From NCBI GenBank assembly GCA_029936315.1, contig JAPYTD010000039.1, forward strand, positions 1 through 39,387: a stretch of 39,387 bases of DNA, read 5' to 3'. This DNA is from Planctomycetota bacterium. Lineage in GTDB: Bacteria > Planctomycetota > UBA1135 > UBA2386. Of this stretch, positions 1 through 39,387 are shown one piece after another. The notes beneath the pieces were generated by a model that did not search any database, had not been told where the DNA came from, and saw nothing but the letters and a program-made list of their open reading frames with translations. The translations under genes and the position numbers were made by a program. Numbering within the stretch: the first letter of the stretch is position 1; each line of letters begins with the position of its first letter.

Positions 1-1
1 G

Positions 2-2095
2 ACCAAAGGTCTGTGCATCGTGCTGTCCAGCCTGACGATGAACATGGGAATCACGGGCGATGCTGCGTTCGAGGTCATCCTGATGTTGTCGCTGATGTCG
101 GGGTGCATCCAGCTCGGCTTTGGCTTGCTACGGCTCGGCGGCATCGTGCGTTACGTCTCCAACTCCGTGGTGATTGGCTTTACCGCGGGAGCCGGCATCC
201 TGATCGCGGCCAAGCAACTGAAGGGAGTGCTCGGCATCGATATTGGCGGCGAGGCGAAACGAACCTACGAGGTCTTGATCGCGACCTTCGAACGCCTTGG
301 CGAGACCAATCCGTATGCGCTGACCATTGGGTTATTGACGGCTGTCTTGGTGCTTGTGCCCAAGATGCACCAGCGGCTGGCGCGGGTGCCCGGAGCACTG
401 ATCGGCGTTGTCGTTGCGGGAGCTGTGTCGTACTGGCTCGGCTGGCACCTGCTCGAACCGGGGGCCAAGGTCGCCATCGTCAAGGACATCGAACCCGGGA
501 TCATCGGCAGCCTCGATATCTTCCGGGTTCCGGAGCACGTCAAGAACCCTGACTTCGGCCTGACGCAGGACTTGTTTGCCGGCGCGTTCGCGGTGTCGAT
601 TCTGAGTCTGATCGAAGCGACGTCGATCTCGCGTATCGTCGCGCGCTCGTCGCGGCAGAAGCTCGACTTCAACCGCGAGTTCATCGGTCAGGGCATCTCG
701 AAGATCGTCGGCTCGTTCTTCATGTGCTTTGCCGGTTCGGGTTCGTTTACGCGCACCGCTGTGAATCACCAGTCCGGTGGCAAGACCCGGATGGCGGCGG
801 TGTTCTCGGCGATGTGGACGGCACTGGCCTTGCTGCTGTTGGCGCCGGTCGCCGAGTTCATCCCGCAGCCAGCGCTCGCCGGCATGATCATCGTGATCGC
901 TTACTCGATGGTCGACAAGCAGCGCATCAAGTTGAGCTGGCAGTCCGGCCGCAACTCGCAAATCGTGCTGGTGGGCACGATGGGGGCGACGCTGATTCTG
1001 CCGCTCGAGTGGGCGATCTTCATCGGCGTGATGCTGTCCTTGGTCGTGATCCTGCGTGCGACGGGTCGCACCGACCTGACCCAGTTGGTGCCGCGCCCCG
1101 ATGGCGACTTCGATGAAGTGCCATTCAACCGCGCCGCGCCGTCGCCGGTTCTGACCGTCAACATGTCTGGCGACATCTACTTTGCGGCGGCCGAGGATCT
1201 CGATTCGAAGTTGATCCGCTCATTGACGCCGCAAACGCGCGTAGTGGTGTTGCGCATGAAGCGGTTGCGCGCCGCGGGTAGCACGGCCATGTCGATGCTT
1301 GAGCACTTCTGGCAACTGCTGCGCGAGCGCCGGATCTACCTGGTGGTCTGTGGCATCGGGCGTGACCTCGAGACGCTGATGGGCTCGACTGGTTTGCTGC
1401 GCAAGATTGGCGAAGAGAACATCTTCTACGCCGACAACAAACTGTTCCAGTCGACGCGGCTGGCGATGGCGCGAGCCCAGTCAGTGCACCAGCGCTACCA
1501 GCAGGTTCACGGGCGGCGACCACAAGATCCTTCTGCCGACGAGGCCGATGCTGCGGGCAAGGCGGTGGTCGGCAAGGCCCTGATGACCACTCGCTTCCCG
1601 TTGTTTGGCAGCGAGCACCAGACCCGAGAAGCCGTGTGGTTGCTGTCGGAAACGCAGAAGTTCAAAGGCACGATCAATCCAGAGCCACTGTTTCTGCAGG
1701 ATCGCAATGGCGCGTTGTTCGGCGAGCTGTCGCGGTGGCACGTGTTGCAGGCTCTGATCGAAGGGTCGAACCCAGACGATGACGATGCGATGAGCGACGA
1801 ACAGGTCGCCGAGATGCTGCGGCGTAACTTTGCGCGTCGCATCAACCACATCTCTCGCACCGACGTAGTGCACCACTTGCCGGACACCGAGATCACCACT
1901 CTGTTGCGATCGTCGGCACAGAACGATCAGGCTGTGGTTCCGATCTGTGATGACGCTGGGCGGTTGAAGGGATACTGCATTTCGAATGCGCTACTCGCTG
2001 GCTTGGACCAGTCGTTGACGGCTATGGCCGCCAAGGCCGACGAATCCGCCGAGGCCGATGAAGCCGCCGAACCCGAGGAGCGCACCGATGGCTGA
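2..2095 (+). CDS. SulP-family anion transporter with STAS and CBS-like C-terminal regions (5' truncated)
   Basis: The reading frame is open from the first base, so the true start lies left of the window; 697 residues are visible. The first 370 or so are hydrophobic transmembrane segments with SulP character, including a charged stretch after GFTAGAGILIAAKQLKG. This is followed by a STAS domain (about 1140-1480) with the pattern of short beta strands and helices found in SulP tails. SulP proteins carry sulfate, bicarbonate or other anions across the inner membrane. Unusually, about 170 more residues follow the STAS domain (about 1550-2020); they resemble a CBS pair, with a strand-helix pattern ending in VVPICDDAGRLKGYCI. 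The tail is rich in Glu and Ala. The stop overlaps the start of the next CBS gene by 8 bases, so the two are probably translated together. The substrate cannot be read from the sequence. Confidence 0.9.
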   Translation, partial: TKGLCIVLSSLTMNMGITGDAAFEVILMLSLMSGCIQLGFGLLRLGGIVRYVSNSVVIGFTAGAGILIAAKQLKGVLGIDIGGEAKRTYEVLIATFERLGETNPYALTIGLLTAVLVLVPKMHQRLARVPGALIGVVVAGAVSYWLGWHLLEPGAKVAIVKDIEPGIIGSLDIFRVPEHVKNPDFGLTQDLFAGAFAVSILSLIEATSISRIVARSSRQKLDFNREFIGQGISKIVGSFFMCFAGSGSFTRTAVNHQSGGKTRMAAVFSAMWTALALLLLAPVAEFIPQPALAGMIIVIAYSMVDKQRIKLSWQSGRNSQIVLVGTMGATLILPLEWAIFIGVMLSLVVILRATGRTDLTQLVPRPDGDFDEVPFNRAAPSPVLTVNMSGDIYFAAAEDLDSKLIRSLTPQTRVVVLRMKRLRAAGSTAMSMLEHFWQLLRERRIYLVVCGIGRDLETLMGSTGLLRKIGEENIFYADNKLFQSTRLAMARAQSVHQRYQQVHGRRPQDPSADEADAAGKAVVGKALMTTRFPLFGSEHQTREAVWLLSETQKFKGTINPEPLFLQDRNGALFGELSRWHVLQALIEGSNPDDDDAMSDEQVAEMLRRNFARRINHISRTDVVHHLPDTEITTLLRSSAQNDQAVVPICDDAGRLKGYCISNALLAGLDQSLTAMAAKADESAEADEAAEPEERTDG

Positions 2096-2564
2096 CAGGA
2101 TTGTTGCCCGCGATTTGATGCGCACAGACTTTCAGCGCATCCAAACCGACCAGACTCTCGGCGAGGCAATGGCCGCCCTGCGCGAGACGCAGCGGGAGCA
2201 TGGCATTCCGAGCGCGTTGATGGTGGTGGATGAGCACGACACCTTTTGCGGCATGCTGACGGCGCGATTGCTGATTCGCATCCTCGTAGGGGAAGGCGAA
2301 ACGGATGATGCCAGGCTGCTGCAAGTTGCCAGCGAACGACTCAAGCAATGTGTCGGCGATGCTCTGATCGAGGGCATTCCCGTCGTGGCTCCGGACGACC
2401 GCTTGTTGACGATGATTCGTCGCGGCATCACAACGCGCTTGGACTTCGTCGCGGTCGTCGACGATGGTCGCCCGGTCGGTTTCGCTCCGGTCACCGCGAT
2501 CTTCCAAGCGGTTGCCGGGATGGCGTTGACGCTAGGTGACGAAGGCGTGCGCTTCGACCGTTAA
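2088..2564 (+). CDS. CBS-pair domain protein, coupled to the SulP transporter
   Basis: A 158-residue soluble protein. It opens with IVARDLMRTDFQRIQTDQTL, the usual start of a CBS domain, and a second repeat follows near IEGIPVVAPDDRLLTMIRRG, ending VAVVDDGRPVGFAPVTAI. CBS pairs bind adenosine nucleotides and regulate partner proteins. I chose the ATG at 2088 because a GAGGAG purine tract lies at 2075-2080, seven bases upstream, and because the gene then overlaps the stop of the SulP gene by 8 bases. An upstream in-frame ATG at 2058 would add ten residues with no clear ribosome site. Tight coupling to a transporter that already has CBS-like sequence suggests it is a cytoplasmic regulatory subunit; this role is inferred. 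Confidence 0.87.
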   Translation: MADRIVARDLMRTDFQRIQTDQTLGEAMAALRETQREHGIPSALMVVDEHDTFCGMLTARLLIRILVGEGETDDARLLQVASERLKQCVGDALIEGIPVVAPDDRLLTMIRRGITTRLDFVAVVDDGRPVGFAPVTAIFQAVAGMALTLGDEGVRFDR

Positions 2565-2632
2565 CAGCCCGTTGAACAAGTGCTCGTGTTCGCTGCATTG
2601 CCCGGGCGGTGCGCGGAGTATAGAAGCAAGCC

Positions 2633-3106
2633 ATGCTCAATCCGGTTGCCGTGCTCGAGAAGTTGTTGAGCAGCCGCTCCGACCAAGTCGCGGAGACGCT
2701 GCAGGCGGTATGCAGGGCCGTTCGCAAGTCAGCGCCGGAGGCGTGTGAGCACGTCTTCGAGACCTACGTCGTGGGCTCGGTGTTCACCTTTACGGGCAAG
2801 TGGGGCGGCGCCTTCTGCCACCCGGTCGCCTACGCCAATCACGTCAATCTGGGGTTCAACCGCGGCGCTGAGTTGCACGATCCGAACGGTCTGTTGCAGG
2901 GCACCGGCAAGTTGATCCGCCACATTCGCATTGACAGCATCGCAGTGCTCAAGCAGCGCGAAGTGCGCGACTTGCTTGCGCAAGCGGTGGCGCAAGGCAT
3001 GGCGCTAGCCCAGCGCACTGGCATCGTGCCTCATGTCGTCACGGACCCAGCGATGCGTGAGGCAGCGAAAGCGAAGGCTGTGGCGAAGGCGACTGCGAAG
3101 AAGTGA
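2633..3106 (+). CDS. DUF1801-family (YdhG-like) protein
   Basis: A 157-residue protein with no signal peptide or membrane segment. The core resembles DUF1801: a helical N-terminus, then ETYVVGSVFTFTGKWGGAFC, a strand with HVNLGFNRGAEL, and the typical stretch LLQGTGKLIRHIRI followed by a helix beginning VRDLLAQAV. The molecular function of the family is not established. The C-terminal 20 residues are a lysine and alanine tail resembling those of DNA-binding or highly charged proteins. It begins 68 bases after the CBS gene, with a TATAGA sequence at about 2618-2623 in the gap that could be a -10 element, so it may have its own promoter. Confidence 0.82.
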   Translation: MLNPVAVLEKLLSSRSDQVAETLQAVCRAVRKSAPEACEHVFETYVVGSVFTFTGKWGGAFCHPVAYANHVNLGFNRGAELHDPNGLLQGTGKLIRHIRIDSIAVLKQREVRDLLAQAVAQGMALAQRTGIVPHVVTDPAMREAAKAKAVAKATAKK

Positions 3107-3171
3107 GACGCCAGCGCAGGTCGAGCGGTGCCGACATGCCACGAACCTGGCCGTGAGCACTAACTGGCCCG

Positions 3172-3483
3172 CTACTCCGCCGGCTTCTCTGCCTTGGTGA
3201 CGAAGTGTGCACGTTCGCTCTCGTCGGCCAGGCGTTCGGCCTCAGCGCGTGCTTCTGCCTCTTGCGGATACGGATAGAACGACACCTCATCGCCGCGCTG
3301 GTTGCGAACGCTCCAGACCAACCGCACCTTGCCGGCCGCTTTGCTCGTCGCCGCGGCGCGCTTCGCCCTTGGAGTTGGGTTGGCCGCCCGCCGGTTGCGC
3401 TCCTCCTCCTTCTCCTTGTGCGCCGCGTCGGCTTCGGCGCGCATGTGCTCCATCCGATCTCTGTTGCTCATCCGGCGGGCCAT
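3172..3483 (-). CDS. Small charged protein of unknown function
   Basis: A 103-residue protein that I do not recognise. It begins MARRMSNRDRMEHMRAEADA and is very rich in Arg, Lys, Glu and Ala for its first 50 residues, probably a long helix. A short beta-like segment follows (VRLVWSVRNQRGDEVSFYPY), then another charged helix. There is no signal peptide. A purine tract (AAGGAAG) lies about six bases before the ATG on the minus strand, which supports this start. It sits 91 bases downstream of the end of the NYN-LOTUS gene on the same strand, so the two could be cotranscribed. Confidence 0.65.
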   Translation of the reverse strand: MARRMSNRDRMEHMRAEADAAHKEKEEERNRRAANPTPRAKRAAATSKAAGKVRLVWSVRNQRGDEVSFYPYPQEAEARAEAERLADESERAHFVTKAEKPAE

Positions 3484-3574
3484 GTCGCTTCCTTGGGTGG
3501 TGAGAGTCGGGTCTGTGAACTACTCGGGAAGTGAGAGAACTACGCAGGAGGTGCCTGTGCAGGCGAGTCGACGA

Positions 3575-4342
3575 TCAATTGCGACGCGGTGCCCGCCGCT
3601 TGACCGGCTTTGGCAATTCGCGGATCAGGATGTCGACCCGGCCGCTCCTGGCCGTTACGCGTTCGATTTCAAACGCGTCGATCGCTTCGACGAGACTCGA
3701 CAGCTTGCCGTAGCCGTAACTGCGCGCGTCAAAGTCCGGTTGCTGTGCCATGACCTTGGCACCGACGGTACCAAGGTTGGCCCAGCCCTCTTCGTCCTCG
3801 CTGGCTTCGACGGCCCACCGCAGCAGGTTGACCAGTTTCGTGTCGACTTTGAGCTTGCTGGGAGCGCGCTTCTTCGTGGTTTCGGTCTCCGGGCCGGCGC
3901 CGCGCAAGATGTCGGTGTGCACGAAGCGATCGCACGCGGTCACGAAGGCGCGCGGGGTCTTGCGTTCGCCGAAGCCGATCACCATCAGGCCCTCCTCACG
4001 GATGCGAGATGCCAGGCGGGTGAAGTCACTGTCGCTACTGACCAGGCAGAAGCCATCGAGCTTGGCGTGGTACAGCAGGTCCATGGCATCGATGATCAAG
4101 GCGCTGTCGGTCGCGTTCTTGCCGACCGTGTAGCGGAACTGTTGGATGGGCTGGATCGCGTGCTCGAGCAGCATCGCCTTCCACGACTTGAGGTTGGGCA
4201 GGGTCCAGTCGCCGTAGATGCGCTTGACCATTGCGGTGCCATAGTTGGCGACCTCGGCCAGCAGGCCTTCGAGAGCTCGAGCCGAAACGTTGTCAGCATC
4301 AATCAGAACGGCAAAGCGGCGTTGCGGCGCGGTCGATTCCAT
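3575..4342 (-). CDS. NYN-domain protein with C-terminal OST-HTH/LOTUS domain
   Basis: A 255-residue protein, similar in size to LabA/DUF88-type proteins. Residues 9-150 form a NYN (PIN-like) nuclease domain with acidic residues placed as expected: D15 and D17 in LIDADN, D79 in ATDSALIIDAMD, and D104/D106 in VSSDSDF. Residues of about 180-250 form a winged-helix LOTUS domain, with W-rich and GYGKLSSLVEAI segments. NYN domains are predicted metal-dependent RNases, and LOTUS domains bind RNA, so an RNA-processing or RNA-silencing role is plausible but not shown. The open frame extends to 4537, but the added 65 residues are low-complexity and not NYN-like, so the ATG at 4342 is preferred. No strong ribosome site is visible. 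Confidence 0.88.
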   Translation of the reverse strand: MESTAPQRRFAVLIDADNVSARALEGLLAEVANYGTAMVKRIYGDWTLPNLKSWKAMLLEHAIQPIQQFRYTVGKNATDSALIIDAMDLLYHAKLDGFCLVSSDSDFTRLASRIREEGLMVIGFGERKTPRAFVTACDRFVHTDILRGAGPETETTKKRAPSKLKVDTKLVNLLRWAVEASEDEEGWANLGTVGAKVMAQQPDFDARSYGYGKLSSLVEAIDAFEIERVTARSGRVDILIRELPKPVKRRAPRRN

Positions 4343-4419
4343 TGCTGGCACGGTAGTGTCTGGGCGGGCCCGGTGGGAAGGAGTTCGCGCTTTCCGCGCG
4401 GATCGTTGTGCTTGCTCGG

Positions 4420-4551
4420 CTACTCGCTGCAATGCGTGTACGTCACGCCCCGTTCCAACAGGTGGGACCGGATGCGTGGCCAGAGACCTTGCACCCGCCC
4501 AACCAATTCCGGAGGCGTTACCCCGACGGTGTTCCACGTGCCATCAAGCAT
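4420..4551 (-). other. Possible small ORF or relic between the NYN gene and the Asp-box gene
   Basis: The 225 bases between the NYN gene and the Asp-box gene hold a 43-codon minus-strand frame, starting ATG at 4551 and ending TAG. Its composition looks protein-like (MLDGTWNTVGVTPPELVGRV and an Arg/Leu-rich second half). The frame is open back through the end of the Asp-box gene in another phase, so it could be the tail of a broken gene rather than a functional small protein. No ribosome site is evident. Nothing else is seen in this gap. Confidence 0.2.
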
Positions 4552-4567
4552 GCACTGCCAGCCGCGA

Positions 4568-7162
4568 TCAGTTGCGGGTCGCGACCGTCAACGATCCAAC
4601 AAGCTCGATTCCGCTCCCTGTAAGCCGCAACTCGTACACCCCCTTCGACAGGAAGCGTACCTGCGAGACGAAGTAAGGGCTCATGCTCGACCCGCGCTTG
4701 GTGACCAGGTCCCAGCGGAATTGGTTTAGCCCCTTGCGGCCGCGCAACTCCTGTTCGAACACTACTGCGCCCTTCTGGTCGCGCACCGCCAGCGTCATTG
4801 CTGCAGCCTGCGTTAGATAGAACGTGATGGGCACGCGCTCTTCGAACGACCGGCGTGCTACCGGTACGGTGTCGTCTTTCTTGGGCCTGTAGGCAATTGG
4901 GGTCTTGGCGAGTGCCGGCGCTTGCAGTTGGCCTTCACCCAACAACCAGTGCAGCGGCGCGAGATTGAGCCGATAGATGCCACGGCCGTGGGTCGCTGCG
5001 ATCAGGTCCAGTTCACGCTCCTGGATCACCAGGTCGGCGACGGCCACGGCCGGCATGCCCTTGCCGAGCAAGGACCAATGCAGGCCGCGATCGATGGACA
5101 CGTAGACGCCGCGATACATCGCGGCATACAGGACATCCTCATGGCGCGGATCCTCGACGATCGTGTAGGCGACTTCGTCCGGCAGGTTTGAGACGATCGA
5201 ACGCCATGTCGCGCCGTAGTCCTCAGATGCGTAGAGGTAGGCGTGCAGGTCATCGTGGTTGATACCGGTAACCGTGACGTAGACGCGGGACTTCGTGAAC
5301 CGCGATGCACAGATGCTGCGGATGTAGTGGGGCGGTAGCCCGGCCGAATGCTCCGACCACTGCTTGCCTTCGTCCTTCGTTACCCACAAGGCACCTCGGT
5401 CCGTGCCACAGTAGAGCAGTCCTTTTTGCAGCGTGGACTCGGCGACGGCACCTGCCGCGATGCCACGATGGGAAACTAGGCCAGACTGTGAGAAGTCCGG
5501 GCTGATCACCTGCCAAGAATCGCCGCGATCGGGGCTGCGTAGCAGGTAGTTGCCACCGTGGTAGAGCACACGGTGGTCGTGTGCTGAGACCAGGTACGGC
5601 GCGATGAAGTTGTGTCGCAACTTGCCCTCGTGACCTTTCGGTAATCGTGGCGCAATCGACTTCGAGCGGTGCGTTGGCACATGTTGGCGATGCAGGCCGC
5701 CGTGCTGGCTTGAGAAGTAGACGGTGTCAGGATCCTCGATATCCGGAACGGTGTAGCAGCCATCGCCACCGCACCACGAATCGAGCCAGACATACTCCCA
5801 GTGGTCGGGTTGGCCCCAATGGCGCTCGTGGGCGGGTCCGCGGACCGCGGAGTCATCTTGGGTGCCGCCGTAGATCAGGTAGGGATCGCCTTGGTCGACC
5901 GCGATGTCGTAGAACTCACCGACCGCAAGATTGTTGTGGTGCAGCCACGACGCGCCGCGGTCGTGACTAACGAAGAGGCCGCCGTCGTTACCGAGGATCA
6001 GGTGTTCGGGATGCAGCGGATCGATCCACATCTCGCACTGATCGAGGTGCAGGGCTTGCGCCGGGCTTGGTACGAGATGGGTGACATCACCGCCGACCAA
6101 CTCGAAGGTTGCTCCGCCGTCTGTACTGTGCGCCATGCGCACGCCTAGCGCGTAGATCTCGTCATCATCCAACGGGTTGATGTAGCAGTCCGAGAAGTAC
6201 CAGCCAATGCGTGAGTTGATCTCGAGATCCTGTGCGTGCGTGCGCTGCCAACTCTGACCGCCATCCTCACTGCGGTAGACTTCGCCCGGGTTCTTGTCGC
6301 GGTTGAGGTTGTCGATGAAGGCGTACACTTTATCAGGGTTGGTCCACGACACCGCGAGGCCGATGCGCCCAGTCTTCGGACCTTCGGGCAAGCCGCCACG
6401 AAGCCGCGTCCACGTTCGTCCGCCATCGGCACTGCGGTGAACACCGCTAGTCATGCCGCTCGTGCCGGGATGGTTCTGCCACATCGACGCGTAGGCGATC
6501 TCCGGGTGCGACGGCGCGAAGACGACATCGTTGGCGCCGGTGTGCTCGTCGACGAACAACACATGCTCCCATGTGTCGCCGCCGTCCTCGGTTCGGTACA
6601 TGCCGCGGTTCTTGTTGCTCGACCAGAAGTGGCCGAGCACAGCTACCAGTGCCGTGTCGGGCTTGCTCGGATGCACACTGATCTCGCCAATGTGCCAGGA
6701 ATCCCGCAAGCCGACGTTGCGCCAGCTTTCGCCACCGTCGCGTGACAGGAACACGCCGGTGCCTGGCATGGTGAAGTTGCGGGGCTTCTTCAGGCTCTCG
6801 CCCGAGCCAAGCCACAGCACTTGCGGATCCGATGGTGCGAGCGCAATGTCACCGATCCCGAGTGCCGACTGATCTTCGAAGATCGGCCGCCAGGAAAGCC
6901 CGCCATTGACCGTCTTCCACAGGTTGCCGGAGCCGAAGGCCGCATACATGGTGCCGGGCGATGTCGGGTCGCCTTGTACTGCCTCGACCCGCGCGGAGTT
7001 CATCACCGGTCCGAGCGACACCCATTGCAGGCCATATTCGGAAGTCTCCTTGGCCTGCACGTATTGCTCGAACGATGCGATCAGCGGGCTCTCGGGCGAC
7101 TGGCAGACGCCAACCGAGATGCACGACAACGACAGGAGGTAACTGGCAATGGGGCGCGGCAT
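4568..7162 (-). CDS. Secreted sortilin/VPS10-like Asp-box beta-propeller protein
   Basis: An 864-residue protein with an N-terminal signal peptide (hydrophobic segment ending near SVGVCQS). Most of the sequence consists of WD40/YVTN/BNR-like propeller blades. I count about ten to eleven Asp-box motifs of the form S-x-D-x-G-x-T/S-W, for example SRDGGESWRNV, TEDGGDTWEHV, SADGGRTWTRL, SPDRGDSWQVI and SEDYGATWRSI, as in sortilin-type propellers and BNR glycosidases. A C-terminal domain of about 110 residues after the propeller resembles a beta sandwich and contains GLNQFRWDLVT. It has no recognisable sialidase catalytic set, so it may be a binding protein rather than an enzyme. It is divergent from, and clearly homologous to, the gene starting at 7291, sharing blade order and motifs such as GTGVF and WRNVGL. 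Confidence 0.87.
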   Translation of the reverse strand: MPRPIASYLLSLSCISVGVCQSPESPLIASFEQYVQAKETSEYGLQWVSLGPVMNSARVEAVQGDPTSPGTMYAAFGSGNLWKTVNGGLSWRPIFEDQSALGIGDIALAPSDPQVLWLGSGESLKKPRNFTMPGTGVFLSRDGGESWRNVGLRDSWHIGEISVHPSKPDTALVAVLGHFWSSNKNRGMYRTEDGGDTWEHVLFVDEHTGANDVVFAPSHPEIAYASMWQNHPGTSGMTSGVHRSADGGRTWTRLRGGLPEGPKTGRIGLAVSWTNPDKVYAFIDNLNRDKNPGEVYRSEDGGQSWQRTHAQDLEINSRIGWYFSDCYINPLDDDEIYALGVRMAHSTDGGATFELVGGDVTHLVPSPAQALHLDQCEMWIDPLHPEHLILGNDGGLFVSHDRGASWLHHNNLAVGEFYDIAVDQGDPYLIYGGTQDDSAVRGPAHERHWGQPDHWEYVWLDSWCGGDGCYTVPDIEDPDTVYFSSQHGGLHRQHVPTHRSKSIAPRLPKGHEGKLRHNFIAPYLVSAHDHRVLYHGGNYLLRSPDRGDSWQVISPDFSQSGLVSHRGIAAGAVAESTLQKGLLYCGTDRGALWVTKDEGKQWSEHSAGLPPHYIRSICASRFTKSRVYVTVTGINHDDLHAYLYASEDYGATWRSIVSNLPDEVAYTIVEDPRHEDVLYAAMYRGVYVSIDRGLHWSLLGKGMPAVAVADLVIQERELDLIAATHGRGIYRLNLAPLHWLLGEGQLQAPALAKTPIAYRPKKDDTVPVARRSFEERVPITFYLTQAAAMTLAVRDQKGAVVFEQELRGRKGLNQFRWDLVTKRGSSMSPYFVSQVRFLSKGVYELRLTGSGIELVGSLTVATRN

Positions 7163-7290
7163 GAAGGTGCTCGTCGGGTAGTTGTGCAGGACGACAACAG
7201 CATGACGGTATCTACCCGTACAGCAACGCTGCTAGCCCAAGCGTCGACCGACACGTGGGGCTGCGAGAACCGAGCGTCTATGCTTTGTGG
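7163..7290. promoter_or_regulatory. Divergent intergenic region between the two Asp-box genes
   Basis: These 128 bases separate the starts of two divergent paralogous genes, so promoters for both must lie here or in the coding starts. A TATGCT sequence at about 7280-7285 could be a -10 for the plus-strand gene. I could not identify a convincing -35 for either direction or a clear shared operator. Confidence 0.35.
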
Positions 7291-9495
7291 ATGAGAACTT
7301 CGGTTGCAGTGGTAGCCCTCGCTTCCTTGGCGGCTTGCACGCTCGGCGGAGCAGGGCCGTTGACCGGGCTCGAATGGCGCGCGATTGGGCCGCGCATGTG
7401 CGGTGGCCGGATCGAAGCGATCGCAGTACACGACCGGACCTTCTATGTCGGGGCGGGCTCCGGCAACCTCTGGCGCAGCGAGGACCAGGGGAGGACCTGG
7501 CTGCCGATCTTTGATTGCGAGTCGACGTTTGCCGTCGGCGCTGTCGCGGTTGCGCCATCGGATCCGCAAGTGCTGTGGGTCGGTACGGGAGAAGTGTTGA
7601 TGGCGCGCAGTTCGTATGCCGGCACGGGCGTGTTCCGCTCGACGGACCGCGGCCAGACCTGGCGCAACGTCGGCCTGGCTGACAGCTACCACATCGGCCG
7701 TATCGTTGTGCACCCGGACGATCCCATGACGGCATGGGTCGCGGCCATCGGCCACAACTACACGCAGAACGAACAACGTGGCTTGTTCTGCACGCGAGAC
7801 GGAGGTGAAAACTGGCAGCAGGTGCTCTACGTCTCCCCACGGGTTGGTGCCATCGAGGTCGTGATGCACCCGACGAACCCGGACAAGTTGTTCGCGGTTA
7901 CTTGGGAGCGGGAGCGGCAGGCATGGAACAACGTCGACCATGGCACTGGTAGCGGGGTGCACGCGTCGACCGACGGTGGCCGGACCTGGCGAGTGCTTGC
8001 CGGTGGCTTGCCCAGCGGCGAGTTGCTCGGTCGTATCGGTCTGGGCATCGCCCGCTCCAAGCCGCAGACGATGTATGCAATTGTCGACAGCCATGAACGC
8101 GATGCCAAGAACCGACGCATCGGTGGGGTGCTGTTCCGTTCTGACGATGGCGGCACCACGTGGTCTCAGACAACCAGCCAGCGTTTGCCGACCCGCATCG
8201 GCTACGACCTGTGCGAAGTTGTCGTCGCCCCTGACAACGCAGAAGAGGTGTGGGTCACTGGCCACTACCTGCTGCACTCGCTCGATGGCGGCAAGACCTT
8301 CGAGCGCGTCGCAGGCGAGATCGACAATGTGCTGCCGAACCCGGCGGACATCCTGCATCTCGACTGCCATGAACTGTGGATTGACCCTGAGCACGGCGAC
8401 CACATGATTCTCGGCACCGATGGTGGGGCGTATCGCACTACGGACCGCGGCAAGCGCTGGCTGCGCCTCAACGACATGCCGATTGCTGAGGTCTATGCGC
8501 TGACGCTTGATGATGCCGAACCGTACAACATCTACATCGGTACGCAGGACAACGCGGCACTGTTCGGGCCGGCGACTGGCGGCGTCGCCGCGGGTTCGGC
8601 CGACACCTGGCGCTATGTCTATCAGGATCGATGGGGCGGTGGTGACAGCTACTTCACCTACCCGGACCCGAGCGATGCGAACACCATCTACTACGAACAC
8701 CAGTTCGGAGACCTGCGGCGCAAGAACATGCGTTCGGGCAAGACCGTCGGCATTACACCGCGGGCCAGCGATGGCGAGCCACGGCTGCGACGCAACTGGA
8801 TGACACCGTTCGTCATCTCGCATTACGACTCCAAGACGCTGCTCTATGGCACCCAGCGGTTGTATCGCTCGCTGGATCGCGGGGATTCCTGGGCACCCAT
8901 CAGCCCGGACCTGACGACGAATCCTCTGGCGGGACAGCAAGGCAACGTCCCGTTCGGCACGATCACGTGCATTAGCGAATCGAAGTTCGCTGCCGACTGT
9001 GTCTATGTCGGCACCGATGACGGTGTCGTGCAGCTCACGCAAGACGGTGGCAACACCTGGCGTGGGATCTCTGATGCACTCCCGGGTAAGTGGGTCAGCC
9101 GTGTCGTCGCGTCGCAGCACGACGCTGCGCGCGTCTACGTGACGATGACGGGCTACCGGGAGGACGACTTCCGCGCCTACGTGTTCCGTTCTGACGACTA
9201 CGGCACTAGCTGGGCGACCATTGTAGGCGGCTTGCCTGCGGAGTCCGTCAACGTGCTGCGCGAGGATCCAGCCAACGGCGACGTGCTCTACCTCGGCACC
9301 GACCGAGGCGTTTACGCATCCTTCCGTGGTGGGGCGCACTGGCAATCGTTGCGTGGCAACCTGCCGACGACTCCGGTCCATGATCTTGCGGTGCAAACAA
9401 GAGCCAACGACCTGGTGATCGGCACCCATGGCCGGGGCGTGTTCGTATTGGACCTCAAGTCGATCGATGCGCACCCTGACGCTGCCCGGCGCTGA
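7291..9495 (+). CDS. Lipoprotein sortilin-like Asp-box beta-propeller
   Basis: A 734-residue protein with a lipoprotein signal: hydrophobic MRTSVAVVALASLAAC places the lipobox Cys at residue 16. The rest is a propeller with about eleven Asp-box motifs, for example SEDQGRTWLPI, STDRGQTWRNV, SDDGGTTWSQT, SLDRGDSWAPI and TQDGGNTWRGI, the same architecture as its divergent neighbour. Unlike that neighbour, it lacks the extra C-terminal sandwich and ends soon after GTHGRGVFVLDL. The open frame starts earlier, but the ATG at 7291 gives a clean lipoprotein signal. It is probably tethered in a membrane, binding or recognising something outside the cytoplasm. Enzyme activity cannot be inferred. The next gene converges with it after 121 bases, in which I see no clear terminator. 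Confidence 0.87.
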   Translation: MRTSVAVVALASLAACTLGGAGPLTGLEWRAIGPRMCGGRIEAIAVHDRTFYVGAGSGNLWRSEDQGRTWLPIFDCESTFAVGAVAVAPSDPQVLWVGTGEVLMARSSYAGTGVFRSTDRGQTWRNVGLADSYHIGRIVVHPDDPMTAWVAAIGHNYTQNEQRGLFCTRDGGENWQQVLYVSPRVGAIEVVMHPTNPDKLFAVTWERERQAWNNVDHGTGSGVHASTDGGRTWRVLAGGLPSGELLGRIGLGIARSKPQTMYAIVDSHERDAKNRRIGGVLFRSDDGGTTWSQTTSQRLPTRIGYDLCEVVVAPDNAEEVWVTGHYLLHSLDGGKTFERVAGEIDNVLPNPADILHLDCHELWIDPEHGDHMILGTDGGAYRTTDRGKRWLRLNDMPIAEVYALTLDDAEPYNIYIGTQDNAALFGPATGGVAAGSADTWRYVYQDRWGGGDSYFTYPDPSDANTIYYEHQFGDLRRKNMRSGKTVGITPRASDGEPRLRRNWMTPFVISHYDSKTLLYGTQRLYRSLDRGDSWAPISPDLTTNPLAGQQGNVPFGTITCISESKFAADCVYVGTDDGVVQLTQDGGNTWRGISDALPGKWVSRVVASQHDAARVYVTMTGYREDDFRAYVFRSDDYGTSWATIVGGLPAESVNVLREDPANGDVLYLGTDRGVYASFRGGAHWQSLRGNLPTTPVHDLAVQTRANDLVIGTHGRGVFVLDLKSIDAHPDAARR

Positions 9496-9616
9496 TACAA
9501 CGCTCCTTGTTCCCGGGCATTTTCGCCGCCTGAGATGCACAGCAACCCCTGCGATGGGTGGCTTCGTGCGAGTGCTCGGCATGACCCGTCCGCATAGACC
9601 GTGGGGGCAATAACGT

Positions 9617-12475
9617 CTACCGCTTCGCTGCGGTCGCCTTGGACTCGACACGCTGCAAATGCGCGCGCATGACCTCGATTGTTTTGGCGTGCGGCTCAGA
9701 GCCTGCGAGATTGCGGTGCTCGGCCGGGTCGTTGGTCAGATCATACAACTCCTCGCCATCGGGCCAGGCCGCGTAGCGCCAGCGGGCGGTGCGGATGGAC
9801 TTGCCGAGGTTCTTGCGGCGCGTGACAACGGTGAATACGGCCTCTTTACCGGCGGTCGTCGGCTCGTCGAGCATCGCAACAAGGCTGCGTCCTTGCAGGT
9901 CGTCAGGGGCTGTCACGCCGGCCAGTTCGGCGAGCGTTGGGTAGAGGTCTAGCAACTCGACAAGGCCTGCACTTGACGATCGATCCTTCGTTCGACCGGG
10001 CACGCGGATGATCAGCGGCACGCGGGCGCAAACCTCGAACAGCGTTACCTTGCCCCACATGGAATGCTCGCCGAGTTGGTAGCCGTGATCCGAGGTGAGC
10101 ACGACGATCGTGTCGTGCCAATGTCCCGTGCGCTGCAAGGCATCGAGGATCAGGCCGATCTGGGCGTCGAGGAAGGAGATGCAGGCGTGATAGGACTGCA
10201 CATACTCGCGACGTAGTGAGTCGTTTTCGACGCCAAGTTCGAATCCAAAACCCTCGAAGCGCTTGACCATTGCGGAGTGCGGGGCCTGTTGCCAGAAGTC
10301 TGCCGGTGCTGGCGAGAACTTGAGTGCCTCTCTTGGATACATCGCGAAGTATGCGTCCGGCGCCAGGAAGGGCACGTGGGGCTTTTGGATGCCACATGCC
10401 ATGAAGAAGGGCTTGTCACCGTTGGGCCTGTCCTCCAACCACGAAACGACCTGCCTGGCGTTCTTGCCATCCTTGTGCTGCTCGTCACGCAATCCCGAGG
10501 GACCGTAGCCTGGTTGCTTCTGACCGCGCGTTTGGGTGCCGATAGCATGGAACCTCTGTTTCCACAGGCGGCGCGTAGCGCCCTTGGTGATGGATCCGTG
10601 TTCGGCTTCGAAGGCCTCTCGCACCTTGGCTACGATGGGTAATTCGTCGTTCGCGAATCGGTGCGCCTCGTGCCACGCCAGCTCTCCTGGGTCGATCTTC
10701 GCATTGTGGAAGACCTTGCCGACAGCGCCGGTCCAATACCCAGCCCGCTTGAAGTTCTGTGGCAGGGAGATGGTGCCGGGTCTGGTTTGGCGGATGTCGA
10801 CCTTGTTGTTCAGTACTCCGGTCGATTGCGGGTAGAGGCCGTGCAGGAATGATGCTCGCGAAGGGCCACAGACGGGGTACTGGCAGTAGGCGCGCGTGAA
10901 CGTCATGCCGGCGGCGGCGAGCTGTTCGAAAGCCGGGGTTTGGATGTGCCGGTAGCCCGATGTCGAAACGTGTGCGTTGAGATCGTCACAAACGATGAAT
11001 AGCACGTTCTTCGGCGTCACGGGAGCCGGCGCGCTGCCCTGCTTCTTCTTGTTCTGCTTGCGCTGCAGGCGTCGTTCGGCGCGCTTCTTCTGCCGCATCG
11101 TCTCACGACCCGACGTCTCGTCGGGAACTCGGGCGGTCCATCGCTTGTCGCTGCCGGTGATTGGATCGACCATCTGTTCGATCCACGTGTCGAAGGCACC
11201 CCTGAGCTCCCTTACCTGGTCGGGGTTTTCTTTGGCGACGTTCGTCTTCTCGGCTGGGTCATCGCCGAGATGGAACAAACTCAGAGCCTGCTTGTTCGCA
11301 TGCAGTTTCCAGTCGCCGCGACGTACGGCCCACTCGCCACTCTTGCCGCCTTCGCTCCAGTAAAGCGTGTCATGGTGAGTCTTCGAGTCACCGGTAAGCA
11401 GAGGTAGCAGGCTCTTGCCGTCAAACCGACTCCCTTCGGGCTCCTGCACACCGATCGCGGCAAGAACGGTCGGGAGGATGTCCAACGAGATGACCGGCGT
11501 GTCGACGGTGCGATTGCCAGCGAACTTCTTTGGCCAGCTGACGATGAAGGGTGTCCGGATGCCTCCTTCGTACAGACTCCCCTTGAATCCACGGAGCGGC
11601 GTGTTGTCCGCCATCATGTTCTTGGCGCCCCCGTTGTCGGTCAAGAAGAACAGCAGCGTGTTGTCGAACAGCCCTTCACTCTTCAACTTCCCGACGACTT
11701 CGCCGACCCCGTCATCGAGGTGCCCAAGCATGGCCATCAGGATGGCGCGCTTCTCGCTGATGCCTGGGAATCGTCGGCGCACGTCGTCGATGTCTGCCTT
11801 CGGCGCTTCTGGCGGAGCATGCACCGCGTTGTAGGCAAGGTAGAGGAAAAACGGCTTGGCCTTGTTGCGCTCGATGAACCCGACAGCCTCCTCGGTCAAG
11901 CGGTTGGTCAGGTAGCCCTCGTCGTTGATGCGCTCCCGGTTGCGATAGATCGGGTGCGCGAACTTGTCTGTGCTGTCGCTCCTCAGGTCGAAGTAGCTGT
12001 GGCCGCCACGACCCATGAACTTGTAGCACTCGTCGAAGCCGCGACTCATCGCGTGCCACTTCAGTTTGGGATAGTCGGCATCGAGACCGAGGTGCCACTT
12101 GCCGATCGCCGTGGACCGATACTGCGTCGGTAGGAATCCCGGGAAGATCGTCAACGTTGGGTCGAACCCACGCCCGCCATCACCAGCCGTATAGACGCCA
12201 ACGCGCTGTTGGTACTTCCCCAGCATCAAGCCGGCTCGCGTCGGTGAGCAGACCTGGCCGCTGATGTAGCCCTGTGAAAACTGCACGCCGTCGGATGCCA
12301 GCGCATCCATGTGCGGCGTCGCCACTTCATCTCGGTGATGAGGATTCAGGCCTATGTCGGCGTAGCCCTGGTCGTCGGTCAAGATGACGACGATGTTTGG
12401 TTGTTGCGCCGGGGTTGAGGATGCGACCAGGCAGAGGGCGGTTGCCCAGAGCCACGGGATGAGATTCTTGTTCAC
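9617..12475 (-). CDS. Double sulfatase: two formylglycine-type sulfatase domains in one exported polypeptide
   Basis: One uninterrupted 952-codon frame carries two sulfatase domains. The GTG at 12475 gives a signal peptide (VNKNLIPWLWATALCLVASS). Domain 1 (about residues 26-440) has metal ligands D34/D35 in ILTDDQGYAD and the formylglycine motif C76-S-P-T-R, like arylsulfatases. A linker of about 50 residues is basic and low-complexity (MRQKKRAERRLQRKQNKKK). Domain 2 (about 490-952) has D497/D498 in IVCDDLN and the motif C536-G-P-S-R, and resembles iduronate-2-sulfatase-type enzymes, with SDHGYQLGEHSMWGK near the C-terminal half. Both Cys residues should need formylglycine conversion by a maturase not seen here. 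The gene starts 34 bases after the stop of the GH71/99-like gene, so the two are likely in an operon. An upstream ATG at 12553 would overlap that gene and lack a good signal. Confidence 0.9.
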   Translation of the reverse strand: MNKNLIPWLWATALCLVASSTPAQQPNIVVILTDDQGYADIGLNPHHRDEVATPHMDALASDGVQFSQGYISGQVCSPTRAGLMLGKYQQRVGVYTAGDGGRGFDPTLTIFPGFLPTQYRSTAIGKWHLGLDADYPKLKWHAMSRGFDECYKFMGRGGHSYFDLRSDSTDKFAHPIYRNRERINDEGYLTNRLTEEAVGFIERNKAKPFFLYLAYNAVHAPPEAPKADIDDVRRRFPGISEKRAILMAMLGHLDDGVGEVVGKLKSEGLFDNTLLFFLTDNGGAKNMMADNTPLRGFKGSLYEGGIRTPFIVSWPKKFAGNRTVDTPVISLDILPTVLAAIGVQEPEGSRFDGKSLLPLLTGDSKTHHDTLYWSEGGKSGEWAVRRGDWKLHANKQALSLFHLGDDPAEKTNVAKENPDQVRELRGAFDTWIEQMVDPITGSDKRWTARVPDETSGRETMRQKKRAERRLQRKQNKKKQGSAPAPVTPKNVLFIVCDDLNAHVSTSGYRHIQTPAFEQLAAAGMTFTRAYCQYPVCGPSRASFLHGLYPQSTGVLNNKVDIRQTRPGTISLPQNFKRAGYWTGAVGKVFHNAKIDPGELAWHEAHRFANDELPIVAKVREAFEAEHGSITKGATRRLWKQRFHAIGTQTRGQKQPGYGPSGLRDEQHKDGKNARQVVSWLEDRPNGDKPFFMACGIQKPHVPFLAPDAYFAMYPREALKFSPAPADFWQQAPHSAMVKRFEGFGFELGVENDSLRREYVQSYHACISFLDAQIGLILDALQRTGHWHDTIVVLTSDHGYQLGEHSMWGKVTLFEVCARVPLIIRVPGRTKDRSSSAGLVELLDLYPTLAELAGVTAPDDLQGRSLVAMLDEPTTAGKEAVFTVVTRRKNLGKSIRTARWRYAAWPDGEELYDLTNDPAEHRNLAGSEPHAKTIEVMRAHLQRVESKATAAKR

Positions 12476-12509
12476 GAGAGCGGGGGATCGGTAGGGACGG
12501 CCGCGAGGT

Positions 12510-13772
12510 TTAACGTCGCTGCTTTTTGGCTTGGGCAGTTCGCACGGGGACATCGATTGATGGTTTCCGCTCACCGCGCAGCAAGCGTGCACCTTCGCCA
12601 GCAAGCCACAGGTAGTGATCGGTCGGTAAGTTCTCGTAGTCGATGAAGGGGCTCGCGCCAATGGGCGGGTCGTTGGTGCATTTGAAGATCGCCGTGCCTT
12701 CGTCGACCTCGTCGAACATGGCGATGTAGAGCATCTCGGCCCCGGCCTTCTTGGCGCTGACGAACTGCTGCCACAAGAACTGGCCCCCGAGGCGGGGGAT
12801 TTGGTTCGACTTGGTTTCGCCCAACTTGAGGTTGCGCCAGCTGAATCCCGGGAAGACGACGGGCAGGTAGGCCTGCGATCTAGCACGGCACTTGGCCTGG
12901 TCTGCGCGCCAGTGAAGTTGGACCCGAGTTGCGACTTCGTTCGGATTGCGGAAGCGGCCGACGCTCCAAGGTGAAAGCACGTCGGCCTCAGCGAGAATCG
13001 CGGGCAACTCTTCGTCGTCGAGGCAATCCCTCTGCTGCTCCCGCCAATAGAACGGCACTCCGAGCATGACAGCGCATCGCCCACCGGCCTCACTCTTCAA
13101 GAAGCGGATCAGGTCCAGGCATTCTGGCAGCGTGTACTTGCGGCCGTCACGGAAGCCGACGCCCCAGACTGCTACCAGTGGTCGACCATCGTGCTGCAGA
13201 TAGGTTTCATCTGCGAGCACGCCGGCCTTCAACAAACGTCGCCAATCGGCTTTGACAGTCTGCACCTCGCCCGCGCGCAGACCGGAGAGGTCATACATCA
13301 CCGACCAGAGTCGTCCGTGCTGCTTCGCCGCCGAACGACAGTTTGCCAGCACGCGGTCGTCGCGGTTCTTGCGTCGCAGTCCGGTCGCGAAGCGCTGCAC
13401 GAACGCGCCGTCGATCCCGTATTCCTTCATCCATTGGAAGTGGCGATTGACGGTCTTTGGGTGATAGGAGGAGAACACCTTCGCAACGCGCCCGTCGCGA
13501 TGCCGGAACGCCGTCGGGTACTGCTCGTCTTCGTCGGCCTCTCGCATGTCCGGCCATAGATCGATCGAACACTGTCCGGGTTCGAACTTGCCGTTTCGCG
13601 AGTAGTGGCGCCACCGTCTGTCGGAGCCGTCGCCCTCGGCGCGGAACCAGCCTTGGTAGCCTGTCATGACTTTGCCGCTCAGTTCGCGGTCGACGTTCTG
13701 GGCGACGACCATGGTGGCCGAAAGAACCAGGAAGGTGACCAGGTGGATCGCTGCGTGTTGAGTGAGGCGCAT
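12510..13772 (-). CDS. Glycoside hydrolase family 71/99-like secreted protein
   Basis: A 420-residue protein with a signal peptide (hydrophobic LVTFLVLSATMVVAQ). The mature part resembles bacterial GH71/99-like proteins, with GKVMTGYQGWF near the N-terminus, then FSSYHPKTVNRHFQWMKEYG, GIDGAFVQRF, and WGVGFRDGRKY, and later VFPGFSWRN and LYIAMFDEVDEGTAIFK. GH99 enzymes cleave alpha-mannose linkages internally, and GH71 enzymes cleave alpha-1,3-glucan; the substrate here cannot be determined. The acidic pair in MFDEVDEGT is a candidate for catalytic or binding residues. It lies directly upstream of the double sulfatase on the same strand, suggesting that both act on a sulfated polysaccharide. 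Confidence 0.83.
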   Translation of the reverse strand: MRLTQHAAIHLVTFLVLSATMVVAQNVDRELSGKVMTGYQGWFRAEGDGSDRRWRHYSRNGKFEPGQCSIDLWPDMREADEDEQYPTAFRHRDGRVAKVFSSYHPKTVNRHFQWMKEYGIDGAFVQRFATGLRRKNRDDRVLANCRSAAKQHGRLWSVMYDLSGLRAGEVQTVKADWRRLLKAGVLADETYLQHDGRPLVAVWGVGFRDGRKYTLPECLDLIRFLKSEAGGRCAVMLGVPFYWREQQRDCLDDEELPAILAEADVLSPWSVGRFRNPNEVATRVQLHWRADQAKCRARSQAYLPVVFPGFSWRNLKLGETKSNQIPRLGGQFLWQQFVSAKKAGAEMLYIAMFDEVDEGTAIFKCTNDPPIGASPFIDYENLPTDHYLWLAGEGARLLRGERKPSIDVPVRTAQAKKQRR

Positions 13773-13807
13773 ACTTGTGTACGAAACTACCTGGCGACAA
13801 TGAGGCG

Positions 13808-14464
13808 CTAGAACTGGAATCCCATACCGATGACGAGACCCTCGGTGCGAATCTCTAGATCACTATCCGGCGCGAAAGCCTGGTTGATGTCATCCTGCTC
13901 AAAGTTCCACACTCGGTATCCCACAAAGACGTTGGTGTAGCGCCCGAGCGTCGCTCGCATTCCGAGTTCGCCACGAACGGACGTCGTTGCTCTCAGCATT
14001 GCTGAGAAGCTCCCATGCGCATAACCAGCAAGTGGACCGGCGATGGGGACCTCGAGGTCGAGACCGATTGCAGGGCCAAGCACTGCATTCGATCGGTGGA
14101 AGGATCCAACCTGCGCATCGAGGTCGGCGTATTCCAAGCCAAAGAGCAGCTTGCCACGCACCCGAGGCGTATCGGCGAATCGGTAGCGACCTTGCAGCTG
14201 CATCGACCGTACGGAGTAGTTTGAGGCGGGCCCCGTGTCGCCTTCCGCGCGAGTCGCCTCGAAGGACAATCCGCCACGTCCCGTCTTGGTGCCGTCTTCC
14301 GAGCGATTCCGTGAGAAGGTGTAGTCGGCTCGAACCGTCGGCATCACGATGCCGTCGTCCTTGATCTTGTAGTGCTGGGGCGGGCCAGCCAGGTAGCCGG
14401 ATCCGCAAGCCGTGCCAACGATCGAGCAGAGCCCGAGAAGGGCTGTTCGGACTGTGGAATCCAT
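13808..14464 (-). CDS. Predicted outer-membrane beta-barrel lipoprotein
   Basis: A 218-residue protein with an N-terminal hydrophobic stretch and a possible lipobox (SIVGTAC). The remainder alternates polar and aromatic residues as in outer-membrane beta barrels, for example GKLLFGLEYADLDAQVG and TNVFVGYRVWNFEQDD, and ends in GFQF, with a terminal Phe as in many barrel proteins. It has no recognised enzymatic motif. It begins 22 bases downstream (on the minus strand) of an 8-bp inverted repeat. The GH71/99-like gene follows on the same strand after a short gap, with no evidence about cotranscription. Confidence 0.68.
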   Translation of the reverse strand: MDSTVRTALLGLCSIVGTACGSGYLAGPPQHYKIKDDGIVMPTVRADYTFSRNRSEDGTKTGRGGLSFEATRAEGDTGPASNYSVRSMQLQGRYRFADTPRVRGKLLFGLEYADLDAQVGSFHRSNAVLGPAIGLDLEVPIAGPLAGYAHGSFSAMLRATTSVRGELGMRATLGRYTNVFVGYRVWNFEQDDINQAFAPDSDLEIRTEGLVIGMGFQF

Positions 14465-14485
14465 GGTTGCTCAAGTAGAAACGCG

Positions 14486-14512
14486 GAGCACGGATTGTGC
14501 CACGCCGTGCTC
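14486..14512. repeat. Inverted repeat 8-11-8 upstream of the barrel gene
   Basis: GAGCACGG and its exact reverse complement CCGTGCTC are separated by 11 bases. It lies 22 bases before the start of the minus-strand barrel gene and may be an operator or a 5' leader hairpin. A second repeat of the same shape lies in the same gap. Confidence 0.5.
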
Positions 14513-14614
14513 GTTAGAAGTGAACCGTCATTCCGAGCACGCGACCGCCCGGGCAGCGGAGGCGCTACTTGCTACGCCGCCGCGAGATCCCGAGCTTGCT
14601 AGGACAGGGGAAAT

Positions 14615-14641
14615 GTGCCAGCGAGTATGGTGAGCTGGCAC
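14615..14641. repeat. Second inverted repeat 8-11-8 in the same divergent gap
   Basis: GTGCCAGC and GCTGGCAC are exact reverse complements separated by 11 bases, upstream of the TauE/SafE gene. The arms differ from those of the first repeat at 14486-14512, so they are not copies of one site. Confidence 0.45.
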
Positions 14642-14724
14642 CCGTGTTGCCTCTTGCGCGATGGTGGCATGACTCGCGTGCTGGTGCCCTACCCCGAACG
14701 CCTGACCCTCCCCACTGGCTCATC

Positions 14725-15822
14725 GTGAAGACTGCGCTGTTTGTGTTGCTCGGTGCGTTCGCGCTCTTCCACATCGCCAATCTGATCCGTTGCGCTAGCC
14801 GCAGCGCATCGGTCGTGCGACCGACCGGCATGCAGGTGCTGATTGGTTTCGTCACCAACTTCTTTGACACGCTCGGCATCGGCAACTTTGCGCCAACCAC
14901 GGTGGCCTACCGGTGGCTTCGGATCGTGCCCGATGAGCTGATCCCAGGCACCATGAACGTGGGCCACACGCTGCCGGTGATCGCGATGGCGTTCATCTTC
15001 ATTGGTGTCGTCGAAGTCGAAACCGTCACGTTGCTGACCATGATTGGTGCGGCTGTCTTGGGGTCGTGGCTCGGCGCAGGCGTGGTCACGACCATGCCAC
15101 GCCGCGCGATCCAAGTTGGCATGGGCATCGCACTGATCGCCGCCGCTGGGTTGTTCACGATGGCGCAATTCGAAGCCTTCCCGGTCGGTGGTAAGGCACT
15201 CGGCCTCGGCACTGGCGAACTTGTGTTCGCCGCGGTTGGGATCTTCGTCTTCGGTGCGTTGATGACGATCGGTGTCGGCTTGTATGCGCCGTGCATGATT
15301 CTGGTCGCATTGCTCGGCATGAATCCGTTGGCCGCGTTCCCGATCATGATGGGCGCGTGTGCGTTCTTGATGCCGGTGGCGAGTGCCAGGTTCATCAGGA
15401 GCGACAAGCACGGCGTTCGTCCGTCACTCGGACTGACCCTCGGTGGTTTACCTGCGGTGTTCTTGGCGGCCTTCCTGATTGTGTCCTTGCCGCTGACCGT
15501 GGTTCGCTGGTTCGTGATCGCGGTTGCACTGATCAGTGGTGTCGGAATGCTCCGAGCTGGTGGCGCGATGATGAGTCGGGTCCTGCCAGGGGGGCTCGCC
15601 GCCTTGGCCGTTGTGCTGCTCGCCGCCAAGAGATGGATCGCCGAGAGTTGGGTGGCGCCCCAGAGTTCGATCGACAACACGGCCTTGCAGCAGGCAGAGG
15701 AACACAGGATCGCGGGCGATGTCGCAGACGTCTATGGCGCCATCTACATCGCTTCGGCAGTGCTCGTTTTCCTGGCAGTTGCGTTGCTTGCCTGGCAGAG
15801 ACTTCGGCGCAGCAAAACCTAG
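14725..15822 (+). CDS. TauE/SafE-family membrane permease
   Basis: A 365-residue integral membrane protein with about eight hydrophobic segments. It contains FVTNFFDTLGIGNFAPTT near the first helices, a pattern seen in TauE/SafE permeases, repeated loosely in the second half (GVGLYAPCMILVALLGMNP). These proteins are linked to export or import of sulfur compounds such as sulfite and sulfoacetate, or other anions; the substrate here is unknown. The frame is open from 14569, but the first 52 residues are polar and unlike the family, so the GTG at 14725 is preferred. A long hydrophilic loop near the C-terminus (about 15660-15740) is unusual. The PQQ-VCBS gene follows on the same strand after 147 bases. 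Confidence 0.82.
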   Translation: MKTALFVLLGAFALFHIANLIRCASRSASVVRPTGMQVLIGFVTNFFDTLGIGNFAPTTVAYRWLRIVPDELIPGTMNVGHTLPVIAMAFIFIGVVEVETVTLLTMIGAAVLGSWLGAGVVTTMPRRAIQVGMGIALIAAAGLFTMAQFEAFPVGGKALGLGTGELVFAAVGIFVFGALMTIGVGLYAPCMILVALLGMNPLAAFPIMMGACAFLMPVASARFIRSDKHGVRPSLGLTLGGLPAVFLAAFLIVSLPLTVVRWFVIAVALISGVGMLRAGGAMMSRVLPGGLAALAVVLLAAKRWIAESWVAPQSSIDNTALQQAEEHRIAGDVADVYGAIYIASAVLVFLAVALLAWQRLRRSKT

Positions 15823-15969
15823 CCATCGCTACTCTACGAACTGCCGTGCAGCCTCGAACAGAGTTCGCTCGTTTGCCAAGCCCAAGTGGAATGGGGCGCA
15901 TCGTCTTCTTTGTGTCGCGACTACAGCCTCAGCAATCGCCCAAGCCACGGTCCGAGTAACGTAGCTACC

Positions 15970-18468
15970 GTGCAGAGCTTCGCATTCGGGTGTTTCGCTT
16001 CCCTCCTCTTCGCCGTCGTCGCCTTGCCACAGGGGGAGCGCCCGAGCAACGCAACGACAACCACCCCGGCCAACGAACACTGGGCGTCTTGGCGGGGTCC
16101 ACTCGGTACGGGCGTCGCGATGCGGGGGAAGCCACCGACCGAGTGGGCTGAGAAGACCGAAGGGGCTCCTGCCAAGAACATCGCCTGGAAGGTTGAGCTT
16201 CCAGGCCTTGGTATCTCGTCCCCGATTGTGTGGCAGGATCGCATCTACTTGACGACGGCGATCGAGACGAAGCGAGAAGGCAAAGCCGGCGACAATCTTG
16301 AGCCACAGAACCGCCTCTCACAGCCGCGACCGACGGTTGCCTTCGAGTTTGCGGTGCTCGCCGTGGATCGCCGCAATGGCCGTTTGCTCTGGCAGCGAAA
16401 GCTCACCGAAGCCGTTCCCCATGAAGGTGGTCACCACACCAACAGCCACGCATCCGGGTCTCCCGTAACCGATGGTGAGCACATCTACGCCAGCTTCGGT
16501 TCTCGGGGGGTCTACTGCCTCAACCTCGCGGGAGAGATCGTGTGGTCCAAGGATTTGGGTGTCATGCAAACGCGCAGGCAATACGGCGAAGGCAGTTCCC
16601 CAGCCCTTTACGGTGATCGTCTGATCGTCAACTGGGATCACGAAGGCGACTCATTCTTGCTCGTGCTCGACAAGAACACCGGCAAGGAAGTGTGGCGCCA
16701 GCCTCGCAGTGAAGTCACCAGTTGGTCCACGCCGATCGTCGTTGAGGTTGGCGGCCTCCCACAAGTCGTCGTGAACGCCACGACCGCGTCGCGCGGTTAC
16801 GAACTGAAGAGCGGCAAGGTGATCTGGTCTCTCTCCGGCATGACCGTCAACTGCATCCCGATCCCGATTTACGTGGACGGTGTCGTCTACCTGATGAGTG
16901 GCTACCGCGGTCAGATGCTGCAGGCAGTGCGACTTGAGGGGGCGAAAGGCAATCTTGAGGACAGCGGTAACGTGCTGTGGAGGCACCGGCGCAGCACGTC
17001 CTATGTGCCCTCGGCGACCCTCTACGACGGTCGCTTCTACTTCCTCCGGGGTAACACCGCAGTGCTGTCTTGTCTCGACGCAAAGACTGGAGCCGTGCAT
17101 TACGATGGGCAGCGCTTGCCAGGCCTTCGCCACGTCTATTCCTCACCGGTCTGTGCCGATGGCAACATCTACATCACGTCGCGAGAGGGAGTCACGAGCG
17201 TCATCCGTCATGGTTCGACGTTCGAACAAGTGGCTAGCAACTGGTTGGATGATTCGATCGACGCCTCCCCAGCCATCATTGGCAACGAGATCTACATGCG
17301 CGGACGGCAATACATGTATTGCCTGGCAGAGCGCCCACAAGCGCCCCGCGAGCCGTCACCGGAGCAGGCTGCTGACAACGAGGGCGCGTCCGTCAAACCT
17401 GCGGTGGCCGCGAGTCGACGCGATCGCGAGCCGTTTTCCTACCGCCTCACCGGCACGCTTGGCACCGCCAAAGATCGCACGGCATCGATTTCGACCGGCG
17501 ACCTCAACCGTGATGGTGCCCTGGACCTCGTGGTTGCCAACGGCCGGCACTGGCCTGGGCAGAACAGGGTCTTCTGGAACGACGGCAAGGGCTCGTTTCG
17601 CGAACCGAGCAAACTCAGTCCCGCACAATCGACGACTTACTCCGCGGCACTGGCAGACCTTGACGGGGATGGTGATCTTGACACCGTTGTCGGCAACGAC
17701 CGCGCTCCGAGCTACGTCTTGTGGAACGACGGCGCGGGACAGTTCGTCAGGGGACCACAGGTTGGCAAGATCTCGAACACTCGCAGCGTCACGTTGGCGG
17801 ATCTCGATGGCCAGCATGGCCCAGATGTGATCCTGGTAAACCGACGGCAGGCGAACCTGATTTGCTTCAACGACGGCATGGGTGGGTTTGCGCGGCAACG
17901 CACCTTTGGTGGCGAGGCCGACGCGACGATCAACGTCGCGATCGCAGACTTCGATGGGGATGGCGATCTCGATATCGCGGCCGCGAACCGCAACGGCCAG
18001 CAAAACTACGTCTACCTCAATGACGGTAGCGGCGGCTTCGCCAAGCAGCTTCCCTACGGAACGGGATCGGACGCGACCCGCGGCATCGCCGTGGCCGACA
18101 TCGATGGCGACGGCAACCTTGACATCCTCAATGCCAACATCCAACAACCCAATGCGGTCTACTTCGGCAACGGCTCTGGCGTCTTCGAGCGTTCGGTGCA
18201 GCTAGGTGGCGACAGCCGGAGCTATGCGCTGGCTGCGGCCGACCTGAATGGGGATGGACGCATCGATGTTGTGGTGGCCAACGCACGCGAAACCAACGCC
18301 ATCTACCTGCAACGCGCCGACCGCACCTTCCGGAAGATCCCGTTCGGGGCAGCCAGTGGCGTGACCTATGGGCTCGTCGTGGCGGACTGGAATGGCGATG
18401 GCAGCCCAGACATTGCGACTGCCAACTCCGATGGTCACAACAACCTGTACCAGATGGTCCGCGACTAG
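15970..18468 (+). CDS. Exported PQQ-type beta-propeller fused to seven VCBS/FG-GAP calcium repeats
   Basis: An 832-residue protein with a signal peptide (MQSFAFGCFASLLFAVVA after the GTG start). Residues of about 40-455 form a PQQ-type propeller (WASWRGPLGTGVA, SSPIVWQDRIYLTTA, VLAVDRRNGRLLWQRKL, VLDKNTGKEVWRQP), as in BamB- and PQQ-dehydrogenase-like proteins. After a linker of about 30 residues, residues 490-832 hold seven VCBS/FG-GAP repeats with calcium loops such as DLNRDGALD, DLDGDGDLD, DFDGDGDLD, DIDGDGNLD, DLNGDGRID and DWNGDGSPD. The third repeat (DLDGQHGPD) lacks two of the usual acidic ligands. It is probably secreted or surface bound; both halves can mediate binding. A start at 15886 is possible but gives no clean signal. 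The 5' neighbour is the TauE/SafE gene. Confidence 0.87.
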   Translation: MQSFAFGCFASLLFAVVALPQGERPSNATTTTPANEHWASWRGPLGTGVAMRGKPPTEWAEKTEGAPAKNIAWKVELPGLGISSPIVWQDRIYLTTAIETKREGKAGDNLEPQNRLSQPRPTVAFEFAVLAVDRRNGRLLWQRKLTEAVPHEGGHHTNSHASGSPVTDGEHIYASFGSRGVYCLNLAGEIVWSKDLGVMQTRRQYGEGSSPALYGDRLIVNWDHEGDSFLLVLDKNTGKEVWRQPRSEVTSWSTPIVVEVGGLPQVVVNATTASRGYELKSGKVIWSLSGMTVNCIPIPIYVDGVVYLMSGYRGQMLQAVRLEGAKGNLEDSGNVLWRHRRSTSYVPSATLYDGRFYFLRGNTAVLSCLDAKTGAVHYDGQRLPGLRHVYSSPVCADGNIYITSREGVTSVIRHGSTFEQVASNWLDDSIDASPAIIGNEIYMRGRQYMYCLAERPQAPREPSPEQAADNEGASVKPAVAASRRDREPFSYRLTGTLGTAKDRTASISTGDLNRDGALDLVVANGRHWPGQNRVFWNDGKGSFREPSKLSPAQSTTYSAALADLDGDGDLDTVVGNDRAPSYVLWNDGAGQFVRGPQVGKISNTRSVTLADLDGQHGPDVILVNRRQANLICFNDGMGGFARQRTFGGEADATINVAIADFDGDGDLDIAAANRNGQQNYVYLNDGSGGFAKQLPYGTGSDATRGIAVADIDGDGNLDILNANIQQPNAVYFGNGSGVFERSVQLGGDSRSYALAAADLNGDGRIDVVVANARETNAIYLQRADRTFRKIPFGAASGVTYGLVVADWNGDGSPDIATANSDGHNNLYQMVRD

Positions 18469-18525
18469 CAGTGCACGCCGCTGCCGGCGCACTGCCCACC
18501 TGCATCCTCGAAGGGCAGGAGACTC

Positions 18526-18642
18526 ATGTGGATCGCCTACATGCTGACGCAAGGCGACGAGACCATCGTGCACTCCGAGACTGGCGAGCGGCGTCAGCTC
18601 ACAATGCCTTTGCCCAAGACAGGCCGGCTTGGGCAAAGGTGA
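18526..18642 (+). other. Possible small ORF in the convergent gap, with strong ribosome site
   Basis: A 38-codon frame begins ATG at 18526, with AGGAG five bases before it, and ends TGA at 18640. I do not recognise the product (MWIAYMLTQGDETIVHSETG). Its last third overlaps the 12-bp hairpin described next, and the frame may be chance. It is listed because the ribosome site is better than most in this window. Confidence 0.22.
18607..18639. terminator. Strong hairpin between convergent genes, probable bidirectional terminator
   Basis: A perfect 12-bp stem: CCTTTGCCCAAG at 18607-18618 and CTTGGGCAAAGG at 18628-18639, with a 9-base loop. It lies between the end of the PQQ-VCBS gene and the end of the minus-strand secreted-protein gene, where a shared terminator is expected. 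There is no T-run on either side, so termination would not be of the classical intrinsic type. Confidence 0.6.
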
Positions 18643-18683
18643 ACCGCTGACGCACTGGGATGCGTGCTTTTGGCTTGGGTCGA

Positions 18684-19835
18684 TCAGAAGCCGAGCGTGC
18701 CCGTCTCTTCCTCCGACAGGGCGAACAACGAAGGGCCGATGTCGAACGCCAACCCCTGGCAGGTCAACTCAGTGCCCTTCAGCGCTGCGTTGAGCGGAAC
18801 GGCAACGTTCAGGACCGCTACGCCAGCGGCGTTGGGCGGGCCAATGTCGAAGAGGCCAAACGCTGCGTCCATGTAGGCAGTGCACGAGGGGCCAAACAGA
18901 GCGGGGAACAGTGCGCCAATCGGAGTCGGCACGGTTGCGTTGCCGAACGCCAGGAAGCCTGGCAGCGGGGCCGGGGCCAGAATGCCGGACAGTTCGAGGT
19001 CCCAGCTACCACCGATCACCGGGGAGCTCAGGCTCGCAAGTGCCAGGCCGCTACAGCCGGTGCCGGTGGACGTCGTGCCAGCGCACGCCAGTGGGCTGTG
19101 GAGCACCAACCAGCCGGGGCTCGTCGGGATGAACGACAGCGTAGAGTTGGCAAGGTCGAAGTTCGGATCGGGTGTGTTGGTGGCGACCGGTCCGGGGCCG
19201 ATGAACTCTTCGTAAACAGTATCGTCCATCGTCACGACGGCACCCGTGCTGAAGTCGGATGATACCGGGAGCGCGGCGGTGGCCGAGGATATGCCGATGA
19301 CCGTCTCGACCGGACCGAAGGTCGAACTCGTGTTATTGCAGCGGGAGTCGAGGCAGATTGTGATCACGCCGCTGGGCAACAGCGTCAGCTGCGCGGTGAA
19401 GGCACCAGCCGTAAAGGCCTGGTAGGGCTCACAGTCCTTCCACGTGATCGTCAAGTGCGTGCCGCTGGTGTTGTCGACCGAGATGGCGCCAGCCGAGCCG
19501 ATCGTGTGGTCGCTCCAGTAGCAGCAAATCACGTCTGCAGCAAAGCCGGCAAGGCCGCCGGACCCCGGCGTGTAGACCTGCCCACCGCCTGGCGGAATGG
19601 GTGGGACTGGACCAGTAGGACCAGGGTTGTGCAGCGAGAGGCAACCGTGATCCGTGATCGCGAACTCGGTGTAGCTCGTGCCGTTCAACACGAATGGAAA
19701 CCCGATTGGGCTGGTTGCAGCGGTCCAATTACATCCTGGCGGATTGTTAACCTGACCAGGGGCGGCGATGTTGCATTGGGCGATCGCGGCGGGCACAGCA
19801 ATCACGAACACAAGAGAGGCAATGGGTAGCTTCAT
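18684..19835 (-). CDS. Secreted protein with N-terminal nidogen-like region
   Basis: A 383-residue protein with a clear signal peptide (MKLPIASLVFVIAVPAAIA). The mature region has cysteines in pairs and short beta strands: GFPFVLNGTSYTEFAITDHG, VICCYWSDHTIGSAGAI, and LTITWKDCEPYQAFT. This resembles nidogen-like and related repeat-containing secreted proteins of deep-branching Planctomycetota, and the C-terminal half (GWLVLHSPLACAGTTSTG and GGSWDLELSGI) resembles the common C-terminal region of that group. I cannot assign a function. It is likely cell-surface or released. It lies alone between the convergent hairpin and a 296-base gap. Confidence 0.75.
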   Translation of the reverse strand: MKLPIASLVFVIAVPAAIAQCNIAAPGQVNNPPGCNWTAATSPIGFPFVLNGTSYTEFAITDHGCLSLHNPGPTGPVPPIPPGGGQVYTPGSGGLAGFAADVICCYWSDHTIGSAGAISVDNTSGTHLTITWKDCEPYQAFTAGAFTAQLTLLPSGVITICLDSRCNNTSSTFGPVETVIGISSATAALPVSSDFSTGAVVTMDDTVYEEFIGPGPVATNTPDPNFDLANSTLSFIPTSPGWLVLHSPLACAGTTSTGTGCSGLALASLSSPVIGGSWDLELSGILAPAPLPGFLAFGNATVPTPIGALFPALFGPSCTAYMDAAFGLFDIGPPNAAGVAVLNVAVPLNAALKGTELTCQGLAFDIGPSLFALSEEETGTLGF

Positions 19836-20131
19836 GGGTAAACGCTTCTAAGGGGGGGCATGGGGAGTCGCGGCAGAGGGAGCGTTGACAGGGCCAGTTT
19901 CCCAAACCGTGTGTCGTTTGTCGATGCCCATGGCTTGTCTAGATAAGGGTGCGGATGCCTCAGGGCGATCGGAGTGGGCGTAACCGCGATGCGAACAGCA
20001 TTCCAGCCGGCTGCGTCGACGCGCTACCTGGGGGCCACAGCCGATTTCCACCTCTCGATCGCGGCTTCTATTTCGCTGGTACGTTAGAGGCTCATGTCCC
20101 CGCAGCCGAGGTCGTCCGCCAGCATGGGTCG
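19836..20131. other. Gap of 296 bases; contains a sulfatase-motif relic, otherwise no gene seen
   Basis: Upstream region of the minus-strand secreted protein, and downstream of the sialate esterase-like gene. Other than the short relic at 20084-20125, I see no coding signal or hairpin. The AGAAGCG stretch at 19840-19850 does not form a convincing ribosome site. Confidence 0.4.
20084..20125 (-). pseudogene. Short relic of a sulfatase N-terminal motif, in frame just past a stop codon
   Basis: On the minus strand, two codons after the TAG of the gene at 20132, the same frame reads MLADDLGCGDMSL then TAA. LADDLGxGDxS is the metal-binding motif near the N-terminus of sulfatases (compare ILTDDQGYAD in the double sulfatase of this window). 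No other sulfatase sequence follows in any frame that I can see, so this is at most a 13-residue relic. A chance match cannot be excluded but is unlikely for this much agreement. Confidence 0.35.
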
Positions 20132-23131
20132 CTACTTCGTTGCGTGGATCGGCAGGTTGCAGAAGGTCAGCGCGGCGAGCCCGTTCTTGCCAATGAGCAG
20201 TCGTTTCTGGCTCCACGACATCTCCAACAGGTAGGTGATGCTCTTGGCAGTGGAGGCAAGCTTTAGCTGTAGCCTCACGGTGTTGCCCGACACGCTGCCG
20301 GAAGCAACCATGCCCTTCTTGCCGTCGAGGTAGAACTCGGTGAGCAACGAATCGTCGAAGGCCACCGGTTGGTCAAACTCGAGCGCGATGGCCTGGTGGG
20401 TCCCGTCCGTGAAGTAGGCGCGCACGATGTCAGGCGGCGTCAGCGGGCGCTTGCTGGCTTGCTTGTAGAAGTCGCGTTCGATCAGCGGCTGGACCATGTG
20501 CGCAAATTGGGCCCAGCCCGGTAGCGGGAAGTGGCAGGTTCCTGGCGGCTGCACGCCCAGGGTCGAGAGCACGTCCATGTTGGAATACTGCTGCGGCAAG
20601 GCGCGCTGCACTTCCCGCAACATGTCGCCGTTGCCTTGGCCCATGCTGCACGAGTTGGGCCAGATCTGGTAGACGTAGTAGTGCTGGAGATTGGGGAAGT
20701 CCTGCTTCCAGCAAGCCGACATCTCGATGAAGTACTGTTGGTAGGTTTCCCAGCCGTAGCGTCCCGTGGGGCCGGCCGCGCCCTGGTCGTTCTCGCCTTG
20801 ATGCCAAAGAACTGCGCGAATGCCGTGGGTGAGTCGGGCCTGACGGACCCGCCACAGCAACCGCCCATAGATGGTCTCTAGGTCCTCGTGGTTGTCGGGA
20901 TTGCGTTGGTGTTGATCGATGCGGGTTCCGCCTTTGGCGCCGTTGATGATGCAGATCGGCACGCCCTGGCTCTTGAGCAGGTTCTTTGCGAGCTCCATGC
21001 CCCACCAACCCAGTTCGGCGTGGTGTTGTTTCTGCGCCTTCCAGACGGGCAGGCACCAGAGGTTGCTTGGGCCTTGCTCCTTGCGGTGCCGGGGCCTGCC
21101 GTAGCTGCGAATCCACTCGTTCGTGTCGCGTGGTGAATCGGTGCGGGTGTCCGTAGCCAAGGCGTTGGACTGGCCTTCGATGATGTAGGCGTCGCCGCAG
21201 ACCAGGTTGCCGGCGCGGTGCAGGACGGTCCTGGTGTCGCCTGTCTTGGCGATGAGTTCGGTCCGGTACTTGATCAGGCCCGGAGAGAGTTCGACGGTGA
21301 AGGCATACGCACCATCCGCCTTCGGTTGCTGGTCCAGGGTCTCGATCAACTGCCCATCGGCGTAGAGTTTGAAGAACAACTCGTCGGCCGCTTGCGCAAG
21401 TATGCCTTTGCAGTGCAGCGTGCCCCTGTCCCGTTCGTCACGCGCGTAGAACTGGTTGTCCACCGGCATCTCGGTCGCATCGGCCACACGCTGCACCCAT
21501 GCGTCCGTAGCCGGCTCGGTAGTGGCGATCGTTACCGTGGACCAGGTCGGCGCGCCACCGTTACGCAACGCCAACGACACCTTGAGCTCGCCACTGTTCT
21601 GCGCGCGGGTCAGGATGAGTCGGTCCGCCTGGACTTCTTTGATCGTAGCGAGGCCGGACACCTCCCAGTCGTAGGTGAGTTTGCCGGCTCCCGCTGCTCG
21701 CATCGCGGCCATGTTGCTGATCTGCGGCACGACTTCGATGCGGTCACGGCCGTTCCATGTAGCGGCTGCTGACAAGGTGAAAGCCGGCTCGGGGATGGCC
21801 CCCTCGATCGTGATAGCGATGATCTCGGCTTTGATCTCGTCTTGGTAGATGGCCTTGAACTGCAGGACGCGAGGCTTGTTGGTGGTGACCCTGCCGGACT
21901 CCAGCGTCACCGAGAACGTGTCGACGGCGATGACGTTCTCGACGCCGTGCGACGTGAGCGTCCAATACACTTTGCGGGCACCACCGGCCTTACTCGTCAG
22001 CGTCGCGCTCGAGCCCTCGGCGATTCGCACGCTCTTGTGCGAGGTTGAGAATTGCGTGCCCGCCTGCACGAGGTGGCCGACGACGGTTTGCAGAGGTTGC
22101 TGATTCTCGTATTGCAGCTTCACCCAGTCGGCCGAACGTGTCACCGTCGAGACGCGCACCTCGTCGATGTCACCAATGAATCGATACTGGTTGTACCAAC
22201 CGCCGATGTACAGCCGGGCCGGCGATTGCACGTCGAGCAGACCTCTCGCCGCACGGTTCACACCATCGAGCACTCCGTTTACGTAGAGTCTGGACTCGCC
22301 CTTCTCGAACGTGTGCACAACGTGCGTCCATTCGCCCATGGCGAGCTTGCCCTCGCTCTTGACGTTGCCGCTGGAGAAGTAGCAGTCCATGCGCATGTGC
22401 GGTGGACTCTCGAAGCGCATCTGTACTTTGCCGCTGCGTTTCTCATTTCCCCAGGCGACGACGTTCACTCCGGTTTTCTGGGACCGGAACCAGACCGCGG
22501 TCGAGTGGGGGCTGGAGCCTTGGGGGAGAACCGTGAGTGCCTCACCACAGTTCATGCCCTTGCCACCAGGAAAGTGGCGGCTGCTGCCGATCATGCCCGT
22601 CGATGGTGTGGTGCCGGTGTCCTTTGCCGTCAGCGTGCCGACGGTATCTGAGTTCGTGGTGTCCATGTGCCACACGGACAGGTAGCCGTTGGTGGCGTTG
22701 AATACGGCCGCGCCGTTCGATTCACTCGTGGCGTTTGGCTTGCCCCAGTGCAGCTGGATCGCTTGCTGGGCATTGCCGGTGATCCGCGGGATGCGCACCC
22801 AGATGCTGGCCTCGCCATTCTGCGCGTCCCAGTCTTCGATCTGATACGCCAGCGGCGTGCCATTCTCGGAGAAACGCAGGTCTTCGCCGTTGGCCTTGGC
22901 CTGACCGAAGTCGAAGGTGGCGGCGGTCAAGCGGAGCAGCAGCGGGAAGCTCTCGACGGAACTGGCGGCCGGTAGATTCGCGCCTTCTGGAGTCGTGAGG
23001 ATGTAGACCGTTCCGGAATGCACCCAGTCTGGATAGAGAGTTGCATCGGGTGCGCCCGTCTGGCCAGTGACGCGACCCGCGAGAAGCGCAGCGGTGAGTA
23101 GGAACGAGACGGTGAGGAGCTTGCTGCGCAT
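20132..23131 (-). CDS. Sialate O-acetylesterase-like secreted enzyme with DUF2341 and LamG modules
   Basis: A 999-residue protein with a signal peptide (LLTVSFLLTAALLAGRVTG). Residues of about 35-160 resemble DUF2341 (LLLRLTAATFDFGQAKANGEDLRF, AIQLHWGKP), followed by a LamG/concanavalin-like domain (about 165-345; SVWHMDTTNSDTVG, WTHVVHTFEKGESRLYVNG). A region of Ig-like sandwich follows, and then a SASA (DUF303) esterase domain (about 640-890). The GQSN motif places the nucleophile at S655; WHQGEND and H867 (GTCHFPLPGW) fit the other SGNH blocks. The C-terminus is another beta-rich module. Such enzymes remove acetyl groups from sialic acid or polysaccharides. The sole promoter candidate, an AT-rich patch upstream (23150-23210), is not clear enough to place. 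Confidence 0.87.
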   Translation of the reverse strand: MRSKLLTVSFLLTAALLAGRVTGQTGAPDATLYPDWVHSGTVYILTTPEGANLPAASSVESFPLLLRLTAATFDFGQAKANGEDLRFSENGTPLAYQIEDWDAQNGEASIWVRIPRITGNAQQAIQLHWGKPNATSESNGAAVFNATNGYLSVWHMDTTNSDTVGTLTAKDTGTTPSTGMIGSSRHFPGGKGMNCGEALTVLPQGSSPHSTAVWFRSQKTGVNVVAWGNEKRSGKVQMRFESPPHMRMDCYFSSGNVKSEGKLAMGEWTHVVHTFEKGESRLYVNGVLDGVNRAARGLLDVQSPARLYIGGWYNQYRFIGDIDEVRVSTVTRSADWVKLQYENQQPLQTVVGHLVQAGTQFSTSHKSVRIAEGSSATLTSKAGGARKVYWTLTSHGVENVIAVDTFSVTLESGRVTTNKPRVLQFKAIYQDEIKAEIIAITIEGAIPEPAFTLSAAATWNGRDRIEVVPQISNMAAMRAAGAGKLTYDWEVSGLATIKEVQADRLILTRAQNSGELKVSLALRNGGAPTWSTVTIATTEPATDAWVQRVADATEMPVDNQFYARDERDRGTLHCKGILAQAADELFFKLYADGQLIETLDQQPKADGAYAFTVELSPGLIKYRTELIAKTGDTRTVLHRAGNLVCGDAYIIEGQSNALATDTRTDSPRDTNEWIRSYGRPRHRKEQGPSNLWCLPVWKAQKQHHAELGWWGMELAKNLLKSQGVPICIINGAKGGTRIDQHQRNPDNHEDLETIYGRLLWRVRQARLTHGIRAVLWHQGENDQGAAGPTGRYGWETYQQYFIEMSACWKQDFPNLQHYYVYQIWPNSCSMGQGNGDMLREVQRALPQQYSNMDVLSTLGVQPPGTCHFPLPGWAQFAHMVQPLIERDFYKQASKRPLTPPDIVRAYFTDGTHQAIALEFDQPVAFDDSLLTEFYLDGKKGMVASGSVSGNTVRLQLKLASTAKSITYLLEMSWSQKRLLIGKNGLAALTFCNLPIHATK

Positions 23132-23306
23132 TGGTGTAGCGGGAGGTGTTATCCGATCATTATTTCCGCTAACGGGCCGGTGAGATCGAGTTCCTTGAGA
23201 TTATTCACGTCAACAAACGCGATCGCCGTGCTGGCTTCGATCGGGCCACTCGAGTCGTTCGCCCGTGTCGGGGACTACCGCTAGCCACTGTAGGGCGCAG
23301 CGGCGA

Positions 23307-25217
23307 TCAGAAGATGTCGAGGATTCCGTTGTGACCGTTGCTGATCGTCTGCACGCGTGCCGCGTAGTTCATGCCCTGTGCAATGCGAGCGCCGAAGCCC
23401 ATTGGGTCACGGTCGGCGACGGCGCCAAGGGCTGCCGCGGCGAACGCAACCGAGTACGCGTCACGCTTGGCACGTTTGGTGTCGGCCACGATGGTGCTGA
23501 GGACGGTGACGTCGTTGGGGTTGCGCAGGTGACTGATGGCTTGCGCGGCACCTGCGAGTTGCCGCAAGAACATCGGGTGGATGTTAGTCATCGATTGCAG
23601 TGCGCCAACGGCGGTTGCCGAGGCGTCGCGACGATCGAACCGAGCGAGTGCCAAACTGGCCTGGCCAAACAACACCGGTCGATCGACGCGGCGCATGGCA
23701 TCCAATGCGAGTGGAATCGAAGCTTTGTCTTCCATCATCGCCAGGCCAAGGCAAAGCGGGCCGGCGAGGTCTTCGTTACTCATGTATTTGGTTGCGAGCT
23801 TGCGCATGTCTTCGGCTGCGGCTGTGTAGCCCGCGAGGCCCAGGGCGATACCAATCGCAGCCTGCATCTCCTTCTTCTCTTTCTTGAAGGCCTTATGCAG
23901 CAGGGCGCCAATCGTTGGCGCCAACTTGCTCTTGACGCCGCGCGACGCCGTGCCCGTTGGGGGGCTCGTCGGTTGCTGTACCGGTTCGTGATGGGCGAGC
24001 AGGCCCAGGCCGATTGCGGCCCACGGACGAACGTCGCGCTTGCCCCTCTTGAAGGCGCGTTTGAGGTGGTCGAGGCACGTTTTGCCGCCAATCTTGCCGA
24101 ACGCAATCATGCCGAACTTTGGTACCAGCGAATCGGCTGGTCGTGAGACTGCTCGAACCAGCGCATCGATCTGCGGTTTGTCGCCGGGGCTCGTCAGGTT
24201 GCCGAGTGCGATCGTCGCCGAGACATAGGTCGTGGCCTCTTGGTTGCGACGCTTCAGTACGGAGACGATGAGTTCCTTGGCTCGTTGGTGGCTACTGCTG
24301 TCGCCGTGGCCAAGCAGCGCCGCCAGCGCCGTCAAGCCGTGTGATTGCACGGCTCCGTCCTGGTCACGCATGCGCCGTTTCTGGTGTTGCTCGATCGCGC
24401 CGGTCGCACGCCACAGCAGGCGCCTGTCGATTGCGCCGCCCTTGGTGCTGCCGCCGAGCAGCCGCATGCCGTTGAGCACGCCGGTCAACACATCACGATC
24501 CTTGAGTGATTTGTCTTCGAGCATCGCGACGAAGCTGCCGAGAACCTGCGTCTTGAGAACGGTCGAGTCGGAGCGATTTGCGAGCATCCCCAGCGCATAC
24601 GCCGCGAAGGTTCGGGCGCGGTTACCAACTTTGGCGCGGCCAACCAACTTGCGGCCGGCGGTCGTGTTGCGAAGCACGGCGTCGAGTTCCTCGAAGGCAT
24701 CCGAGCGGCCAGTAAGGCCCATGGCCAACACCGCGGCTTCCCGGACTTCGAGGTTGGATCGCTTCATTCGTTCGCGAATGACATCGAGCACATCAAAGTC
24801 GGGGTGGTTGATTGCCGACTTGCCCATCGCGATCAGGCAAGCTGAGTTGACATCGGGATTGTTAGTGGCGTCGAGCGCTGCTTTCAGGCTTGGCAAGACC
24901 ACCTTGCGGCGTTGCTCATCGGTGACCAGGCTTGGGCGAAGGCCGCGCACGTAGGGCTCGCTGTTGAGTCCCCACCAGACGCGCCAGCTCTGCACATCGA
25001 GGGTGGCGGTGCCGCCCGTCAGCGGGCCACCGCTGGGCAAGCTTGGGTTGCCTCCGCGCAAATTGCCGGGTGCACCGCTGCCGTTGGTCGGTCCGCGGTA
25101 TTGGCCGCCGTGGGCCGGAAGTGTAGCCGTCAGGAGACACAGCGTGGCGATCGTCAGCCCGAACATGCGCCGTAGTTGGGGCACAGGCTTGGTTTGCGCC
25201 GAAAGGGTTGTAGACAT
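23307..25217 (-). CDS. Exported HEAT-repeat protein
   Basis: A 636-residue protein. The preferred start (ATG at 25217) gives MSTTLSAQTKPVPQLRRMFG followed by a hydrophobic signal-like stretch (LTIATLCLLTATLPA). The rest is mostly HEAT-like helical repeats, for example VREAAVLAMGLTGRSDAF, TFAAYALGMLANRSDST, ATTYVSATIALGNLTS and AAIGIALGLAGYTAAAE. HEAT repeats bind proteins; no catalytic motif is seen. Planctomycetes have many such exported HEAT proteins. Longer in-frame starts (up to 25442) are Arg-rich and unlike the rest. It is followed on the same strand by the sialate esterase-like gene after 175 bases. Confidence 0.82.
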   Translation of the reverse strand: MSTTLSAQTKPVPQLRRMFGLTIATLCLLTATLPAHGGQYRGPTNGSGAPGNLRGGNPSLPSGGPLTGGTATLDVQSWRVWWGLNSEPYVRGLRPSLVTDEQRRKVVLPSLKAALDATNNPDVNSACLIAMGKSAINHPDFDVLDVIRERMKRSNLEVREAAVLAMGLTGRSDAFEELDAVLRNTTAGRKLVGRAKVGNRARTFAAYALGMLANRSDSTVLKTQVLGSFVAMLEDKSLKDRDVLTGVLNGMRLLGGSTKGGAIDRRLLWRATGAIEQHQKRRMRDQDGAVQSHGLTALAALLGHGDSSSHQRAKELIVSVLKRRNQEATTYVSATIALGNLTSPGDKPQIDALVRAVSRPADSLVPKFGMIAFGKIGGKTCLDHLKRAFKRGKRDVRPWAAIGLGLLAHHEPVQQPTSPPTGTASRGVKSKLAPTIGALLHKAFKKEKKEMQAAIGIALGLAGYTAAAEDMRKLATKYMSNEDLAGPLCLGLAMMEDKASIPLALDAMRRVDRPVLFGQASLALARFDRRDASATAVGALQSMTNIHPMFLRQLAGAAQAISHLRNPNDVTVLSTIVADTKRAKRDAYSVAFAAAALGAVADRDPMGFGARIAQGMNYAARVQTISNGHNGILDIF

Positions 25218-25496
25218 CACCTGCTGGCTTGCAAGTTCGAGTCCAAGCAAGGCGCGGTGGCCTCGATACTTCCCACGTGCACCTGGCTGCCCAAAGAAGG
25301 GCACACCCCGTTGGCGGACTCGGTGTGTGGGGCTGGCCCGCGATCGTGCCGCCCTGCGCCTGCAGGCCAAGGACCAGCACATTGGCGGCTGCGCTCGGCG
25401 TTGGCGCGCGCCTACGGGATCTCGAAATCGACGAAGTTCCAATTGGTGGGACGCAGTGTTTGTTTGGCGACGCTGCCTACAATCCGGACCGGCAAC

Positions 25497-25892
25497 ATGT
25501 CACAACGCGAACACATCGTCACCGGCAAGCATTTGCCCCAGTGGTCCAATCCCATCAGTCACGCGGTCGTTGTCAACGGCATGTGCTTCGTCAGCGGCCA
25601 GTTGTCGGTTGGACTCGACGGCCAGTATGTCGAAGGCTCGTTTCGCGAAGAGGCAGGGCGAGCGTTCGATAACCTGTTTGCCGTGCTGGCGGAGGCTGGA
25701 TTCTCGAAGCACGAACTAGCGTTTGTTGATGTCGCGGTCCTCGATATGTCGCAAATGCATGCGGTGAACGAACTGTACGAGCAGCACTTCGCGGCGGGCA
25801 AGCGACCAGCGCGTACGGTTGCCCAAGTCGCTGCTTTGCCGTTTGGCGGCAAGGTCAAGTTGATGGGCACGGCCGTGCATGACGTGGGGTGA
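25497..25892 (+). CDS. RidA (YjgF/YER057c/UK114) family protein
   Basis: A 131-residue protein, about the usual family length. It has NPISHAVVVNGMCFVSGQL, typical of the N-terminal half, and KRPARTVAQVAALP, where R106 matches the Arg that binds the substrate carboxylate in RidA. RidA deaminates reactive enamine/imine intermediates from threonine and serine metabolism. The region equivalent to IEIEAIA in Escherichia coli RidA reads VKLMGTAV, so the Glu usually involved in activating water seems to be replaced by Met. It may therefore be a RidA relative with a different activity or a divergent subfamily (inference). It lies divergently from the HEAT gene with 279 bases between starts. No strong ribosome site is seen before the ATG. 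Confidence 0.88.
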   Translation: MSQREHIVTGKHLPQWSNPISHAVVVNGMCFVSGQLSVGLDGQYVEGSFREEAGRAFDNLFAVLAEAGFSKHELAFVDVAVLDMSQMHAVNELYEQHFAAGKRPARTVAQVAALPFGGKVKLMGTAVHDVG

Positions 25893-26633
25893 GTAGCTTT
25901 GACGGATCACCGGCCCGTAGCCACAATCTCTATTGGCAAATCGAGGGCTAAGACGAACAAGAGGACCGCGCGCCCCCGTCTGGCAAAGGGCGCGATCGGC
26001 TTCGTGGTCTCGAACGCCCAGGCGGCGGTCGTCGGTAACTAAGTCTGACTGACGTTGCGCGGTCTTCGGGTCGCGAGTAGCCGGGTCGCCTTTCGGTCGG
26101 CCCGGCTGCATGTACGCGGTGGTATCGAACTGGCTAGAGTGTGCGAGGGCTTGCGGAGCCGGCACGACCCAACTCAATTCCATCAGCCGCAACGCTGGCA
26201 ATCCGCGCACCTACCAGTACGGCGTCAATGCCGGTTAGTTGGCGGGCGTGCCCGTGGGGGTCGGTGATTACCGGCATCAGTCTGCACTTCACGGTGCTCG
26301 GTGCCAATTCGTCGACGTGGCCGCCGGCTAACGTCACCTGGACCTCGTGCGATATCTCGGTAGGGCACCCGCGGCGGAAAGCACTGCCGGGGACTTGGTT
26401 GTCCGCCGCGCGAAGTTCTCGAGAAGGCGGATCGGGGATTGGTGGCGTGCGACGGTTGCCGTTGCGATGATCGTCACCGGTCTAGCACCTGGGCTTTCAG
26501 GTGTTGGACAAGTGCTGAGCCTGCGGCTGCTACCGCAGGTTTGCGCCCTATTGGCTGCGTCGATCCGGAGTTTGCTCTGGTGTTGCCTGATTTTTAGGGG
26601 CGTAAGCGGCATAATTATAGACGGTTACGAACA
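25893..26633. other. Gene-poor gap of 741 bases, with a possible secreted-protein relic
   Basis: No convincing complete gene. Several overlapping open frames are present but none has a protein-like composition over its whole length. At 26152-26235 one plus-strand frame reads CGAGTTQLNSISRNAGNPRT and so on, before a TAG, and another frame over 26260-26355 reads GISLHFTVLGANSSTWPPAN. Both resemble C-terminal segments of secreted Planctomycetota proteins, so they could be pieces of one broken gene. An AT-rich patch (ATAATTATAG, 26611-26620) precedes the DnaJ gene, with CATAAT at 26610-26615 as a possible -10. Confidence 0.3.
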
Positions 26634-27653
26634 TTGAGCACCTTCCAAGACTACTACACCACCCTCGGCGTCTCGCGCGGCGCCAGTGACGACGAGATCA
26701 AGCGCGCCTATCGCAAGTTGGCCAAGGAGTGGCATCCCGATCGCCACCCTGAGAACGAACGTGACGACGTCGAGAAGAAGTTCAAGGCGATCTCAGAGGC
26801 CAATGAAGTTCTGAGCGATCCCGAAAAGCGCAAGCGCTACGACTCGCTGGGTGAGAACTGGCAGCAGGGGCAGTCCTTTCAGGGTGGTGGCGGCATCGAC
26901 CCCGAGCAGTTCGCGGAGATGTTTGGCCAGCGAGGCGCGGGTGGCATGGGAGGCGGTGGCTTCTCGGACTTCTTTGGGCAGATGTTCGGCGACATGTTCT
27001 CGGGGCGGGGTCGGGCGCAGCGGCAAGCGCCGCGTGGGGCCGATACCGAGGCGTCGATTGAACTCTCGGTTGGGGAGGCATTGCTTGGTGGCAAGCGCGC
27101 GTTCACGTTCCGCATGCGCATTCCGTGCGAGGTGTGTGGCGGTCAGGGGCGGTTGGCAACGGGCGCGTGTCCGGCCTGTGGTGGGCTCGGCGCAAGCAAC
27201 CAGCAGAAGAATATCGATCTGAAGATCCCGGACGACGTTCGGGATGGTCAGGTGTTGCGGCTACGCGGCTTGGGGCAACCGGGCGCGGCTGGTCCCGGCG
27301 ACTTGTTGTTGATGCTGACGTTGATGCCCGACGATGTCTATCGCTTGCGCGGTCGCGACGTCGAAGCCGAAGTGATCATCGCGCCGTGGGACTTGTTGCA
27401 CGAAACGAAGGTCAATGTTGCGGTCCGCGGTGGCACTGCGACCGCGCGCATTCCCGAGGGCACCAAGCCGGGGCAGAAGCTCCGTCTGCGCGGCCAAGGC
27501 CTGCACAAGCCAGACGGCAACCGCGGCGACCTGTATCTGGTTGTGCGGTTGGGCTTGCCCGAATCGTTGTCGGACAAGCAGCGTGAGCTGCTGCAAGAAC
27601 TCGGCGAACATTCATCGCCGGTTCGCGGTGGGGCGGCGACCAGCGAGAGCTGA
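26634..27653 (+). CDS. DnaJ-like co-chaperone with only two zinc-binding CxxC motifs
   Basis: A 339-residue protein. Residues 1-70 form a J domain with H34-P35-D36 (HPDR), needed to stimulate DnaK. Residues 80-130 are Gly/Phe/Met rich (GGMGGGGFSDFFGQMFGDMF). The C-terminal client-binding domain follows (KIPDDVRDGQVLRLRGLGQP and IPEGTKPGQKLRLRGQGLHK). Between them lies a reduced zinc region: C165-E-V-C168-G-G and C179-P-A-C182-G-G, only two of the four CxxCxGxG repeats found in classical DnaJ, whereas CbpA has none. The start is TTG at 26634 (STFQDYYTTLGV fits the family start). It is isolated from any grpE or dnaK in the window. Confidence 0.92.
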   Translation: MSTFQDYYTTLGVSRGASDDEIKRAYRKLAKEWHPDRHPENERDDVEKKFKAISEANEVLSDPEKRKRYDSLGENWQQGQSFQGGGGIDPEQFAEMFGQRGAGGMGGGGFSDFFGQMFGDMFSGRGRAQRQAPRGADTEASIELSVGEALLGGKRAFTFRMRIPCEVCGGQGRLATGACPACGGLGASNQQKNIDLKIPDDVRDGQVLRLRGLGQPGAAGPGDLLLMLTLMPDDVYRLRGRDVEAEVIIAPWDLLHETKVNVAVRGGTATARIPEGTKPGQKLRLRGQGLHKPDGNRGDLYLVVRLGLPESLSDKQRELLQELGEHSSPVRGGAATSES

Positions 27654-27676
27654 TCGTTCGTTGCCGGTTCTCCGCT

Positions 27677-27958
27677 ACTGATCAGAATGTTGGATGGTCT
27701 GACGTCGCGATGCACGACGCCGTGCTTGTGCGCATGACCGAGTCCTTCGGCGATTGGCAGCAAGAGGCGCGCGACGACGCGGCCTTCGCGCAGGAAGCGT
27801 TGGCGGTTGGGTGCCAGCCATGCGAACTCGGGCCGGAGCAGTTTGATCGCAACGACTCGACCGAGATTCTCTTGTTGGGCGCGATAGACGATGCCCATGC
27901 CGCCGGTACCGATCTGTTCGAGCACTGCAAACAAGCCAATCTGCGTCGGCGGCTCGGG
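27677..27958 (-). pseudogene. Decayed Ser/Thr protein kinase fragment with internal deletion
   Basis: On the minus strand a 94-codon segment reads as the start of a bacterial Ser/Thr kinase: a glycine loop IGTGGMGIVYRA, the Lys in VVAIKLL, and FLREGRVVARL from the C-helix region. It then jumps to LPIAEGLGHAHKHGVVHRDV and RPSNILIS, the catalytic loop with HRD (the usual Lys of HRDxKPxN is Arg). The roughly 60 residues normally between the C-helix and the E-helix are missing, and nothing after the catalytic loop (no DFG segment) is present. A TGA lies directly upstream of the first recognisable residue. It sits between dnaJ and the GGDEF gene on the opposite strand. It cannot encode an active kinase. 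Confidence 0.8.
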
Positions 27959-28073
27959 TCACCGGCACGTTGGGGCCACTCACGGAGTTTTTGTGCAAAG
28001 GACGCGCGCGATAAAGGCGTGACACTGAAAAAATCGCCCTCGTGCTACCGGCACTTACGGCCTAGAGCCCTAG

Positions 28074-29000
28074 ATGCGTAATGGTTGGCGGGAACGAACC
28101 TTGAACCGTCTCGCGTCCATGGGTGGCGCGTGGGTGACTGGGTGCACGGCGGTGCTACTGGGCACGGCTGGGCTACTCGACTGGTTCAGCCAGGCCGAAA
28201 TTGCCTCGAGTCTGGTCTACCTGCTGCCAATCTCCGTGGCGGCTTGGGGTTACGGGCGCATCGGAGCAGCGGTTGCCGGTTGCCTCAGCGCCGGCATGTG
28301 GCTTGCCATCGATCTCGCCACCAACGCCGGTGTGATCACGCCCGGCCTTGAGATTGTCAACATGATCGTGCTGACGGTCGCGTTCCAGTTGTTCGGACAA
28401 TTGCTCGCGACGCTCAAGGATCTGCTCGAACACGAACGCAAGTTGGCGCGAACCGACCCGCTGACGTCGGTGCACAACCGGCGTGCGTTCTGGAGCGCTG
28501 CGGCCCGTGAGATGGCGCGCGGTCGCCGCCAGGGCACGCCGTTTTCGCTGGCCTACATCGATGTCGACGGTTTCAAGGGCGTTAACGATTCGTTCGGACA
28601 CCACGCCGGCGACGAACTGCTGCGCCGCATTGCGTTGGCGCTGCAGGAGGATCTGCGCGAACTCGATATGGTCGCGCGTCTCGGCGGCGATGAGTTTGTA
28701 CTGTTGTTGCCTGGGGCCAATGAGGCCGCTGCTGGCAAGGTGATCCAGCGGTTGCAGAAGACGCTCGCCAAGGCGGCGTGGCGGCAGTCGTTCGATATCG
28801 ACTTCAGCATCGGCGTGCAGACGGTGCTCGAGTCCCCGGAGAGCGTCGAGCAGTTGGTCGCTCGCGCCGATGAGTTGATGTATCAGGTCAAGCGCAGTGG
28901 TCGTGGTCTGGTCCTGTTCGATATGTTGCGCAGTGGCGAAGACTCGCCGAAGGTCAATGTGCGCCCGGCCGGACCGTCGTCGTCGCGGATCGCGACCTAG
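28074..29000 (+). CDS. Membrane-bound GGDEF diguanylate cyclase
   Basis: A 308-residue protein. The first 115 residues include about three hydrophobic segments (VTGCTAVLLGTAGLLDWF, SSLVYLLPISVAAWGYG, IVNMIVLTVAFQLFGQLL), likely a small membrane sensor. A short linker helix then leads into a GGDEF domain beginning DPLTSVHNRRAFW. The signature GGDEF is intact at 204-208, and the inhibitory site RxxD (R195-E-L-D198) sits five residues before it, so it should make c-di-GMP with product inhibition. Downstream residues contain SIGVQT and ADELMYQVKRSGR. The final 25 residues are a polar tail. The ABC-F gene begins 68 bases later. There is no sign of a phosphodiesterase partner nearby. Confidence 0.92.
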   Translation: MRNGWRERTLNRLASMGGAWVTGCTAVLLGTAGLLDWFSQAEIASSLVYLLPISVAAWGYGRIGAAVAGCLSAGMWLAIDLATNAGVITPGLEIVNMIVLTVAFQLFGQLLATLKDLLEHERKLARTDPLTSVHNRRAFWSAAAREMARGRRQGTPFSLAYIDVDGFKGVNDSFGHHAGDELLRRIALALQEDLRELDMVARLGGDEFVLLLPGANEAAAGKVIQRLQKTLAKAAWRQSFDIDFSIGVQTVLESPESVEQLVARADELMYQVKRSGRGLVLFDMLRSGEDSPKVNVRPAGPSSSRIAT

Positions 29001-29068
29001 CGGCGCGCCCGCCCAGTTGTGGTGTCAGCTTGCTTGTTTGGCGGCAGCGTTTCGGCCAGCATCCGTGG

Positions 29069-31012
29069 ATGGCGTTGCTAACGCTCAAAGACATCAACCT
29101 CAAACTCGGCGACCGGCAGTTGCTCGACTCGATCTCCCTCGTCGTCGACGAGGGAGATCGCATTGGTCTGCTCGGCGCCAATGGTTGTGGCAAGTCGACC
29201 TTGCTGCGCATCCTCGCCAACGATCTCGAACCGGATAGTGGCAAACGCACCGAGCGGCGCGATCTGCGTCTCGGATACCTATCCCAAGAACCAGAGCTGC
29301 CGGCGGAAGCCCGAGTGCACGCGGCGGTTCTGGCCGGCGTCGAGGGACGTGCCGAGGTGTTGCAGGCACTTGAGAAGGTGCACGCGCAGATGGCAGATGA
29401 TTCGGATGAAGAGCAGCTCGAGCGTCTGCTGAAGCAGCAGCAGCGGCTCGATGAACAGCTCGAACACCTCGGTGGCCACGATATCGATCACCGTGCTTCA
29501 GCGCTGTTGCATTCGCTTGGCGTGCCGGACCATGACGCGATCTGCGGCGACCTATCGGGTGGTGAGCGACGTCGCGTTGCGATGGCGCGGTTGTTGTTGG
29601 CGGAACCCGAGGTGTTGCTACTCGATGAGCCGACGAACCACCTCGATGCTGAGGTGACGGAGTGGCTCGAGGGCTACTTGCTCGCCGCCGGCATGCCGCT
29701 CATTCTGGTAACGCACGATCGCTACTTCCTTGATCGTCTGTGCACGCGCATCGTCGAGTTCGACAAGGGCAAGCTGCACGAATACGACGGCGGCTATTCG
29801 ACCTATCTGGTCAAGCGCGTGGAGCGCTTGCAGGCCGAGGCAAAGTCCGAGAGCGCGCGCATGAACACGCTGCGCCGCGAGACGGAGTGGATCAAGCGCG
29901 GCCCGCCGGCGCGCACGACCAAGTCGAAGGCGCGCATCGGTCGCCACCAGGCGCTGGTCGATGCGGCGCCGCCGCCGGCGTTGGCGGATCTGGAGTTCAT
30001 GATCCCCGAAGGTCCGCGTCTCGGCGACTACGTGCTGCGCATACAAGGCGTCAGCAAGTCGTTTGGCGACCACACCGTGATTGAGCCGTTCTCGTTTGAG
30101 CTCGGTCCGGGGCAGCGTCTCGGCATCGTCGGCAAGAATGGCGCTGGCAAGACGACGTTGCTGCGCATGATCATGGGGCAGCTTGACACGGACACTGGCA
30201 CGGTTGGCATTGGCCCGACCGTGGTGTTCGCCGACATCGACCAGAAGCGTTCGGATCTCGACGAGTCGAAGACCGTGATCGAGGAGGTCGCCAACGGCAA
30301 CGACTACGTGTTCGTTGGTGGTCGTTCGCAGCGCATCGAAACCTTCCTCGAGCAGTTTTTGTTCCCGGGCGAGAGGAAAAACGCACGCGTCAGCACGCTG
30401 AGCGGGGGAGAACGCAATCGCGTCTTGATCGCGAAGCTACTGTGTGCCGGCGGCAATGTGCTGGTGCTCGACGAACCTACCAATGACCTGGATCTGGTGT
30501 CGCTGCGGGCGTTGGAGGATGCATTGTTGGCGTTCCCCGGCGCGGCGATCATCGTCAGCCACGACCGTTGGTTCCTCGATCGCATTGCGACACGGGTTGT
30601 GCACATGGACGGCTCTGGTCATGCGCGTGTGCACGAAGGCGATCTGTCGCTGCTGCTCGAGCGTCTCAAGCTTGAGGCCTCAGATCGTGCCGCGGCCAAT
30701 CAAAAGGCAAAGGAGAAGGCCAAGGCTGCCGGAGCGAAGGCTACGGGTGTGCCGTCGCCATCCGGCGACAAGGCGAAGAAGCTCAGTACGCGCGAGCAGA
30801 AGGAACTCGCCGCGTTGCCGGCAAAGATCGAAGTGGCCGAGGCAGAACTGGCCACGGTCGATGAGGGGCTCGGCGACCCGGCGCTCTACGAGGCCGAGAA
30901 CGCGCAGCGCTTCGACGAGTTGACGAAGCGGCGCCAGCAACTGCCCGACGAGTTGGCTGTGCTGTATGCGCGGTGGGAAGAACTCGAGGCGGTCCAGGAA
31001 CAGGCCGGTTAG
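29069..31012 (+). CDS. uup: ABC-F ATPase, Uup-like
   Basis: A 647-residue protein with two ABC ATPase domains and no membrane segments. Walker A motifs are GANGCGKST (36-44) and VGKNGAGKTT; both signature motifs LSGGE are present, as are LLLDEPTNHLD and LVLDEPTNDLD Walker B regions with following VTHDRYFLD and VSHDRWFLD. The C-terminal 110 residues form a charged coiled coil after a Lys/Ala-rich linker, which matches the Uup subfamily. Uup proteins act on ribosomes or DNA, in part by limiting precise transposon excision in Escherichia coli. The ATG at 29069 is preferred because MALLTLKDINLKLGD is the normal start; an upstream ATG at 29030 adds 13 residues. It ends 22 bases before the convergent peroxidase gene. 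Confidence 0.9.
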   Translation: MALLTLKDINLKLGDRQLLDSISLVVDEGDRIGLLGANGCGKSTLLRILANDLEPDSGKRTERRDLRLGYLSQEPELPAEARVHAAVLAGVEGRAEVLQALEKVHAQMADDSDEEQLERLLKQQQRLDEQLEHLGGHDIDHRASALLHSLGVPDHDAICGDLSGGERRRVAMARLLLAEPEVLLLDEPTNHLDAEVTEWLEGYLLAAGMPLILVTHDRYFLDRLCTRIVEFDKGKLHEYDGGYSTYLVKRVERLQAEAKSESARMNTLRRETEWIKRGPPARTTKSKARIGRHQALVDAAPPPALADLEFMIPEGPRLGDYVLRIQGVSKSFGDHTVIEPFSFELGPGQRLGIVGKNGAGKTTLLRMIMGQLDTDTGTVGIGPTVVFADIDQKRSDLDESKTVIEEVANGNDYVFVGGRSQRIETFLEQFLFPGERKNARVSTLSGGERNRVLIAKLLCAGGNVLVLDEPTNDLDLVSLRALEDALLAFPGAAIIVSHDRWFLDRIATRVVHMDGSGHARVHEGDLSLLLERLKLEASDRAAANQKAKEKAKAAGAKATGVPSPSGDKAKKLSTREQKELAALPAKIEVAEAELATVDEGLGDPALYEAENAQRFDELTKRRQQLPDELAVLYARWEELEAVQEQAG

Positions 31013-31034
31013 TCACTGCCGGCCGGGTGCACAC

Positions 31035-32024
31035 CTACTTCGGCAGCGTCGGTTCGGTGAACGGCACGTCGCCGGTCAGCGCTTCGAGGAACGCGACCAG
31101 TTGATCGACTTCCTTGTCGGTCAGGCTGCGATCGATCATCAGACCGTCCTTGAACTCGTTGGCGTGGCCGCCCGACGTCATCAGCTTGACGGCTTCCTTC
31201 AAGGTCGCGACGCTGCCGTCGTGGAAGTAGGGGGCGGTCTTCGCGACATCACGCAGCGATGGTGTCTTGAACGCGCCGGTCTTGGTCTTGTCCTTGCTGG
31301 GCTTGGCGCGGCCGACGTCGGGGGTCTCCGCAGCCATGCCGATGCCAACGTTGTGGTAGGCCTTGTCGGTGAACAGTCCCGGCGTGTGGCAGGCAGCGCA
31401 GCCGGCCTTGCCGGAGAACAGCGTCTGGCCGGCTTCGGCGTCGGCCGACAGGGTCTTCTTGTCGAAGTCCGAGTTGCCACTGCGCAGTGTGCGCAAGAAC
31501 GACGCCAGCGAATTGACGATCGTCTCCCGGCTTGCGTCCTGCTTGAACGCGGCTTGGAACTCCGCCTTGTAGGCGTCGATGCCGTTCAGCGCGGCCGCAA
31601 CCTCGTCGGGCACACCACCGAGTTGACCAGTCCACGCCGCATCGACGTTGGACTCAAGGCCAACCTTGCGGCCATCCCAGTAGAGTTCGGGGTAGTAGCC
31701 GACGTTGTACATCGTCGGCGAGTTGCGGCTGTTCTTGCCGCCGCTGTCCTTGGTCGAGTGCGGAATGCCATCCGTGAACGCCTTGTCAACGTGGTGGCAG
31801 CTGACGCAGCCCATCTTGCCGCTCTTGCTGAGGCGCGTGTCGAAGAACAGCTTCTTGCCGAGCTCGGCCTTCGCTACCGTCAGCTCATTGGCGTCGCTGA
31901 TATCGAGCTGCGCAGTTTCGAGGCCGAGTGGCGGCGCGAGCGGGTCGACTTGGGCCTGGCTGTCGTTGCCGCAGGCGCTGAAGAACGGAAGGAGGAGAAG
32001 GATGGTGAGGTTCGCGCTGCGCAT
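31035..32024 (-). CDS. Di-haem cytochrome c peroxidase (MauG-like) lipoprotein
   Basis: A 329-residue protein with a lipoprotein signal (MRSANLTILLLLPFFSAC, lipobox Cys at residue 18). Two CxxCH haem-binding motifs are present: C73-V-S-C76-H77 and C209-A-A-C212-H213, with the spacing of the cytochrome c peroxidase/MauG family. Other family features are ELGKKLFFDTRLS, NSPTMYNVGY and TPSLRDVAKTAPYFHDGS. The enzyme reduces hydrogen peroxide using electrons from a cytochrome c or similar donor, or oxidises a protein or small substrate. It is probably membrane tethered outside the cytoplasm. It may share a transcript with the small exported protein upstream (146 bases) and lies near the haem-binding giant at 32830, which could be an electron partner (inference). 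Confidence 0.93.
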   Translation of the reverse strand: MRSANLTILLLLPFFSACGNDSQAQVDPLAPPLGLETAQLDISDANELTVAKAELGKKLFFDTRLSKSGKMGCVSCHHVDKAFTDGIPHSTKDSGGKNSRNSPTMYNVGYYPELYWDGRKVGLESNVDAAWTGQLGGVPDEVAAALNGIDAYKAEFQAAFKQDASRETIVNSLASFLRTLRSGNSDFDKKTLSADAEAGQTLFSGKAGCAACHTPGLFTDKAYHNVGIGMAAETPDVGRAKPSKDKTKTGAFKTPSLRDVAKTAPYFHDGSVATLKEAVKLMTSGGHANEFKDGLMIDRSLTDKEVDQLVAFLEALTGDVPFTEPTLPK

Positions 32025-32076
32025 CAGTTCGAGGCGGGAGGGGGCGTGCCGGGCGGGATTGCCAAGCGTCGACATC

Positions 32077-32097
32077 CTAGCGCTACGCCGGCGCTAG
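32077..32097. repeat. Small inverted repeat upstream of the peroxidase gene
   Basis: CTAGCGC and GCGCTAG form a perfect 7-bp stem with a 7-base loop between the small exported gene and the peroxidase gene. It could be a leader hairpin or a weak terminator for the upstream gene. Confidence 0.3.
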
Positions 32098-32148
32098 CTC
32101 TCGCCAATCTGGTCGCAACTGCGTATGGATCGCCCCCTCGGTGGCGAC

Positions 32149-32188
32149 CTGCGGAACCCATGCACGTTTCTTAGTGCATGCGACGCAG
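32149..32188 (-). terminator. Interrupted hairpin overlapping the stop codon of the small exported gene
   Basis: CATGCAC (32159-32165) and GTGCATG (32174-32180) form a 7-bp stem, and CTGCG (32149-32153) with CGCAG (32184-32188) forms an outer 5-bp stem separated by small bulges. On the minus strand the TAA stop codon is in the loop. It probably marks the end of this gene or a processing site. It has no T-run. Confidence 0.42.
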
Positions 32189-32734
32189 CTGGCGGAGCTG
32201 GCGCAGGTAGCTGCGGTTCCTGGTCAGGTCCCACATCGCCTTTGCGTCACGCATCAAAGTCGCGTCGCTGGCACCGCCGGAGACAACGCCAACAACCGGA
32301 TCAAACCGCGGCCCAGGTGCGGGGGACACCTGGCTGCGGTTGGTGCCTGCGTCGACGGCGCGTGCCGAGCGGCGAGCGGATGCCTCAACGACCCGCACCC
32401 GGTGCTGCCGCTTCGCTTCGGCTTGGGCGACTGCGCGATCTTTGTTGGCTTGCTCGAGTGCCTGCTTCTTGTCGCCTTCTGCCTTGACGATGGCGTCCAG
32501 TGTCAGGTCGTCCTTCTCGACCTTGAAGACACTCTTCTTCGACAACACGATCTCGCCGCCTTCGATGCGCACGTGGTAGGACTCGTCGTCTTCGGTGACC
32601 AGCACACCTTCGATCAGGTCGGGGGAGGAGCCTGCGGCTGCGTTCTGCTTGGCCGGATCCGACAACCAAAACTTATCAGCCTTGGCGGGGGCACAAATCA
32701 GCAGTACGCCTGCGATCAGGGGGAGGTAGCGCAT
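32171..32734 (-). CDS. Small exported protein of unknown function
   Basis: A 187-residue protein with a signal peptide (MRYLPLIAGVLLICAPAKA). Residues 20-75 look like a short beta-rich domain (IEGVLVTEDDESYHVRIEGG, IVLSKKSVFKVE), resembling small surface or binding modules. A charged helix of about 50 residues follows (AEGDKKQALEQANKDRAVAQ), then a Gly/Pro-rich tail ending RQLRQLRRMH. I do not recognise the family. It is divergent from the DUF1080-haem giant with 95 bases between starts. Confidence 0.72.
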   Translation of the reverse strand: MRYLPLIAGVLLICAPAKADKFWLSDPAKQNAAAGSSPDLIEGVLVTEDDESYHVRIEGGEIVLSKKSVFKVEKDDLTLDAIVKAEGDKKQALEQANKDRAVAQAEAKRQHRVRVVEASARRSARAVDAGTNRSQVSPAPGPRFDPVVGVVSGGASDATLMRDAKAMWDLTRNRSYLRQLRQLRRMH

Positions 32735-32829
32735 ACCCGAAGACTAGCACGTGGGCGGCCAACTGGATTCCCGGCACAGCCTTTGCACCATGGACTGGAG
32801 CGCAACTCTCGGTGAGACTGGCCGGTCTC

Positions 32830-35800
32830 ATGCGCGCGATTCTCTCATGTGTCTTGCTGGTAGTGGTGATTGCGGCGCAGGCCTCAGCCCAGATCGCTAC
32901 AACCCAGATCGCTTCAACCCAGGACCCCGCTGACTCGGTGCCGATCTTTGACGGTGTGAGCCTCAAGGGCTGGCGCGGAGATAAGGCGTTGTGGCGCGTC
33001 GAGAACGGTGCGATCGTTGGCTCGACGCACGGCGTAAAGTTGAAGGCGAACTCGTTCTTGATCTATGAGACGGAGTTCGCTGATTTCGAACTGCGCTGCA
33101 AGATTCGGCTCGAAGGCAACAACAATTCGGGCATCCAATACCGCAGCCGCGTCAGCGACCGCGAGAACTACCGCGTCGTTGGCTACCAGTGCGACATGCA
33201 TCCCAACCCGCCGTACGCGGCGATGCTCTACGACGAGGGCGGTGGCGGCATCATCGCTCAGCGCGGGCAGTTCGTGCGGTGGGACGACCGGCAGCGTCGC
33301 GAACTTGGGCGAATCGCCAAGGCCGGCAAGATCGACGTCGGCGAGTGGCAGGACCTGCGCATCGTGGCGCGCGGTGATCTCGTCTGGCACGAACTCGATG
33401 GCCGGGTGGTGACTGCTGTGCAGGACCAGCGAGCGTCGGCGCCAAAAGGGGGCGTGATCGCGTTCCAGGTGCACCGCGGCCCCGCGATGCGAGCGTACTT
33501 CCGGGACGTTTCCGTGCGTGCGTTTTCGAAGCCTGAGGACGTGGCCGTTCCGGGGGCGGTGCGTGCGTTGTTGCTGAGGGCGGCGAACTCCGCTGCCCCG
33601 CAGACTGGGCCGACGCCTCACTGGCTGTGGGACGCGGACGCGCAAGGGGACGAAGAGCTGTTCTTGCGGCGCGAGTTCGCAGTCTCGGCAGTGCCGAAGA
33701 AGGCGCGCCTCGCGATCGTCTGCGACAACAACTGTCGCGTCTACGTCAACGGCATCAGGGTCGCGAGCGATGACTCATGGGAATCCGCGAAGGTCGTGGA
33801 CGTTGCCAAGCACCTCAAGGCCGGCGACAACGTCGTCGCGGTGCACGCCTGGAACGATGGCGGTCCCGCTGCCATGGCCTTGCGCCTCTCATGGCAAGAT
33901 GGCGAGAACGAAAACGCAGTCATCTCAGACAAGACGTGGCATTGCCATTCGGATGATCCCGATGGCTGGGACCGGGTCGGTTTCGACGATTCGAGTTGGC
34001 CGCTGGTGCGTGACTTGGGGCCGCTCGGCGGCGCAGGATTGCCCTGGTCGGGACGGTACGGCCGCCAGGCCCTTGGCACCCAAGTCGATGCGTATGCACC
34101 GCAAATCGCGATGGTCGATTGGGAGATTGATGTGCCCGTCGGTCAGCCGTTGGCGATGCGTTTGCTCGACATCCCGCGCGAGCTCGGTTCGTGGGTGTCG
34201 TTGGCGGCGGATCCGCAGGGGCGCCTCTATTCGAGTTCGCAAGGCGGCGGGCTCTACCGCATCACCCCGGCGCTGGACTTCGGCGGCACGACGACGATCG
34301 AAGCGGTGCCGGTCGAACTTGGCGGTGCGCATGGCCTTTTGTGGTGGCGCAACTGCCTCTACGCGGTCGTCAACGGCAAGCATGATGGATTCTACCGGCT
34401 GACCGATACCGACTCGGATGACATGCTGGACCACGTCGAGTTGTTGCGCGCGCTGGATGGCAGCGGGGAACACGGGCCGCACTCCGTGGTCGTCGCACCC
34501 GATGGGGAAAACCTGCTCGTGCTGTGCGGCAACATGACCAAGCTGACCGAGATCGTCTCGAGTCGCGTGCCGCAGAACTGGGCCGAGGACAGGCTGCTAC
34601 CGCGCCTCAACGACGCGCGCGGCTTTTGGGGTGGCTACTCGCCGCCGGGTGGTTGCCTCTACCAGGTCGACCCTGACGGCAAGCGTTGGGAGCTGATTTG
34701 TTGCGGCTTCCGCAACCCGTTCGATCTCGTCGTGTTGCCGACCGGCCAAGTAGTCGTCTACGACGCCGACATGGAGTGGGACATGGGCTTGCCGTGGTAT
34801 CGCCCGACGCGTTACCTCGCCGGCCAAAGCGGCGTGGACTATGGTTGGCGCAAGGGCAGTGCCAAGTGGCCGCTCGACTACCCGGATGCGCAGAAGGCGT
34901 TGCAGGACATCGGGCCGGGCTCGCCAACGGGAATGGCCTACGTGCCGGGAACCGCGGGCGGCATCATTGGCCTCGATTGGACGTTCGGCACCGCCTACTT
35001 CGAAGGCAGCCCGTGGCAGGTTGGTGCGCCGTTCCCGGTCGCCGATGTGACGTTGTCGCAGCGAGCCGATGGTGGCGTCTACGTGGTGACCGGTGGGCGC
35101 GGCTTGCCATCACGATTGATTCGACTCGTCGCTGGTCGGGCGTCGGGTGATTACGCGTGGACCGACGAAGAAGCGCTACGCATGGCTCGGTGGGGCCCGG
35201 CAACTTCGTGGCCTGAGACGGAAACGCGCACCGCACAGCAGATCCTCGATGCCGGTCAGGTCGGTGGCGATGCGTTGCCGTTTGCTGGCGTGCCGCTATT
35301 GCGAACGCCGGACTGGGTTACGGCCCGCATCGCACTGGAGCGCCTTCCTGCCGACAAGTTCCGCAGCACGGTGCTCGCCGTCGACACCGCGCGGCCCGAT
35401 CGTTCCTTCGCTGGTCTACTCGCACTCGCCCGACAAGGCACCAAGTCGGACCTGCAACCGATGCTCGACGCACTCGGCAAGTTTTCGTTTGCCAAGCTGT
35501 CGCACGACCAGCGCATCGCGTGGTTGCGCGTGCACTCGCTCGCCTTGATGCGCCAAGGCCCGGCAAGCGACGAACAACGCGACGCGATTGCGGCACGCCT
35601 GTTGCCGTTGTTGCCCGCCGGCAACGAACGGCAGAATCAGGACTTGTGCGAGCTGCTCACCTACGTCGAAGCCACCGGCGTGCTCGACAAGGCCGTGCCG
35701 CTGTTGACGCCGCTGCGCCCATCCGAGCCGCCGGCGTGGGCCGAATTGGCGACGCGCAATGCGGTCTACGGCGACGTCATCGACAAGATGATGGCCAACA

Positions 35801-36552
35801 TGACGCCGATGGGGCAGCTTGCGATCGCCAACGCCTTGCGCACGGTGAAGAGCGGTTGGACCATCGATCAGCGCCGCACTCTGTTCACGTTCTTGGGCGA
35901 GGCTCGCGGCCGATCCGGTGGCGCGAGCTACGACGGCTACGTGCTCAAGATGGTCGACCTCGCGTGGGCGACGTGCTCGGACGATGAGAAGCGTGAACTG
36001 GAGTTTCTGGTCGGCCGCGTGCGCGCCCCGAAGAACAAGTTCCGCTCGAAGCCGCCCAAGGGCCCGGGCAAAAACTGGCAGGTCTCCGACATCCCGGAGC
36101 TGGTCCAAGGTGGCTTCAAGGGCCGCAAGAAGAAGGCGGGCCGCAACCTGTTCCACGCGGTCGGCTGCGCGTCGTGCCACTACTTCCAAGGCGAAGGTGG
36201 GTTTGGTGGACCGGACCTGACCAGCTTGAAGAACAAGTTCCGCGCCAGCGACGTGCTCGAGGCGGTGATCGATCCCAGCAAGGTGATCAGTGATCAATAC
36301 TCCGGCCAAGTGCTGACCAAGAAGGATGGCAGCGCATTGTTTGGAGTTGTTCACAAGACCTACGACGGCGACATGGAGGTCTACGAAGTGATCCCGGCGG
36401 TTGCCGACGCCAAACCGGTTCGCATCCCGATCGATCAGGTCCGGAAGGTCGAACCGTCGCCGCAATCGCCGATGCCAGCCGGGTCGTTGGATCGCATGTC
36501 CAAGGACGAGATCCGCGACCTGATCGCGTTCTTGCTCGGCGAGAGCAAGTGA
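32830..36552 (+). CDS. Giant DUF1080 / dehydrogenase-like / HEAT / c-type haem protein (PVC type)
   Basis: A 1240-residue protein with a signal peptide (MRAILSCVLLVVVIAAQASA). Residues 38-235 resemble DUF1080 (3-keto-disaccharide hydrolase-like; IFDGVSLKGW, NNNSGIQYRSR). Residues 258-400 form a beta-sandwich with CRVYVNGIRVASDDSW and VVAVHAWNDG. Residues of about 425-790 resemble the sorbosone/glucose dehydrogenase-like propeller of PVC membrane-bound dehydrogenases (LWWRNCLYAVVNGKHDGFYR, GPHSVVVAPDGENLLVLCGN). A helical HEAT-like part follows. The C-terminus is the PVC haem-binding domain, with C1113-A-S-C1116-H1117, then GEGGFGGPDLTSLKNKF and SKDEIRDLIAFLLGESK. The enzyme is probably periplasmic or surface located and passes electrons from sugar oxidation to a haem. 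The ATG at 32830 gives a better signal than the GTG at 32812. Confidence 0.92.
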   Translation: MRAILSCVLLVVVIAAQASAQIATTQIASTQDPADSVPIFDGVSLKGWRGDKALWRVENGAIVGSTHGVKLKANSFLIYETEFADFELRCKIRLEGNNNSGIQYRSRVSDRENYRVVGYQCDMHPNPPYAAMLYDEGGGGIIAQRGQFVRWDDRQRRELGRIAKAGKIDVGEWQDLRIVARGDLVWHELDGRVVTAVQDQRASAPKGGVIAFQVHRGPAMRAYFRDVSVRAFSKPEDVAVPGAVRALLLRAANSAAPQTGPTPHWLWDADAQGDEELFLRREFAVSAVPKKARLAIVCDNNCRVYVNGIRVASDDSWESAKVVDVAKHLKAGDNVVAVHAWNDGGPAAMALRLSWQDGENENAVISDKTWHCHSDDPDGWDRVGFDDSSWPLVRDLGPLGGAGLPWSGRYGRQALGTQVDAYAPQIAMVDWEIDVPVGQPLAMRLLDIPRELGSWVSLAADPQGRLYSSSQGGGLYRITPALDFGGTTTIEAVPVELGGAHGLLWWRNCLYAVVNGKHDGFYRLTDTDSDDMLDHVELLRALDGSGEHGPHSVVVAPDGENLLVLCGNMTKLTEIVSSRVPQNWAEDRLLPRLNDARGFWGGYSPPGGCLYQVDPDGKRWELICCGFRNPFDLVVLPTGQVVVYDADMEWDMGLPWYRPTRYLAGQSGVDYGWRKGSAKWPLDYPDAQKALQDIGPGSPTGMAYVPGTAGGIIGLDWTFGTAYFEGSPWQVGAPFPVADVTLSQRADGGVYVVTGGRGLPSRLIRLVAGRASGDYAWTDEEALRMARWGPATSWPETETRTAQQILDAGQVGGDALPFAGVPLLRTPDWVTARIALERLPADKFRSTVLAVDTARPDRSFAGLLALARQGTKSDLQPMLDALGKFSFAKLSHDQRIAWLRVHSLALMRQGPASDEQRDAIAARLLPLLPAGNERQNQDLCELLTYVEATGVLDKAVPLLTPLRPSEPPAWAELATRNAVYGDVIDKMMANMTPMGQLAIANALRTVKSGWTIDQRRTLFTFLGEARGRSGGASYDGYVLKMVDLAWATCSDDEKRELEFLVGRVRAPKNKFRSKPPKGPGKNWQVSDIPELVQGGFKGRKKKAGRNLFHAVGCASCHYFQGEGGFGGPDLTSLKNKFRASDVLEAVIDPSKVISDQYSGQVLTKKDGSALFGVVHKTYDGDMEVYEVIPAVADAKPVRIPIDQVRKVEPSPQSPMPAGSLDRMSKDEIRDLIAFLLGESK

Positions 36553-36564
36553 GGGTGGTCGGGT

Positions 36565-36588
36565 GGGTCGCGGGTTTGGGCGTGACCC
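36565..36588 (+). terminator. Hairpin downstream of the haem giant
   Basis: An 8-bp stem (GGGTCGCG paired with CGTGACCC, one G-T pair) with an 8-base loop, starting 13 bases after the stop codon. It may end the transcript of the giant gene. No T-run follows. Confidence 0.42.
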
Positions 36589-36651
36589 ATGGGCCGTTGC
36601 AGCCGTTCAATGCATAAGCTCTTCCGCGTTACTCGGGCTAGCATTTGCGCG

Positions 36652-36865
36652 ATGCTCCGAGTCGTCGCAACTGCCCTGATGTCCGTGTGCGCATGGGCCC
36701 AGCAGACGCCGATAACCGTTCATGACGACATCCAGTATTGAGCTTGTTCGGCGACCAGCCCACCCAATCGAGTTGGCCAATACAACGGCCGAGGCGGCAT
36801 TGCTCAGCATGCGTCCGGACGAAGATCTGCTGATGCCAATGCTGCTTGCGTTCTTGTTTCCGTAG
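36652..36865 (+). other. Signal-peptide ORF and overlapping small ORF, probably a broken secreted gene
   Basis: At 36652-36741 a 29-codon frame reads MLRVVATALMSVCAWAQQTP and ends ITVHDDIQY, a normal-looking signal peptide with only a few residues after it. At 36722-36865 a second frame, overlapping the end of the first by 20 bases, encodes 47 residues (MTTSSIELVRRPAHPIEL then ANTTAEAALLSMRPDEDLLM and LAFLFP). Together they suggest a frameshifted or truncated secreted protein rather than two working genes, but translation of either is possible. Confidence 0.25.
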
Positions 36866-36870
36866 TCGAG

Positions 36871-38553
36871 CTAGCGAGGGCCGACCCCGTGCACCTGCAG
36901 TTGCGGGAATGGGATGCCGAAGCCGTGCTTGCTGCAGGACTGCACCAGCAGGCGGTTCACGAGCCGGTCGAGGATGTGGTAGTGGATCGCCGCTTTGCCG
37001 GCGAACTGCACTTCCACTTGGAAGTCGAGCGAGCTGGATCCCGCCGCAGCCAGTTCGACGCGGGCCTTGTGCACTGACTCGGCGTCTGCGCTCTGGGCGA
37101 GGCCTGCTTCGAGGTCGGCTTGCAGCATGGCAGGGACCTTGTCGGCCGCGTCCTTTTGGTGGCAGTAGTCGATGGCGAACGTGACGGTGATCTCAAAGCC
37201 CTGTGACAGGTTGCGCGGGTTGAGTTCGAGGAAGGCAGCGGTCGGGTAGCTGCGTGGAGCATCGTGGCGTTCGACTAGCACGACCACTTCTGGTGTTTGC
37301 AGACGGACCCGGCCGACGAGGTCGTCGCCGATTGCGACGACGTCGCCTTGTTTGCATGGGAACCACGGTTCGTCGGGCCCGGCCGCGCGGGAGCGGTTGC
37401 CGATGAGTTGGCCGATGGGGACGCGCAGTTGGCCACCGGTCAGTGCCGGGTTGCTGAGTCGCGAATAGAAGCGCAGCGCATCGATCCGGAACGGCAGGCC
37501 GTCGATCAGGATGCGTTCTCCTTCGCGCACGGAGCCGATGTTCAGCATCAGGCGGATCTGTTCGGCGTACGCTGGTGCTGACTTGACGATCACCCAGCCG
37601 ACCCCAATCACGACGAGCACGCCGATCACTAGCATCACATGCTCGCCGCGGGCGTACGGCACGATCAGGGTCGCTGCAACCGCCAGCACTAGCGTAATGA
37701 TCCGAAGGATGACATCGGCGAGTCGACCCCGGAACTCGGCCTTGCGCTTCTTGCCGATGATCAGGGTGCTGACGAGTCGCAGTACGAAGAACACGATCAG
37801 GAAGACCGCGACACACATCAGGATGCTGAGTCCGCTGCCGAGGAGTTCGTTCGCATTTTCCTGCAACGTGTCGAACCAGTCCTTCTGGGCAGCCTTCAAC
37901 TGATCCCTGTTCTCTGCCAACACAAGAAGTTCGTTGTTGAACCTCGCCTCCCGGGGGATCCACTGGTCGCGCAATTCGATGTTCACTTGCTGAATTGCGT
38001 CCGTGTTGCGGGGCGTGATCGGGAGTTGACGTAGCGCCTGTAGGGTGTTCTGGATCTTCACACGCGCGGCTTTCGTGACCGCAATGCGCCGTTCCACCGT
38101 CTCGATCTCCTTGTCAACCGCGAGCCTGCGGCGGACATCTTCGGTCAGTCCGTTGAGCAGGTCTACAACGGGTCGCAGCGCTTCGAGTGCGTCGGCCAGC
38201 AAGTCGAGCTTGGTGTCTTCTGGAACCTCGAACTTCTGAACGTCGATCTGGGTCATCACCCCTGCGAACTGCCAGCGGAGCTGCTGGATCTCCTCGTCGA
38301 GTCGGGTGACACTCGCCTGATCGTTCGCGTCGTTGGCCTTCTTGCGATCGGCTCGTTTGGCCTTGAGCTGGGCGGCCAAGGTACGCAGCGCGTTTGTGGT
38401 GCTCTCTGGCAGTGCCTGGCTTGGTTCGCTGCTCGGTGCCTGCCCCTCTGCATTCTGCCCCGGGGGAGTAGGCCCTTGTGCGTGGACCGGGTTGGCGAGT
38501 AGCAGCGCCGAGGCCAGCAGGACGAGGGCGAGCCGGGTCACGATCTTTGGCAT
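36871..38553 (-). CDS. MscS-family mechanosensitive channel with a long N-terminal coiled-coil region
   Basis: A 560-residue protein. The signal (MPKIVTRLALVLLASALLLA) is followed by about 200 residues of charged helices (QLKAKRADRKKANDANDQAS, VERRIAVTKAARVKIQNTLQ), presumably a periplasmic coiled coil. Three transmembrane segments follow at about 238-266, 275-297 and 304-327 (LSILMCVAVFLIVFFVLRLV, IITLVLAVAATLIVPYARG, HVMLVIGVLVVIGVGWVIV). The following part has an MscS-like beta domain (GERILIDGLPFRIDALRFYS, GGQLRVPIGQLIGN) and an alpha/beta C-terminal part. MscS channels open under membrane tension. The pore-lining helix lacks the repeated Gly/Ala pattern of Escherichia coli MscS, so gating may differ. 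An ATG at 38703 adds residues with Arg-rich composition and is not preferred. It is divergent from hisS with 62 bases between starts. Confidence 0.87.
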   Translation of the reverse strand: MPKIVTRLALVLLASALLLANPVHAQGPTPPGQNAEGQAPSSEPSQALPESTTNALRTLAAQLKAKRADRKKANDANDQASVTRLDEEIQQLRWQFAGVMTQIDVQKFEVPEDTKLDLLADALEALRPVVDLLNGLTEDVRRRLAVDKEIETVERRIAVTKAARVKIQNTLQALRQLPITPRNTDAIQQVNIELRDQWIPREARFNNELLVLAENRDQLKAAQKDWFDTLQENANELLGSGLSILMCVAVFLIVFFVLRLVSTLIIGKKRKAEFRGRLADVILRIITLVLAVAATLIVPYARGEHVMLVIGVLVVIGVGWVIVKSAPAYAEQIRLMLNIGSVREGERILIDGLPFRIDALRFYSRLSNPALTGGQLRVPIGQLIGNRSRAAGPDEPWFPCKQGDVVAIGDDLVGRVRLQTPEVVVLVERHDAPRSYPTAAFLELNPRNLSQGFEITVTFAIDYCHQKDAADKVPAMLQADLEAGLAQSADAESVHKARVELAAAGSSSLDFQVEVQFAGKAAIHYHILDRLVNRLLVQSCSKHGFGIPFPQLQVHGVGPR

Positions 38554-38615
38554 GAGCACAAGGTAGCGCAGGCGTCGTTTGGATTCGCGCGTCGTCGCGG
38601 CTACACCATTGTCAG

Positions 38616-39387
38616 ATGAGTAAGGCGATCTCGACCAAACCATGCGGCGGCATGCGCGACTTCCTGGCCGAGGATGTGGTGCAAAGACGCTACGTGCTGG
38701 CAACCGTGCAGCGCGTCTATGAGTCCTTTGGCTTCGTGCCGCTCGAAACGCCGACTATCGAGAACTTGTCGACATTGCTCGGCAAGTACGGTGCCGAGGG
38801 CGATCAGCTGCTGTATCGCCTGCTGCATCGCCGCGACAAGCTGACCCGAGCCATCGATGCCGGGGTGCAGAGCGAACTCGATTTAGCCGCCGAGGGCCTG
38901 CGCTATGACCTGACGGTGCCGCTGGCCCGCGTCGTCGCCAACTACAAGGACCTCCCGGCGTTCTACAAGCGCTACCAGATCCAGCCGGTCTGGCGCGCGG
39001 ATCGGCCGGCGCGCGGTCGCTTCCGCGAGTTCTACCAGTGCGATGTCGACATCACTGGCACGACCAGCCTGGTCGCCGATGCCGAAGTCTGTGGCGCGAT
39101 TGCGCAGGTGCTGATCGATCTCGGTTTCCGGGACTTCAAGATCCTGACGAACCACCGCGAGCTGCTGCGCGCGTTGGTTGCCGATGCTGGCATTCCTGCC
39201 GAGGGTGAGTCGTTGGCGTTGATCGCGCTCGACAAGCTCGACAAGGTTGGAGCCGTGGGCGTGCAGAAAGAACTCGTCGACAAGGGCATCCCAGCAGAAC
39301 AGGGCGCTGGCTTGCTAGCGTCTTTGGACCGCATGCGCGAAGACGGCGCGCTGCAACGTCTCTCAGAAGGCGGTGAAGGTCCCGGTG
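38616..39387 (+). CDS. hisS: Histidyl-tRNA synthetase (3' truncated)
   Basis: The frame opens at an ATG at 38616 and runs off the right edge; 257 complete codons are visible. It begins MSKAISTKPCGGMRDFLAED, matching the conserved start of HisRS, followed by class II motif 1 around FVPLETPTIENLSTLLGKYG, then YDLTVPLARVVANY and class II motif 2 as RADRPARGRFREFYQCDVD. These match the ATP-dependent charging of tRNA-His with histidine in the cytoplasm. The motif 3 region and anticodon-binding domain lie outside the window. It probably uses its own promoter in the 62-base gap shared with the MscS gene. Confidence 0.96.
   Translation, partial: MSKAISTKPCGGMRDFLAEDVVQRRYVLATVQRVYESFGFVPLETPTIENLSTLLGKYGAEGDQLLYRLLHRRDKLTRAIDAGVQSELDLAAEGLRYDLTVPLARVVANYKDLPAFYKRYQIQPVWRADRPARGRFREFYQCDVDITGTTSLVADAEVCGAIAQVLIDLGFRDFKILTNHRELLRALVADAGIPAEGESLALIALDKLDKVGAVGVQKELVDKGIPAEQGAGLLASLDRMREDGALQRLSEGGEGPG

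Follow-up and report, generated by a model that had tools for sequence, protein, structure and literature searches.

The sulfatases of marine planctomycetes and verrucomicrobia, which can number from tens to hundreds, have obscure targets and form few clear gene clusters. Two described systems come closest to the locus analysed here. Kim et al. (2016) reported on two planctomycetes from Porphyra, P1 and P2, in which one gene encodes two unlike sulfatase domains, and ascribed this gene to the fusion of adjacent genes (PMC4807772). The protein closest to its 5′ half came from Verrucomicrobia SCGC AAA164-E04, and its 3′ half resembles iduronate-2-sulfatases and choline-sulfatases (PMC4807772). 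The second system, PbSulf1-GH195, consists of an S1 sulfatase and a GH99-related endo-mannanase. In Polaribacter they form one protein and in another bacterium they are encoded separately; on diatom sulfated mannan the sulfatase must precede the endo-mannanase (PMC13063451). More generally, sulfatase-glycosidase fusions are known (PMC6388578).

We analysed a double sulfatase gene carried by a 39,387-nucleotide stretch of a Planctomycetota genome (assembly GCA_029936315.1, contig JAPYTD010000039.1, positions 1 to 39,387), referred to as the window. This gene resembles PbSulf1-GH195 in that a secreted S1 sulfatase is fused to a second carbohydrate enzyme, in that the two parts are separate genes in relatives, and in its link to an enzyme related to GH99, which in PbSulf1-GH195 is an endo-mannanase. 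It differs in that the fusion joins one sulfatase to another and leaves the GH99-like enzyme to a separate gene, whereas the partner of the PbSulf1-GH195 sulfatase (S1_51) is a glycoside hydrolase and a T9SS domain is present (PMC13063451). The reading that we favour, with a probability of about 0.7, is that of a genuine secreted bifunctional sulfatase, derived from fused neighbouring genes, that would remove two kinds of sulfate from one polysaccharide with the GH99-like enzyme as its partner.

Two unlike sulfatase domains in one frame

The double sulfatase is encoded at 9617..12475 on the minus strand, a strand that the first-pass annotation of the window had left out. The frame runs from a GTG start at 12475 to a stop at 9617-9619, and its translation gives 952 residues with no internal stop. 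The stop-to-stop span is longer (9617-13093, 1158 aa); its part upstream of 12475 contains no sulfatase domain and overlaps the GH99-like gene, which occupies another frame there. Two PF00884 matches (Pfam, cut-off 25 bits) were found in the 952-aa frame, one at 11447-12400 with 174.8 bits and one at 9914-11011 with 151.4 bits, each covering model positions 1-301 of 301. The presence of two full sulfatases in a single frame, as first annotated, is therefore borne out.

The protein begins with a putative Sec signal peptide (12407..12475, minus strand, about residues 1-23, VNKNLIPWLWATALCLVASSTPA), recognised by eye from its basic start, its hydrophobic core and the small residues ahead of the cleavage point. 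It is followed on the same strand by domain 1, an S1 sulfatase nearest to S1_19 (11156..12406, about residues 24-440), by a linker (11015..11155, about residues 441-487), and by domain 2, an S1_7-like sulfatase (9620..11014, about residues 488-952). The linker is indeed basic, as had been noted, with 16 K/R against 6 D/E in the stretch compared. Its third-position GC, 0.83, is similar to that of domain 1 (0.78) and of domain 2 (0.76), so that the linker looks coding.

The catalytic motifs C76-S-P-T-R and C536-G-P-S-R were found at the residues first assigned to them, and each half has its own Asp-Asp metal motif, LTDDQGY in domain 1 and VCDDLN in domain 2. Both domains thus combine the S1 signature C/S-x-P-x-R with a PF00884 match above cut-off. 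Both also possess the Lys/His motif (GKWH in domain 1, GKVFH in domain 2), a further His (NAVH and KPH, respectively), a second metal pair (TDNG and TSDHG) and a late Lys. In the alignment of relatives, the catalytic motif residues were the same throughout the domain-1 rows and throughout those domain-2 rows that are not truncated there. The genome contains matches to the FGE family PF03781, the best scoring 256.9 bits; Cys76 and Cys536 would be converted to formylglycine, probably by this genome's FGE.

By sequence, the best PDB match of domain 1 was 6prm (phmmer, E 3.6e-79); by fold, it was 6psm (PsS1_19B; Foldseek, TM 0.83, 37% identity). Domain 2 matched 6hhm both by sequence (E 6.5e-66) and by fold (TM 0.84, 30% identity), and the iduronate-2-sulfatase IDS (5fql) by sequence with E 7.6e-45. 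These two S1_7 members are its best PDB matches, at 25-30% identity. In fold and catalytic residues domain 1 is therefore like the S1_19 carrageenan sulfatases (PsS1_19A/B, ZgCgsA), with the differences that 6prm has CGPSR where domain 1 aligns CSPTR and that domain 1 is fused to a second sulfatase. Domain 2 has the fold and catalytic residues of the S1_7 sulfatases, namely the ulvan sulfatase P18_S1_7 (6HHM) and human iduronate-2-sulfatase; unlike them, it is the C-terminal half of a fusion and has no signal peptide of its own. The two halves share 22% identity. Together with their different nearest families, this value rules out a simple duplication and confirms the earlier view that two unlike subtypes were fused.

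A model of the full protein had a pLDDT of 83.5 and a pTM of 0.53. The linker, with a predicted helix at residues 456-476, was largely of low confidence (pLDDT <50 at 449-458 and 474-485). A fixed channel between the active sites is unsupported at this pTM and with such a linker. The first-pass annotation had proposed that two sulfate positions of one polymer may be removed in order. Two positions on one polymer remain part of the reading that we favour, but the model gives no fixed inter-domain geometry to go with an ordered removal. Most likely, two different sulfate esters would be taken off the same sulfated polysaccharide by sites exported through one Sec signal and present 1:1, side by side. 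The flexible cationic linker would tether both sites and may itself hold the polyanionic substrate.

Overall, 53 PF00884 matches were counted in the genome. On another of its contigs (C52, locus L084), one more frame with two sulfatases, 1015 aa long, was observed at 6392-9436, beside a further sulfatase. It was rejected as an instance of the same fusion, being only a distant relative with 23-33% identity.

Fused and split forms in other genomes, and the origin of the linker

A scan of genome contigs yielded 80 loci, which were then classified locally. The two domains are fused in the same order and in a single frame at 15 loci including the window, leaving 13 others once locus L006, discussed below, is discounted. 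According to the record titles, the fused loci belong to Planctomycetota and Verrucomicrobiota; the arrangement that the first-pass annotation had suggested looking for in further Planctomycetota is thus present there, and in a second phylum too. Split pairs were observed as adjacent genes at 18 loci and as near genes at one, in all cases on the same strand with domain 1 upstream of domain 2. In 11 split pairs, the start codon of the downstream gene and the stop of the upstream gene lie within a 4-nt overlap. The full-length fusion is rare: among 392 genomes sampled from the phylum, it was found at high identity in one, the window's own; at the threshold applied, the fusion was absent from 60 of 60 relatives.

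At 17 loci, the orthologue of domain 2 is fused with a different S1_7-like sulfatase (L029, L030, L033, L039-L041, L045, L046, L051, L053, L055, L059-L061, L063, L064 and L076). In these, the different sulfatase precedes domain 2; in L030 this first half retains the C-x-P-x-R motif, as CAPAR. Two MAG contigs labelled actinobacterium and Acidimicrobiales (L038 and L083) carry planctomycete/verrucomicrobial sulfatases and are probably mis-binned.

One locus, L012, is a scaffold of the single-cell genome SCGC AAA164-E04 and has domain 1 and domain 2 as neighbouring genes. Domain 1 of the window is 53% identical to L012, whereas the 5′ part of the P1/P2 gene is given as about 60% identical to the single-cell protein (PMC4807772). 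Likened by the published description, the P1/P2 two-sulfatase gene and the window fusion probably belong to the same family (PMC4807772). The window gene shows what characterises that kind of gene, unlike sulfatase domains in one frame and separate adjacent genes in relatives. The window fusion is a well-supported addition but not new as a kind: in two planctomycetes, adjacent sulfatases of unlike type, annotated as these two are, had already been described as fused (PMC4807772). The section of that paper on two-sulfatase genes reports neither the split form with neighbouring genes nor the recurrence, the origin of the linker from the tail or the link to GH99. In the literature consulted, we found no account of the recurrence, of the tail-to-linker origin or of the GH99 association.

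The fused or split state requires six changes on each of the two domain trees, L006 being left out. On the domain-1 tree, monophyly of all fusions was rejected with a p-AU of 6e-69, which excludes a single ancestral fusion inherited as one clade. A clade consisting of the window, L004 and L005 was rejected as well (p-AU 2e-4). Fusion or fission has recurred, and the change count does not separate the one from the other. On the domain-2 tree, the halves from L019/L035 and L011/L014/L015/L016 group separately from the clade that holds the window's domain 2, in a clade otherwise made up mostly of fusions to the different sulfatase. From this placement, domain 1 has joined up with domain 2 partners of two lineages.

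Recurrent fusion and fission would also fit a real fusion whose sites act on different substrates, or one that is a neutral by-product of operon compaction, offering co-export and equal dosage. The 17 fusions of domain 2 orthologues to another sulfatase agree with this, as does a flexible linker that is merely the old tail of domain 1. However, the pairing of domain 1 with domain 2 is retained in two phyla, either fused or neighbouring, in an order that is constant among the fetched pairs, and this argues for a shared pathway. Different substrates or neutral compaction are therefore held to be unlikely, though with a real share of the probability. In the preferred reading of a bifunctional enzyme acting on one polysaccharide, a pair kept together in two phyla, and repeatedly as one protein, would mark two activities of one pathway. 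The split and fused forms represent natural controls for whether the tethering of two desulfation sites is of benefit.

The origin of the linker can be followed in the split forms. The domain-1 genes of split pairs end in a K/R-rich C-terminal tail that matches the linker, as illustrated by L049 (ARELKREQKRAERKKARQ) and L018 (ARELERQRKREERKAQR) compared with the window (RETMRQKKRAERRLQRKQ). Judged from these sequences, the linker is homologous to the C-terminal tail of the free-standing domain-1 genes. The maximum 12-residue hydropathy ahead of domain 2 ranged from 1.90 to 2.98 in 35 free-standing proteins and did not exceed 0.64 in the linkers of real fusions, with the exception of L035 (1.38), in which a GH99-like domain is inserted. 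The shared basic tail and the hydropathy contrast argue that two coupled genes were joined and that the second signal peptide was dropped. The ancestors would have been two neighbouring genes, probably translationally coupled, one encoding an S1_19-like domain 1 and the other an S1_7-like domain 2. Loss of the domain 1 stop codon and of the domain 2 signal peptide would have made the conserved basic tail of domain 1 into the linker.

Because neighbouring genes overlap by 4 nt in relatives, one indel could join them, and the window frame might be an assembly or sequencing artefact uniting two such genes. A join of that type probably exists at L006. There, the apparent fusion (2805-5870) contains an N run and a changed frame and retains an internal signal peptide, and the nearest relative, L052, is split; on these sequence features, it is probably an assembly artefact. 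In the window, by contrast, the signal peptide of domain 2 is missing, the basic tail is in the conserved frame and the third-position GC of the linker is coding-like; a clean fusion is also seen in several other assemblies. The lost signal peptide and the coding-like linker indicate that the window frame is not a joined-up error, and an artefact was rejected here as very improbable. The first-pass annotation had named separate-gene homologues together with an artefactual frame as what could overturn the fusion; many homologues are indeed separate neighbours, but the frame is not artefact-like.

The GH99-like neighbour and the candidate substrate

A gene encoding a 420-aa GH99-like glycoside hydrolase lies 34 nt upstream of the fusion, at 12510..13772 on the minus strand. 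Its Pfam GH99 score, 26.3 bits, is under the cut-off of 33. Its AF2 model has a pTM of 0.84, and the best 36 PDB fold matches of this model are all GH99, at 12-16% identity. Residues E355 and E358 align with the catalytic glutamates E333 and E336 of BxGH99. Since the fold and the Glu pair agree whereas the Pfam score is below cut-off, the protein is named GH99-like rather than GH99. It shares the predicted fold and the two catalytic glutamates with GH99 endo-alpha-mannosidases/mannanases, but given its low identity to solved structures and its Pfam score it may belong to GH195 or to another related family. A further gene, at 13808..14464 on the minus strand, lies upstream of the GH99-like gene at a distance of 35 nt and encodes a 218-aa protein with no Pfam match; from its placement, it is possibly the third gene of the transcription unit.

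The GH99-like gene is present as a single copy in the genome, and relatives of it were found at 9 other fetched loci. At L035 (7866-12083), a frame of 1406 aa contains domain 1, a GH99-like domain and domain 2. The flanks of the fetched split pairs contained no GH99-like gene. In a separate sample, the gene was detected in 18 of 199 genomes of the phylum, the window's own counted. When 18 regions around GH99-like genes in other genomes were fetched, 6 had a sulfatase nearby or, at L127, in the same frame. Overall, the association between the GH99-like gene and sulfatases is real, not universal. The L127 frame (7108-9810, minus strand, 901 aa), from a genome of the window's order, has a sulfatase at 49-492 followed by a GH99-like domain at 511-890, an architecture like that of PbSulf1-GH195.

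The GH99-like partner offers a testable guess at the glycan, and the leading candidate would be a sulfated alpha-mannan type glycan. Desulfation would probably expose the backbone, which would then be endo-cut by the GH99-like enzyme. Among the neighbouring genes scanned, which encode mostly further sulfatases and DUF1501, PQQ and BNR proteins, none apart from the GH99-like gene was diagnostic of a glycan. A complete mannan pathway is disfavoured, since the genome has no match to GH92, which is used in the one characterised sulfated-mannan pathway.

The mannan reading is further weakened by the closest relatives of solved structure, which act on carrageenan (domain 1, 37% identity) and on ulvan (domain 2, 30% identity). 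For domain 1 they are carrageenan sulfatases of S1_19, and for domain 2 the relative is 6HHM, an ulvan sulfatase of S1_7 (PMC9096561); S1_7 also contains a kappa-carrageenan sulfatase (PMC5066984). These relatives would favour a carrageenan- or ulvan-like substrate, on which galactose-4-sulfate type esters would be the target of domain 1, and xylose- or uronate-2-sulfate type esters that of domain 2. However, identities of 30-37% are too low for specificity to be transferred, the adjoining glycoside hydrolase is GH99-like, and the scan of the neighbouring genes revealed neither a carrageenase nor an ulvan lyase. We consider a carrageenan- or ulvan-like substrate unlikely, and a sulfated alpha-mannan type glycan is kept as the leading candidate.

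A more far-reaching proposal is that the two sulfatase domains and the GH99-like enzyme form a conserved three-step module of Planctomycetota and Verrucomicrobiota, encountered as neighbours, as a double fusion and, at L035, as a triple fusion. The polymer, a sulfated alpha-mannan type glycan yet to be characterised, would lose two kinds of sulfate before its backbone is cut, and the cationic linker would keep it bound between the sites. In this full form, the proposal is rather improbable.

Two divergent neighbouring genes, at 4568-7162 (minus strand) and 7255-9495 (plus strand) of the window, each carry Sortilin-Vps10/BNR repeats. Finally, a SulP-type sulfate permease with a STAS domain is encoded on the same contig (20-2095, plus strand), and an import of the released sulfate is conceivable.
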